A stretch of DNA of 56,768 bases, from assembly GCA_023252155.1 (NCBI GenBank), contig JAHEXJ010000006.1:1-56768 (forward strand). Direction: 5' to 3'. The translations under genes were made by a program, and so were the position numbers. Below, piece after piece: positions 1 through 56,768 of the stretch. Origin of the DNA: Actinomycetes bacterium. GTDB taxonomy: Bacteria > Actinomycetota > Actinomycetes > Nanopelagicales > Nanopelagicaceae. The number at the start of each line of letters is the position of its first letter. The stretch's first letter is position 1. Below the pieces are notes generated by a model that ran no database searches, was not told the DNA's origin, and worked only from the letters and a program-made list of their open reading frames with translations.

Positions 1-49
1 ATCGAAGATTCATTTACTCCCGTGGCTTGGTCGAGAACAGGAGTGACCC

Positions 50-2251
50 ATGGAGGGTCAAGAAATTCATTCAGCCGTTGCAACAATTGATAACGGGAAA
101 TTCGGAAAAAGAGAAATCCGTTTTGAAACTGGCCGCCTAGCGCGCCAAGCAGGGGGAAGCACAGTCGTCTACCTAGATGACGACACGATGTTGATGTCGG
201 CAACGACAGCATCGAAGCAGCCAAAAGATCAGTTCGACTTCTTCCCACTAACAGTTGATGTCGAAGAGCGTATGTACGCACTTGGACGCATTCCAGGATC
301 GTTCTTCCGTCGCGAAGGCCGTCCCTCAGAGGATGCAATTCTTACTTGCCGTCTCATCGACCGTCCATTGCGTCCTTCATTTGTGAAGGGTCTGCGCAAT
401 GAGGTTCAGGTCGTTGTAACAGTCATGGCATTAAATCCAGACCACATGTACGACGTGGTTGCAATCAACGCCGCATCAATGTCCACCCAGCTTGCTGGAC
501 TTCCATTCTCTGGTCCTATCGGCGGCGTTCGTGTCGCATTGATTCAGGGACGGTGGGTTGCATTCCCTAACCACTCACAACTCGAAGACGCAGTCTTCGA
601 CATGGTTGTTGCTGGTCGGGTTACAGCCGACGATGTTGCGATCATGATGGTCGAGGCAGAAGCTACAGTGAAGACAATCGAACTCATCAAGGGTGGTGCA
701 GTTACGCCAACTGAGGAGATCGTTGGACAAGGGCTCGAAGCCGCAAAGCCATTTATCCGAATTCTCTGCGAGGCCCAAATGGCAGTTGCCAAGTTGGCCG
801 CAAAGCCAACCGGTGAATTCCCGGTCTATCTTGACTACCAGCCCGATGCATTTGAAGCGGTATCGGCAATTGCCGCCGATGATCTAGCCAAGGCCCTGAC
901 CATTGCAGGCAAGCAAGAACGTGAGACAGAGACCGATCGAATTAGCGCTGAAGTTAAGGGCTCTTTGGCCGAACAATTTGTGGGCCGTGAAAAGGAAATT
1001 CCTGCAGCTTTCCGTTCTCTTACTAAGAAATTGGTACGTCAACGCGTATTGCGCGACAAGATTCGCATCGATGGCCGTGGATTGCGTGACATTCGTCCGC
1101 TCTCCGCCGAAGTCGAAGTTGTTCCTCGCGTACATGGCTCGGCAATCTTTGAGCGCGGAGAGACACAGATTGTCGGTATCACCACGTTGAACATGCTCAA
1201 GATGGAGCAACAGCTCGATACCTTGAGCCCTGAAAATCACAAGCGATACATGCACAACTACAACTTCCCTCCTTATTCAGTTGGTGAAGTTGGCCGCGTT
1301 GGTTCACCCAAGCGTCGCGAAATCGGCCACGGTGCACTAGCAGAGCGTGCGTTGCTTCCAGTTCTTCCAAGCCGCGAAGAATTCCCTTATGCAATCCGAC
1401 AGGTCTCAGAGGCCTTGGGTTCAAACGGTTCTACTTCGATGGGCTCGGTCTGCGCCTCAACCCTCGCCTTGCTCAATGCCGGTGTGCCACTTCGTGCACC
1501 AGTTGCGGGTATTGCAATGGGTCTTATTTCTGATGACGTAGATGGAAAAGTTGAGTACGTTGCCTTGACCGATATTCTCGGTGCAGAAGATGCATTCGGA
1601 GATATGGACTTCAAGGTTGCGGGCACCAAGGACTTCATCACCGCTCTTCAACTCGATACCAAGCTCGATGGAATTCCTGCTTCGGTTCTTGCCGCCGCAC
1701 TTCATCAGGCAAAGGAAGCGCGTCTTGCGATCTTGGCAGTCATGGCAGAGGCCATCGACTCTCCGGATGAGATGAGCCCATACGCTCCACGAATTATTTC
1801 CATCAAGATCCCAGTTGATCAGATCGGTGCGGTAATCGGGCCCAAGGGCAAGATCATCAACCAGATCCAAGATGAAACTGGCGCTGAAATCTCCATCGAA
1901 GATGATGGCACGATCTACATCGGTGCAACCGATGGCCCGAAGGCAGAAGCCGCCCGTGCACAGATCAATGCCATTGCCAATCCTCAGATGCCAGAAGTTG
2001 GCGAGAGGTATCTTGGCACCGTCGTGAAACTGGCAGCCTTTGGCGCATTCGTTTCACTTCTGCCTGGAAAGGATGGCCTTCTCCACGTCTCGCAGATCCG
2101 CAAGATGCACGGTGGAAAGCGCATCGAAAACCTTGAAGAGGTCTTGAAGGTCGGCGACAAGATTCAAGTTGAAATCGGCGAGATTGATCCCAAGGGAAAG
2201 CTTTCCCTTATTCCAGTCCTCGAAGACGCAGCAACTGAAGCAGCAGAATAA
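50..2251 (+). CDS. pnp: Polyribonucleotide nucleotidyltransferase (PNPase)
   Basis: PNPase, the phosphorolytic 3'-5' exoribonuclease of mRNA turnover in the cytoplasm. Two RNase PH cores (about residues 15-150 and 325-555) are followed by a KH domain (about 585-645, with GPKGK as the GxxG loop) and an S1 domain (about 650-720, starting [10 protein letters not shown]). At 733 aa it has the usual actinobacterial length. The ATG lies 6 nt after AGGAG (39-43). rpsO is the usual upstream neighbour but only 49 nt are visible. It opens a tight gene run with the M16 protease and dapB. Confidence 0.98.
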
Positions 2252-2254
2252 AAG

Positions 2255-3532
2255 TTGAGCGTTCGACGCACAGTTCTACCTAGCGGCCTGCGGATCGTAA
2301 CGGAGGAAGTCTCTTCGGTTCGCAGCGCTGCAGTAGGAATTTGGGTCAATGTTGGTTCTCGTGATGAAACCCCGGCGGTCGCTGGGGCTTCTCACTTTCT
2401 AGAGCATTTACTTTTTAAGGGTACAAACCGAAGGACCGCGTTGGAGATTTCTTCCTCGATCGAGTCTGTCGGGGGTGAGATGAACGCATTCACCGGCAAG
2501 GAGTACACCTGCTTCTATGCCAGGGTCATCGATACTGATCTACCGATGGCAGTTGACGTTGTTTGCGACCTAATCACTTCCTCCCTCGTTACCGCTACTG
2601 ATGTGGATGCCGAACGTAAAGTAGTTCTCGAAGAAATTGCAATGAGAGATGATGATCCAAGCGATCTTGTGCATGATCTTTTTTCCGATGCTTACTACGG
2701 TGATACTCCATTGGGCCGGGCAATTTTGGGTTCGGTTGAATCTATAAATGAAATGTCTAGACGGAGCGTCTTCAACTACTACAAGAAACGTTACATTCCT
2801 CAAGATTTAGTCGTCGCAGTGGCGGGCAACATTAAGCACAAGACCGTGGTTGATATGGTGGAGAAGGCCCTATCTCGCGACGGGTTTCTAGACGTCACGG
2901 GCGAGCCACAGGTGAGGCCGAACAAGGCGATCAAAGTAAAGGAACAGCGATCCGTTGGTCTACTTACTCGCAAGACCGAGCAGGCGCACATGTTCTACGG
3001 CATTGCCGGAGTGTCCCGAGAAGATGATCGTCGATTCACAATGGGCATTCTCTCCGCGGCATTGGGTGGCGGAATGTCCTCAAGGCTCTTTCAAGAGATC
3101 CGAGAAAAGCGCGGGCTTGCTTACTCCGTCTATTCCTACGCACAGCAATTTGCGGGCTCGGGACTTCTGGGGTTTTACGCTGGGTGTCATCCAACTAAAG
3201 CCATTGAGGTTGTTGAGATCATCCGCGAGGTTTTACATGATGTTGCTGAAAACGGAATGACGGCAGAGGAGATATCTCGCGCTAAGGGAGCTGTTAAGGG
3301 CTCTCTGGTGTTGAGTCAGGAAGATTCTGGCTCCCGCATGAGCAATATCGGCAAGAGCGAGATTGTTTATGGGGAAGTGATGAGTTTTGACGAGATCCTT
3401 AAGCGGATAACAGAAGTAACACCGGCCGCCGTACGGCAATTGGCTGGCGAAATTCTCCTTCAAAGACCTACGCTTGCACTAGTCGGACCATTCAAGGATG
3501 AGTCCAAGTTTGAGAAAGTGTTAGGAGCCTAA
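2255..3532 (+). CDS. M16 family zinc peptidase (insulinase/processing-peptidase type)
   Basis: Predicted zinc metallopeptidase of the M16 (pitrilysin/insulinase) family. The inverted zinc motif HFLEH lies near residue 47, and the downstream glutamate ligand is probably in VVLEEIAM near residue 125. The C-terminal half is the second M16 domain, with the RLFQEIREKRGLAYSVYS segment of the family. The start is TTG three bases after the pnp stop, with no clear ribosome-binding site, so it is probably translated by coupling to pnp. The pnp-M16-dapB order is common in Actinobacteria; the physiological substrate is unknown. Confidence 0.92.
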   Translation: MSVRRTVLPSGLRIVTEEVSSVRSAAVGIWVNVGSRDETPAVAGASHFLEHLLFKGTNRRTALEISSSIESVGGEMNAFTGKEYTCFYARVIDTDLPMAVDVVCDLITSSLVTATDVDAERKVVLEEIAMRDDDPSDLVHDLFSDAYYGDTPLGRAILGSVESINEMSRRSVFNYYKKRYIPQDLVVAVAGNIKHKTVVDMVEKALSRDGFLDVTGEPQVRPNKAIKVKEQRSVGLLTRKTEQAHMFYGIAGVSREDDRRFTMGILSAALGGGMSSRLFQEIREKRGLAYSVYSYAQQFAGSGLLGFYAGCHPTKAIEVVEIIREVLHDVAENGMTAEEISRAKGAVKGSLVLSQEDSGSRMSNIGKSEIVYGEVMSFDEILKRITEVTPAAVRQLAGEILLQRPTLALVGPFKDESKFEKVLGA

Positions 3533-4530
<998 letters not shown>

Positions 4531-4591
4531 TTTCTCTTGTATTTGTAGTCCGTCTCGCTCAAACTTCCCTGTGATGGGGGAGGATGAAGTT

Positions 4592-5470
4592 ATGGCAAGT
4601 GGAGCGCAGGTCGGCAGAAAAACGCTGATCGGATTTGTTTCAACTATTACCTGGCTAGTTCTTCTCACGTCTTTTTTGGCGACTGCCGCGCTCTTATCGC
4701 TCGACAATCTGAAACACGTTGGCAATTCGGCCTCATCTATCGTCAATCAACTTTCCAAGAGTCAAAGCGATGTGAATTCGCTCATTGACGACTTTAGAAA
4801 GAATGCTGACCCAAAGACGATCGCTGAAATCGATAAGAACAGAGCCAAGATAAATGAAACTATTGCTTCTCTTGGAGGGTCTAAAGAGTTTCAAGACTCT
4901 TTGGCATCGACATTGAATAAGATTTCAGAGGCGATCCTCAATGGTTCGAGTTCGGTTGAAATTGACTTCAGCAAATTGGCAACAATTGTCGCAAATGCAG
5001 TTAATAAGGCGTCCGACAGCGTGGTCATTTCCAAGACGGAGCTGGCAAAACTCAAACCGAAAACGCTGAATCTCGGTAAGCAGTCCAAAGTCGCGAACGA
5101 TGTACACGGTCGGATTTCGGAGGTGATGCTGTGTTGGATCCTTTGGCTGGTGCTACTCGCAGTCCTCTACCTTCTCAAGCGATGGGGAGTGCTGCGCACT
5201 GCTGGCTGGCAGCCTTTTTCAATCGGAACTATTTTCTTGCTCATTCGCTACGGAGGCCCGATTGTCGCTAATCATGCGCTAACAAATTCCACTATGCCTG
5301 TCTATCAACGAGATTTGATCCCCCAGGTACTCAATGCTGTGATGGGTCCTGTCGTTGAGGTCTCCATCGTTGCTTTCGTCATTGGCTTGGGCCTAATATT
5401 TTTCGACCAGTCGAGACGCCAGCGAGTGACTTCAAAAAATGGTCAGATCAGTCCAAGCGTCGTTGCGTAA
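4592..5470 (+). CDS. Membrane protein with coiled periplasmic/extracytoplasmic region, function unknown
   Basis: Not recognised. About 292 aa: a first membrane segment (about residues 12-38), then a Ser/Asn/Lys-rich helical stretch of about 140 residues that looks like a coiled coil, then two or three further hydrophobic segments (about 175-195, 210-225 and 255-275) and a short polar tail. In-frame starts at 4571 (GTG) and 4574 (ATG) exist, but the ATG at 4592 has GGGGGAGG 8 nt upstream and is preferred. The 3' end overlaps the convergent LuxR-type gene by 28 bp. The architecture suggests a sensor-like or envelope protein; no function is claimed. Confidence 0.75.
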   Translation: MASGAQVGRKTLIGFVSTITWLVLLTSFLATAALLSLDNLKHVGNSASSIVNQLSKSQSDVNSLIDDFRKNADPKTIAEIDKNRAKINETIASLGGSKEFQDSLASTLNKISEAILNGSSSVEIDFSKLATIVANAVNKASDSVVISKTELAKLKPKTLNLGKQSKVANDVHGRISEVMLCWILWLVLLAVLYLLKRWGVLRTAGWQPFSIGTIFLLIRYGGPIVANHALTNSTMPVYQRDLIPQVLNAVMGPVVEVSIVAFVIGLGLIFFDQSRRQRVTSKNGQISPSVVA

Positions 5471-6144
5471 CTTGCGGCTTCGATGCGATTGGATACGCCA
5501 AGAATTTCAAATATCCTCATAGTCTCGTGGCGTATTGTGCTAACGCTGTAACCGAGTTCGCTGGCAATGGAATTGTTGGTTTTTTTCATGACTATTCCCA
5601 CCAGAACTAAGCGTTGCCTCTCTGATAGATGCACTTGACCATTGTGTGATTGCCCCGCCTTTTGGTTTGCGTTTGTTCCGTTGTGGTTCATGGAATCTAG
5701 AAACCGGAGAGAAATATAGAGGGAAATTAGCTGGGCGAAGTCCTCGATTTCCTGTGTAAGGCGGTCTGGGCTTTCTACCACTTGCCCAAATCGAATCGTC
5801 AAGAATCCAATAAGCATGCTCTGCGCGTATAGATTGACAACCGCATGAGTTCGCTCTGAAGACCACGATGCAGCTTTCTTTGAAGCCGCCTGTGCGGCCA
5901 GAATTTGAACCTCAGTTGAGTTGCGCCAAATTGTTCCTGGAATAGCGACTCCCACTATGACATCACTCGGTCCGTAAACAGCTAGACAAGTAAGAGCATC
6001 TTTATTATTGAGATGCCAGATAGCTGACTCAATGGGCCCGTAGGGAAGAAAATAGTCGAGAACAAGGGCACGGGCGACTTTGTCTAAGGGAGGCATAAAA
6101 GTGAGCCACTCCAGCATTCTTCTGGCCCTCACCTGCTGGTTCAT
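5443..6144 (-). CDS. LuxR-type HTH transcriptional regulator
   Basis: 233 aa protein with a C-terminal LuxR/GerE helix-turn-helix (about residues 172-233: SERQRLVLVGIVMKK...NNSIASELGYSVSTIRHE). About 150 residues precede it and show no receiver-domain aspartate motif; they may be a GAF-like sensory fold. It is therefore not a standard response regulator. It overlaps the membrane protein gene tail to tail and lies downstream of azlD on the same strand, separated by about 200 bp. The target is unknown. Confidence 0.85.
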   Translation of the reverse strand: MNQQVRARRMLEWLTFMPPLDKVARALVLDYFLPYGPIESAIWHLNNKDALTCLAVYGPSDVIVGVAIPGTIWRNSTEVQILAAQAASKKAASWSSERTHAVVNLYAQSMLIGFLTIRFGQVVESPDRLTQEIEDFAQLISLYISLRFLDSMNHNGTNANQKAGQSHNGQVHLSERQRLVLVGIVMKKTNNSIASELGYSVSTIRHETMRIFEILGVSNRIEAASYATTLGLI

Positions 6145-6341
6145 GTAGGCCTTTCTCTAGCGCGGGGGGCTCCACGAGTTCGTGCGACACGCTAGCCCAA
6201 AATGACGAAAATGGCGGGCTCATCCAAGGCAATGACTGGTCATGCGTGTAGGGCGTCTAGTTTTCACAATTTGTCTGTCCACATTTTGGGGGATAGAACG
6301 GAGGGGGTGGCAATCTGGCGCACCTATTTCGTTCATTGCCT

Positions 6342-6650
6342 TTAAGAAAAATGGTAAATGAGTGCAGAACTTATCGCCGCGAGTATGACCACAACTGGAA
6401 ATGGTGCGCGAAATTTAAGGGCGATGGCCGCGACCACCAAACCAACCGCACGATGGTCAATTACTAATGTGCTTTTCGCAGCAAATGTTTGAACAGCCAC
6501 GAGAGCGCTGAGCAAGGTGATGGGTATCAATAGATTAGTTTTTTGGATCTTTGGATGTTCCAGATATTGATGAGGGATGGAGTGCCCAAGAAACTTGAAG
6601 GCATATGCGGCAATACTGGTTCCTATGACGCCCCACCACATCATCGTCAT
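6342..6650 (-). CDS. azlD: AzlD family branched-chain amino acid transporter subunit
   Basis: Small 102 aa membrane protein with three to four hydrophobic segments, matching AzlD, the small partner of AzlC in branched-chain amino acid (and related azaleucine) export. The start overlaps the azlC stop by 4 bases (ATGA), so they are translated together. A weak inverted repeat (GGCAAT/ATTGCC, 6310-6341) follows the stop codon. Confidence 0.88.
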   Translation of the reverse strand: MTMMWWGVIGTSIAAYAFKFLGHSIPHQYLEHPKIQKTNLLIPITLLSALVAVQTFAAKSTLVIDHRAVGLVVAAIALKFRAPFPVVVILAAISSALIYHFS

Positions 6651-7312
6651 GATGTACGTAATCCAATGGCCAGAGCCAGGAAAGCGGTCGCAATGATTGG
6701 AAGCCCTGCCGGCACAAACGGGGTCAGGGCGAGTGAAAGTGCCATCGCCGCAATAGAAAGCAGCCGGTTAGACGTCGAAGTCAAACGCGGCCAAACTAAG
6801 CCGAGAAAAGCGGCGGGGACGGCGGCGTCGAGTCCCCAGGCAGCAGGATTTCCCATTGCCTTGGCTCCAAAGGCCCCTGCAAAGGTGAAGAGATTCCAGA
6901 ATGTAAATACGCCAATACCTGTGAGCCAAAAACCAGAGCGCATCGCATCTTCGCCCAGACTTTCTTGGGAGAGGGCGACGCCTGTTGATTCATCAATGGT
7001 GATGTGCGCGGCCAGGAAGCGTTTTGCTCCTTTGGTCCTTAGTAGTGGTGACATGCGCAACCCGTAGAGTCCGTTTCGAAAACCAAGCAACGCTGCCGTC
7101 GCAATTGCCGAGATTGCAGTTCCGCCTGCCCCCATGACTCCCACCAGCGCGAATTGGGATGCACCTGAAAAGGTGAGCAAAGAGAGCAAACATGTTTGCA
7201 AAATGGAAAAACCTGCCGCAACGCCGGCGGCCCCGAAGGCGATCCCGTAGGCGCCTACAGTTATGGAAACGCTGAGTGAGTCCCGGATCGTGGATCGTGG
7301 AGTGGCAGACAC
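6647..7312 (-). CDS. azlC: AzlC family amino acid exporter, large subunit
   Basis: Hydrophobic protein of the AzlC/YgaZ family, which forms an inner-membrane amino acid exporter with AzlD. The N-terminal motif SITVGAYGIAFGA and the GASQFALVGVM segment are characteristic. The reading frame is open to 7510, but longer versions would run into thyX on the other strand. GTG at 7312 leaves a normal N-terminus and has a -10-like CAGAAT 6 nt upstream, as in other leaderless genes here. ATG at 7384 is the alternative. The gene is divergent from thyX. Confidence 0.85.
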   Translation of the reverse strand: MSATPRSTIRDSLSVSITVGAYGIAFGAAGVAAGFSILQTCLLSLLTFSGASQFALVGVMGAGGTAISAIATAALLGFRNGLYGLRMSPLLRTKGAKRFLAAHITIDESTGVALSQESLGEDAMRSGFWLTGIGVFTFWNLFTFAGAFGAKAMGNPAAWGLDAAVPAAFLGLVWPRLTSTSNRLLSIAAMALSLALTPFVPAGLPIIATAFLALAIGLRTS

Positions 7313-7358
7313 GACAGCATTCTGCCGTACCAATCCTAGGTTGGGCACCCCAATTAGA

Positions 7359-7364
7359 TAGGGT
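7359..7364 (+). promoter_or_regulatory. Putative leaderless -10 hexamer of thyX
   Basis: TAGGGT ends 6 nt before the thyX ATG and no ribosome-binding site is visible, so a leaderless transcript is likely. No clear -35 element is seen. Confidence 0.4.
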
Positions 7365-7370
7365 CGCGAT

Positions 7371-8087
7371 ATGTCCGAAGCCATTTTTCGAAGCGATATG
7401 TCTGTCGATTTAGTCAAGCACAGCGCCAGTGATGCCGACGTTATTTGGGCCGCTCGTGTCTCAACAGCCGGGGAGCAGTCCCTCGACGAAATCAGCAAGG
7501 ATCCTGCCAAATCGGCAGGACTGATAAATTACTTGGCGCGCGAACGACACGGCTCTCCATTCGAGCATACTTCGATGACCTTCTTTATCTCAGCGCCGAT
7601 CTTCGTTTTCCGTGAATTCATGCGCCACCGAATCGCCTCCTACAACGAGGAGAGCGGTAGATACCGCGAACTTCAGCCCGTCTTCTACGTCCCATCGCCT
7701 GAACGGAAATTGGTTCAAGTTGGAAAGACTGGCTCGTACTCATTCGTTGATGGTACTAAAGAGCAATATGACATCACTGTTCGGTCCATGAAGGAAAGTT
7801 ATGTTTTCGCATACGAGCACTACCAGAAGATGCTCGAAGCTGGGGTCGCTCGCGAAGTTGCACGGGCCGTTCTTCCCGTTGGGCTTTATTCGTCAATGTA
7901 TGTAACCATGAATGCCCGCGCATTGATGAATTTTCTATCGCTTCGAACCTCTCGCGAAGGATCGCATTTCCCAAGTTATCCGCAACGTGAAATAGAGATG
8001 GTCGCCGAGAAGATGGAAGAGGTTTTTGCCCGTCTTATGCCTCTAACTCATGGTGCTTTTGAAAAATCAGGCCGTATCGCCCCCTGA
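7371..8087 (+). CDS. thyX: Flavin-dependent thymidylate synthase ThyX
   Basis: ThyX makes dTMP from dUMP using FAD, NADPH and methylenetetrahydrofolate. The diagnostic motif RHRIASYNEESGRY (RHRxxSxNExSxRY) lies near residue 85. The N-terminus FRSDMSVDLVKHSASD matches actinobacterial ThyX and fixes the ATG at 7371. The 238 aa length is normal. Downstream dapA and rnj follow the usual actinobacterial order. Together with dut and nrdAB in this window it covers three steps of dNTP supply. Confidence 0.97.
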   Translation: MSEAIFRSDMSVDLVKHSASDADVIWAARVSTAGEQSLDEISKDPAKSAGLINYLARERHGSPFEHTSMTFFISAPIFVFREFMRHRIASYNEESGRYRELQPVFYVPSPERKLVQVGKTGSYSFVDGTKEQYDITVRSMKESYVFAYEHYQKMLEAGVAREVARAVLPVGLYSSMYVTMNARALMNFLSLRTSREGSHFPSYPQREIEMVAEKMEEVFARLMPLTHGAFEKSGRIAP

Positions 8088-8127
8088 AACAAGAAAGCGC
8101 CTGAAACGAAGAAACACCAGAGGGTAG

Positions 8128-8133
8128 TAGCCT
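8128..8133 (+). promoter_or_regulatory. Putative leaderless -10 hexamer of dapA
   Basis: TAGCCT followed by 6 nt and the dapA ATG; no Shine-Dalgarno sequence at the expected position. Confidence 0.4.
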
Positions 8134-8139
8134 TACGCC

Positions 8140-9033
8140 ATGACAATTCCAGCGCCATTTGGACGACTCGCCACGGCGATGGTGACGCCATTCAAGAAGG
8201 ATTTGTCCATCGACTGGGAGGGTGTTTCAACCCTTGCAGCCCATCTCGTAAGTACGGGCCACGATGCCATCGTGGTTAGCGGAACGACGGGTGAGGCGCC
8301 GACGACGAGCGACGAAGAAAAAGATCGGATCATTAAAGTTGTCCTTGAAGCAGTAGGAAACAGAGCCAAGGTCATCGCCGGGGCAGGTAACAACGAGACC
8401 AGCCATTCGGTCGAACAAGCCCTTCGTGCCCAAAAAGCAGGGGCTCACGCTCTGCTGGTTGTGACCCCGTACTACAACAAACCTCCTCAGGCGGGAATCG
8501 AAGCTCATTTTCGTTCGATCGCCGATGCCACGGACTTGCCAGTGATTATGTATGACATTCCAGGTCGTACCGGAATGCAAATTGAATCCGACACAATCGT
8601 TCGTTTATCTGAGCATCCAAAAATTGTCGCGCTAAAAGATGCAAAAGGTGACGTCGCCGCAACTTCATGGGTGATCAAAAGAAGCGGAATTCCAGTTTAT
8701 TCAGGCGATGACATTTTGAATCTACCTCTCCTTTCGGTTGGGGCGGTTGGATTCATTTCGGTGTGCGGTCACACTGTCGGAGGCGAACTTCGCGAAATGC
8801 TAGATGCATGGTTTGCGGGCAACTCATCCCGCGCTCTTGAAATACATCAAAAACTTTTGCCGGTATTCACCGGAACGTTCCGCACACAAGGAGCGATAAT
8901 GACAAAAGCCGCCCTCACCATGATGGGACTTCCTGGCGGATACACTCGATTACCTTTAGTGGATGCAACATCGGCACAGATCGCGCAGTTGCGTGAAGAT
9001 CTACTTGCCGGTGGCGTAAAACTCACCGCATGA
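8140..9033 (+). CDS. dapA: 4-hydroxy-tetrahydrodipicolinate synthase
   Basis: DapA condenses pyruvate with aspartate semialdehyde, the first committed step to diaminopimelate and lysine. Visible family features are the GTTGEAPTTSDEE loop (about residue 48), PYYNKPPQ with the catalytic tyrosine (about 110), and the Schiff-base lysine in VALKDAKGD (about 165). At 297 aa it has the family length. The stop overlaps the rnj start by 4 bases. Confidence 0.97.
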   Translation: MTIPAPFGRLATAMVTPFKKDLSIDWEGVSTLAAHLVSTGHDAIVVSGTTGEAPTTSDEEKDRIIKVVLEAVGNRAKVIAGAGNNETSHSVEQALRAQKAGAHALLVVTPYYNKPPQAGIEAHFRSIADATDLPVIMYDIPGRTGMQIESDTIVRLSEHPKIVALKDAKGDVAATSWVIKRSGIPVYSGDDILNLPLLSVGAVGFISVCGHTVGGELREMLDAWFAGNSSRALEIHQKLLPVFTGTFRTQGAIMTKAALTMMGLPGGYTRLPLVDATSAQIAQLREDLLAGGVKLTA

Positions 9034-10712
9034 CTCATCCTCATCCCGGGTTAGGCACCCCATCTAAATTAGTAAAAGATGGATTGAGAATTGTGGCCCT
9101 TGGAGGTCTCGGGGAAATCGGTCGCAACATGACCGTATTTGAAACGAACGGGAAATTACTCATAGTTGACGTCGGAGTACTTTTCCCCGAAGAAACGCAA
9201 CCAGGAATCGATTTGATCCTTCCGGATTTTTCATATATCCGCGATCGGTTACCAGACGTTATAGGAATTGTTCTAACCCACGGCCATGAAGACCATATTG
9301 GGGCCGTCCCGTATTTACTTCGCGAACGAGGAGATATTCCGCTCTACGGTTCAGCGTTGACTCTTGCGCTCGTTGGAGCGAAACTGAAAGAGCATCGGAT
9401 CACTCCGCTAACCCGCGAGGTATCTGCTGGCATGAGCGAAGACATTGGTCCGTTCACCGTTGAGTTTGTCGCCGTGAATCACTCGATCCCCGATGCACTT
9501 GCGGTCGCCATTCACACGGCGGCTGGGACCGTACTTCACACAGGCGACTTTAAAATGGATCAACTGCCGCTTGACGGGCGAATAACTGACCTTCGTGCCT
9601 TTGCTGCGCTTGGCGAAAAGGGTGTGGATTTGTTCTTGGTGGATTCAACCAACGCGGATGTGCCTGGTTTTACTCCATCTGAACGCGAGATTATGCCGGC
9701 TCTAGATCGTGTTTTTAGAGCAACGCGTAGGCGAGTGATCGTTGCGTCTTTTGCATCGCACGTTCATCGCGTTCAACAGATTATTGACACTGCAATTGCG
9801 CATGATCGCAAAGTGGCATTTGTCGGTCGCTCAATGGTGCGCAACATGAAAATTGCCAAGGACATGGGCTATCTGACCATTCCAGACAATCTGATCGTCG
9901 ATTCTCGAGAGATCGAGAACGTTGGAGACAACATCGTTTTGATCTGTACGGGTTCACAGGGCGAGCCTCTTGCAGCGCTTTCTCGAATGGCAAATGGTGA
10001 TCATGCGATCAGAGTAGGAGAAGGCGACACAGTCGTCCTTGCTTCATCGTTGATCCCCGGAAATGAAAATCCGGTCTTCCGGGTAATAAACGAACTGACT
10101 CGATTTGGTGCGAAGGTCGTCCACAAGGGCAATTCCCTTGTGCATGTTTCGGGCCATGCCGCCGCCGGTGAATTGCTTTATTGCTACAACATCGTCAAAC
10201 CGAAATACGTATTACCCGTTCACGGGGAATGGCGACATTTACGTGCAAACGCCGAGCTTGCGATTCAAACGGGTGTTGCGCGCGAAAATGCGATCATTAT
10301 CGAAAACGGAATCGTCGTTGATCTAGTTGAAGGCGTCGCAGTTGTTTCAGGAAGTGTTCCCGTTGGGTTCGTCTACGTTGACGGCCAGAGTATTGGTGAC
10401 ATCACCGAATCCTCGCTTAAGGATCGACGCATTCTTGGTGAAGAAGGTTTCATATCTGTCGTGGTTGTAATCGATTCTCAAAGTGGAAAAATCGTTGCTG
10501 GCCCCGATATACATGCTCGAGGATTCGCAGAAGATCTCGCGCTATTCGACGAAGTGAAACTGAGGATTGAGAAAGCACTTGCTGAATCAGTTGCGGATGG
10601 CATTAACGGAACTCACCAACTTTCTCAAGTTGTGCGAAAAACCGTAGGCGGGTGGGTTGGAGGAGAACATCGGCGAAGGCCGATGATTGTCCCTCTAGTT
10701 ATCGAGGTATAG
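9030..10712 (+). CDS. rnj: Ribonuclease J
   Basis: RNase J, a metallo-beta-lactamase/beta-CASP ribonuclease with 5'-3' exonuclease and endonuclease activity in mRNA and rRNA processing. The zinc motif LTHGHEDHIGAVPYLL lies near residues 85-100. A second histidine region (VNHSIPDALAV) follows, then the beta-CASP region and the PVHGEWRHL motif (about 395). At 560 aa it is normal. The ATG overlaps the dapA stop (ATGA). The dapA-rnj-ftsK order is typical of Actinobacteria. Confidence 0.96.
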   Translation: MTHPHPGLGTPSKLVKDGLRIVALGGLGEIGRNMTVFETNGKLLIVDVGVLFPEETQPGIDLILPDFSYIRDRLPDVIGIVLTHGHEDHIGAVPYLLRERGDIPLYGSALTLALVGAKLKEHRITPLTREVSAGMSEDIGPFTVEFVAVNHSIPDALAVAIHTAAGTVLHTGDFKMDQLPLDGRITDLRAFAALGEKGVDLFLVDSTNADVPGFTPSEREIMPALDRVFRATRRRVIVASFASHVHRVQQIIDTAIAHDRKVAFVGRSMVRNMKIAKDMGYLTIPDNLIVDSREIENVGDNIVLICTGSQGEPLAALSRMANGDHAIRVGEGDTVVLASSLIPGNENPVFRVINELTRFGAKVVHKGNSLVHVSGHAAAGELLYCYNIVKPKYVLPVHGEWRHLRANAELAIQTGVARENAIIIENGIVVDLVEGVAVVSGSVPVGFVYVDGQSIGDITESSLKDRRILGEEGFISVVVVIDSQSGKIVAGPDIHARGFAEDLALFDEVKLRIEKALAESVADGINGTHQLSQVVRKTVGGWVGGEHRRRPMIVPLVIEV

Positions 10713-10752
10713 CCTCACGGCGCGCCTAAGGTGATTGATTTTGTTTAGGAAT

Positions 10753-10758
10753 TACGCT
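10753..10758 (+). promoter_or_regulatory. Putative leaderless -10 hexamer of ftsK
   Basis: TACGCT ends 7 nt before the GTG start of ftsK; no ribosome-binding site is present. Confidence 0.4.
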
Positions 10759-10765
10759 CTTACCC

Positions 10766-13087
10766 GTGGCTGCAAAGAGTAGAAAAAGCAGAAAAAAATC
10801 CAGCAAGGGCGCGATAGTTGGTCGCGCACTCGGCGGGCTATGGCGCTTTGCAGCAAAGGCCATCGGGAGCACCGTTCGATTCCTTGCACGGGGCGCAAAG
10901 GATTTGGACCCGGTGCATCAAAGAGATGGCATGGCCTTTCTCTTTCTGATTTTTGCACTTATCGCGGCAGCGGGTTCTTGGTTTCATCTCGATAATCTCA
11001 TCGGCAGAGCACTCTATGACTTCTTCTATGGGATGTTCGGAAAGATTGGTTTCTTTACACCCCTAGTTCTGCTCTACTTTGCACTCAGACTTTTCCGGGT
11101 GCCTGAGGAAAAAGCTGCAACGGGGCGGATCACGGTTGGGACTGTCGCGCTGCTTGTAAGTGCGACGGGTTTGGCCCACTTGGTTAATGGATCTGAAGGC
11201 ACCGGGGCAAACGCGATGCATCATGGGGGAGGGTGGATCGGGTACGGCGTATCCCGTCCACTTGTGCTTTTGATGACGCCTGTTCTTGCCTATCCAGTGT
11301 TGATTTGCTTATTTATATTCGGCCTTTTGGTGATCACTGCGACGCCGGTATCGCAGGTCTTCACAAGAATAAAGACTACGGTGGTTTGGGTTTACACGAA
11401 GATCTCAGGCGGTGTCAGAAAGTCGGTAGATGCTTTTGAGATATCCGAATCTCCTCCCTTTGAGACACCACTGGTTGCCCAGTGGCCACAGCATGTCGAA
11501 GAAGAACTCGACGAAGAGAGTTTTGACGAAGAATTTACCGTCCCCATTCCCGTTGATGCGCCAACTTTCAGCGAGCACGCTCGCGCCGAAGGCAAACGTC
11601 CAGTGCAGTTGCTCCTCACAAATGATGCGAAGTACGAACTTCCATCTCCTGATCTACTTCGTGCTGGTCCCCCAGCCAAGGCCAAGAGCAAAGCGAATGA
11701 TGCAGTTGTTGCCTCCCTAACGGAGGTATTTTTGCAATTTGAAATTGATGCAACTGTAACTGGGTTTATGCGTGGGCCAACAGTGACTCGATATGAAGTC
11801 GAACTAGGTAATGCAGTTAAGGTTGAGCGAATTACCGCGCTTGCCAAAAACATCTCATATGCCGTCGCAAGCAGTGAAGTACGCATACTTTCACCGATTC
11901 CGGGCAAGTCAGCCGTCGGAATTGAAATCCCAAATTCGGATCGCGAAATTGTTGCACTTGGCGACGTTCTTCGATCCTCGGTAGCCGGCCAAGATCATCA
12001 TCCGATGCTTGTCGCTCTAGGTAAAGACGTTGAAGGTAATTTCATTTGCGCCAACCTGGCAAAAATGCCGCATCTCTTGGTGGCAGGCGCAACGGGCGCG
12101 GGCAAGTCCTCGATGATCAACGCAATGATTGTCTCAATTCTCATGCGTTCAACACCAGATGATGTCCGTTTAATTCTGATTGATCCAAAGCGCGTCGAAC
12201 TCACTGCATACGACGGGATTCCGCACCTCATTACTCCGATTATTACAAGCCCCAAAAAGGCAGCAGATGCTTTGCAGTGGGTGGTGCGCGAAATGGACCT
12301 TCGCTATGAGGATCTTTCGACTTTCGGATACAGGCATATAGATGATTTCAATAAGGCGGTGCGGTCAGGTAAGACAGTTGCTCCTCCAGGAAGTGATCGG
12401 GTACTCGAGCCGTATCCGTATTTGCTTATCGTCATTGACGAATTAGCAGATCTGATGATGATCGCTGCCAAAGAAGTTGAAGAGTGCGTTGTGCGAATTA
12501 CCCAGTTGGCTCGATCAGCTGGCATTCACCTTGTTTTGGCGACGCAGCGACCAAGCGTTGACGTTGTAACTGGATTGATCAAGGCAAATGTTCCGTCACG
12601 TCTTTCTTTTGCCACAAGCAGTCTTGCCGATAGCCGCGTAATTCTGGATAGCGCTGGAGCTGAAAAACTTATTGGTCAAGGCGATGCACTTTTTATTCCT
12701 ATGGGTGCTTCACGAGCCGTGCGAATTCAAGGGGCATACGTTTCGGAGAGAGAAATAGAAGGTGTAGTAAATTGCGTAAAGGCTCAATTGACTCCGCGAT
12801 ATAGAAGCGACGTCACCGTTTCGCAGGTTCGTCAGGTTGTTAACGAAACCGAAATAGGCGATGACCTTGAGTTGTTAATGCAAGCGGTGCATCTAGTCGT
12901 CACTACTCAATTCGGCTCGACATCCATGTTGCAAAGAAAACTGCGAGTTGGCTTTGCAAAAGCTGGACGGCTGATGGATCTCATGGAATCACGAGGAATC
13001 GTTGGCCCCTCGGAAGGGTCGAAGGCTCGGGTCGTTCTCGTGAAGGTTGAGGATTTGGACGCCGTGCTGGCAACCTTGGAGGACTAA
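10766..13087 (+). CDS. ftsK: DNA translocase FtsK
   Basis: Septum-located DNA pump that clears and decatenates chromosome ends at division. The basic N-terminus (KSRKSRKKSSK) is followed by four hydrophobic segments (about residues 50-200), an acidic linker, the alpha/beta motor with Walker A GATGAGKSS (about 435-445) and Walker B LLIVIDELADLMM, and a C-terminal winged-helix gamma domain (about 710-770) for KOPS recognition. At 773 aa it is a short-linker FtsK. The start is GTG. Confidence 0.96.
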   Translation: MAAKSRKSRKKSSKGAIVGRALGGLWRFAAKAIGSTVRFLARGAKDLDPVHQRDGMAFLFLIFALIAAAGSWFHLDNLIGRALYDFFYGMFGKIGFFTPLVLLYFALRLFRVPEEKAATGRITVGTVALLVSATGLAHLVNGSEGTGANAMHHGGGWIGYGVSRPLVLLMTPVLAYPVLICLFIFGLLVITATPVSQVFTRIKTTVVWVYTKISGGVRKSVDAFEISESPPFETPLVAQWPQHVEEELDEESFDEEFTVPIPVDAPTFSEHARAEGKRPVQLLLTNDAKYELPSPDLLRAGPPAKAKSKANDAVVASLTEVFLQFEIDATVTGFMRGPTVTRYEVELGNAVKVERITALAKNISYAVASSEVRILSPIPGKSAVGIEIPNSDREIVALGDVLRSSVAGQDHHPMLVALGKDVEGNFICANLAKMPHLLVAGATGAGKSSMINAMIVSILMRSTPDDVRLILIDPKRVELTAYDGIPHLITPIITSPKKAADALQWVVREMDLRYEDLSTFGYRHIDDFNKAVRSGKTVAPPGSDRVLEPYPYLLIVIDELADLMMIAAKEVEECVVRITQLARSAGIHLVLATQRPSVDVVTGLIKANVPSRLSFATSSLADSRVILDSAGAEKLIGQGDALFIPMGASRAVRIQGAYVSEREIEGVVNCVKAQLTPRYRSDVTVSQVRQVVNETEIGDDLELLMQAVHLVVTTQFGSTSMLQRKLRVGFAKAGRLMDLMESRGIVGPSEGSKARVVLVKVEDLDAVLATLED

Positions 13088-13197
13088 GTCCAGCGTGTGA
13101 GGTGCTCGTCGCAAATTGGGAGTACCAACTTTTGGCAATAGCGCGTTACCCTTGCCCTCTGGATCACCCATCAGCAAGGTTTAGATTAAGGCCCGAT

Positions 13198-13962
13198 ATG
13201 TCACTCGGCACGTCAATAAAAGAAGCGCGAAAGCGCGTCGGTATGAGCATTGAAAAGCTCGCCGAACGCACGAGTATCCGCACCGCTTTGTTGCGCGATT
13301 TCGAGTTGGATGATTTTTCAAAATGCGGCGGCGACACCTATGCCAAGGGGCATGTTCGCAATATTGCAAATGCATTGAGTGTCGAACCTTCGGTCTTTCT
13401 TGATCTCTACCAAACAGAACAGACCAAGGCCGAGCGGCCCATGTACGACCTACTTCTTGAAAGCAAAGTGGCGCCTCCCGTTAATCAGAAGTCACGCCTT
13501 TCACTTAAGATGCTGTCAACTATTTCCGCAAGTGCTGTGGTGTTAGTTGTAGGTGGACAAATTGCGTACACAAATTTTCAACCGGCTAAAGGAAGCTCAA
13601 CGAAGTCATTAATCCTTTCAACATTGCCAGCAACAACGACCCCTGCACCGACGGCAACACCTACTTCCACAGTTCCTCCAGCTGGTACTGTGGCTACACC
13701 AGTTGCGGGTTCGATCAATGTCTATGTCTCGGCAAATCGAGGCGATTCGTGGCTTTCTGTCTCAAATAGTGCTGGAACCAGTCTCTTTGCGGGGCGCCTG
13801 AGCCAGGGTCAGAGCCAGACATTTTCTGATACCACTTCTCTCACAATTCGCTATGGAAATGCCGGAGCTGTCGATGTGGTCGTGAATGGCACGCCAACTC
13901 CTGTTCCTGGAGCGATGGGCGAGGTGGTTGATCGCACCTACGCTTCGAATTCTGTCAATTAA
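13198..13962 (+). CDS. RodZ-like HTH membrane protein
   Basis: 254 aa protein with an N-terminal helix-turn-helix of the RodZ/HTH_25 type (about residues 3-70, SLGTSIKEARKRVGMS), one membrane segment (about 103-125), a Thr/Pro-rich linker (about 138-165) and a C-terminal beta domain resembling DUF4115. This layout is that of the cell-shape protein RodZ. It sits between ftsK and rimO as in other actinobacteria. The frame is open upstream to 13102, but that extension is not RodZ-like; ATG 13198 is chosen by homology. Confidence 0.85.
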   Translation: MSLGTSIKEARKRVGMSIEKLAERTSIRTALLRDFELDDFSKCGGDTYAKGHVRNIANALSVEPSVFLDLYQTEQTKAERPMYDLLLESKVAPPVNQKSRLSLKMLSTISASAVVLVVGGQIAYTNFQPAKGSSTKSLILSTLPATTTPAPTATPTSTVPPAGTVATPVAGSINVYVSANRGDSWLSVSNSAGTSLFAGRLSQGQSQTFSDTTSLTIRYGNAGAVDVVVNGTPTPVPGAMGEVVDRTYASNSVN

Positions 13963-13967
13963 CTCTG

Positions 13968-13973
13968 TATCAT
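13968..13973 (+). promoter_or_regulatory. Putative leaderless -10 hexamer of rimO
   Basis: TATCAT ends 7 nt before the rimO ATG. A -35-like TTCGAA lies 18 nt upstream (13944-13949). No Shine-Dalgarno sequence is present. Confidence 0.5.
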
Positions 13974-13980
13974 CACTTAA

Positions 13981-15366
13981 ATGAATCGAACAGTTGCGGT
14001 TGTCACTTTGGGATGCGCTCGCAATGAGGTCGATTCAGAGGAATTAGCTGGACGGTTAGCAGCCGATGGTTGGACTCTCGTGGACGAGGTCGAATTTGCT
14101 GAGGTTGCATTGGTAAATACCTGCGGTTTTATTGAATCTGCCAAGAAGGATTCAATTGACGCACTACTTGAGGCAAATTCGCTGAAAGGTCATGGCGTAA
14201 CTCGCGCGGTTGTTGCGGTTGGATGCATGGCTGAACGCTATGGACAAGAACTTGCAAAGGCTCTTCCTGAAGCGGATGCGATCTTGAGCTTCGACGATTA
14301 CAAGGACATCAGCGCCCGCCTCCAATCGATTGTCTCGGGCGAGAAGCACTCTCCTCACGCACCTAAGGATCGAAGGGCACTTTTACCAATGGCGCCGGCT
14401 GATCGGGTCGCCGTTCGTGATGCACAGCTCGGGACCTCTCAGGTCGGTGCTGGTGGGTCGTTGTTCAGGAAGCGTTTGGGAAATGCGCCTTGGGCGCCGC
14501 TGAAGATCGCATCAGGATGTGACCGCAGGTGTTCATTCTGCGCAATTCCTTATTTCCGCGGCTCTTTCCTCTCACGGAGGCCCCTTGAAATCATCGAGGA
14601 GGCCAAGTGGCTGGCCGGGGAAGGGGTCACTGAACTCTTTTTGGTGAGCGAGAACACCACTTCCTATGGGAAGGATTTAGGTGATCTTCGGCTTATGGAG
14701 AAGATTTTGCCAGAACTTGCCGAGATCGATGGGATTACCCGGATACGCCTTTCGTATTTGCAGCCCGCCGAAATGCGTCCATCTCTTCTGCAGGCGATTG
14801 TCGAGCAAGACAAAGTCGTTCCATATTTTGATCTGTCATTCCAACATTCCAGCGGATCGGTTCTTCGAGCGATGCGCCGATTCGGCGATAGCGAGAAGTT
14901 TCTCCATCTTATTGCGCAGATCCGCGCGCTCTCACCGGAAGCCGGTATTCGCTCTAACGTGATCGTCGGTTTCCCGGGGGAAACCGAAGAGGATTACCAA
15001 GAGTTGGTTGGTTTCGTATCTCAAGCCGAATTGGATGCGATCGGGGTTTTTGGATATTCAGATGAAGACAACACCGAGGCATTGATACTTCCTAACAAGG
15101 TTGACCCCGATCTCATCCGCCATCGAGTCGATGAACTTTCGACCTTAGTCGATGAACTTGTGACAGAGCGTGCGGCGTCGAGAATAGGCGAGAAGGTCTC
15201 CGTTCTGATTGAAGATGCAGAATTGCAAGAGGGCCGCGCTGCACACCAGGGGCCCGAAGTGGATGGAACGACATCATTTGTGGATACACAATACTCAGTG
15301 GGGGATTACGTCGAAGGTATTGTGATTGATTCGCTAGGTGCCGACTTGATTGCGAAACCTGCATGA
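13981..15366 (+). CDS. rimO: Ribosomal protein S12 methylthiotransferase RimO
   Basis: Radical-SAM enzyme that adds a methylthio group to an aspartate of ribosomal protein S12. The N-terminal UPF0004 domain ([19 protein letters not shown]) carries the first cluster cysteines. The radical-SAM motif CDRRCSFC is near residue 180 and a TRAM domain ends the protein. [10 protein letters not shown] and the residues after the SAM motif (AIPYFRG) point to RimO rather than MiaB; a separate MiaB is at 29.7 kb. 461 aa. Confidence 0.94.
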
Positions 15367-15905
15367 TCCGTCGATCTGAGATGAATCTCCCCAATTCAAT
15401 AACTATTTCTAGAATTCTCGCTCTTCCATTTTGCGTGTATGCATTGTTTAAAAATGGCGGCACCGATCCAACGTGGCGAACCATTTCCTTCTTGCTCTTT
15501 TTCATAGTGGGTGCCACGGATTTCTTGGACGGAAAGTTGGCGAGAGCTCGCAATTCGGTTACAGAATTTGGCAAACTGCTTGACCCTATTGCCGACAAGG
15601 CACTGATAGGTACAGTGCTTATCAGTCTTTCAATTCTCAATTTTCTACCATGGTGGGTCACCATCGTGATTCTGACCCGCGAAATTGGAATCACAATCTT
15701 TCGTTTTGCCGTAATAAAAGAGGGCATAATCCCGGCAAATAGAGGTGGCAAGGTCAAGACGATCGTTCAGAACTTTGCTGCCGGCTTCTACATACTTCCC
15801 TTGCATCCATCATTGAATTGGTTCCGCGAACTTTTCATGGGTGCTGCACTAGTTTTAACGGTTGTCACTGGAATTTGGTACCTAGTTGAGGCCCGAAAAG
15901 GGTAA
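15363..15905 (+). CDS. pgsA: CDP-diacylglycerol--glycerol-3-phosphate 3-phosphatidyltransferase
   Basis: Membrane enzyme of the CDP-alcohol phosphatidyltransferase family, probably making phosphatidylglycerol phosphate. The signature [23 protein letters not shown] matches DGxxARxx...Gxx(x)D with its metal-binding aspartates (about residues 56-80), and four hydrophobic segments are visible. The ATG overlaps the rimO stop (ATGA); an in-frame ATG at 15381 (MNLPNSIT) is the alternative start and fits family N-termini as well. The rimO-pgsA-cinA-clgR order supports the call. Confidence 0.93.
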
Positions 15906-15908
15906 ATT
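15903..15908 (+). promoter_or_regulatory. Putative leaderless -10 hexamer of cinA
   Basis: TAAATT at the pgsA stop codon, 6 nt before the cinA ATG; no Shine-Dalgarno sequence. Confidence 0.45.
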
Positions 15909-15914
15909 CGGCTC

Positions 15915-16385
15915 ATGCAAAAAGTCTTGGTGCGCGCGATCATTGACGAGCTTCGCAGTCGTGGAGAGAGTCTTTCTGTTGCGGAGTCGCTTACGGGCGG
16001 TGGGCTAGGTGCGGCAATTACTTCGATTCCCGGTTCTTCGGACATTTTTCTGGGAGGTGTGATTGCCTACCAAACGGCCGTGAAACAAGAGATTCTGATG
16101 GTCTCCACTTCCCTTATTGATGAATTCGGTGTTGTGAGCGAAGAAGTCGCAGTAGCGATGGCCGAGGGATCGCGCGAACTTTTCAAATCGACATGGGCGA
16201 TTGCCACCACTGGCGTAGCCGGTCCGGGGCCATCAGATGGCGTGGAAGCGGGGACCGTATGGATCGCAATTCGCGGTCCAATCAACCAGAGCACCGCGTT
16301 GGCCATCCAAGGCGAGCGTGAAGAGGTGCGAAACGCCTGCTTATCCAGCGCGATTACAGCTTTTGCGCGTATCCTTGCATCCTGA
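15915..16385 (+). CDS. cinA: CinA C-terminal domain protein (nicotinamide-nucleotide amidase)
   Basis: 156 aa protein consisting only of the CinA C-terminal/PncC domain, which deamidates nicotinamide mononucleotide in NAD recycling. [22 protein letters not shown] near residue 20 and [12 protein letters not shown] near residue 95 are the family signatures. The N-terminal MoCF-like domain of full-length CinA is absent, as usual for actinobacterial copies beside clgR. Confidence 0.93.
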
Positions 16386-16410
16386 CGAGATGAACGTGAG
16401 GAGGGAAAAA

Positions 16411-16677
16411 ATGGTTCTATTGCGCGAGCACATTGGACAATCCCTGCGCTCTGCCCGCACGAGCCAGAACCGCACCCTTCGTGACGTGGCACGCGAGGCG
16501 AGAGTCTCTCTCGGATATCTCTCTGAAGTTGAGAGGGGTCAGAAGGAAGCTTCATCCGAATTGCTCAATTCCATCTGTCAGGCTCTAGGTCTTTCACTTT
16601 CATTCGTCATTTCGGATGTCGCTCGCGAGATTACTTCTCGTGAGGCCGTCAAACTCGTGGTCGTCGACGCTGCATAA
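16411..16677 (+). CDS. clgR: ClgR-type HTH regulator
   Basis: 88 aa XRE-family DNA-binding protein matching ClgR, the actinobacterial activator of clp protease and other stress genes. The conserved stretch [20 protein letters not shown] is nearly the family consensus. ATG 16411 is chosen because the protein then starts MVLLREHIG like known ClgR proteins and GAGGAGGG lies 5 nt upstream; the frame is open further upstream within cinA. ClgR is normally a Clp substrate itself, but its C-terminus here (VVVDAA) ends in Ala-Ala, consistent with that. Confidence 0.92.
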
Positions 16678-16683
16678 AGTAGC

Positions 16684-17229
16684 GTGACATTGACCCTGCA
16701 CATTCTTGACTCAGATGAGCCGTACAAGCGTCAGATGACTTCATATCGACGTACTCGAAGTGCAATTCTTGAAGGCGCAAAGTCGCTGATTGCCTCAGTT
16801 GGTTTGCAACGTATGAACATGATCGAAATTGCGGATACATCAGAGGTCTCTCGCGCCACCTTGTACAACCACTTTCGCGACAAAGGGAGCGTTCTACGCG
16901 CCTTACTTGAGAGCGAGGTCGAGCGGGTTTTCCAACTTGTCGATAGTGATATCGCTCCTGCTGAGGCGCTCGCGGAGTTATCTCTTGCCATTTCCTCTGA
17001 TGCTGCGTTGAAGACTATGCGTGTGGTCGATTCTGGTTTGGTAACTCAGATGCTTGCTCAAACCGATGATGCGCTCTGGGTACAGATTGATCTTGGGCTA
17101 AATCGATTGTTGGGCAATGGAGTTCGATCTGGAATCGCCCGACTCTGGTTGCTTGGCCAAGTCCTACAACCGTTAACTCCCGAACAGAGTCGAGAACAGG
17201 CGAGGGCAATCGCATCAATGGCTCACTAG
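16684..17229 (+). CDS. TetR family transcriptional regulator
   Basis: 181 aa regulator with an N-terminal TetR helix-turn-helix (about residues 20-65: RSAILEGAKSLIASVG... VSRATLYNHFRDKGSVLRA) and a variable ligand domain. The GTG at 16684 is 4 nt after the clgR stop, suggesting cotranscription; ATG 16735 is a possible later start. It is convergent with the TPR gene. Its ligand and targets cannot be read from the sequence. Confidence 0.88.
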   Translation: MTLTLHILDSDEPYKRQMTSYRRTRSAILEGAKSLIASVGLQRMNMIEIADTSEVSRATLYNHFRDKGSVLRALLESEVERVFQLVDSDIAPAEALAELSLAISSDAALKTMRVVDSGLVTQMLAQTDDALWVQIDLGLNRLLGNGVRSGIARLWLLGQVLQPLTPEQSREQARAIASMAH

Positions 17230-17233
17230 AAGT

Positions 17234-18358
17234 TCAACCTACGAAACTGTCCTGCTCTTCCCGCAACAGACCCGACATTTGGATTGCCTTTTCGTATGCG
17301 TAAACCCCCCGATCGGTAAGACCGACCTCGACATATACACGCGCTATGTCACCCCACTGCATGGCGAGTTCTCGTGAGGGCTCCTCTCGCTCCATCTGGT
17401 CGGTGGCTCGAACTAATTCGATCTTGGAGTCTTCGTAATTGCCCATTCGAGCAAGAACTTTGGCAACTTGAACAAGCAATGAAACTTTGGGACCGGGAAT
17501 CTCCACCGACATCTCTGACAGGCCCTTCCTGGCATAGGAGAGAGCAATCGGAAAGTTTTCTCTCCTAAGTGCGACCTCAGAGAGAATTTCGCAAGCGTAT
17601 GCAGCGCCGGAATTGAAGTTTTGGGTTACGGCATCCAAGTACTCGGCCTGCGCCAGTTTCTCAACAAAATCCAAATCCGTGTTCGGCAGTTGCAGCAAAA
17701 TGTTGGCTGCATTGTGATTTATAGCCGGAATTGCGGTGCGAAGTCCAGCGATTTCGGCCCACTTTTTTGCCTCCCTCGCATGTCGAAGCGCCGTTGTGAG
17801 ATCGCCGCGATTATTCAACACGGTTGATGATTGCCAGAGGGATTGAGCCAGCGCTTTAGGAGATGAACTCTTTTCAGCAAGTTCAAGCGCCCGGAGAACG
17901 AGTTCCTCAGCCCTAGAACTATCACCACGGTTCAGGTGACACCCAGATGTTTGACTCAGCAATTCAACGGTATCGGTTCTACTCCAATTTGAAGAATAAC
18001 TTCGCAACAATTCTTCTCCTTTTGCTGCGCCCATACCCAAATTACCCGATCGGGAGCAAACCCATACAATCTCGTTTCCGACGCGAGCCTGGAGATCCAC
18101 GTTGTTATGTGGAACTCTCCGAAAGAGCGAATCCAATTCATCAAACACTCCAGCAAATTGACCTTGGCGAGATTTGGTTTGGATCAAAACCAATTCTGCG
18201 GTGAGACGAGAATTCCTCGGGAGCCGCCTTGAGCCCAAGACCTTGCGGGCATACTCCGACGCCAGATCGAAATTCCCATCCTTCAGGGCCACACTTGCTT
18301 GATTCAAGGCGAGGGCGGTTTCGTGTCCCTCACCGACGAACCTATCTTTCCAAGTCAT
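17234..18358 (-). CDS. TPR-repeat protein, function unknown
   Basis: 374 aa soluble protein built of degenerate tetratricopeptide-like helical hairpins through its length, for example ALKDGNFDLASEYARKVL, NRGDSSRAEELVLRALELA and RENFPIALSYARKGL. No DNA-binding, kinase or catalytic domain and no signal peptide is visible. It resembles the TPR half of actinobacterial HTH-TPR regulators but lacks the HTH. It lies downstream of the GH31 gene on the same strand yet has its own -10-like element, so it may not belong to the sugar operon. Confidence 0.8.
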   Translation of the reverse strand: MTWKDRFVGEGHETALALNQASVALKDGNFDLASEYARKVLGSRRLPRNSRLTAELVLIQTKSRQGQFAGVFDELDSLFRRVPHNNVDLQARVGNEIVWVCSRSGNLGMGAAKGEELLRSYSSNWSRTDTVELLSQTSGCHLNRGDSSRAEELVLRALELAEKSSSPKALAQSLWQSSTVLNNRGDLTTALRHAREAKKWAEIAGLRTAIPAINHNAANILLQLPNTDLDFVEKLAQAEYLDAVTQNFNSGAAYACEILSEVALRRENFPIALSYARKGLSEMSVEIPGPKVSLLVQVAKVLARMGNYEDSKIELVRATDQMEREEPSRELAMQWGDIARVYVEVGLTDRGVYAYEKAIQMSGLLREEQDSFVG

Positions 18359-18364
18359 TCATCA

Positions 18365-18370
18365 ATGCTA
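18365..18370 (-). promoter_or_regulatory. Putative leaderless -10 hexamer of the TPR gene
   Basis: On the minus strand TAGCAT ends 6 nt before the ATG at 18358; no Shine-Dalgarno sequence. This argues for transcription separate from the upstream glycosidase operon. Confidence 0.4.
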
Positions 18371-18423
18371 CCCATCACCGTGAACCCGAGGAACATTTTC
18401 TAAAGGAGAAGGTGAACCGGATT

Positions 18424-20658
18424 TCAGATTTGGAATTGGGAAAGGACTGATTTCGGTGAATCGGCGCGAATATATACGGGGATTTGATCAATGGGCGTGG
18501 CCACTTCGATCCACTCTCCGCCTTGTCTCAGATTGTGGTCCCAAAAGTCTATCCAGACACCATCTGGTAAATACACACGTTGTGTCGTAACATCCGCCTC
18601 GATTACGGGACAGACCAACAAATATCGGCCCAGCATGTATTGATGTGGAGCGTTCCAAATTCCTGGATCGTCTGCGTAATCGAAGAACAATCCGGCCATC
18701 AAGGGCCTGCCCGACGAAATCGCTTCTACTCCTTCGCCTTCAAGGTAGGGGATTAGCATCTTTCGTATCTCTACGAATTTTCGAAATATTGGAAGAACTC
18801 GATTATCACCTGTTTGCTCTGCAATGTTCCATGGAGAACGATCGTTCGAGGGGACGACGTGGTGATTGAATTCAGAGTGGAATTGCATGATGGGGCAGAA
18901 CGTGGCCATCGCAGTGCCGCGTAGATAGAGCTCACTCGTTGGCAACTCACCACTGAATCCGCCGATATCCCAACCCCAGAAAAATAGTCCACTTGCCGAA
19001 GCGGTAATTCCGGCGCGCAACGTCGCCCTGAGCGCTTCCCACGTCGAGTCTTCGTCTCCGGCCCAAAAGGTGGGGTAAGAACTGCTGCCCGCAAAACCCG
19101 AGCGAGAAAAAGTGATCCCTTCTTTGTTTGATGACGCGAAGAGTTCGTGGAATGTCTGTGAGTAAGCGACGGGGAACGAGTTGTTCTTCTCCAGCCCGCA
19201 GCGCCCGTCTAAGTAGTGCAGATCTGATCCCCAAGCATGTTCACCTCCATCGGTTTTGAAGCCGTCCACGCCCATGTCATCCACGAGATAACGGTGCAGA
19301 TCACTCCACCACTGGCGTACGTTTTCGTCGGTGAGATCGGGCAATAATGCGTCACGAAACCACGGGACTCTCACTCGGTATGGATTGCCTTCGGCATCTT
19401 TGATGACAAGGTTTTTGTTGATGGCGTAATTCCACATTGCGTTGACTTGGGAACCTGGAGACCCCTCTTCTTTGATCACCGGTATCTGCCACAGCAAAAC
19501 CTTGATATCCCTATTGTGGAGGTCATCGATCATTTTTTGCGGATTGGGCCATGCGCCGTCTTTGGAGTATGTAATGTCGGATGCTCGTAGCCCTTTAGAG
19601 CCGTCGGTGGGTATGTATTTCCCGTCCCTAAAGACAGTGAATGTGGACTCGTCCGACCAGGCTTCAATTACGATGGCGCCGAGTTCGATGTCGTTATCAA
19701 GGCTCGCTTGAATTTCGGCTTCGACGCGTTCCTGGGTGTTCCATTCATTACTGCTGCCCCAAAGGGTGTATATCCACGATGGCGGCGCTTTCGGCAATTC
19801 AAATTCGCTCATGTAAGCATGCAGCATTTGGGTGGCTGAGCCTTCATAAGTTTTGATTTCCAAGTTTTGCTGATCAACGGACATGTCGACTTCAATTCTC
19901 AGACGGTCGGATTCCGTAGCACCGACGTCGTATCGACTCGGATTGGCCGTTTTCAAGTAGAAGCCATAATCACTTCCAACAATCATTCCAAACGGGGCCG
20001 GCAGATAAGTTCTATGGCCTTGACCTTTGTATTCCTCGTAAACGAGCGCATCCACGAATTCCCCACGTTGGTCGATCGCGTGGAAGCGTTCACCGAAGCC
20101 AATTACGTGGTCATTAGCGGTAAGGGGGAGAGCGAAGCGAACTCGAAAGACTTGGCCACTGGAATCCTTGAGTATTTCTTTGTCGGTGACGATGACCTCT
20201 TTGGGAAGGGTCCCGATTTGTTGGAGGTAGCCGTCCGTATCTGATTGCCACACCAGCGCACACAAAGAAAATGGATCTGTATGTTCTCCAGTGTCACTCT
20301 CCAACCAGTAAATGATCTCTTCAAAATCTTCGAGGAATGGCAGAGCGACTTCCCATTCCTTTTCGTCGATATTTTGCGTGGAAGAATGTGAAATCTCTGA
20401 TAGGTGAGTTTCTTTTCGGATGTATTTTGCAGTTTGCCCATACGGTCCATGTTCTTCAGGTGCCGGAGCTCCTAAGTAATGAAGTGGATGTATGTGGGTT
20501 ACTGACCCCCTTCGCAAGTGCAAGAAGACACCCTCAGTTTGGAGGTCGGTTCTTGCACGCACTTTCCAGGACTCGCCAGCAATTGGATGAGTTGGTATGC
20601 GTTGATCAGGCTCGTACCTATAAGGATGGCCGATGCCAAGTGGAGTGTGGCTAAGCAA
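18424..20658 (-). CDS. GH31 family alpha-glycosidase
   Basis: 744 aa GH31 enzyme: N-terminal beta-sandwich (galactose-mutarotase-like), then the catalytic barrel. The nucleophile is in GVDGFKTDGGEHAWG (about residue 430) and the acid/base in FWAGDEDSTW (about 500). No signal peptide, so cytoplasmic. Family members cleave or transfer alpha-1,6, alpha-1,3, alpha-1,4-glucosyl or alpha-xylosyl residues; next to GH66 and GH15 an isomalto- or nigero-oligosaccharide role is most likely (inference). The start is TTG 14 nt after the GH66 stop without a clear ribosome-binding site. Last glycosidase of the operon. Confidence 0.9.
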   Translation of the reverse strand: MLSHTPLGIGHPYRYEPDQRIPTHPIAGESWKVRARTDLQTEGVFLHLRRGSVTHIHPLHYLGAPAPEEHGPYGQTAKYIRKETHLSEISHSSTQNIDEKEWEVALPFLEDFEEIIYWLESDTGEHTDPFSLCALVWQSDTDGYLQQIGTLPKEVIVTDKEILKDSSGQVFRVRFALPLTANDHVIGFGERFHAIDQRGEFVDALVYEEYKGQGHRTYLPAPFGMIVGSDYGFYLKTANPSRYDVGATESDRLRIEVDMSVDQQNLEIKTYEGSATQMLHAYMSEFELPKAPPSWIYTLWGSSNEWNTQERVEAEIQASLDNDIELGAIVIEAWSDESTFTVFRDGKYIPTDGSKGLRASDITYSKDGAWPNPQKMIDDLHNRDIKVLLWQIPVIKEEGSPGSQVNAMWNYAINKNLVIKDAEGNPYRVRVPWFRDALLPDLTDENVRQWWSDLHRYLVDDMGVDGFKTDGGEHAWGSDLHYLDGRCGLEKNNSFPVAYSQTFHELFASSNKEGITFSRSGFAGSSSYPTFWAGDEDSTWEALRATLRAGITASASGLFFWGWDIGGFSGELPTSELYLRGTAMATFCPIMQFHSEFNHHVVPSNDRSPWNIAEQTGDNRVLPIFRKFVEIRKMLIPYLEGEGVEAISSGRPLMAGLFFDYADDPGIWNAPHQYMLGRYLLVCPVIEADVTTQRVYLPDGVWIDFWDHNLRQGGEWIEVATPIDQIPVYIRADSPKSVLSQFQI

Positions 20659-20672
20659 TGATCTGGCTAATC

Positions 20673-22259
20673 TCAGCTACTTGTGGAAAATGGAATATTA
20701 ACGATGGTCCACGCAGATTTGATATCAACTTCAATGCTCGATCGATTTCCCTCAGTTTTGAGTGCTTTGAGGTCGAACTGCGCACCGCCTGTACCGTGGG
20801 CAAACGAAGCCTGGTTTGAGAAACCGGCTGCTTCAATGGAGATTGTCAGCTTTGATTTCGATGAAATAGGCTTCTTTGGCGTATCCCAAATGCAGTCGTC
20901 TTGATCGAGAAGATTTATAACGTGGAAGGTAAGCCCTGTCTCACCACCGAAGACCCTGATCCAGAGATGTTTAGAAATCGCCTCGTGACTAATTGGGTCA
21001 GCCGATTCAAATTTGATTTCATTATTCACTCCAAAAGCGTTGATGAGTGTGACATCAACTCGCGTCTTGTCGTAGATCAGGTCGCCTGCGGCAACCAGGA
21101 AATCGTAGTATTTTTGAATAGTATTCAATGTAGATTCTGGAGCTACATAGTTGTTTACATAATATGCGTGGTGAAGAATTCGACCGTCGCCTCCTGTGAT
21201 TAGATGTGAAGCACCGCCAGATGTCACACTTGCAAATGCCAACTCAAAGGAAGCAACAGCCTCTGACTCTTCGACACCCTTACCGATGGCACCAAATGGA
21301 TGCAGATAGGCCGAAAGTATTACGGGTTTTGAAGGATCTAGTAGGCGTGCTTTCGTGGCCAGATCAGCCAGATCCCTATATGTGGAATGAGGATCCCATA
21401 CCTCGATATAGGTCGCGTGTTGCGGAGTCTGCGTGGTACTCCATGTTGGATAGTCATTTACGTTATTGAAAATGAGCTTGCAATCAGGAAGCTCTTTCAC
21501 CATCTCGTTTAGCATCGCTGGAAACCTCTCAGCAAGATCTACTGCGACCCCATCGGCCCTAAGTGCGTTCTTTGGCCAACCATATTGATCGAGATGGAAG
21601 GCCGTGAAGCCGAAGTCATGTGCACTCTTTAGTTGTGAAATCATATGCATTAGCCAAGCTGGGTCAGCGGGATCGACTATCCACAAGAAATTATCACCCA
21701 GTGTGTAGGGATTGCCTTCGGTGTCGAATAACCCCGCCTTCTTCCATCGCTCCCATCCTTCGGCATCAACGGCATAAATCGCTGCGTATCCAGATGCCGT
21801 GGCACCTACGTTGAGGTATCCGCGAATCAGCTCCTTGATTTTTTCAGTTGAAATTTGCTGTCCAAGTGGATCTGGATAGTGTGATTCGGACGTTGTTAGA
21901 AATTCATGCTTCCAAGCCCAGTCGTAAAATTGGATCGCAGTTAAGTGAAGTTTCTGTGCCCATTTCACATAGTCTTGGGTTTTCACTAAATCTGAAAATT
22001 CGGCGATGAAGCCGTATCGCATTCTCTCCCAAGGGTTTTGAAGAACTTCGAAAGCCGAACTGATAGTGCTTCCATCGGAGTTAGTCCAACGGAGCGAGTA
22101 AGCCCCTTCAGGGAAGGTCCCTAAATTGAATTCAGCGCCACTTTTTGAATCTGAAATTGGCAAGCCAAGATGAGATACAGATACGGCTCCAGAATCTGGA
22201 GCTATTCCCGTGATCTCCTCTGTTGGAAGATATGAAACCTTGTCGAATATCAGATCCAT
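20673..22259 (-). CDS. GH66 family enzyme (dextranase / cycloisomaltooligosaccharide glucanotransferase type)
   Basis: 528 aa protein with GH66 hallmarks: N-terminal beta domain, catalytic barrel beginning NPWERMRYGFIAEF, the putative nucleophile Asp in FHLDQYGWPK (about residue 225), the acid/base Glu in YIEVWDPHS (about 288), and a C-terminal beta domain. GH66 enzymes are endo-dextranases or cyclise/open alpha-1,6-glucans. Characterised members are usually secreted and longer; this one has no signal peptide and no obvious CBM35 insertion. ATG starts 2 nt after the GH15 stop, so translation is coupled. Confidence 0.85.
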   Translation of the reverse strand: MDLIFDKVSYLPTEEITGIAPDSGAVSVSHLGLPISDSKSGAEFNLGTFPEGAYSLRWTNSDGSTISSAFEVLQNPWERMRYGFIAEFSDLVKTQDYVKWAQKLHLTAIQFYDWAWKHEFLTTSESHYPDPLGQQISTEKIKELIRGYLNVGATASGYAAIYAVDAEGWERWKKAGLFDTEGNPYTLGDNFLWIVDPADPAWLMHMISQLKSAHDFGFTAFHLDQYGWPKNALRADGVAVDLAERFPAMLNEMVKELPDCKLIFNNVNDYPTWSTTQTPQHATYIEVWDPHSTYRDLADLATKARLLDPSKPVILSAYLHPFGAIGKGVEESEAVASFELAFASVTSGGASHLITGGDGRILHHAYYVNNYVAPESTLNTIQKYYDFLVAAGDLIYDKTRVDVTLINAFGVNNEIKFESADPISHEAISKHLWIRVFGGETGLTFHVINLLDQDDCIWDTPKKPISSKSKLTISIEAAGFSNQASFAHGTGGAQFDLKALKTEGNRSSIEVDIKSAWTIVNIPFSTSS

Positions 22260-22261
22260 TG

Positions 22262-23377
22262 CTAGTTCGCTCCTTCGTTAAGCATGAGTAGATACATTGC
22301 GTGTGACCAAAGTAAAGGTGTTGCCACTGGTCCCCATCGTTTGACCCAAGGTGCAACCATCTCTGGGTCCTGAGTGCCTTGAATGCTTTGCTCAGGCAAT
22401 TCCAAAGTTTCGGTGGCTTGGTCAACGATCCATTGTTGGGCGGATTCGAAATCTGCTTCGTTACCCGTAAGTCGGTCATACCAACCAAGCCAACTGGTAA
22501 GAAGTATCCACTCGCCACCACCGAAGTATGTGTCTCCAAGGTAGCGATGAATTCCACCAGTTTGGCCACGCAGATCTGTTCGAATCGCCTCAACTGTCTT
22601 CACGAAGATTGGATTATCCAATTCAACGAGTCCCAGAGGAAGTGCTATCCAGAGCAAGCTCGAATCCACTCGATCGTCGCTAAATCCTTTGCAAAATCTT
22701 CCATCCCTCACAAAGTTGGCAAGTAGAGAATCAAGAACATCATTTGCTTCCTGGATGTATTTTTCCTCGCCCAAAAGTATTCCGGCGCTGTTAAGGCCTG
22801 CAGAGATCGCCGCGACAGTCGACGCGTGCTGCCCGTCTCCGAATTCCTCCCAACAATCAAAGCAGTTAGTCTTCCAGGTGGCGGACAGGTACCTGGCAAC
22901 TAGGTCAACCACTTCCGCATTAAAGTCGGTATTTCCCAATTTTTCGTGGTGTCTTCTTAGTTCGGCAAGCCACAGGCCGTAGCCATCCAACTGATAGTTA
23001 GGCCACGCCGAATTCTCCAACTCACCGAATTTTTCTAGTGCTCCGTCCAATGTATAGCGAGTCGGTAGCATCTCATCCATGTGAGGCAGTTCGCCGTTAT
23101 TAAGGCGGAGTATGAGTGATTCGGCAGCGTCTTTCTGTTCTAAAAGTGTTCGTTCCGCCCATCGATGGAATCTTGTAGCCGAATCAGAATTGCCAACGGA
23201 ATCCATCGCCATGGCGCAATAAGCGCCATCTCTCAACCAAGAAAAGTTGTATGTAGGGAAATTCGGGGATGCGACGTAAGCGCCGGAGGGTGCTTGACCA
23301 GCAAGTATCACCTCAATACTTTTTAAGCCCAGCCCCCCGTCAGCGGTAGTCAAAGGAGTTTCTAAGGGGAAGGCCAT
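22262..23377 (-). CDS. GH15 family glucoamylase/glucodextranase-like enzyme
   Basis: 371 aa, essentially only the (alpha/alpha)6 barrel of GH15. Visible landmarks are NFSWLRDGAY (about residue 48), YQLDGYGLWL (about 130), the general acid in FDCWEEFGDGQHAS (about 175) and the general base in LPEQ (about 333). GH15 exo-enzymes release beta-glucose from chain ends with inversion. The N-terminal beta-sandwich of bacterial glucodextranases is missing and there is no signal peptide, so a cytoplasmic enzyme acting on imported short chains is inferred. Confidence 0.85.
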   Translation of the reverse strand: MAFPLETPLTTADGGLGLKSIEVILAGQAPSGAYVASPNFPTYNFSWLRDGAYCAMAMDSVGNSDSATRFHRWAERTLLEQKDAAESLILRLNNGELPHMDEMLPTRYTLDGALEKFGELENSAWPNYQLDGYGLWLAELRRHHEKLGNTDFNAEVVDLVARYLSATWKTNCFDCWEEFGDGQHASTVAAISAGLNSAGILLGEEKYIQEANDVLDSLLANFVRDGRFCKGFSDDRVDSSLLWIALPLGLVELDNPIFVKTVEAIRTDLRGQTGGIHRYLGDTYFGGGEWILLTSWLGWYDRLTGNEADFESAQQWIVDQATETLELPEQSIQGTQDPEMVAPWVKRWGPVATPLLWSHAMYLLMLNEGAN

Positions 23378-23383
23378 TATTCT

Positions 23384-24229
23384 TTATCCTTTCAAAGCAT
23401 CTGCGGAGAGTCCGCGGATAAACTGTCGTTGAAATAGAGCAAAGACCACAATCACCGGAACAATTGCGATCGTCGAGGCTGCAAAGACGAGTCCCCAATT
23501 TGTCAGGTGCTGTCCTTGAAAAACAGAAATGGCAATTGGGAGAGTTCTCTTATCTGGGTCATTTATTATTGTGAGAGCCCACACGTATTCGTCCCAACAT
23601 GCTAAGAACGTGAAAATACCAACCGTTGCCAGCGCCGGCCTCGAGAGGGGGAGAATCAGTCTCCAGAAGCGTCGAAATGCTCCCGCGCCGTCCATGATCA
23701 TTGCCTCTTCAAGTTCCCACGGAATTTCTTCAAAGAATCCTCGAAGGAGGAATGTATTGAATGCTAAATTCGTGGCAACATAGAAAAGGATGAGCCCGAT
23801 AAGAGAGTTGATGAGATGCAACTGATTTGCGAGCAGGTACTGCGGTATCAGGAGCATCATCCCGGGCACCATTAAACCCACAAGCAGCAACCAGAACATG
23901 ATGTTCTGCCCCTTGAAGTTGAAACGCGCGAAGGCGTAAGCCATCATGGCGGACAAAAGAGCTGCGAAAACTGTCGATATCACAGAGACAAAAACCGAAT
24001 TGGCAAAATAATGGCCGAAGCTATTCGATGTCCAAGCGTCCGTATAGTTGCTCAGAGTTGGATGCTTGGGAATGAATTGTGGCGGAATTTCAAATAGGTA
24101 TAGCTGCGGTTTAAATGAGGTCGCAAATAGATATAGGAACGGAATGATCATTATCGCGGCGCCGACTATGAGCGTCACATAACGCAGCACTCTGAAAGTG
24201 ATCTGCCTCTTCTTACTGCCGACTATCAT
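23384..24229 (-). CDS. Sugar ABC transporter permease (MalG-like, CUT1)
   Basis: 281 aa inner-membrane permease of the CUT1 family with six hydrophobic segments and the cytoplasmic EAA loop (EEAMIMDGAGAFRRFWRLILPL, about residues 185-205) that docks the ATPase. The start overlaps the stop of the first permease by 4 bases (ATGA). No ATPase gene lies in the operon. Confidence 0.93.
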   Translation of the reverse strand: MIVGSKKRQITFRVLRYVTLIVGAAIMIIPFLYLFATSFKPQLYLFEIPPQFIPKHPTLSNYTDAWTSNSFGHYFANSVFVSVISTVFAALLSAMMAYAFARFNFKGQNIMFWLLLVGLMVPGMMLLIPQYLLANQLHLINSLIGLILFYVATNLAFNTFLLRGFFEEIPWELEEAMIMDGAGAFRRFWRLILPLSRPALATVGIFTFLACWDEYVWALTIINDPDKRTLPIAISVFQGQHLTNWGLVFAASTIAIVPVIVVFALFQRQFIRGLSADALKG

Positions 24230-25161
24230 CGGACCACCCTTGTTACGCCGCCTCTAAAGAGGCGCATTTGGACAAACGAAATTCCAAAAACAATGATCGC
24301 GAGCGTGAAGGCAAGGGCCGATCCGTAGCCGAAGTCCAGGAACTGGAAAGCTTGGTGGTACATGTAGCTGAGAACGACCTCTGTTTGTTGCTGTGGGCCG
24401 CCTCCGGTCATGATAAACGCGGACGTGAAGACGTTGAGACTTCCGATCACCAGCATTATCGTGACAAAACTCAGAGTTAAACGTATCGACGGAAGTGTGA
24501 CGCTAAAGAAGGATCGCCACGGGCCAGCACCATCAATGGCGGCGGCTTCTGTTAGCGAATCTGGCACACCCATTAGCGCTGCTAGGAAGATCAACATCGA
24601 CCAGCCAACACCTTTCCAAACTCCCAAGATGCCAATAGTGATCATCGATGGCCAACGTGTGTCGAGCCAACCAATATTGTGGGAGGAAAGATGTAAGAAG
24701 CTGTGAAGAACCCAGTTTACAAATCCAGCATCAGTGCTAAAGAGGAATTTAAAGAGCAAGGAAACAACAACCCAACTGGTAACAACGGGGATATAGAAGA
24801 GCGCTCTGAATAGTCCGCGCCCCGGGATCTTCCTAACGAGGAGCATCGCAACAGCGAGCCCAAATATTATTTGAAGCGGGACTGTAAAGACCATGTAGAC
24901 AGCTGCGTTTTCAAGGGCTCGCCAAAATACGGGGTCATGCATTTCCCGCACATATTGGTGCAAACCAACAAAGGTACTCGGAGATCCTGGAAAGACACCC
25001 CAATTGTAAAAACTTATTTGAAGTGCTCGAAAAATTGGATAGATAATCGTAAGTAAGAAAAGTAAAAAACCGGGTGCCAAAAAGATGTACGGGACAAACC
25101 CCGCTTTGGATGATTTTGACGGCCCGTGAGGAACGTTGGCCAGCACCGAAGTGCTGGCCAA
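24226..25161 (-). CDS. Sugar ABC transporter permease (MalF-like, CUT1)
   Basis: About 311 aa permease partner with the EAA loop (LTEAAAIDGAGPWRSFFSVTLP). The frame is open to TTG 25197, inside the binding-protein gene, but TTG 25161 has AAGGA 9 nt upstream and is preferred; GTG 25146 is another option. All three candidates lie in or just before a perfect 15-bp hairpin (25132-25165), so initiation is probably controlled by RNA structure. No ATG precedes the first membrane segment. Confidence 0.9.
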   Translation of the reverse strand: MASTSVLANVPHGPSKSSKAGFVPYIFLAPGFLLFLLTIIYPIFRALQISFYNWGVFPGSPSTFVGLHQYVREMHDPVFWRALENAAVYMVFTVPLQIIFGLAVAMLLVRKIPGRGLFRALFYIPVVTSWVVVSLLFKFLFSTDAGFVNWVLHSFLHLSSHNIGWLDTRWPSMITIGILGVWKGVGWSMLIFLAALMGVPDSLTEAAAIDGAGPWRSFFSVTLPSIRLTLSFVTIMLVIGSLNVFTSAFIMTGGGPQQQTEVVLSYMYHQAFQFLDFGYGSALAFTLAIIVFGISFVQMRLFRGGVTRVVR

Positions 25162-25165
25162 CGTT
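25132..25165 (-). promoter_or_regulatory. Perfect 15-bp hairpin with UUCG loop between binding-protein and permease genes
   Basis: On the minus strand AACGTTGGCCAGCAC and GTGCTGGCCAACGTT are exact complements around TTCG. C(UUCG)G is an exceptionally stable tetraloop. It begins 12 nt after the binding-protein stop and contains the likely TTG start of the permease. No U-run follows, so it is not a standard terminator. Probable roles are 3'-end protection of the binding-protein mRNA and reduced permease translation. Confidence 0.85.
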
Positions 25166-25177
25166 GAGCGTCCTTTT

Positions 25178-26446
25178 TTACTTGAGTAGTGGCTCAATTT
25201 GCGCCGCTGCCTCGTCCATTGCTGCTTGTGCAGTTACTTTGCCTGACATCGCTGCGGCAACTTCGGTTCCAATGATCGAATCGATCTTTGAATAGTTAGG
25301 AACTGGCGTACGTGCCTTCGCTGTTCCGAGTTGCTTTAGGAAGGTTGCGTAGTAAGGGTGAATTGCTGTTACCTGCTTGCTGAGGGCGCTCAATACCGAG
25401 AGCTGTCCAGCCTTGGTCATAGCAACTTGTGCACTCTTCGAGAGCATGAAGCGGACGAACGCCATCGCGGCCGGCTTGTTCTTGCTCTGTGCGGTGATGT
25501 TTATATCTTCGCCGCCGACAACGCTACTGCTTCCGCCAGCGCCTGCTGGAACGAGAGCCTCAACGGGGTGGAAGTTTGGATATCCGCCGCCCCAGATTGG
25601 GTTCATCCAAGGACCATCCAATGTCATTGCGTAGTTACCCTTTGCAACGCCATCGTAGGTGCTCATTCCACCGGATGCGCCTAGCATTGAATCTGGAATC
25701 GCGCCGGCCTTGTAAAGATCGGCCAGGAACTGGATTGCAGAAACTGTCTTTGCACCGTTGATGTAACCCTTGGCTGTCGTGTTGGTTGAGTTAGTTATTG
25801 CTCCGCCAGCTGACCAGATCCATGGCAAAACGTTCCACCCACCTGTACCGCCATCACCGTAAAGATAAATTCCCTGAGCCTTGAGGAGAGGGGCATCAGC
25901 CAACATGTCAGCGAAGGTCTTTGGAACAGTGGTGATTCCGGCCTTTGCAAATGCATCCATGTTCGCGAACATTACGCGTGTATTGGTATCAAGAGGCAAG
26001 CCGTAGTAGTGGCCACCGTAGTAGTTGGTTGAGAGAGTTCCTGGATAAACGGTCTTGGCCAGCTTGTCGAATCCAGCCATTTTGCCGTCTAGCTGAGCAA
26101 AAACCTTGCCTTGTGCAAACGTTGGAACCCAAGGTAGGTCAGAGCGAACTACGTCAGGAAGGGTATTCGTCATCGCACTTGTCAAGAGCTTCTGATAAAG
26201 ATCATCATGGCTGAAAACGACATGCTTGACGGTGATATTTGGATTTGCCTTTTCGAAAGCAGGAATCAAGGTCTGCTCAAGTGTCGGTGTCTCCGAAGTT
26301 GAATACGAAGTCCAAAATGTGATTGTAACTTTCTTACCGGATGAGGCGTCTGCATTGCTTACGACGCCGAACATTGAAACGAGAGACCCGATTGCAAGCA
26401 GAGCGACTGAACGCTTTGCCCACAAAGATCCTTTGCCTTTGGTCAT
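25178..26446 (-). CDS. Sugar ABC transporter substrate-binding protein
   Basis: 422 aa CUT1-type extracellular binding protein (SBP_bac family): after a Sec signal (about residues 1-36, hydrophobic VALLAIGSLVSMFGVV, likely cleavage after SNADA) comes VTITFWTSYSTSETPTLEQ and typical later blocks such as GLPLDTNTRVMFAN and GNYAMTLDGPWM. No lipobox cysteine is present, unlike most Gram-positive binding proteins. ATG with AGGAG upstream. Substrate inferred from the neighbouring glycosidases: alpha-1,6-linked gluco-oligosaccharides. Confidence 0.92.
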   Translation of the reverse strand: MTKGKGSLWAKRSVALLAIGSLVSMFGVVSNADASSGKKVTITFWTSYSTSETPTLEQTLIPAFEKANPNITVKHVVFSHDDLYQKLLTSAMTNTLPDVVRSDLPWVPTFAQGKVFAQLDGKMAGFDKLAKTVYPGTLSTNYYGGHYYGLPLDTNTRVMFANMDAFAKAGITTVPKTFADMLADAPLLKAQGIYLYGDGGTGGWNVLPWIWSAGGAITNSTNTTAKGYINGAKTVSAIQFLADLYKAGAIPDSMLGASGGMSTYDGVAKGNYAMTLDGPWMNPIWGGGYPNFHPVEALVPAGAGGSSSVVGGEDINITAQSKNKPAAMAFVRFMLSKSAQVAMTKAGQLSVLSALSKQVTAIHPYYATFLKQLGTAKARTPVPNYSKIDSIIGTEVAAAMSGKVTAQAAMDEAAAQIEPLLK

Positions 26447-26463
26447 TGTTGCTCCTGTCAGTT

Positions 26464-26507
26464 AGGTGAGGGTTTTTTTATTTACCACAACTATTTCTTG
26501 CTCACCT
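26464..26507. repeat. 7-bp inverted repeat upstream of the binding-protein gene
   Basis: AGGTGAG (26464-26470) and CTCACCT (26501-26507) flank an A/T-rich stretch containing a run of T. It may be a regulator site or an RNA stem in the leader of the binding-protein gene. A clear promoter was not found; the minus strand carries TAAATA-like sequence here. Confidence 0.35.
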
Positions 26508-26543
26508 CCGACCAAGTTAGTCGGGTAAAAGGTGGCCGAATCG

Positions 26544-26561
26544 GTCTCATGTTCATGAGAC
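26544..26561 (-). terminator. Small hairpin at the end of the ROK gene
   Basis: On the minus strand GTCTCAT-GAAC-ATGAGAC forms a 7-bp stem around the ROK stop codon. The following CCTTTTACC holds only a short T run, so termination would be partial at best. Confidence 0.3.
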
Positions 26562-27758
26562 GTAGCTCTCGGCTTTTGCTGCGATACGCAGTCTGTTTTT
26601 TACTTCTGCAGAACTCGGATTGGTTCGATGGTTTCTGCTGAGTGATGCTTGAAGGACGATCGCCGTGGCACCAAGTGCCCATTTGGCGTCATCCCACGGA
26701 TCTACCTCAATGTCGAACTTGTTCATCGTCGCGACTACATGTGAGGCTAAGGTTTTCTTAAAGTACCTTTCCCAAAGATCCCAGCCCTCTACGCCTTCAC
26801 CGCTGATGAAAATCAATTCGGGGCCAAAGACGTTGATGACATTGGCCAGTGCGATTCCAAGTCGCTCTGCCGGTTCTGTGAAGAGATCCTCGGCGATCTT
26901 TCTATCATTTCGTGCCAAGGTCCAAAGTTCTGACATGGATGTAGATTTTGGAATGTAGCCCGCAGCAACTGCTGCATCATGGATTGCCGGACTGGATGCC
27001 ACAGTCTCCAAACATCCGAATTTGCCACACTCGCATTTAACGCCGCCATTGATGGCGTTCACATGGCCGAATTCACCAGCTCCATATGAGCCCGCATATA
27101 GCTCGCCGTTGACGACGATTCCCATTCCAATACCGCGACCGAGAGTGATTGTTAAAAAGTTGCTGACGTCTCGACCATGGCCGTAAAGACTCTCAGTGAT
27201 TGCAAGGGTATTGACATCGTTTTCCAGAAGGACCGGCGTATTTAACGCGTCTGAGATCCGTTTTCCAACGTTGACGTTATTCCAGCCAAGCATTGCCGAT
27301 TCGGCTGTTCCAGAGTCGACGGGGGAGACCACACCCGGAATTCCGATGCCGATTCCAAGGAGCTGTCCCTTGATTTTTTTGGTCTGCTTCTTCAATAGGG
27401 CGATGAGCTCCTTGATTGCGTCTTCCCCCCTAGAACTGAAAGGTTCCTCAAAGCTCCACAAGATTTCAGATTGAAGGTTGATGCAAACTCCCACAGCGTG
27501 GTTATCGGCGAGTTTCACACCCAGGACCTGACCAGCGTTGGCTACTAGACCCAGCAAGGTGGCCGGCCGACCACCCGTGGATGGAGATTGCTTCACCTCG
27601 GAGATCAAGCCGCGGTCGAATAGGTATTTGGTCGCTTGGGTGAGGGTCGGTCCACTGAGGCCAAGTTCGCGCGCAAGTTGGGCTCGAGAGACAGGTCCAT
27701 TGGTTGCAATGGCTCTCAAGACCTCGTTGGTGCTATCTCGCATGTTCGTATTCCTCAC
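26553..27758 (-). CDS. ROK family transcriptional repressor
   Basis: 401 aa. An N-terminal winged helix (about residues 8-65, VSRAQLARELGLSGPTLTQ) is fused to a ROK sugar-kinase-like domain with the zinc motif CECGKFGCLE (about 240) and glycine-rich phosphate loops. ROK repressors bind operators and release on sugar binding. GTG 27758 has AAGGAG 5 nt upstream; an in-frame ATG at 27743 is an alternative. First gene of the island, reading the same way as the transporter and glycosidase genes, with a repeat operator in its leader. Confidence 0.92.
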   Translation of the reverse strand: MRNTNMRDSTNEVLRAIATNGPVSRAQLARELGLSGPTLTQATKYLFDRGLISEVKQSPSTGGRPATLLGLVANAGQVLGVKLADNHAVGVCINLQSEILWSFEEPFSSRGEDAIKELIALLKKQTKKIKGQLLGIGIGIPGVVSPVDSGTAESAMLGWNNVNVGKRISDALNTPVLLENDVNTLAITESLYGHGRDVSNFLTITLGRGIGMGIVVNGELYAGSYGAGEFGHVNAINGGVKCECGKFGCLETVASSPAIHDAAVAAGYIPKSTSMSELWTLARNDRKIAEDLFTEPAERLGIALANVINVFGPELIFISGEGVEGWDLWERYFKKTLASHVVATMNKFDIEVDPWDDAKWALGATAIVLQASLSRNHRTNPSSAEVKNRLRIAAKAESYVS

Positions 27759-27766
27759 CCCATCTC

Positions 27767-27799
27767 CTTTACTTACTTTCTTTACTTACTTTAGTAAGT
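27767..27799. promoter_or_regulatory. Tandem-repeat / palindromic operator of the ROK gene
   Basis: CTTTACTTACTTT occurs twice in direct tandem (27767-27779, 27780-27792); the second copy forms an inverted repeat ACTTAC-TTTA-GTAAGT (27784-27799). It lies between the predicted transcription start and the ribosome-binding site, where a bound repressor would block transcription. Likely the ROK autoregulatory site (inference). Confidence 0.7.
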
Positions 27800-27809
27800 T
27801 GTGGGGGGA

Positions 27810-27839
27810 ACATTAGATCGCCACCCTGCGAATACGCAA
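27810..27839 (-). promoter_or_regulatory. Promoter of the ROK gene/operon
   Basis: On the minus strand -35 TTGCGT (27839-27834), 18-nt spacer, -10 TAATGT (27815-27810). Transcription would begin near 27803, just before the repeat operator. Confidence 0.6.
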
Positions 27840-27914
27840 GGGTTCGGTCAAACTTTTCATCACGATTTTGTAACGTTTGGAGCCGTCGGCCTTTGCTGGG
27901 CGTGTCGCTTCTAT

Positions 27915-27928
27915 CGAACAGATGTTCG
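27915..27928. promoter_or_regulatory. SOS box (LexA site) of recA
   Basis: CGAACAGATGTTCG matches the actinobacterial LexA operator CGAACNNNNGTTCG exactly. A -10-like TACTCT (27931-27936) lies directly after it. The gap from 27840 to the recA start otherwise shows only a short 6-bp hairpin (GACATC-AAGA-GATGTC, 28034-28049). Confidence 0.88.
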
Positions 27929-28077
27929 GATACTCTTCTTCTACCCAACCAGAGCGGTTTCCACGACGACGGCCCATGAGCCGTATCCCCGTCAGTGGCC
28001 TTCCGTACCTTCTGGACCGTGACCTCGTCGAGAGACATCAAGAGATGTCGGTAGACGTTTAGTTGAAAGGAAAGAAA

Positions 28078-29151
28078 GTGGCTGCAGCAGATAAGTCAGA
28101 TAAAGCAAATAACGACCGCACAAAAGCCCTTGATACAGCCCTTGCCCAGATTGAACGTCAATTCGGCAAAGGAGCGGTAATGAAGATGGGGGAACGCGGC
28201 AATATCCAAGTCGAAGTTATCCCTACCGGTTCCATCAGTTTGGACATTGCACTGGGCATCGGTGGACTTCCACGCGGTCGCGTTGTAGAAATTTACGGAC
28301 CTGAATCTTCAGGTAAGACAACTCTGGCATTGCACGCGATCGCAAATGCTCAAAAAGCAGGCGGAATCGCTGCTTTTATCGATGCCGAGCACGCCTTTGA
28401 TTCCGAATACGCCAAGAAATTAGGTGTTGATATAGACGCACTTCTCGTTTCCCAACCAGATACCGGTGAGCAGGCGCTGGAAATTATGGACATGTTGATT
28501 CGCTCTGGCGCACTCGACATCGTCGTTGTCGACTCCGTGGCGGCCCTTGTTCCACGGGCTGAAATTGAAGGCGAGATGGGCGATTCCCATATGGGACTTC
28601 AAGCTCGTTTGATGTCGCAGGCTCTTCGAAAGATCACTGGTGCGCTCCACCAGTCCAAGACGACTGCCATTTTCATCAATCAGTTGCGCGAGAAAATCGG
28701 TGTTTTCTTCGGCTCACCAGAGACAACTACCGGTGGAAAAGCACTGAAGTTTTATGCCTCTATTCGACTAGATATTCGTCGGATCGAAACCTTAAAGGAC
28801 GGACAAGAAGCTGTTGGTAACCGCACACGGGTCAAGGTTGTTAAGAACAAGATGGCTCCACCGTTCAAACAAGCTGAATTCGACATACTTTACGGCGTTG
28901 GTATCTCGCGTGAAGGTTCGTTGCTCGATCTAGGAGTTGAGATCGGCATCGTAAAGAAGTCTGGATCTTGGTACACCTATGAAGGTGACCAACTCGGTCA
29001 GGGCAAGGAAAATTCGCGTAATTTCCTTCTTGATAATCCTGATCTATCCAATGACATCGAATCCAAAATCCGTGCGCACTATGCACCTACACCGATCGAT
29101 CCTGATTTGGTTGCTGCTGTTAACGAAGCCACGGCAGAGGTCGATTTCTAA
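28078..29151 (+). CDS. recA: Recombinase RecA
   Basis: RecA strand-exchange protein and SOS co-protease. Walker A GPESSGKT (about residue 70), [17 protein letters not shown], and [23 protein letters not shown] (loop L2 region) are present. GTG 28078 gives the normal start MAAADKSD and follows AAAGGAAAG; the frame extends to TTG 28063. 357 aa. Preceded by an SOS box and followed 8 nt later by recX. No DUF3046 gene, its usual upstream neighbour, was found. Confidence 0.98.
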
Positions 29152-29159
29152 TCTCTCTC

Positions 29160-29636
29160 ATGCATCTAGACGAAGGTTCCGACCCCTACTCTGCGGCTCA
29201 GACGATTGCATTGATTGCACTCGCACCTCGAGCCAAGAGTAGGGGTGAACTTTTCGCCCACCTTAAAAAGCGTGGCGTTGCCGAAGATATTGCAAATGCA
29301 GTCCTCTATCGCCTCCAGGAACAAGGTCTTATCAATGACGAAGAGTTTGCCCGCAGCTGGAGCGAATCTCGTCAGCGGACTAAGAAACTTTCTAAGCGAT
29401 TCATCGTTAATGAGTTGAAGGCCAAGGGCGTCGATAATGATGTCATCGAAATCGTCAGTTCCGAGATTGATGAGACACGAGAATATGGATTAGCCCTCGA
29501 ACTAGCGCAACGGAAATATCGCCCGATTTCGCATCTCGATAAAGAGCTAATCCGCCGCCGTGTACAGGGTGCACTGGCCCGTAGAGGCTTCGATTCGGGC
29601 GTTATCAACTCTGTTATGCGCGATTTGGGTATTTAA
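29160..29636 (+). CDS. recX: Regulatory protein RecX
   Basis: 158 aa RecX, which binds and limits RecA filaments. Three helical repeats typical of the family are visible (LFAHLKKRGVAEDIANAVL, FIVNELKAKGVDNDVIE, RVQGALARRGFDSGVI). It starts 8 nt after recA, so both are expected to respond to DNA damage. Confidence 0.94.
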   Translation: MHLDEGSDPYSAAQTIALIALAPRAKSRGELFAHLKKRGVAEDIANAVLYRLQEQGLINDEEFARSWSESRQRTKKLSKRFIVNELKAKGVDNDVIEIVSSEIDETREYGLALELAQRKYRPISHLDKELIRRRVQGALARRGFDSGVINSVMRDLGI

Positions 29637-29645
29637 TACCCCCAC

Positions 29646-29651
29646 TACAAT
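29646..29651 (+). promoter_or_regulatory. Putative leaderless -10 hexamer of miaB
   Basis: TACAAT ends 6 nt before the miaB ATG; TTTGGG (29624-29629) could be a weak -35 at 16 nt. No Shine-Dalgarno sequence. Confidence 0.5.
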
Positions 29652-29657
29652 TGCCCA

Positions 29658-31085
29658 ATGGCACGCACTTATCTGGTTGAGACATACGGCTGCCAGATGA
29701 ATGTTCACGATTCGGAGCGGATTTCTGGACTGCTGGATGAGGCCGGGTTCATTCCTGTGGCCCAAGGCGATCAGGCCGATATCGTGGTTTTCAATACCTG
29801 TGCAGTTCGCGAAAATGCAGATAACAAACTTTACGGAAATTTAAGTTTCCTTGCGCCAATAAAAAAGGCAAATCCACAGATGCAGATCGCCGTAGGTGGT
29901 TGCCTCGCTCAGAAGGATCAGGCCACGATTCTAAAGAAAGCACCATACGTTGATGTCGTCTTCGGCACACACAATGTTGGTTCACTACCAGTCCTCCTGG
30001 AGCGCGCGCGGATCGAGGAAGAATCGCAGATTGAAATTCTTGAATCTCTTGAGCACTTTCCCTCAACGTTGCCCGCCCGACGCTATTCAGCGTTTTCGGC
30101 TTGGGTCTCGGTATCGGTTGGGTGCAATAACACGTGCACCTTCTGCATTGTTCCAACTTTGCGAGGGATCGAAAAAGATAGAGATTCTGCCGACATCATG
30201 AGAGAAATCCGCGCTCTCGTGGATCAAGGGGTCATCGAAATTACTTTGCTTGGTCAGAATGTGAACGCCTACGGTGTCGATTTTGGAGATCGGCAGGCCT
30301 TTGCCAAACTGGTGGCGGAGTGCGGAAAGGTCGAAGGACTCGAAAGAGTACGTTTTATGTCACCTCATCCAAGAGATTTCACTGACGACGTGATCGAGGC
30401 AATGGCACAAAGTCCAAATGCGATGCCTCACCTACATATGCCATTGCAATCGGGATCCAACAAAGTCTTACAGCAGATGCGGAGGTCCTATCGAACCGAT
30501 AGATATTTAGGAATTATCGAGCGCGTTCGCAGTGCCATCCCACAGTCGCAGATCACCACCGACATCATTGTCGGCTTTCCAGGCGAGAGCGAAGAAGATT
30601 TTCAGGCGACGCTAGATCTTTGCACTCAGGCGCGATTTAGCGCTGCCTACACCTATCAATACTCCAAGCGTCCGGGGACTCCCGCGGCGACTATGCCAGA
30701 TCAAGTTCCTCCCGATGTAGTTGGAGAGAGATACACCAGGTTGCACCGCCATCAGGAGGCCATCTCGCTTTCCGTAAATAAAGAGGCGATTGGGCAAAGC
30801 ATGCAAGTACTCGTCACCGAGCAGGAAGGCAGAAGAGATGCTGAGCGCGGCAAATTGTCAGGACGAACCGAGGATTTTCGCCTCGCGCATTTCTCAATTG
30901 ATTCCGAGATGAAGCCGCGCCCTGGCGACGTTGTTACGGTTGAAATAGAGGATGCCGCCCCACATTTTCTCTCAGGGTTTGGAATCAAGACGCGTCGAAC
31001 ACGTGGGGGAGACGCCTACGAAATTCGCACTGCGGAAAGCAAAGTTGAGCCGCTCTTATTGGGAATGCCGGCTCTTCGCACATGA
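29658..31085 (+). CDS. miaB: tRNA-2-methylthio-N6-dimethylallyladenosine synthase
   Basis: Radical-SAM methylthiotransferase acting on i6A37 of tRNA. The N-terminal UPF0004 domain starts [17 protein letters not shown], the conserved [10 protein letters not shown] follows, the radical-SAM motif CNNTCTFC is near residue 157 and a TRAM domain closes the protein. 475 aa. Its stop overlaps the miaA start by 4 bases, so the enzyme making its substrate is translated next. Confidence 0.96.
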
Positions 31086-31993
31086 GCGTTGTTGTTATAT
31101 GTGGCGCGACTGCAACAGGTAAAAGTGATCTAGCAGTGGCATTAGCCAGAGAGACAAATGCCGAGATCATCAACGCCGATTCGATGCAATTGTACAAAGG
31201 GATGGATATAGGAACGGCAAAATTGTCGCTTGAAGACAGACAAGGGATACCGCATCACCTGCTAGATGTTCTAAATGTCACCCAAGATGCAAGTGTTGCC
31301 TGGTACCAAGAAAGTGCGCGAGATTTGATTTCCGCCATCGAAGGTCGAGACAAAAATGTCATCATCGTTGGCGGCACCGGCCTGTACATCAAGGCCATTC
31401 TTGATGATTTGAACTTCCCAGATACCGATCCTGAAGTGAGGACCAAACTCAATGAGATGGCGGAGAAGATCGGCGGCCCTGCTATGCACGAACGTCTCGC
31501 CAAGCTCGACCCCGGTGCGGCGTTGGCAATTGATGCCCAGAATGTTCGACGCGTGATTCGAGCCCTCGAAGTTATTGAGATAACAGGCAAACCTTTTACC
31601 GCGAATTTGCCACGAGTAGAGAGCACGCGATTTCCCGATGCTCGACAATTTGGCTTAGTGATGGATCGGTCGACGTTGGCGATGCGAATAGATCAACGCG
31701 TCGAAAAGATGTGGGAACGAGGTCTGGTTCGCGAAACGGAGAGTCTCATAAGCGCAGGCATTCAGAATGGCCGTACCGCCCAATTGGCTCTTGGTTACGC
31801 GCAAGTCCTGAGATACAAGTCCGGAGCCATATCCGAGGCAGAAGCCAAGGAAGACACCAAGCGAGCTACGCGGCAATATGCTCGAAGGCAAGAAACATGG
31901 TTCTCGCGTGATCGCCGAATTCAGTGGATTTCGCCGAAACAACCTCGTCTTGAGACCATCCGAGAACATTTGACCCACCCTCAAATCAGATAA
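31082..31993 (+). CDS. miaA: tRNA dimethylallyltransferase
   Basis: MiaA prenylates A37 of UNN-decoding tRNAs. The P-loop [11 protein letters not shown] (about residues 8-18), [17 protein letters not shown] and GGTGLYIKA are the family motifs. 303 aa. Coupled to miaB through ATGA. Confidence 0.96.
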
Positions 31994-32014
31994 GCGGTTA
32001 AACTCAACGCATAT

Positions 32015-32827
32015 ATGAATACGACTGCAAAAGTGATGGCGACTTACGGCCACGGCACTGAAAATGATTTCGTCCTAGTTTTCGACCCTGACGACAAAAT
32101 CGTTATGACCCCTTCTCAAGTGGCAGCAATATGCAATCGAACAACTGGGATTGGATCAGATGGCTTGATTCGCATTACAAAAGCAGACGGACGCTGGTTC
32201 ATGGATTATCGCAATGCAGATGGATCCCTTGCCGAGATGTGCGGAAACGGAATACGGGTTATGGCTCGCTATCTGGTTGAAAGGGGATTTCAAAAGGAAG
32301 GAATTTTCGCCATTGATACGCGGGCGGGTTTGAAGCATCTTCGAGTACCCGCCATTGGAGATATTACCGTCAACATGGGACAGGTGAGACAAGAAGAGGA
32401 TGAGATCACGGTCTCGACCAATGGTTCGAAATGGACTGGATATAACATCGACATGGGCAATCCTCATGCCGTTGTTTTCGTAGTCTCGATGGATGATGTC
32501 GGAGAACTAGACCAGGCACCTGTAGTTGAGCCCAAAGATGCATACCCCGATGGAGTCAACGTCGAATTCGTGGAGTTGGGAAAAGATCACGAGCTCAAGA
32601 TGCGGGTATTTGAAAGGGGAGTCGGAGAAACTCGTTCGTGTGGCACCGGCACTTGCGCAGTTGCATTGGCCGCGAGCATTCTGGTCGGAACAAGACTTCC
32701 AACGAAATGGGTGATCTTTCCTCCAGGTGGGCGGCTAGAGGTTGAGATTGATGCTCACTCGAACGCGACGCTAACCGGTCCAGCTGTACTTCTCAGCGAA
32801 CACGACATCTCCTCCTTCGTGCAGTAG
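32015..32827 (+). CDS. dapF: Diaminopimelate epimerase
   Basis: DapF converts LL- to meso-diaminopimelate. Both catalytic cysteines are visible, in AEMCGNGIRV (about residue 75) and SCGTGTCAVALA (about 212). 270 aa. No ribosome-binding site is evident before ATG 32015. It adds a third lysine/peptidoglycan gene to the window. Confidence 0.96.
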   Translation: MNTTAKVMATYGHGTENDFVLVFDPDDKIVMTPSQVAAICNRTTGIGSDGLIRITKADGRWFMDYRNADGSLAEMCGNGIRVMARYLVERGFQKEGIFAIDTRAGLKHLRVPAIGDITVNMGQVRQEEDEITVSTNGSKWTGYNIDMGNPHAVVFVVSMDDVGELDQAPVVEPKDAYPDGVNVEFVELGKDHELKMRVFERGVGETRSCGTGTCAVALAASILVGTRLPTKWVIFPPGGRLEVEIDAHSNATLTGPAVLLSEHDISSFVQ

Positions 32828-34285
32828 TTGGATGCGCCGATGACTAAGCGAGACCAAGCAGACGATGAATTCGAAGCCCTGCTTCGCGAGAGTGCGCGAG
32901 TTGCCGAGGAATTCGATTCTGGCGAGGAGGATTCTCAACCCGAATTAGAACAGCGCCAAGGACTGCGCAGAGTCCAAGGTTTTTCAACGGAACTCCAAGA
33001 TATTTCATCAGCTGAATACCGCCAACTTCAACTTGAGCGAGTCGTGCTTGTCGGAGTGTGGACTGAAGGCACCTCACAAATGGCAGAGAATTCTCTTGCG
33101 GAGTTGAAGGCCCTCGCCGAAACGGCAGGCTCTGAAGTTCTTGAAGGACTGATTCAGCGACGAGATAAGCCCGACCCATCGACATACATCGGTTCGGGAA
33201 AAGTTGAAGAGCTTAGGAAAGTCGTTGTTGCAACTGGGGCCGATACGGTTATTTGCGATGGGGAGCTTTCACCTTCGCAACTGCGCACCCTTGAAGAGAA
33301 AGTGAAGGTAAAGGTCGTCGATCGGACGGCTCTAATTCTTGATATTTTCGCTCAACATGCAAAAAGCAAAGAAGGAAAAGCTCAAGTAGAGCTTGCTCAG
33401 ATGTCCTACATGCTTCCACGGCTTCGAGGCTGGGGTGGTTCCTTGTCACGCCAAGTCGGAGGTCGTGCAGCTGGGGGAGCCGGTATCGGCGGGCGTGGTC
33501 CTGGTGAAACCAAGATCGAGACTGACCGCAGACGTATCCGAGACAAGATGTCGAAATTAAAGGGCGAAATCAAGGAGATGAAGATCTCCCGTGATACAAA
33601 GCGTCAGGAAAGACGTCGCCACATGATTCCTTCGGTTGCAATAGCTGGCTACACAAATGCTGGCAAATCCTCCTTGCTTAATTCCTTGACGAATGCCGGT
33701 GTACTTGTCGAGAACGCACTTTTTGCGACCTTGGATCCGACGGTTCGGCAGACTCGCACGAGTGATGGGCGCATCTACACGCTTACAGATACTGTCGGAT
33801 TCGTCAGGCATCTACCGCACCAATTGGTTGACGCATTCAAATCAACCCTTGAGGAAGTCGAGGATGCCGATTTGATTGTCCACGTTGTTGATGGATCGCA
33901 CCCGGATCCATTTGAACAGATTCGCGCGGTACGCGAAGTCATTGCCGAAATAGGTGGTTCAGATATTCCAGAAATAATCGCCATTAATAAAGTTGATGTA
34001 GCCGATCCGGCAATCGTGATGCAGATACTCCGAACCGAGAAAAATAGTTACGCGTTTTCAGCGAGAACCGGTTTCGGGATGGAAGGGCTCTTATTAGCCA
34101 TCGAAAAGTCTCTTCCTCACCTGATGGTTGAGATCGAAGAAACTGTTCCATACGGGCGTGGCGATCTCATCAGCGCGATTCACCAGAGGGGCGAGATCAT
34201 CACGGAGGAGTACGTTCCTGAAGGCACCGCCATCCACGCGCGCGTGGATGCTGCCCTGGCCAAGCAAATTCGTGAGGCGATCTAA
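32828..34285 (+). CDS. hflX: GTPase HflX
   Basis: Ribosome-associated GTPase that splits stalled or hibernating ribosomes. The N-terminal HflX domain (SGKVEELR region) and Gly-rich linker (GGRAAGGAGIGGRGPGE) lead into the G domain with G1 GYTNAGKSS (about residue 275), DTVGFVRHLP (G3) and NKVD (G4). The longest frame starts with TTG 32828 right after dapF; ATG 32840 is a possible start. About 485 aa. Confidence 0.94.
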   Translation: MDAPMTKRDQADDEFEALLRESARVAEEFDSGEEDSQPELEQRQGLRRVQGFSTELQDISSAEYRQLQLERVVLVGVWTEGTSQMAENSLAELKALAETAGSEVLEGLIQRRDKPDPSTYIGSGKVEELRKVVVATGADTVICDGELSPSQLRTLEEKVKVKVVDRTALILDIFAQHAKSKEGKAQVELAQMSYMLPRLRGWGGSLSRQVGGRAAGGAGIGGRGPGETKIETDRRRIRDKMSKLKGEIKEMKISRDTKRQERRRHMIPSVAIAGYTNAGKSSLLNSLTNAGVLVENALFATLDPTVRQTRTSDGRIYTLTDTVGFVRHLPHQLVDAFKSTLEEVEDADLIVHVVDGSHPDPFEQIRAVREVIAEIGGSDIPEIIAINKVDVADPAIVMQILRTEKNSYAFSARTGFGMEGLLLAIEKSLPHLMVEIEETVPYGRGDLISAIHQRGEIITEEYVPEGTAIHARVDAALAKQIREAI

Positions 34286-34327
34286 TTCGCGATTGAACGC
34301 GTCAGCCTGCTATCTCGTTTGAGGAGT

Positions 34328-34831
34328 ATGAACGCAAAACGAGTAATCAAGACATTTTTTCCGATATTTATTACCGCAGTGCTTGCAAGCATCACAGGCG
34401 CATATGCTGCAAATGTCGTCGCCAAGGTCGGATCATCATCCTTGGGTAAAATCGTCGTCAACGGCAAAGGAATGACGGCCTATTATTTCGATTTAGATAA
34501 GGCGAACTCAGGTGTGAGCGTGTGCTCAGGAGCGTGTGCCGCCGTTTGGCCCCCAATCACCTCAAATACTGTAAAGCCGAATGTCTCGGGCATTTCCGGG
34601 ATGCTAGGAACGATTGTCCTCAAAGGTGGCAAGCACCAAGTGACTATCTCGGGCAGGCCGATCTACACCTATGCTCCAGACAAGACCCCGGGCCAGGTCA
34701 AGGGCCAGGGCGTGAAGGGCGTCTGGTATGTCATCTCACCAACGGGCAAGGAGATAAAAGTCCTCAAATTGGCTTCGAAATCGACCCCGACACCAACGGC
34801 TACCCCGACTTACGCGAAACCTAGATACTGA
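34328..34831 (+). CDS. Secreted repeat protein (Lipoprotein_15 / COG4315 type)
   Basis: 167 aa exported protein. A signal peptide (about residues 1-27, FFPIFITAVLASITGAYA) precedes two copies of the short 'secreted repeat' motif: GKGMTAYYFD...CSGACAAVWPPI and GRPIYTYAPD...VKGVWYVIS. A Thr/Pro-rich tail ends the protein. There is no lipobox cysteine. Family members are of unknown function; some are linked to redox or copper stress, which is not shown here. ATG 34328 has GAGGAG only 1 nt upstream, so TTG 34319 remains possible. Confidence 0.82.
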   Translation: MNAKRVIKTFFPIFITAVLASITGAYAANVVAKVGSSSLGKIVVNGKGMTAYYFDLDKANSGVSVCSGACAAVWPPITSNTVKPNVSGISGMLGTIVLKGGKHQVTISGRPIYTYAPDKTPGQVKGQGVKGVWYVISPTGKEIKVLKLASKSTPTPTATPTYAKPRY

Positions 34832-34854
34832 AAAAGCCCGCTAATTGGCCTTTT
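34831..34854 (+). terminator. Weak terminator-like hairpin after the secreted protein gene
   Basis: AAAAGCC...GGC-C-TTTT with one bulge immediately after the stop codon. The remaining ~190 nt to 35042 contain a possible -10 (TATAAA near 35018) for the DUF4193 gene. Confidence 0.3.
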
Positions 34855-35041
34855 GTCGCTCTTCCCCCTATCTTTGCGCAGGTCGAGGCCCAGTTAAGAC
34901 AAGGTTGAGACGAATGTCCCAAGGAATATTTACGACACGCCGAGGGTTGTACCACGGGATTGGTGTTAAATGCGCGAATATGCGCGCGCTGCGGTAATTC
35001 GCCCTGGCGAGTTTCTATAAAGTGAGAAGGCGAGGGAAGTA

Positions 35042-35338
35042 GTGGCTACTGACTACGACACCCCCAGAAAAACCGATGAAGAACTCCATGAGGAATCTCT
35101 TGAGGAGTTAAAGGCTCGGCGCGTTGATGCCCAATCCGGTCAGGTTGACGTGGATGAGGCGGAGGCAGCCGAAACTCTCGAGCTTCCTGGCGCAGATCTG
35201 TCGGGCGAAGAGCTCTCTGTTCGCGTTGTTCCAAAACAGGTCGACGAGTTCACGTGCTCGCGTTGCTTCTTGGTTCACCACATCACCCAATTGGCAAAAG
35301 GCGAGGGTTCGACCGCTGTTTGCAAAGAGTGCGCTTAA
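35042..35338 (+). CDS. DUF4193 family protein
   Basis: 98 aa actinobacteria-specific protein of the DUF4193 family. It has an acidic N-terminal half (TDEELHEESLEELKARR) and a C-terminal zinc-ribbon-like CSRC...CKEC (about residues 78-97). Function unknown. The GTG start has GAGGGAA 3 nt upstream. It is usually encoded near dut and DUF3093, as here; convergent with the DUF3093 gene. Confidence 0.9.
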   Translation: MATDYDTPRKTDEELHEESLEELKARRVDAQSGQVDVDEAEAAETLELPGADLSGEELSVRVVPKQVDEFTCSRCFLVHHITQLAKGEGSTAVCKECA

Positions 35339-35353
35339 CTTTCACGACCACTT

Positions 35354-35815
35354 TTAGGGCTTGCGCGTCAATGCCTCTACTAGACCTTTAGCCTTTTTCG
35401 AGCTGACCAACCAATACGGCGTCGGATCTCGATCATCCTCGACCTCTATTTTCACGCCGCGGGGTTGCCAGAAGCGAAGCGCAAGGTAGGCGGCAGGATT
35501 CGCATCGCGCCCTCTGATCAATCGCATTCGCTCAACGTCTAAGGCTGTGGCCCGGCCAAGGTATTCGCGTTGAATATGCGCTCGCCCAACTCGCAGATCC
35601 GTTTGAGTGATTTCAATCCGAAGGAGCATCGCATTGTTGATGATCGGCAGTGCAACAAGGGAAAGTATCAAGGTGATAAGTCCCGCAAGATTGTCGAAGG
35701 CGGCCCAAATGGATAAAGCCACCGATCCGAGTAAGAAGAATATGAATGCAAGTAGCCAAAGCGGAGGTTTGACCGTCTCGGAAAAGATGATTTTCCCGTC
35801 TTTCTCAGCGTCCAT
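35354..35815 (-). CDS. DUF3093 family membrane protein
   Basis: 153 aa protein with two adjacent hydrophobic segments (about residues 18-38 and 42-62) followed by a soluble domain ending YWLVSSKKAKGLVEAL, matching actinobacterial DUF3093. Function unknown; it resembles small PH-domain-like membrane proteins. Convergent with DUF4193 and divergent from the thioesterase gene. Confidence 0.88.
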   Translation of the reverse strand: MDAEKDGKIIFSETVKPPLWLLAFIFFLLGSVALSIWAAFDNLAGLITLILSLVALPIINNAMLLRIEITQTDLRVGRAHIQREYLGRATALDVERMRLIRGRDANPAAYLALRFWQPRGVKIEVEDDRDPTPYWLVSSKKAKGLVEALTRKP

Positions 35816-35854
35816 AGGCCTGACGCTATCGGATTTTCAAGTAACCTTGAGCGT

Positions 35855-36439
35855 ATGAGCAGGATTGCAAGTACGACTCCACCCGAAGGCGCCATAATCC
35901 CAGCTCGACACCCGAAGGCACCGGCTATCGGATCCAAGATCCCCTCGCACTTTGGTTACTGCTTCGGTTGCGGGGAATTGCACCCAACCGGGCTTCACTT
36001 GATCGCTCATGCCGGGCAGGCCGCCAACCTCACCGCCGAGTTCACCGTCACTGAAAATCATCAAGGTGCGCCAGGACTTGCTCACGGTGGATTGCTTTCG
36101 CTGGCTTTTGACGAGGCCCTTGGAAAACTTATGTGGCTACTTCGTTCACCGGCAGTTACGGCAAGACTCGAAACGGACTTTCTCCTACCCGTGCCCATCG
36201 GCACAACACTCCACATAACCGCGGAGATCACCGGGCAGGTCAACCGCAAGGTCTATTGCAGTGCAGAAGGTCGGATCAATTCACCAGACGGGCCGATGGC
36301 CGTCAAGGCTTCGGCTTTGTATGTCATCGTGACGATGAATCACTTCATAAATAACGCCCCGAAAGAGTATTTGGATTACGTCTCTAAACACCCAGAGATC
36401 TTGGCCTTTGCGGATCCCGATTTCGAAATTAATCCTTAA
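35855..36439 (+). CDS. PaaI-type hotdog thioesterase
   Basis: 194 aa acyl-CoA thioesterase-like protein. The hotdog core includes CFGCGELHPTGLHL (about residue 37) and the catalytic-loop segment GAPGLAHGGLLSLAFDEALG (about 72-92) with the HGG motif of PaaI/YbgC-like enzymes. The substrate is unknown. The stop overlaps the dut ATG by one base (TAATG). Confidence 0.87.
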   Translation: MSRIASTTPPEGAIIPARHPKAPAIGSKIPSHFGYCFGCGELHPTGLHLIAHAGQAANLTAEFTVTENHQGAPGLAHGGLLSLAFDEALGKLMWLLRSPAVTARLETDFLLPVPIGTTLHITAEITGQVNRKVYCSAEGRINSPDGPMAVKASALYVIVTMNHFINNAPKEYLDYVSKHPEILAFADPDFEINP

Positions 36440-36876
36440 TGGTCCAGGTGTTAATCAAGCGTTTGGATGAGGGTGTTCCACTTCCAACCTACGCAAAAGG
36501 CGGAGATGCAGGAGCTGATCTTGTAGCGCGCATTGACGTAAGTCTTGCTCCGGGGGAGCGCAAATTGATTCCTACCGGCATTGCGATCGCACTGCCTGAT
36601 GGTTATGCCGCGTTTGTTCACCCTCGCTCAGGCCTCGCGATCAAACACGGTGTGTCAATGGTCAATGCGCCAGGAACGGTTGATGCCGGGTATCGCGGAG
36701 AACTCCAAGTAATTTTAATTAATCATGATCCAAGCCAGACTGTTCACTTTTCGCGTGGAGATCGAATTGCACAGTTGGTTATTCAGAAAGTGGAGCATGC
36801 CGACTTTGTTGAAGTATCCGAGCTACCGGGTTCGGGTCGAGGCGCAAACGGATTTGGATCGACAGGGAGAGCATGA
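36439..36876 (+). CDS. dut: dUTP diphosphatase
   Basis: Trimeric dUTPase that converts dUTP to dUMP, preventing uracil in DNA and supplying ThyX. All five family motifs are seen: GDAGADL, PRSGLAIKHG, NAPGTVDAGYRGEL, RGDRIAQLV and the C-terminal GANGFGSTG. 145 aa. Overlaps both neighbours (TAATG and ATGA), so it is part of a coupled operon. Confidence 0.97.
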   Translation: MVQVLIKRLDEGVPLPTYAKGGDAGADLVARIDVSLAPGERKLIPTGIAIALPDGYAAFVHPRSGLAIKHGVSMVNAPGTVDAGYRGELQVILINHDPSQTVHFSRGDRIAQLVIQKVEHADFVEVSELPGSGRGANGFGSTGRA

Positions 36877-37499
36877 TGGAAAGCGATAAGACCACGATAA
36901 TAAACGCGCTTGGAGGCAAACGTGGATTGCTCGATTCCGGCCTCCCTTCGCTCGTCTTCTTGATCGCGTACAACATAACTCATGGACTTAAAGATGCGGC
37001 GATTGCTGCAATCATCACTTCGGCCGTCTTGACACTTATACGTTTGATTCGACGCGACACACTTCAACACGTGATATCCGGTTTTGTTGGCGTTGCCTTC
37101 TGTTCACTCTTGGCCCGAAAGACGGGTCATGCAGTGGATTTCTACCTACCAGGGTTGATCATCAATGTTGTTTACGGTGCGGTTTACGCTACTTTCAATA
37201 TCATCGGATTGCCTATTCTCGGCCTTCTGTTAGGCCCAATCCTCGGAGAAAATCTTGCTTGGAGAAAAGTCCCCGAACGAAAGCGCGCATACATCCGTGC
37301 TGGTTGGTTGTGGGTTGCAATGTTTGTTTCTCGATTGTTAGTTCAGTATCCGTTGTACCGAAGCGGCAACATAAATGCTTTGGGGACAGCTCGACTAGTA
37401 ATGGGCTATCCATTATTCCTTCTTGCTGCCTGGGGCTCGTGGGTCGTTTTACGTGCCGTGCCCAGCGTCAAAGCGGAAGTTAAGACAGAAGAAGTTTGA
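36873..37499 (+). CDS. DUF3159 family membrane protein
   Basis: 208 aa polytopic membrane protein with five to six hydrophobic segments, matching actinobacterial DUF3159. Characteristic segments are GGKRGLLDSGLPSLVFLIAY and ENLAWRKVPERKRAYIRAGW. Function unknown. It is usually found between dut and the trkA pair; here a YwiC-like gene and nrdAB intervene. Start overlaps the dut stop (ATGA). Confidence 0.88.
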   Translation: MMESDKTTIINALGGKRGLLDSGLPSLVFLIAYNITHGLKDAAIAAIITSAVLTLIRLIRRDTLQHVISGFVGVAFCSLLARKTGHAVDFYLPGLIINVVYGAVYATFNIIGLPILGLLLGPILGENLAWRKVPERKRAYIRAGWLWVAMFVSRLLVQYPLYRSGNINALGTARLVMGYPLFLLAAWGSWVVLRAVPSVKAEVKTEEV

Positions 37500-38245
37500 A
37501 GTTTCCTCCACAGCATGGCGCGTGGGCATTTCTTATCGTCCCCGCTGCGATGGTCGCATTTCTTGGAGCGGGAAATTTAGTAGGTCTGATCTTCTTTCTT
37601 ACGTGGGTGAGCGGATATCCGGTTTCCTATTTTCTCGGGCGCGCGATCGTGGCCAGAATCCGAAGGGGATCTTGGACGAGTAAGGCAAAAGGCGAATTAC
37701 GCTGGGCGCTTCCTTGGGTGGCGGTCTCTGTTGGCGGGGGCTCAGTACTCGTGGCAACTCGGCCGTGGTTGCTCCTCTATGGAATCTTGGTTGTGTCGCT
37801 CTGGTCGATAAGCGTTTATCTTTCTTGGGCAGGCCGCGAGAGAGGGATTACAAACGATCTATTGCTAATTGGGCTCGCATCAATTGAACCCATCTTGATG
37901 TACCAAGTTGCGAAGAATCACGCTTCCCTTACCGGAATTCCGCATTCGGTTTGGATGGCAACCTTGTTCAGCTTGCTTTTCTTTACCGGATCTGTCGTGC
38001 ACGTGAAATCCCTCATCCGCGAAGTGAAAAATCGTAAGTGGCATTACGCAAGTTTGATATTTCACGCCATGGTGTTTGTCCTGCTTCTGTTTTTTGCACA
38101 CCCCTGGTACCTGATAATTCCTTTTTCACTCGCCATGCTACGCACGATCGTCATAAAGCCAGGTCTTCGTCCCGGTGTCCTTGGAATCGTGGAAGCCGGT
38201 GTTGCTTTAACGCTTGTAATCTTCACGCTGATCGCCTTTGCCTAG
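37496..38245 (+). CDS. YwiC-like family membrane protein
   Basis: 249 aa polytopic membrane protein of the YwiC-like family. The family hallmark PPQHGAWAFLIVPA is at the N-terminus, and seven to eight hydrophobic segments follow. Function unknown; Bacillus ywiC lies near the anaerobic nar/fnr genes. TTG start overlapping the DUF3159 stop (TTGA), so it is coupled to that gene. Convergent with nrdB, ending 3 nt from it. Confidence 0.85.
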   Translation: MKFPPQHGAWAFLIVPAAMVAFLGAGNLVGLIFFLTWVSGYPVSYFLGRAIVARIRRGSWTSKAKGELRWALPWVAVSVGGGSVLVATRPWLLLYGILVVSLWSISVYLSWAGRERGITNDLLLIGLASIEPILMYQVAKNHASLTGIPHSVWMATLFSLLFFTGSVVHVKSLIREVKNRKWHYASLIFHAMVFVLLLFFAHPWYLIIPFSLAMLRTIVIKPGLRPGVLGIVEAGVALTLVIFTLIAFA

Positions 38246-38248
38246 AGG

Positions 38249-39289
38249 TTAAAACGATTCATCGAAAGAGATCGAACCCGTCACTCCGACCTGGTAGGCG
38301 GAAACTCGGCGTTCAAAAAAGTTAGAGAGTTCCTGAACGTCTTGGAGCTCCATAAAGGCAAATGGATTTTTCGTACCAAATATGGCTTCCAGTCCTAGTT
38401 GCATCATTCGCTGGTCAGCGACAAATTCGAGATAGCTGCGCATTTCCAATGTGGTCATCCCGGCAACCCCGCCGCCGAGTAGATCCTCAGCAAAGTGATA
38501 CTCGGCTTCGACGGCTTCAAGCATCATGGCTTTGATGTCTTCCGCCAATGCGGCGTCAAAGAGCGCAGGCTCCTCCTGTCGGACGGTGTCTATGACATCA
38601 AAGGCGAATGCCATGTGCATTGATTCGTCACGGAATACCCAGTTCGTACCGGAGGCTAGTCCGTTAAGGAGCCCCCGCGAACGCAGAAAGTAAACATAGG
38701 CGAAGGCGCCGTAGAAGAAGAGTCCTTCCACGCATGCAGCAAAACAGACGAGATTGAGCAAGAAGGTGCGTCGATCTGATGAGGATTGCAGTGGACCCAT
38801 CTTGTCCAAGGCGCCGATCCACTTGTAACAGAACTTGGCTTTGGCTCGGATGGACGGGATGTTCTCAACCGCTGCGAAAGCTTGATGCCTGGCATCTGGA
38901 TCGGGAAGATAAGTGTCCAGAAGAGTCAGGTAGAACTGGACGTGAACAGCCTCCTCGAATAATTGGCGGGACAGATAAAGGCGCGCCTCGGGCGCGTTGA
39001 TGTGCTCGTAGAGATTAAGGACCAAATTGTTAGCGACGATAGTGTCGCCAGTCGCGAAAAATGCAACCAATCGCTCTATCAGGTGCCGCTCTGCAGGACT
39101 GAGTTTTTCAAGATCGTTCAAGTCTGAGTGAAGGTCAACCTCCTCTACGGTCCACGTGTTCTTGATGGCATCACGGAACCTTTCGTAGAAATGCGGGTAC
39201 CGCATAGGCCGCAGGGTTAGGTCTAAACCTGGATCGAGTAGATTTCCACGGGAAGTTGAAGAAATTGTTACAAAGTTTTCGTTGGACAT
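38249..39289 (-). CDS. nrdB: Class Ia ribonucleotide reductase, beta subunit
   Basis: Radical-generating subunit of the oxygen-dependent reductase. Diiron ligands and the tyrosyl-radical site are visible: EEAVHVQFY (ExxHxxxY), CVEGLFFYG and RDESMHMAF. About 346 aa. ATG 39289 overlaps the nrdA stop (TAATG) with GTGAGG upstream; GTG 39298 is an alternative. Cotranscribed with nrdA behind the cobalamin riboswitch. Confidence 0.95.
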   Translation of the reverse strand: MSNENFVTISSTSRGNLLDPGLDLTLRPMRYPHFYERFRDAIKNTWTVEEVDLHSDLNDLEKLSPAERHLIERLVAFFATGDTIVANNLVLNLYEHINAPEARLYLSRQLFEEAVHVQFYLTLLDTYLPDPDARHQAFAAVENIPSIRAKAKFCYKWIGALDKMGPLQSSSDRRTFLLNLVCFAACVEGLFFYGAFAYVYFLRSRGLLNGLASGTNWVFRDESMHMAFAFDVIDTVRQEEPALFDAALAEDIKAMMLEAVEAEYHFAEDLLGGGVAGMTTLEMRSYLEFVADQRMMQLGLEAIFGTKNPFAFMELQDVQELSNFFERRVSAYQVGVTGSISFDESF

Positions 39290-41670
39290 TATTGGCACGC
39301 CTCACAATTTTCAGGATTTTCAAGGGAACAAGCAAGGGCCTCTGCGGCTTCGAGATCATTTGCGATTGCAGCAACCTGAGTAACGGTTGTCTGTCGTATA
39401 CGGGTGGCAGGCCTGGAACGGAGGTAATACGTTGACTTCAAACCCGACTTCCACGCATAGACGTACATTGAAGATAACTTTCCTATGTTTGGGTCGGCAA
39501 CGAAGAGGTTGAGAGACTGACTCTGATCTATAAATGGGGCCCGTGAAGCTGCCAGATCAATCAACGCCTTCTGAGGCAATTCCCATGCCGTTCGGAAAAG
39601 TTGTTGGATATCTTCAGGCAGATCAGCCAATCCTTGCACCGATCCTTCCGATCTCTTGATGGCATCTCTGACTTCGGGGGTCCATAAGCCGAGACTTTTA
39701 AGCTCCTTGACGAGGTAGCCATTTATTTGCAGGAATTCACCGCTGAGGGTCTCTCTTTTGAAGAAGTTGGATACTTGAGGTTCGATGCATTCGTAGCATC
39801 CGGCAATCGACGCGATTGTCGCTGTAGGAGCGATAGCGATAAGCAAAGAATTGCGCAGACCATTCTTGGCGATTCTTGCTCTCAGATCCTGCCAGCGCTC
39901 AGGATTTTTAATTTCTGCGTTCCATCCGTCAAAGTGCAGCCGGCCTTGAAAGACACGTGTTGAGGTGTAGGACGGGTGAGGGCCGTACTTTTCTGCCAAA
40001 GCGCATGACTCTGAAAGGGCGTTGTAGTAAATCTCTTCGGAAATTCTGGTAGAGAGTTCGCGCGCCTCGGGCGAATCGAAAGCCATTCGAAGTGAGAAGA
40101 AGACATCTTGTAAGCCCATAAGTCCCAGTCCGACAGGTCTCCACTTCGGGTTACTTTTTGCGGCCTCTCGACTCGGGTAGAAATTTATGTCGATTACTCG
40201 ATCTAGGAAACGCACAGCGGTTCTAACAGTGATGGCCAGATTCTCCCAGTCGATCTGACCATCGCGTACGTGCTTGGCCAAATTGATAGATCCCAGGTTG
40301 CACACGGCAGTCTCTTCGTCTTGGGTGACTTCAATAATTTCAGTACAGAGATTGGACAGGTGAACGACATTGGTTGGGTCAGCACTCTGATTGCAGTGAC
40401 GGTTGGAGGAATCTTTAAATGTCATCCACCCGTTTCCAGTTTCGGCAAGCGTGCGTAACATCCGCGCGTATAAATCTCGCGCTCCGATAGTGCGAGTCGC
40501 GAGCCCAGCTTGTTCCGCGGCCACGTACGCCTTATCAAAGTTGTCGCCCCATAGATCGGGAAACTCAGGGACGACGGAGGGGTCAAAGAGTGACCATTCG
40601 GCATCATCTTCAACTCGCCGCAAGAATAGATCGGGTATCCAGTGCGCGAGATTGAGATTATGAGTGCGTCTTGACTCATCTCCAGTGTTGTCTCGTAATT
40701 CTAGGAACTCCTCGATATCCGCGTGCCACGTTTCTAAGTAAATGCAGGCTGCGCCTTTGCGTCGGCCACCTTGATTCACTGCCGAAACCGAAGAGTCGAG
40801 TGTCTTAAGCCACGGGACGATTCCGTTTGAGTGGCCATTGGTGCCTCGTATCAGAGAACCGCGGGAGCGAACTCGCGACCACGAGATGCCGATACCGCCG
40901 GCGAATTTGGAGAGTTGGGCTACTTGCGAATAGCGCGAATAAATCGATTCGAGAGTGTCTTCAGGACTGTCGATCAAGTAGCACGAGGACATTTGCGAAT
41001 GCTTGGTTCCGGAATTGAAAAGCGTCGGCGAGCTCGGTAGGTACCTTAGGTCGCTCATCATGCGATAGAGCTCTATTGCTTCTGTCGGATTTGTCGAGAG
41101 ACCGCATGCCACGCGCATCATGAAATGCTGTGGCGTTTCGGTAACGCGTCGCGTTTGCGGATGGCGGAGTAGGTATCGATCATAAATCGTGCGCATACCG
41201 AAATACTCGAATTTGAAATCGCCATCGACCTCAATTGCGTCGTCAAGTTTTCGATGGTGCTGTTCCACAAATTCGGCAGTTGTGTCTGAAATTTGTCCGA
41301 GTAGATGACCAAGGGCGACGGATTGCGAGAACGAATGAATGCTCTGGTTGCGCACCTCTTTGCTAATCAGATTAGAAAGTAGTCTCGCGGCTAGAAGCGA
41401 GTAACTCGGTTCCTCGCCAATTAATTCGGATGCTGTTCGGATAGATAATTTATCGAGCTCTTCGGTTGTGGCTCCGTCGTACAAGCCGCTTATGGTCTTT
41501 GTTGCGATGCGCAATGGATCAACGTTAGGCAATTCGGTAGAGCAGCGTTCAACCGCTCGAACGATCTTATTAACGTCAACGGATTCTGTTGTGCCATTTC
41601 GTTTAGTTACTCTCATGCTTACCCGCGCAGATGGCGGTGATGAAATGGGCATTGCCTCTGTAATTGTCAC
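39289..41670 (-). CDS. nrdA: Class Ia ribonucleotide reductase, alpha subunit
   Basis: Catalytic subunit reducing NDPs to dNDPs. An N-terminal ATP-cone (VTKRNGTTESVDVNKIVRAVERC, about residues 20-110) gives allosteric control. Catalytic blocks such as FNSGTKHSQMSSCYL, NLCTEI and TATIASIAGCYECIEP follow, and the redox CxxC pair (ENCEAC) is at the C-terminus. The frame is open to 41790, but GTG 41670 has GAGGAG 6 nt upstream and gives a normal 793 aa protein. The start sits in a long inverted repeat. Confidence 0.95.
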   Translation of the reverse strand: MTITEAMPISSPPSARVSMRVTKRNGTTESVDVNKIVRAVERCSTELPNVDPLRIATKTISGLYDGATTEELDKLSIRTASELIGEEPSYSLLAARLLSNLISKEVRNQSIHSFSQSVALGHLLGQISDTTAEFVEQHHRKLDDAIEVDGDFKFEYFGMRTIYDRYLLRHPQTRRVTETPQHFMMRVACGLSTNPTEAIELYRMMSDLRYLPSSPTLFNSGTKHSQMSSCYLIDSPEDTLESIYSRYSQVAQLSKFAGGIGISWSRVRSRGSLIRGTNGHSNGIVPWLKTLDSSVSAVNQGGRRKGAACIYLETWHADIEEFLELRDNTGDESRRTHNLNLAHWIPDLFLRRVEDDAEWSLFDPSVVPEFPDLWGDNFDKAYVAAEQAGLATRTIGARDLYARMLRTLAETGNGWMTFKDSSNRHCNQSADPTNVVHLSNLCTEIIEVTQDEETAVCNLGSINLAKHVRDGQIDWENLAITVRTAVRFLDRVIDINFYPSREAAKSNPKWRPVGLGLMGLQDVFFSLRMAFDSPEARELSTRISEEIYYNALSESCALAEKYGPHPSYTSTRVFQGRLHFDGWNAEIKNPERWQDLRARIAKNGLRNSLLIAIAPTATIASIAGCYECIEPQVSNFFKRETLSGEFLQINGYLVKELKSLGLWTPEVRDAIKRSEGSVQGLADLPEDIQQLFRTAWELPQKALIDLAASRAPFIDQSQSLNLFVADPNIGKLSSMYVYAWKSGLKSTYYLRSRPATRIRQTTVTQVAAIANDLEAAEALACSLENPENCEACQ

Positions 41671-41709
41671 TGGTCTCTCCTCGGGAGCCTGGTCGGTATA
41701 CCAGTGACA
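41665..41709 (-). promoter_or_regulatory. Ribosome-binding-site-sequestering hairpin of nrdA (expression platform)
   Basis: On the minus strand TGTCACTGGT (41709-41700) and ACCAGTGACA (41674-41665) are perfect 10-bp complements. The loop holds the GAGGAG ribosome-binding site and the 3' arm contains the GTG start codon. CTCC-CGA-GGAG inside the loop can also pair. It lies about 95 nt downstream of the aptamer. Confidence 0.8.
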
Positions 41710-41804
41710 TATGAAAGATGCTCGAAAACGATGTAGACCACACATAGGCGCCCGCATCGTCCGCGTGCGCCCCCTCGAGGCCACAGACACACCGAATAAG
41801 TGAT

Positions 41805-41999
41805 TCGGTCAGCGGGCAGGTCTTCGGACTTTGGGCACTCTCTCGGCTGAAACCAAGAAATTCCTACTAGCCGTCGCTTCCCGAGTGAATGGCTCAGTGC
41901 TGATGACGGCGGTCGCTCCCAATTACCGCTGCGGGGCAGTCCTAGATTTTCACTAGGTTCCCTCTTACGACGACGCCACCAAGAGTGGAATCGAACCAA
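41805..41999 (-). promoter_or_regulatory. Cobalamin (adenosylcobalamin) riboswitch
   Basis: On the minus strand the B12-aptamer landmarks occur in order: GGGAACCTAGTGAAAATC, GACTGCCCCGCAGCGGTAA, GGGAGCGACCGCCG, AGCACTGAGCC, GGGAAGCGACGG, and the 3' block AAGTCCGAAGACCTGCC. The ends UUGGUU (41999-41994) and GACCGA (41810-41805) pair as P1 with G-U wobble. It precedes nrdA, as known for Streptomyces nrdABS. Confidence 0.93.
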
Positions 42000-42040
42000 C
42001 TGTGAGGGTGAGACTAATCTGTCCTGATCGGACTGTTTGG

Positions 42041-42069
42041 GATTTACGAAAGAATCAGCGTGTCGTCAA
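42041..42069 (-). promoter_or_regulatory. Promoter of the nrdAB riboswitch transcript
   Basis: On the minus strand -35 TTGACG (42069-42064), 17-nt spacer, -10 TAAATC (42046-42041), starting transcription about 35 nt before the aptamer. It lies just beyond the stop of the upstream trkA-like gene. Confidence 0.65.
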
Positions 42070-42079
42070 TGCAAATGAA

Positions 42080-42742
42080 CTAAGCCGTCTGAATGAAACA
42101 TGCCTTCAGCTGCTCTTCAGCAGTAGCCGATGCCACGAATAGAAGCTCGTCTCCTGGGCTAAATACGTCGTGAGCTTTTGCTGAAATAACACGCCCGTCT
42201 CGAACAATTGCGGCAAGAGTCGAGTTTTCTGGAAGCGGAACTTCTTCAACTGTCTTGCCAATGCACGTGGAATCATCCGGCAAAGTGAGTTCGACCAGAT
42301 TCGCCTGACCTCGCTTGAACGAAAAGAGTCTGACGACATCTCCCACGCTCACGGCTTCTTCAACCAGTGCTGAAATAATTCGTGGTGTTGATACGGCAAC
42401 GTCTACACCCCAGGAAGCATCGAAGAGCCATTCATTCTTTGGATGATTAACGCGAGCCACGACGCGTGGAACACCGTATTCGGTCTTTCCAAGAAGAGAC
42501 GCCACGAGGTTGACCTTGTCATCTCCCGTTGCCGCGATGAGGACCTGACACGTGTTCAATTTGGCGTTATCCAATGACGTGACCTCGCATGCGTCAGCGA
42601 GTAACCATTCAGCGTCTGGGACACTTTCTAATTTCAATGCCTTGGGATCACGGTCAATGAGCAATACCTGGTGGCCGTTATCCAATAATTCTCGGGCGAT
42701 GGCGCGGCCGACATTACCGGCGCCAGCAATAGCAACTCTCAT
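42080..42742 (-). CDS. TrkA-type NAD-binding potassium-uptake regulator (second copy)
   Basis: 220 aa protein with an N-terminal RCK/TrkA-N Rossmann domain (VAIAGAGNVGRAIARELL, acidic LLIDRD) and a C-terminal TrkA-C domain (VVRLFSFKRGQANLVELTLP). Such proteins gate potassium channels or transporters through NAD(H)/nucleotide binding. Start overlaps the stop of the first copy by 4 bases. Confidence 0.9.
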   Translation of the reverse strand: MRVAIAGAGNVGRAIARELLDNGHQVLLIDRDPKALKLESVPDAEWLLADACEVTSLDNAKLNTCQVLIAATGDDKVNLVASLLGKTEYGVPRVVARVNHPKNEWLFDASWGVDVAVSTPRIISALVEEAVSVGDVVRLFSFKRGQANLVELTLPDDSTCIGKTVEEVPLPENSTLAAIVRDGRVISAKAHDVFSPGDELLFVASATAEEQLKACFIQTA

Positions 42743-43404
42743 GAAGCATCCTCAGGTGAATGTGCCAACGCATTCTCGACGATCGTAATATCTTGTTCAC
42801 GGACCATTACATGTACCAAATCGCCGTCCTGTAAAACGGTGTGCGCATCTGGGATAAGTCCTTCGCCAAGTCGCGTAATGAATGCAACTCTGGCCGGAGT
42901 TACATTCTCAATTCGGGTAACGGGGCTTCCATACCAAGATGTATCAATGTGCATTTCGCAAAGTTGAATCGCACCACTAGCGTCTCGCCATTCAGAGCGC
43001 GATCCTTCAGGAAGTAGGCGACGCAGGATCTGATCTGAAGTCCAGAGAACGGTTGCTACCGTTGGGATCCCTAAGCGCTGATAAATCTCAGCTCGACCTG
43101 GATCGTAAATTCGCGCAACCACATTCTTAACGCCATAAGTTTCGCGGGCAACGCGGGCGGCCAAAATATTGGAGTTGTCACCATTACTTACTGCCGCGAA
43201 CGCTTCTGCTTTTTCGATTCCGGCCTCAATCAGTGTGTCTCGATCAAAGCCGACTCCTGCGACCGTGTGGCCGTTGAAGTTTGCCCCTAGACGGCGAAAT
43301 GCCTCGCGGGATTGATCGATGATGGCTACTGAGTGGCCGGCCGCCTCAAGTTCATTCGCGAGCGAAGAACCGACGCGCCCGCATCCCATGATTACGACGT
43401 GCAC
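42739..43404 (-). CDS. TrkA-type NAD-binding potassium-uptake regulator (first copy)
   Basis: 221 aa paralogue of the next gene, with VVIMGCGRVGSSLANELEAAGH and the acidic IIDQS of an NAD-binding fold, then TrkA-C. The pair resembles mycobacterial CeoB/CeoC. Actinobacterial neighbourhoods normally include an amino acid/potassium permease beside these genes; none is present here. GTG start 43404 is divergent from the methyltransferase gene. Confidence 0.9.
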   Translation of the reverse strand: MHVVIMGCGRVGSSLANELEAAGHSVAIIDQSREAFRRLGANFNGHTVAGVGFDRDTLIEAGIEKAEAFAAVSNGDNSNILAARVARETYGVKNVVARIYDPGRAEIYQRLGIPTVATVLWTSDQILRRLLPEGSRSEWRDASGAIQLCEMHIDTSWYGSPVTRIENVTPARVAFITRLGEGLIPDAHTVLQDGDLVHVMVREQDITIVENALAHSPEDAS

Positions 43405-43410
43405 GGGGAA

Positions 43411-43416
43411 AACCTA
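43411..43416 (-). promoter_or_regulatory. Putative leaderless -10 hexamer of the trkA-like pair
   Basis: On the minus strand TAGGTT ends 6 nt before the GTG at 43404; no Shine-Dalgarno sequence. Confidence 0.45.
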
Positions 43417-43445
43417 CACCCCAGATACGCATAGGCTTACTACTT

Positions 43446-44654
43446 ATGGAGGGACAAAACGCTAAATCCTTTGAAGTCGGGCAACGTCTCTCGGTTTCCA
43501 TTGAAAAAGTGGCCCACGGAGGCCATTTTATTGCTCGACTGGATGGCCAGGTCATATTTGTTCGGCACGGCATTCCCGGAGAACTTGTCGAAATTGAAAT
43601 TACGGGCGCTGCCTCTGGTTTCTATCGTGCCGATGTTGTAAGAGTGATGGAGCCATCCGCGGATCGAGTAGTACCGCCCTGTAAGTACTCGCACCCTGGA
43701 GGTTGCGGAGGTTGCGATTTCCAGCACATTAGCGAAGAGCGTCAACGTGCATTAAAGGCCGATGTAATAGTTGAGCAATTCGCGCGAATTGCGAGACGAG
43801 AGGTGGCAGTCAGCGTTCAAGGAGTTGGCGAGTCACTTTATTGGAGAACGAGGATTTCAAGTGCAACAGATGACCAAGGGCGAATAGGTTTTTATGCTTC
43901 TCGAAGCCACAACGTCGTTCCGGTGGAGGATTGCCTAATTGCGTGTAAGGGTGTCAATTACCCAGAGTTGGCAAAAAGACGTTGGCCATCTAAATCGCGC
44001 GTTGAGATTTCTGTGAACTCCGGAGGCGAAAGATCAATCGCAATCGCTCCGGCAATTCGGGGTAGCAAGACGCGGATGAGCCAGGGCCCAGCGGCACTCA
44101 AAGAGAATATTTTCGGAATTGAATTGCACGTTGGACACATGAGTTTTTGGCAAAGCCATGAATTGGCTCCAGAAATACTTTCAGAACAGGTGAGAGAAAA
44201 CGTGAAGCCAGGGGATTTCGTTCTTGATCTCTACGGTGGAGTTGGCCTATTCACGGCAGCAATCCTCGATCTTGTCGGTGAGAATGGGCAGGTAGATCTC
44301 ATCGAATCTAGCCCATCGGCAATTGCGGATGCCAGGCGAAACTTCGCTGACATGCCAAATGTGGTCGTACATGCCGGTGACGTCAACCACGGGCTGAATA
44401 AGATCTCACGAGCAGATCTGGTCGTGCTTGATCCGCCACGCGAAGGTGCCGGCAAGGACGTTCTGGCAAAGCTCGACGGACTCCATCCACGCTCCATCGT
44501 TTACGTGGCTTGCGACCCCGCTGCGCTGGCACGGGATTGCCGCTATCTTGAAGATATGGGTTGGCAGATGCGAAGCCTTCGGGCATTTGATCTCTTTCCT
44601 ATGACTCACCACGTTGAGTGTGTCGCGGTCTTTGAGCCTTCCCAAAACAGATGA
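43446..44654 (+). CDS. RNA m5U methyltransferase (TrmA/RlmD/RlmC family)
   Basis: 402 aa SAM-dependent uracil-C5 methyltransferase. An N-terminal TRAM domain (about residues 8-65) is followed by the iron-sulfur cysteines (CKYSHPGGCGGCDF, about 78-92, and a later Cys in CLIACKG), the SAM motif DLYGGVGLF (about 262) and the catalytic-cysteine motif YVACDPAAL (about 358). The target could be 23S rRNA or tRNA. ATG 43446 has a TAGGCT -10-like hexamer 8 nt upstream. Confidence 0.9.
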   Translation: MEGQNAKSFEVGQRLSVSIEKVAHGGHFIARLDGQVIFVRHGIPGELVEIEITGAASGFYRADVVRVMEPSADRVVPPCKYSHPGGCGGCDFQHISEERQRALKADVIVEQFARIARREVAVSVQGVGESLYWRTRISSATDDQGRIGFYASRSHNVVPVEDCLIACKGVNYPELAKRRWPSKSRVEISVNSGGERSIAIAPAIRGSKTRMSQGPAALKENIFGIELHVGHMSFWQSHELAPEILSEQVRENVKPGDFVLDLYGGVGLFTAAILDLVGENGQVDLIESSPSAIADARRNFADMPNVVVHAGDVNHGLNKISRADLVVLDPPREGAGKDVLAKLDGLHPRSIVYVACDPAALARDCRYLEDMGWQMRSLRAFDLFPMTHHVECVAVFEPSQNR

Positions 44655-44660
44655 AATGAG

Positions 44661-44680
44661 GTATCTTGATATCAAGATAC
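44661..44680. promoter_or_regulatory. 20-bp perfect palindrome upstream of aconitase
   Basis: GTATCTTGATATCAAGATAC is its own reverse complement. It lies 16 nt before the acn ATG, between the methyltransferase stop and the ribosome-binding site, and is probably a dimeric regulator's operator overlapping the acn promoter. The regulator is not identifiable here. Confidence 0.8.
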
Positions 44681-44696
44681 TTTTAGCGAGGTGGAT

Positions 44697-47351
44697 ATGA
44701 GCGTTAATTCCTTCAATTCAAAGAGTCAGATAAGCCTTTCGGGCAAGGACTACGAATACTTCAACATCTCGCAGATCGAGGGTGCCAAGGATCTGCCCTT
44801 TAGTTTGAAAATCCTTCTAGAAAATCTCCTTCGAACGGAGGATGGCGCCAATATCACCGCCGCTCAGATTAAGGCGCTGGCAACGTGGGATCCGTCATCA
44901 CAACCAGATACAGAAATCCAATTCACTCCTGCACGAGTTGTCATGCAGGACTTCACCGGAGTTCCTTGCATTGTGGACCTTGCAACGATGCGCGAAGCAA
45001 TTGTCGAACTCGGAGGCGATCCCGCCAAAGTCAACCCATTGGCTCCTGCCGAATTGGTAATTGATCACTCAGTTATTGCAGATGTTTTTGGCACCAAGGA
45101 CTCTTTTGAGCAGAACACAGACATCGAGTACGAGCGCAACATGGAGCGTTACCGATTTCTCCGCTGGGGCCAGGGAGCCTTTGATGAATTCAAAGTTGTG
45201 CCGCCGGGAACAGGAATTGTCCACCAGGTAAATATCGAATTTCTGGCCCGCGTTGTCATGACACGAGTCGTTAATGGCGTGCTCCAGGCCTATCCAGACA
45301 CAGTTGTCGGAACCGATTCACACACCACAATGGTCAATGGACTTGGCGTTCTCGGATGGGGAGTCGGCGGCATTGAGGCCGAAGCTGCCTTGCTTGGCCA
45401 ACCAGTCTCGATGCTTATTCCACGAGTCGTCGGTTTCAAATTAAATGGGCAACTGCCGCTCGGCACTACAGCGACCGACCTGGCTTTGACGATCACAGAA
45501 ATGTTGCGCAAGCACGGTGTTGTCGGAAAGTTCGTCGAATTTTACGGACCCGGTGTTGTATCTGTACCGATGGCCAACCGTGCCACGATCGGAAACATGA
45601 GCCCCGAATACGGTTCGACATGTGCGATCTTCCCGATTGATGACGAGACGCTTCGATACTTGAAACTCACTGGCCGCACCGAAGAACAAATCGCGCTCGT
45701 CGAAGCCTATGCAAAGAAGCAGGGACTATGGCACGACCCATCGCTTTCACCTCGATTCTCAGAGCACATTGAGCTCGACCTTTCGACAGTTGTTTCCTCG
45801 ATTGCCGGCCCCAAGCGCCCACAGGATCGCATTTCGCTGACGAATTCAAAGCAGGCACTTGAAAAGATCCTGCCAACCTACCTATCTGACAAATCGAGCA
45901 AGTCGCCAATAAACATCCATGTTAATCAGACACCAACGACAATCAAGAACGGCGACGTCGTTATTGCATCGATCACCTCGTGCACGAATACGTCAAACCC
46001 ATCGGTGATGATTGGTGCGGCATTGCTGGCGAAAAAGGCTGTCGAGAAAGGTCTTAAATCCAAGCCCTGGGTCAAGACCACCTTGGCACCCGGATCAAAG
46101 GTTGTAACTGATTATTACGATCGCGCTGGACTCACTCCCTACATGGAGAAACTTGGTTTCAACCTCGTTGGATACGGATGCGTCACTTGTATCGGTAATT
46201 CAGGGCCTCTGCCAGTCGAGGTGAGCAAGGCAGTGAACGAGCATGATCTTGCCGTAACCGCAGTTCTATCCGGTAACAGAAACTTTGAGGGACGCATCAG
46301 CCCTGATGTAAAGATGAACTATTTGGCATCTCCACCATTGGTCGTTGCCTACGCGATCGCTGGAACTATGGATCACGATTTCGAAAAGGATTCATTGGGC
46401 AAAGATCTTGAAGGCAAAGACGTCTATCTCAAAGACATCTGGCCAAGTGCAGAAGAGATCGCATCTGTCATCAGCTCTTCAATAACATCGACGATGTTTA
46501 CGAAAGATTACGCCAGTGTCTTTGACGGCGACCATCGCTGGAAGTCGCTCTCGACTCCGACTGGAAATACATTCGAATGGGATCTGAAGTCAACCTACGT
46601 TCGCAAGCCTCCGTACTTCGACGGTATGCCTGCTCAACCGAAACCGGTTACCGATATCAATGGCGCGCGCGTGCTTGCGATTCTTGGCGACTCGGTTACA
46701 ACGGATCACATTTCGCCAGCGGGAAATATCCGTTTGGATTCACCAGCAGGCAAATATCTGACTGAACACGGAGTCGAGCGAAAGGATTTCAACTCTTACG
46801 GCTCACGTCGTGGAAATCACGAAGTGATGATTCGTGGAACTTTCGCAAATATCCGCCTGAAGAATTTGCTGCTCGATGGAGTTGAAGGCGGCTTCACGCG
46901 CAACTTCCTCGATGGCGGCGAGCAATCAACTATTTACGATGCCTCGATCGCTTACCAGAATGCTGGAGTGCCGTTGGTAATTCTTGCTGGTAAAGAATAC
47001 GGTTCGGGTTCTTCACGAGACTGGGCGGCAAAGGGCACCGCGTTGCTTGGAGTTCGTGCAGTAATTGCTGAGTCGTTCGAGCGCATTCACCGCTCCAACC
47101 TCATCGGCATGGGAGTTCTCCCGCTGCAATTCAACGAGGGAGACACTGCGGCATCTCTAGGCATTACCGGAGCTGAGACATTCGCCATATCGGGGATTAC
47201 GGCGCTCAATACGGGAGCCACGCCTGCGCAAGTTAGCGTCATTGCCGATGGTAAGACTTTCATGGCAAAGGTTCGTATCGATACGCCTGGTGAAGCGGAT
47301 TACTACAGGCACGGTGGCATTATGCAATACGTGCTGCGCTCCCTCATCTAA
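44697..47351 (+). CDS. acn: Aconitate hydratase
   Basis: Aconitase A/IRP1 type, converting citrate to isocitrate in the TCA cycle with a 4Fe-4S cluster. Cluster cysteines are in SCTNTSNP (about residue 430) and [12 protein letters not shown] (about 500). The swivel domain has [13 protein letters not shown] and [15 protein letters not shown] 44697 follows GCGAGG; GTG 44691 is an alternative. 884 aa. Confidence 0.97.
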
Positions 47352-47353
47352 CC

Positions 47354-47359
47354 TAGAAT
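47354..47359 (+). promoter_or_regulatory. Putative -10 hexamer of dxs
   Basis: TAGAAT directly abuts the first GTG (47360) of dxs and lies 6 nt before the second in-frame GTG (47366). The spacing matches other leaderless genes here if translation begins at 47366. Confidence 0.4.
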
Positions 47360-49303
47360 GTGTCGGTGATCGAATCGATTAAGGGGCCAGGCGACCTTGC
47401 GTCGCTCAACCACGCGCAATTGGATCAACTTGCCGATGAGATACGGAAATTTCTCATCGAAAAAGTTTCGAAGACCGGGGGACACCTTGGTCCCAATTTG
47501 GGAGTTGTTGAGCTAACAATCGCGGTTCATCGCACCTTCGAATCTCCCAAAGATGTGGTTCTTTTCGACACGGGACATCAAGCCTACGTTCACAAGATTC
47601 TGACGGGTCGTGCCGAGGGATTTGATCACCTTCGACAACGTGGCGGGCTTTCGGGTTACCCGAGCCGTAAGGAAAGCGTCCACGACGTAATTGAGAATTC
47701 CCACGCCTCCACTGCCCTTTCGTGGGGAGATGGCATTTCTCGAGGCTTCTCGTTAACCGGTCAGAACGATCGCTACGTAGTGGTTGTGGTTGGAGATGGC
47801 GCCCTCACTGGCGGAATGTCTTGGGAGGCCCTCAATAACATTGCGACCTCCAAGGATCGCAACCTAATAATAATTGTTAACGATAATGCTCGTTCGTATT
47901 CCCCGACGATCGGTGGTCTTGCCCAGCATCTATCGACTCTTAGGGTCACCCAAGGTTACGAGCGCTTCCTGGATTGGGGCAAAGATATTTTGCATCGAAC
48001 TCCAGTTGTTGGAATGCCTATCTATGAGACTTTGCATGGCATGAAGAAAGGCATCAAAGACATAGTCGCCCCGCAGGGCATGTTCGAAGATCTTGGGTTG
48101 AAATACATGGGCCCCTTCGACGGTCACGATATTGGCGCGATGGAGAAGGCGCTATCCATAGCTAAGCATTTCGGTGGACCCGTTCTAGTGCACGCAATTA
48201 CTGAAAAGGGACGTGGATATAGCCCAGCAATTGCAGATGAGGCCGAGAAGTTTCACGCCGTAGGCATTGTTGATCCAGAGACTGGTATTCCCATTACCAA
48301 TGGCGGAACTTCGTGGACAAAGGTTTTCTCTGAAGAGCTCGTAGCCGTTGGCAAAGAACGGTTGGACGTGGTCGCAATGACGGCGGCAATGGTCGGCCCA
48401 ACAGGCCTGGATGAGTTTCAAAAGTTGTTCCCACACCGCACTATTGACGTCGGCATCGCCGAGCAGCACGCATTAACCAGTGCCGCGGGGCTCGCATTTA
48501 CCGGGATGCATCCGGTTGTCGCGATGTATTCCACGTTTTTGAACCGAGCTTTCGATCAACTTTTGCTTGATGTCGCCCTTCATAAAGCAGGGGTAACAAT
48601 TGTCTTGGATCGTGCCGGAATTACTGGAGATGACGGACCTTCACACCACGGAATCTGGGACCTTGCACTTACCGGCATCATTCCAACTATCCACGTCGCC
48701 GCGCCCCGTGACGGTGCGCGCCTGCGAGAAACTTTCCGCGAGGCCATCGACATTCATGATGCACCTTCGGTCGTGCGTTTTCCAAAGGGAGCAGTTGTCG
48801 AAGATATCGAAGCACTAGAGCGCATTGAAGGAATCGACGTTCTCTATCAAGACAAGAACCGCGACGCACTCCTTGTAAGCGTAGGAGCCCTTGCCAATCT
48901 TTCGATGGATGTCGCCGTTCAGGTTGGTCGAGAGGGGATCGGCATGACTGTTGTTGATCCACGATGGGTCAAGCCGCTTTCGCCAGTGTTGACTGCAATG
49001 GCGGCAGGATTCAAGAGTGTCGTTGTAATAGAAAATGGAATTCGACACGGAGGAATCGCGAGCACACTATCGGAGGCATTCCGCGACGCAGGTCTAAATA
49101 TTCCGATCCATTCTCTGGGCGTTCCACTTGAATTTATTGAACACTCGAAGCCAGCCGAGATCCTTCAAGATCTAGGAATCACGGTGCAGGACATTTCGCG
49201 ATCAATCGTGGAATGGCACAGCGGAGCAAATCTCTCTAAAGGGTTTGCGGAAGAGACGCAACCCCACGAGGGTGAAAGCGTTTTCCGCAGACCGCTTCAC
49301 TAA
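47360..49303 (+). CDS. dxs: 1-deoxy-D-xylulose-5-phosphate synthase
   Basis: Thiamine-diphosphate enzyme condensing pyruvate and glyceraldehyde 3-phosphate, first step of the MEP isoprenoid pathway. The ThDP motif GDGALTGGMSWEALNNI...NDN (about residues 150-180), SKTGGHLGPNLGVVEL near 37-52 and a transketolase pyrimidine domain (AEQHALTSAAGLA, about 370) are present. 647 aa from GTG 47360; GTG 47366 is possible if leaderless. The 3' end overlaps the convergent fadB-like gene by 68 bp. Confidence 0.97.
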   Translation: MSVIESIKGPGDLASLNHAQLDQLADEIRKFLIEKVSKTGGHLGPNLGVVELTIAVHRTFESPKDVVLFDTGHQAYVHKILTGRAEGFDHLRQRGGLSGYPSRKESVHDVIENSHASTALSWGDGISRGFSLTGQNDRYVVVVVGDGALTGGMSWEALNNIATSKDRNLIIIVNDNARSYSPTIGGLAQHLSTLRVTQGYERFLDWGKDILHRTPVVGMPIYETLHGMKKGIKDIVAPQGMFEDLGLKYMGPFDGHDIGAMEKALSIAKHFGGPVLVHAITEKGRGYSPAIADEAEKFHAVGIVDPETGIPITNGGTSWTKVFSEELVAVGKERLDVVAMTAAMVGPTGLDEFQKLFPHRTIDVGIAEQHALTSAAGLAFTGMHPVVAMYSTFLNRAFDQLLLDVALHKAGVTIVLDRAGITGDDGPSHHGIWDLALTGIIPTIHVAAPRDGARLRETFREAIDIHDAPSVVRFPKGAVVEDIEALERIEGIDVLYQDKNRDALLVSVGALANLSMDVAVQVGREGIGMTVVDPRWVKPLSPVLTAMAAGFKSVVVIENGIRHGGIASTLSEAFRDAGLNIPIHSLGVPLEFIEHSKPAEILQDLGITVQDISRSIVEWHSGANLSKGFAEETQPHEGESVFRRPLH

Positions 49304-51344
49304 TTCCGATTCGGTCCAAGTAAGGAAGAATTCCGCCAAGCACTAATGGCCATCCGGCGCCCAAGAGCATGCCAAGATCCATCTCCGCTGCGCTTGAGAC
49401 AACTCCTTCATCGAGCATCATTCGTGCTTCTTCGGTCATGGCGCGGAGCGCACGTTCACGAACTTGCTCGGAGGTCGAAGGTTTGTTTCCCTTTTCGACG
49501 AGTTCCATCGCCTTTGGGTTCGGCGCATATTTTCCATCTTCACCCTTGATGTAGAAGGCGCGTACTCCCTCTTTCACAATGCGTTGCATCGTTGGTGATA
49601 CGCGATAGCGAGGACCGAGATCACGATTAAAGGATTCGGTGACATGGAGCATTACTCCAGGACCCACGAGGCCAAGCAATTCGAACGGGGTCATTGGGAA
49701 ACCAATGGCACGCATTGAGTTATCTGCGACTTCGATGGGTGTTCCTTCATCGATAGCATCGGTAATTTCGCCCATGAATCGAGTGAGCAAACGGTTAACG
49801 AGGAAGCCAGGGGAGTCCTTTGTAATCACCATCGTCTTCTTGAGTTCCTTGCCAACGGCAATCGCTGTTGCTGTTGTTTCATCATTTGTCTCAGTGGTGC
49901 GTGCAATTTCAAGCAGTGGCATCACTGCCACAGGATTGAAGAAGTGGAAACCGATAACGCGTTCTGGGTGCTCTAACCCTCTGGCCATGTCTCCAGCCAT
50001 CAAGGAGGAAGTGTTTGTCGCAAGAACGCACTCTGGTGAGACGATCTTCTCGAGCTTCCTAAAGAGCTCTTGTTTTAATGAAAGTTCCTCGAATATCGCC
50101 TCTACGATGAAATCAGATCCTGCGTATGCGCCTTGATCGGTAGAGCCGGATACGAGACTCTTGAGTCGGCCAGCTGCCTCTGGTGCCATCCGCTTTTTCT
50201 CAACTAATTTGTCGATTTCGGCATGAACCCAAGCGACACCCTTATCAACTCGTTCTTGATCAAGGTCCGTCATAACAACTGGGCACTTAAGGTTTCGCAG
50301 CATAATCCATGCAATCTGCGAGGCCATCAATCCAGCGCCGACGATTCCAACTTTGGCCACCTTGCGCGCAAGTGCAGGTTTTGGCGCACCCTCAACCTTC
50401 TTGCGTTTCTTCTGGATCAAATTGAACGCATATAAAGATGCTCGAAGTTCATCGCTCATTGTCAGATCAGCAAGTGTTTGATCTTCAGCATCAAATCCAG
50501 TCGATGCGGAAGTTGTTCGCGAGGCGGCAATGAGTTCAAGGGCTTTACGTGGCGCGGCGATATCGGCACCGCCATATTTTTTCTGCGCAGCCGCCTTTCC
50601 GGTAGCAATTGCTTTATCCCAGTTGGGGTCATCCGAATAATCAGCACGCTCGATCTTCTTGCTTCCCTTGAGAACACTGGCTGCGAAAGCGGCTGACCTC
50701 TCGAGGAAGTCGGCTGGTTCGAAGACTGCGTCCACTACACCAAGCGCTAGCGCATCTTTGGCTCGCAACATTGTGTTGTTATTAAGCGGGTTCAAGACGA
50801 TCACCTGAACTGCGCGCTCGGGACCAATCAACTTTGGCAAGAGATACGCCCCGCCCCATCCGGGAACCAATCCCAGAAATACTTCGGGCAGACCGGCCAT
50901 TGCCGTGGTGGCCATGGTTCGGTATTTGCAATGAAGTCCAACTTCGAGACCGCCACCAAGTGCTAGTCCGTTGATGAATGCGAATGTTGGAATATCCATC
51001 TCACCGAGTCGGCGAAAAACGTCGTGACCCAATTTGCCAATGGCGACTGCCTGTTCGTGTGATGCAAGTTGGGCAAGGCCGGTGAGGTCGGCACCAGCGG
51101 CGAAAATAAACGGCTTTCCTGTGATGGCAATGGCCGATGGCTTGCGTGAAGCCGCTTCGGTGATGGCCGCATCAAGGCTCTGCAGTGACGCAACACCAAA
51201 CGTATTTGGTCGATTGAAATCAAGTCCATTATCCAAAGTGATGAGCGCAAGACTTCCATCAAATCCGAAAGGCTTTAAGGAAATTTCGCGAACGAAGGAT
51301 TTGGTGACTACTTCTTCCGGTGCGCCTTCAAGTTGAGTAGTCAT
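49236..51344 (-). CDS. Bifunctional enoyl-CoA hydratase / 3-hydroxyacyl-CoA dehydrogenase (FadB/FadJ-like)
   Basis: 702 aa multifunctional beta-oxidation enzyme. The N-terminal crotonase domain has FIFAAGADLTGL, GGLEVGLH and the second catalytic Glu in GLPEVFLGLVPGWGG (about residues 50-170). The NAD domain begins KVGIVGAGLMASQIAW (about 330), with a final Ala where many homologues have Gly. The dehydrogenase motif GFHFFNPVAVMPLLEI is near 450. ATG 51344 has GGAGAGG upstream and sits 2 nt from the thiolase stop; the frame extends to 51413. Confidence 0.94.
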   Translation of the reverse strand: MTTQLEGAPEEVVTKSFVREISLKPFGFDGSLALITLDNGLDFNRPNTFGVASLQSLDAAITEAASRKPSAIAITGKPFIFAAGADLTGLAQLASHEQAVAIGKLGHDVFRRLGEMDIPTFAFINGLALGGGLEVGLHCKYRTMATTAMAGLPEVFLGLVPGWGGAYLLPKLIGPERAVQVIVLNPLNNNTMLRAKDALALGVVDAVFEPADFLERSAAFAASVLKGSKKIERADYSDDPNWDKAIATGKAAAQKKYGGADIAAPRKALELIAASRTTSASTGFDAEDQTLADLTMSDELRASLYAFNLIQKKRKKVEGAPKPALARKVAKVGIVGAGLMASQIAWIMLRNLKCPVVMTDLDQERVDKGVAWVHAEIDKLVEKKRMAPEAAGRLKSLVSGSTDQGAYAGSDFIVEAIFEELSLKQELFRKLEKIVSPECVLATNTSSLMAGDMARGLEHPERVIGFHFFNPVAVMPLLEIARTTETNDETTATAIAVGKELKKTMVITKDSPGFLVNRLLTRFMGEITDAIDEGTPIEVADNSMRAIGFPMTPFELLGLVGPGVMLHVTESFNRDLGPRYRVSPTMQRIVKEGVRAFYIKGEDGKYAPNPKAMELVEKGNKPSTSEQVRERALRAMTEEARMMLDEGVVSSAAEMDLGMLLGAGWPLVLGGILPYLDRIGISEAVCGKRFHPRGVASLPQTL

Positions 51345-51346
51345 TC

Positions 51347-52534
51347 TTATTCCTCTCCGTTCCAGTTTGGGTTTTCCCAGATGACGCTTCCACCCATTCC
51401 AAGTCCGATGCACATAGTGGTGAGACCAAAACGAACTTCAGGATGTTCTTCGAACCCTCTAGCAAGATTGAGCATCAGACGAACACCAGATGATGCCAGT
51501 GGGTGTCCGACCGCAATAGCACCGCCGTAAAGATTTACGCGAGGGTCGTCATCTTCAATTCCAAAGTGATCAAGGAAGGAAAGCACTTGAATCGCAAAGG
51601 CTTCATTGATTTCGAAAAGTCCAATATCTGAAATATCTAATCCCGCTTTTTTGAGAGCCTTGTGAGTTGAAGGTACGGGTCCATATCCCATGATTTCTGG
51701 TTCGACTCCGGCGAAAGCAAAAGTGACGAGGCGTGCCTTGATCGGCATACCAAGTTCGAGTGCGCGATCTTCGCTAGCCAACAGTGCAGCAGTTGCACCG
51801 TCGTTGAGACCGGCCGAATTTCCTGCGCTCACTCGACCTGCAGCTCTGAAGGGAGTCTTCAATGCGGAGAGGGCTTCAAGAGTCGTTGTAGGTCGTGGAG
51901 GTTCGTCAGCCGTTGCGATGCCCCAACCAAATTCAGAACTCCGAGTAGCAACAGGGATCAGATCGCGCTGAATTCCTCCGTTTTCATATGCCTTTGCGGT
52001 TTTCAATTGTGAATTGAGCGCATATTTATCCGCGCGTTCGCGAGTCAGGTGGGGAAAGAGATCATGAAGTCTTTCGGCCGTGTTCCCCATCGCAAGGGCG
52101 TCGGTTTCAACAATCTTCTCGGCAAGGTAGCGCGGGTTTGGATCGAAGAGATGTCCGATCGGGTGGTTTCCCATGTGCTCGACTCCGCCTGCAATGGCCA
52201 AGTCGTAGGCACCCATGGCAATCGCCCCGGAAATTGTCGTCACGGCGGTCATGGCTCCGGCACACCAACGGTCGATTGAATAGCCAGGAACCGTGTTGGG
52301 AAGTCCGGCCAGCAAGGCCACGCTGCGCCCAATATTCATACCTTGGTCCCCAGTCTGCGTTGCCGCAGCAATGGCCACATCGTCTATCTCGCTCAGATTG
52401 AGGAGGGGATTTCTCTCGATCAGACCCCTGAGAACTCGGACCATGATGTCATCCGCCCGTGTTTCGGCGTAGAGACTCCCGGCTTTTCCAAATGGTGACC
52501 TGACGGCATCGACGAGGACAACTGAGCGCGACAT
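51347..52534 (-). CDS. Acetyl-CoA acyltransferase (thiolase)
   Basis: 395 aa thiolase that cleaves 3-ketoacyl-CoA in beta-oxidation. The active-site cysteine is in DRWCAGAMTAV (about residue 88), with NEAFAIQVL and GHPLASSGVRL (His) and the second cysteine in CIGLGMGGSV. AGGAGAAGG precedes the ATG. It forms a two-gene operon with the FadB-like enzyme, a complete hydratase-dehydrogenase-thiolase set without an acyl-CoA dehydrogenase in view. Confidence 0.95.
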   Translation of the reverse strand: MSRSVVLVDAVRSPFGKAGSLYAETRADDIMVRVLRGLIERNPLLNLSEIDDVAIAAATQTGDQGMNIGRSVALLAGLPNTVPGYSIDRWCAGAMTAVTTISGAIAMGAYDLAIAGGVEHMGNHPIGHLFDPNPRYLAEKIVETDALAMGNTAERLHDLFPHLTRERADKYALNSQLKTAKAYENGGIQRDLIPVATRSSEFGWGIATADEPPRPTTTLEALSALKTPFRAAGRVSAGNSAGLNDGATAALLASEDRALELGMPIKARLVTFAFAGVEPEIMGYGPVPSTHKALKKAGLDISDIGLFEINEAFAIQVLSFLDHFGIEDDDPRVNLYGGAIAVGHPLASSGVRLMLNLARGFEEHPEVRFGLTTMCIGLGMGGSVIWENPNWNGEE

Positions 52535-52607
52535 AGATAGTTCCTTCTCCTGGAATGCACTTGAGTGTAGAAGGTTACTCGTCAGTAGGAGAAAGCGATA
52601 CAGCGAC

Positions 52608-53426
52608 TCAAGCGGGTTTGGTCACTTGTGTCTTCGCGCTTGAAAGGTAGCGCGACAAGACAGCTGAGAGATAAATCGCCCATGCCCCGACTTGGAGCCA
52701 ACTCATGGTTGTGGCGAATCCGATTGAACCGCTGAGAACGCTTGCGATGAAGGAATCCGGCGCCATCCAAGAATCGATGTTCCAGGCTCGAGTCGTTGCA
52801 CCTGGTAACCAGCCAGCGCTTTGTAAATCGCCTAAGCCGTTCGCGAGAACACCGGCGGCAACGATGATCAAGGCAACACCAGTGATCTTAAAGAATTTTG
52901 CGAGGTTGAACGATATTGCGCGGCGATAGATAAGGAATCCGAGCCCAACTGCGGATGCGAGCCCTAGAACCAGACCGATAGACGGTGCGAGGGAGGTTTT
53001 CACGGTGCTGAAATTTGTGTAAATGAACAGGGCGGTCTCTAATCCTTCTCGTGCCACGGCGACGAAGGCAGTTATTCCCATTGCCAGCGAGCCAACGTGA
53101 ATTGCGTGGTCGACCTTGTTCTCAAGTTCGTGGCGCATGTTCCGCGCCGTCCGCTTCATCCAAAAGACCATCCACGTCACAAGGGCGACGGCAGCCACGG
53201 CTAGGTTCCCGGCGAATATTTCTTCACCATGGGGCCCAAGTTGGTGGGAGGTGAAACTTAGTATCGCGCCCAGGCTAAGGCTCAAGAGAAGGGCGAGAGT
53301 GACGCCAATCCATAGGGGGCGGCGAAGGTGGGTCCGATTGGTCTTGATCAGGTAGGCCATCAATATTCCGACGATGAGAGCGGCTTCCAGGCCCTCGCGA
53401 AGGGCGATTATGAAGGTGCTCAACAC
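52608..53426 (-). CDS. FTR1/EfeU family iron permease
   Basis: 272 aa membrane protein with seven hydrophobic segments and both REGLE iron motifs: ALREGLEAALIVG (about residue 10) and VAREGLETALFIY (about 125). Members import ferric iron after oxidation by EfeB or a multicopper oxidase. No efeO or efeB is adjacent, so partners are absent locally. GTG start with a leaderless-type -10. Confidence 0.92.
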   Translation of the reverse strand: MLSTFIIALREGLEAALIVGILMAYLIKTNRTHLRRPLWIGVTLALLLSLSLGAILSFTSHQLGPHGEEIFAGNLAVAAVALVTWMVFWMKRTARNMRHELENKVDHAIHVGSLAMGITAFVAVAREGLETALFIYTNFSTVKTSLAPSIGLVLGLASAVGLGFLIYRRAISFNLAKFFKITGVALIIVAAGVLANGLGDLQSAGWLPGATTRAWNIDSWMAPDSFIASVLSGSIGFATTMSWLQVGAWAIYLSAVLSRYLSSAKTQVTKPA

Positions 53427-53432
53427 GCGCTC

Positions 53433-53438
53433 AATCTA
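53433..53438 (-). promoter_or_regulatory. Putative leaderless -10 hexamer of the FTR1 gene
   Basis: On the minus strand TAGATT ends 6 nt before the GTG at 53426; no Shine-Dalgarno sequence. Confidence 0.45.
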
Positions 53439-53503
53439 GAACCTAGGAGTTAATTTCGCAACTCTATTGTTGCGTAATTGGTCACACGCCCTGGCCAAGG
53501 GAT

Positions 53504-53911
53504 TTAAGCAGAAGCACCGGTGATGATCTCGGAGTGTTCGAGTTGTTCCCATTCCTCATCGCTAAATAGGCGAGAACGGATAAGGAAGCGCTTTCCTTCG
53601 GGGGTCTCAAGCGAAAAGCCTCCGCCGCGACCCGGTACAACGTCGATGGTGAGATGTGTGTGTTGCCAGTATTCAAATTGGCCAATCGACATCCATACTT
53701 TGATTGGGTCTGGGATGGCCTCGACACTCAATTCACCTAGAAGCACGTCCGAACCGCCGACTCTAAATTCTCCAGCGAGATAACACATTGGAGAAGATCC
53801 GTCACAGCAGCCACCAGATTGATGAAACATCAACGGCCCGTGCTGGGCAGTTAACTGGCGAAGAAGCGTTTTGGCTTCCTCAGTTGCATCAACTCGAGAT
53901 GGGAGTGTCAT
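53504..53911 (-). CDS. DUF779 family protein
   Basis: 135 aa DUF779 protein, a family repeatedly encoded beside aldehyde dehydrogenases. The cysteine cluster QSGGCCDGSSPMCY (about residues 31-44) could bind a metal, and VWMSIGQFEYWQHTHL follows. Its role is not established; an accessory or maturation function for the dehydrogenase is plausible. ATG with AGGGAAAGG upstream, 26 nt after the dehydrogenase stop. Confidence 0.88.
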   Translation of the reverse strand: MTLPSRVDATEEAKTLLRQLTAQHGPLMFHQSGGCCDGSSPMCYLAGEFRVGGSDVLLGELSVEAIPDPIKVWMSIGQFEYWQHTHLTIDVVPGRGGGFSLETPEGKRFLIRSRLFSDEEWEQLEHSEIITGASA

Positions 53912-53937
53912 GACGGACCTTTCCCTCCGTTTGCTCT

Positions 53938-55461
53938 TTAAAAGAATCCGAGCTTGTTTGGAGAATACGAGACTAGAAGATTCTTCGTCTGTTGGTAATG
54001 ATCGAGCATCATTTTATGCGTCTCGCGGCCAATGCCCGATGACTTGTATCCACCGAATGCTGCATGGGCGGAGTAGTCGTGATAGCAATTGGTCCAAACG
54101 CGTCCGGCTTGGATAGCGCGCCCCGCACGGTAGGCCGTGTTCATGTCGCGAGTCCATACGCCTGCACCTAACCCGTAGAGCGTGTCGTTGGCAATCCTTA
54201 TTGCCTCGTCATACCCATCGAATTTCGTAACCGAAACAACGGGTCCGAAAATTTCCTCTTGGAAAATTCGCATTGAGTTCTTGCCTTCGAAAATTGTTGG
54301 CGTCACGTAGTAACCACCAGCAAGATCACCTGGCAGGTCGGCACGTTCGCCTCCCGTAATAAGTTTGGCTCCTTCTTGTTTACCGATTGCGATGTAAGAA
54401 AGGATCTTCTCAAGTTGATCGTTGCTGGCCTGTGCGCCAATCATTGTGGCGGTGTCCAGTGGATTGCCTTGAATGACCGCGTTGGTTCGGGCTGTTGCAT
54501 CCGCTAGGAACTTGTCGTAAATGGACGAGTCAATGAGTGCTCGCGAGGGACAGGTGCAAACTTCACCTTGATTGAGGGCGAACATCGTGAAGCCCTCAAG
54601 TGCCTTGTCATAGAAGGCGTCGTTTTCCCTGGCAACGTCGGCGAAAAAGATGTTCGGGCTTTTGCCACCGAGTTCGAGAGTGACGGGGATGATGTTGTCC
54701 GATGCGTATTGCATGATGAGGCGACCGGTTGTGGTCTCTCCGGTGAAGGCAACTTTGGCAATGCGACGAGAAGAGGCAAGGGGCTTGCCGGCCTCGACTC
54801 CGAATCCATTTACGATATTGAGGACTCCTGGTGGCAGCAGATCCTTGATCAGATTCATTAGGAAGTGAATTGAAACTGGCGTTTGCTCTGCTGGCTTGAG
54901 AATGATGCAGTTTCCAGCAGCCAGAGCGGGTGCGATCTTCCAGACCGCCATGAGGATGGGGAAGTTCCATGGGATGATCTGGGCGACGACACCCAAGGGC
55001 TCGTGGAAGTGATAAGCAACCGTGTCATCATTGAGCTCGCCGAGGCTTCCTTCTTGGGCTCGGATGGCGCCAGCGAAATATCTAAAATGGTCAATAGCCA
55101 AAGGAATATCGGCTGCAAGAGTTTCGCGGACTGGCTTGCCGTTCTCCCAAGTCTCGGCCACCGCTATGGATTCGAGGTTGGCCTCCATGCGATCGGCAAT
55201 TTTATTCAAGATGTTGGCGCGCTCGGTGACGGAAGTCTTTCCCCAGGTCTTGAAGGCGGCGTGAGCGGCATCCAGCGCTTTCTCGACATCTTCAGCGTTG
55301 CCGCGGGCGACTTCGGTGAACACCTGGCCAGTTATCGGTGTGACGTTTTCAAAATATTGGCCCGATGAGGGCTTCACAAACTCTCCGTTGATCCAATGGT
55401 CGTAGCGGGGCAGGAACTCAGCTTTGCTCCCGGCCTGGCCAGGTGCGGCATAAATGGTCAT
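53938..55461 (-). CDS. Aldehyde dehydrogenase (ExaC/acetaldehyde type)
   Basis: 507 aa NAD-dependent aldehyde dehydrogenase oxidising aldehydes, probably acetaldehyde, to acids. The general base is in [14 protein letters not shown] (about residue 270), the catalytic cysteine in [11 protein letters not shown] (about 305), and the cofactor motif in IIPWNFP. Pairing with DUF779 and a divergent LuxR-type response regulator recalls the ethanol-oxidation exaC group. ATG with AGGAG upstream. Confidence 0.93.
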
Positions 55462-55499
55462 GTGATACTCCTAATGTTTGTTTTGCTGAACTTGAGCGG

Positions 55500-55505
55500 A
55501 CGTTA
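55500..55505 (-). promoter_or_regulatory. -10 hexamer of the aldehyde dehydrogenase promoter
   Basis: On the minus strand TAACGT, about 38 nt before the ATG, identical to the -10 of the divergent response-regulator gene. The CCATAT box overlaps the -35 region. Confidence 0.5.
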
Positions 55506-55515
55506 TGCCTTGCAT

Positions 55516-55531
55516 CACCAGATAGATATGG
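55516..55531 (-). promoter_or_regulatory. Regulator box, dehydrogenase side
   Basis: Minus strand CCATATCTATCTGGTG, ending 10 nt before the TAACGT -10. It is an inverted copy of the box at 55583-55597 (consensus CCATAT-N4/5-WGGTG). Confidence 0.55.
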
Positions 55532-55582
55532 GAAAACGCCTTTACTGACCGAAGGTGGGACGAAGGGTCAGGCGATACCTAT

Positions 55583-55597
55583 CCATATAGACAGGTG
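55583..55597 (+). promoter_or_regulatory. Regulator box, response-regulator side
   Basis: CCATATAGACAGGTG, overlapping the -35 TAGACA and ending 13 nt before the -10 TAACGT. It mirrors the box at 55516-55531. Confidence 0.55.
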
Positions 55598-55616
55598 GGT
55601 CACCATGACTTAACGT
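55588..55616 (+). promoter_or_regulatory. Promoter of the response-regulator gene
   Basis: -35 TAGACA (55588-55593), 17-nt spacer, -10 TAACGT (55611-55616), then 7 nt to the ATG at 55624, so the mRNA is probably leaderless. Confidence 0.6.
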
Positions 55617-55623
55617 GCCAACT

Positions 55624-56310
55624 ATGGAATCCCAAGCTCGAAGCGATGTTGCTCGTAGTCGTCGCGCGCCACAAGCGCGAACGCGGGTAGTCGTTGCCGA
55701 TCAAAGTTCCATTACTCGGGCGGGAATTCGAGCCATCCTCGAACGATCGGCTAGCTTCGCAGTGGTTGCAGAGGCTAAGACGTATGAATCGGCATATCTA
55801 GCAGTCGAGGAGCACGGGCCAGATGTGCTCGTTGTAGATCTTGACTTAGGGGATGACACAACGGCAGGCCTCAAACTCTGTGCTGATATCGCAGAGAATC
55901 TGCCCGCGACAAAAATTCTTGTTCTCGCTTCGACTCTTTCGGAAATGATTATCGTTGAAGCGCTGCGTCGTGGAGCAACTGGTTACATGATTAAAGACAC
56001 GACAAGTTCAGACGAACTGATTAAGGCAGTGCGTGCCGTTCAAGATGGTGAAATTGCCTTTGGTCACGGAGTTGGTGCTCTTGTAGCGCGAACTTTCGGT
56101 GCCGCCCGACCCAATAGCGACAAGTTAACTGACCGAGAACTCGAAATTGTGAGATTTGTTGCTCAAGGGCTGGGCAATAAACAAATAGCACATGCCCTCT
56201 TTATTAGTGAGAGCACAGTCAAATTCCACATCCACAATGCATCAATCAAACTACACGCACACAAACGTGCGGAAATTGTTCATCGTGCTACTACCATCGG
56301 ATTGATCTAG
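55624..56310 (+). CDS. NarL/LuxR family response regulator
   Basis: 228 aa two-domain regulator. The receiver domain (about residues 20-140) has the phospho-acceptor Asp in VLVVDLDLGD and the Lys in GYMIKDT. The acidic pair normally DD is DQ here (VVADQSS). A LuxR/GerE HTH follows (about 165-228: LTDRELEIVRFVAQGLGNKQIA). ATG 55624 fits the leaderless promoter; GTG 55615 is an alternative. No sensor kinase is nearby. Divergent from the aldehyde dehydrogenase. Confidence 0.92.
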   Translation: MESQARSDVARSRRAPQARTRVVVADQSSITRAGIRAILERSASFAVVAEAKTYESAYLAVEEHGPDVLVVDLDLGDDTTAGLKLCADIAENLPATKILVLASTLSEMIIVEALRRGATGYMIKDTTSSDELIKAVRAVQDGEIAFGHGVGALVARTFGAARPNSDKLTDRELEIVRFVAQGLGNKQIAHALFISESTVKFHIHNASIKLHAHKRAEIVHRATTIGLI

Positions 56311-56327
56311 GAGATCCAAAAGTCCAT

Positions 56328-56768
56328 CTACTCCAACTGGATTCTGTACTGAACCTTTCCCGATACTTCAGTGTAGGTGTCATAAAGTTTTCGGGCGGTT
56401 TCATTTGTCGTATCAGTGTTCCAATAGATTCGACTTGAGCCTTGGTTGCGCGCGATCTCAAGAACCGCGTCGATTAATCCACGCCCCAATCCCTTACCCC
56501 TCGCTGAAGGGGAGACATACAAATCTTCCAGGTAGCAATAATTCTTGGGCGCCCAAGTTGAATTCTGGAATGAATAGTGAACGATCCCCATCACTTCACC
56601 TTCGGACTCAGCCACCAAGCCGTAGGAATTGAAATCTGAATCCAGAAGTCGTTCCCATGCTAATTCAATTAGTTCATCGCTCAGCTCGGCCTTATAAAAA
56701 TCTATGTAGCCCTTGAAGAGAATTTCCCAGGTCGCCTTGTCCGACGGTTCGAGCGGACGTATTTGGAA
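56328..56768 (-). CDS. GNAT family N-acetyltransferase (5' end beyond window)
   Basis: Partial gene: the frame is open to the window edge and begins FQIRPLEPSDKATWEILF, close to the usual GNAT N-terminus, so only a few codons should be missing. The acetyl-CoA-binding motif A is visible as YCYLEDLYVSPSARGKGLGRGL. 146 codons are visible plus the stop. The acceptor substrate is unknown. Convergent with the response-regulator gene. Confidence 0.88.
   Translation of the reverse strand, partial: FQIRPLEPSDKATWEILFKGYIDFYKAELSDELIELAWERLLDSDFNSYGLVAESEGEVMGIVHYSFQNSTWAPKNYCYLEDLYVSPSARGKGLGRGLIDAVLEIARNQGSSRIYWNTDTTNETARKLYDTYTEVSGKVQYRIQLE

Follow-up and report, generated by a model that had tools for sequence, protein, structure and literature searches.

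A putative scavenging operon for cyclic or linear alpha-1,6-gluco-oligosaccharides in an actinobacterium, combining a predicted cytoplasmic GH66 with a cycloalternan-type GH31

The window analysed here, a stretch of 56,768 nucleotides of actinobacterial DNA, carries a compact operon which probably serves to scavenge alpha-1,6-gluco-oligosaccharides, either cyclic (cycloisomaltooligosaccharides, CIs) or linear, with a range that would be widened to mixed alpha-1,6/alpha-1,3 pieces. This reading is built on directly observed features, namely gene order, protein families, catalytic residues, absence of signals, a conserved binding-site core and clade membership. Six genes follow each other on the minus strand, in the order SBP (solute-binding protein), permF, permG, GH15, GH66 and GH31 (Table 1), with intergenic spacings of -20, -4, +6, +2 and +14 bp. 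A previous sequence-only reading had described signal-less GH66, GH15 and GH31 genes, overlapping or nearly touching, downstream of a CUT1 transporter; the open reading frames, their spacings and the lack of leaders bear this out. The ROK regulator gene, omitted from that first description, is also part of the cluster and lies 106 bp upstream of the six genes.

Table 1. Genes of the cluster, with positions in the window.
Feature	Position	Strand	Basis and remarks
ROK-family regulator, 401 aa	26553..27758	-	Pfam ROK 5.8e-51; heads cluster
Solute-binding protein (SBP), 422 aa	25178..26446	-	Pfam SBP_bac_1; TdCIBP relative; signal-like N-terminus
CUT1 permease subunit permF, 323 aa	24226..25197	-	Pfam BPD_transp_1
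CUT1 permease subunit permG, 281 aa	23384..24229	-	Pfam BPD_transp_1
GH15, predicted isomaltose-glucohydrolase type, 371 aa, signal-less	22262..23377	-	Pfam Glyco_hydro_15 2.4e-19
GH66, 528 aa, signal-less, importer-linked clade	20673..22259	-	Pfam Glyco_hydro_66 4e-65
GH31, 744 aa, TTG start, probable cycloalternan-degrading enzyme / 1,3-alpha-isomaltosidase type	18424..20658	-	Pfam Glyco_hydro_31 4e-59

All Pfam assignments of the six operon genes scored above the curated cut-offs. None of the enzymes GH66, GH15 and GH31 has a hydrophobic leader, their homology reaching to, or almost to, the N-terminal ends of the related proteins, while the N-terminus of the SBP is a hydrophobic, signal-like stretch. 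No ATPase gene was found within the operon, MalK-type ATPases being encoded elsewhere in the genome. The host assembly, of 1.8 Mb and 84% complete, carries the operon on its contig C49; genome sizes among relatives in the family are about 1-2 Mb. Promoter and terminator scans yielded no more than expected by chance, and a four-way alignment revealed no clear conserved operator 5' of the SBP gene.

The nature of the imported sugar is best approached through the SBP. A phmmer comparison with all PDB chains gave 9XF5 as its best match (274.6 bits), the runner-up reaching 115 bits. This chain is TdCIBP, for which binding of CIs and of linear isomaltooligosaccharides, including IG4-IG7, has been established by calorimetry and crystallography (PMC13084667). 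The two proteins share 38.5% identity, and all nine side chains contacting Glc3 and Glc4 are identical (S63, E66, R115, D117, N168, W217, W290, E322 and R389). Uptake of alpha-1,6-gluco-oligosaccharides, cyclic or linear, as proposed from the sequence-only reading, is thus supported by a TdCIBP-related protein that keeps the core contacts. A maltose-binding function was also considered and is disfavoured, since the contact residues differ. Across the aligned GH66-linked SBPs of Actinomycetota, Chloroflexota and Bacillota, R115, D117, N168, W217, W290, E322 and R389 are invariant, and control SBPs of the maltose and laminaribiose types do not carry them as a set. GH66 loci do not have the seven-residue signature to themselves, since an SBP encoded on contig C101 of the same genome, beside GH13 genes and without GH66, keeps six of the seven. 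Two GH13 enzymes are encoded in this CUT1 operon on C101 (L063:2455-8645), and a LacI-type regulator adjoins it.

The periphery of the site has diverged more. Most contacts of TdCIBP with the outer glucoses are changed (T61S, D64T, R91V, Y94H, W275Y and D403G), a divergence that bears on ring size and on the preference for cyclic over linear ligands. R91 and W275 are listed as conserved among the CITase-linked homologues of TdCIBP (PMC13084667). Because they are replaced here, by V77 and Y264 respectively, the SBP is named TdCIBP-like and not a proven CIBP.

The GH66 protein matches its family profile (PF13199) with 220.8 bits against a cut-off of 23.7, and its Asp224 and Glu286 align with the catalytic pair Asp293/Glu355 of FjGH66. 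This Asp/Glu pair is invariant in all 21 importer-linked sequences. An intracellular CI-degrading dextranase has been reported for Paenibacillus sp. 598K (Mizushima 2019, as cited in PMC13084667); the present GH66 is likewise signal-less and adjoins a CI-type importer, a likeness in predicted location and in gene neighbours. The GH66 phylogeny, suggested as a check by the sequence-only reading, gave a clean split. Maximum-likelihood analysis of 42 GH66 domains yielded a tree in which a 100/100 branch separates 21 importer-linked, signal-less domains from 21 secreted or unlinked ones, and the three PDB structures added to the tree (8IU8, 3WNK and 9SJG) all fall on the secreted side. The importer-linked side spans Actinomycetota, Bacillota, Mycoplasmatota, Spirochaetota and Chloroflexota. 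The sequences were gathered with patterns derived from four actinobacterial GH66, so that the sampling is incomplete. Few genomes of the class carry a GH66 (3 of 395 sampled), and in the genus it was found in 3 of 21 genomes at a strict threshold. As a single clade across phyla, apart from the sampled secreted enzymes, the importer-linked GH66 looks new, and its membership of this clade argues for ring opening or endo-cleavage in the cytoplasm by the enzyme of the operon. The clean split also leads to a candidate annotation rule, according to which a signal-less GH66 beside a TdCIBP-like SBP would be annotated as a dextranase or CI hydrolase of the cytoplasm and not as a dextranase acting outside the cell. 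Both kinds occur side by side in Arthrobacter terricola, a named cultured strain, in which one of two adjacent GH66 genes falls in the importer-linked clade and the other in the secreted one (L021:7163-10409).

Whether rings are really used is the point on which a narrower form of the main reading departs. The operon would then take up only linear isomaltooligosaccharides released by the dextran digestion of others, and GH66 would be an ordinary cytoplasmic endodextranase, with no cyclic sugar involved. This is a serious possibility, to which we give appreciable weight, short of an even chance. The binding of IG4-IG7 by TdCIBP fits it, as does the loss in the SBP of peripheral ring contacts, D64 and W275 among them. 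Neither a CITase-type gene, the absence of which also fits, nor a secreted GH66 was found in the host genome, at 84% completeness. Against the linear-only form, the importer and signal-less GH66 adjoin, at three Bacillota loci (L018, L020 and L045), a secreted GH66 that groups with CITases and is encoded by a frame of 1,770-1,790 codons, an arrangement that links the cassette with CI metabolism.

The best PDB match of the GH15 is the isomaltose glucohydrolase of Kribbella flavida (KfIG; 1.7e-64, 38% identity). Its E177, E329 and A352 align with E178, E335 and A358 of KfIG, of which we take the two glutamates to be the catalytic general acid and base, assuming a 20-residue tag offset that is consistent with the alanine position. 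The position of this alanine, conserved in inverting GH15 enzymes, was taken from PMC12446779. The GH15 matches an isomaltose-glucohydrolase-like enzyme, with a predicted preference for isomaltose, and the trimming role after GH66 that had been attributed to it is supported at this level.

The GH31 carries an AIMA-like_N N-terminal domain (Pfam) and keeps the catalytic Asp motifs, with Asp470 in the nucleophile motif. Its closest PDB matches, over the full length, are 5F7S (1.1e-196) and 5I0G, followed by 5X3I, presumably the Kribbella enzyme. Assignment as an alpha-xylosidase, a MalA-type glucosidase or a YihQ-type enzyme was rejected, the NCBIfam scores lying far under their cut-offs and the cycloalternan-enzyme match being far stronger. 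5I0G is the cycloalternan-degrading enzyme of Trueperella pyogenes, and enzymes of this type act on nigerose at less than 0.1% of their activity on cycloalternan (PMC9061262), which makes a role as plain nigerose hydrolase unlikely for the operon GH31. It is best read as a hydrolase of the cycloalternan-degrading / 1,3-alpha-isomaltosidase type. Of the cleavage or transfer proposed earlier, cleavage fits this reading better than general action on alpha-1,6 bonds or transfer.

The gene order recurs in independent genomes and is therefore not due to chance. The six-gene order with GH31 was found in three genomes, including two metagenome-assembled ones, from Umea (L017, GH66 74% identical) and from palsa (L015, 39%). 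The five-gene core SBP-F-G-GH15-GH66 (L006, L007, L008 and L025) recurs in contig C78 of the host genome itself, in genome G015 and in one Chloroflexota MAG. The C78 copy (L006:102-5901) is a diverged second core, with 61% identity for GH66 and 47% for the SBP. At the Arthrobacter and G295 loci, a GH13 enzyme adjoins the importer/GH66 set and no GH15 was found. In genome G017, SBP-F-G-GH66 lie at the end of contig C95 (L009:1410-3227) with internal gaps in the permF and permG matches, and this locus may be decaying or misassembled.

The published cycloalternan route relies on GH31 and GH15 types (Tagami 2016, as cited in PMC9061262 and PMC12446779), and the operon could be viewed as mainly a system for cycloalternan or alternan oligosaccharides, in which GH31 opens the ring, GH15 completes the digestion and GH66 plays an accessory part on alpha-1,6 stretches. 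The two enzymes indeed correspond to the Kribbella cycloalternan pair by their nearest solved homologues. The regulator points in the same direction. In a sister genome (G013, contig C64), the five-gene core is immediately preceded by a complete cycloalternan-type operon, ROK-F'-G'-SBP'-GH15'-GH31 (L061:2173-9840), whose ROK is about 90% identical to that of the present operon; the two are orthologues in the same position beside a recA-like gene. We nevertheless consider this view unlikely, because the TdCIBP-like SBP shares only 27% identity with the cycloalternan-type SBP' of G013, and because GH31 is missing from the core in C78 and G015, and thus not essential to it, whereas no sampled copy lacks GH66. 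In G013, just after GH66, a GH31 C-terminal remnant persists (L008:8823-8996; 84% identity to residues 686-743 of the operon GH31), the rest of this gene being missing beyond the remnant. Reciprocal loss would be the simplest story, the terminal GH31 having disappeared from G013, which retains the cycloalternan operon, and the body of that operon from the host lineage, which retains the terminal GH31.

The remaining view, that GH66 is a glucanotransferase making cyclic sugars inside the cell, has in its favour that CITases belong to GH66 and that the AlphaFold model (mean pLDDT 93) matches dextranase and CITase structures equally (Z 37-42), a fold that does not separate hydrolase from transferase; it is nonetheless highly improbable and a CITase was ruled out, since the operon enzyme lacks the inserted module seen in CITase (about residues 409-534 of 3WNK), the alignment passing from 408 to 535 in the CITase and from 331 to 337 in the query, since the clade is apart from CITase, and since cytoplasmic ring synthesis next to an importer and hydrolases would make little sense.

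Returning to the scavenging of cyclic or linear alpha-1,6-gluco-oligosaccharides, we infer from homology the pathway steps, the actual ligand, the cleavage products, the ROK effector and the division of labour. The SBP would catch the sugar outside the cell, and the two permeases would import it, powered by a shared MalK/MsiK-type ATPase encoded elsewhere. In the cytoplasm, GH66 would open rings and cleave internally, giving short isomaltooligosaccharides, GH31 would take off alpha-1,3-joined isomaltosyl units, such as occur in cycloalternan, in fragments of alternan or at the branch points of dextran, and GH15 would convert isomaltose to glucose. The ROK protein may sense a pathway sugar. More tentatively, as a broader proposal about which we remain rather doubtful, the operon could stand for a dedicated route, joining those for CIs and cycloalternan, by which glucans or rings with both alpha-1,6 and alpha-1,3 bonds are broken down in the cytoplasm, with a distinct and structurally unstudied intracellular GH66 clade in at least five phyla, and with non-producers feeding on the cyclic sugars of their neighbours.

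The sequence-only reading knew of no described pathway with this trio of enzymes, a statement that holds only in part. The core is already known: PMC13084667, citing Mizushima 2019, describes both the uptake of CIs by Paenibacillus sp. 598K and their breakdown inside the cell as demonstrated by experiment, and a scheme with importer, intracellular dextranase and isomaltose glucohydrolase was proposed for Tepidibacillus decaturensis (Takei 2026, PMC13084667). The exact cytoplasmic trio of GH66, GH15 and GH31 was not found described in the open-access literature searched, which also yielded nothing relevant on cycloisomaltotetraose. What looks new is the joining of a five-gene CI-type operon to a cycloalternan-type GH31, and an actinobacterial form with no CITase detected. 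In the described cases, the same Bacillota make cyclic alpha-1,6 sugars outside the cell, import them and consume them. An importer with a cytoplasmic GH66 in actinobacteria in which no CI-forming enzyme was detected suggests the uptake of such sugars made by others.

With the Paenibacillus 598K and Tepidibacillus systems, the operon shares a homologous importer SBP with its core contacts, a signal-less dextranase, an isomaltose glucohydrolase and an organization lacking an ATPase gene, as in the TdCIBP operon (PMC13084667). It differs from them in that their CIs are made by a secreted CITase, of which none was found in the host genome, and in that GH66 and GH15 lie here inside the importer operon, with GH31 added, in an actinobacterial host. 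The GH31 and GH15 have relatives in the cycloalternan (CNN) catabolism of Kribbella flavida (Tagami 2016, as cited in the papers above) and in the Trueperella pyogenes enzyme, but they are combined here with a CI-type SBP and GH66, the full cycloalternan-type operon being a separate one in G013. The branched-dextran locus FjDexUL of Flavobacterium johnsoniae (PMC10316084) also brings together GH66 and GH31, its substrates being alpha-1,6 glucans that bear alpha-1,3 branches. Its GH66 is a predicted outer-membrane lipoprotein, its GH31 a predicted periplasmic dextranase and its uptake is of the SusC/D type, whereas in the present operon all enzymes are predicted to be cytoplasmic and uptake would proceed through an ABC importer.
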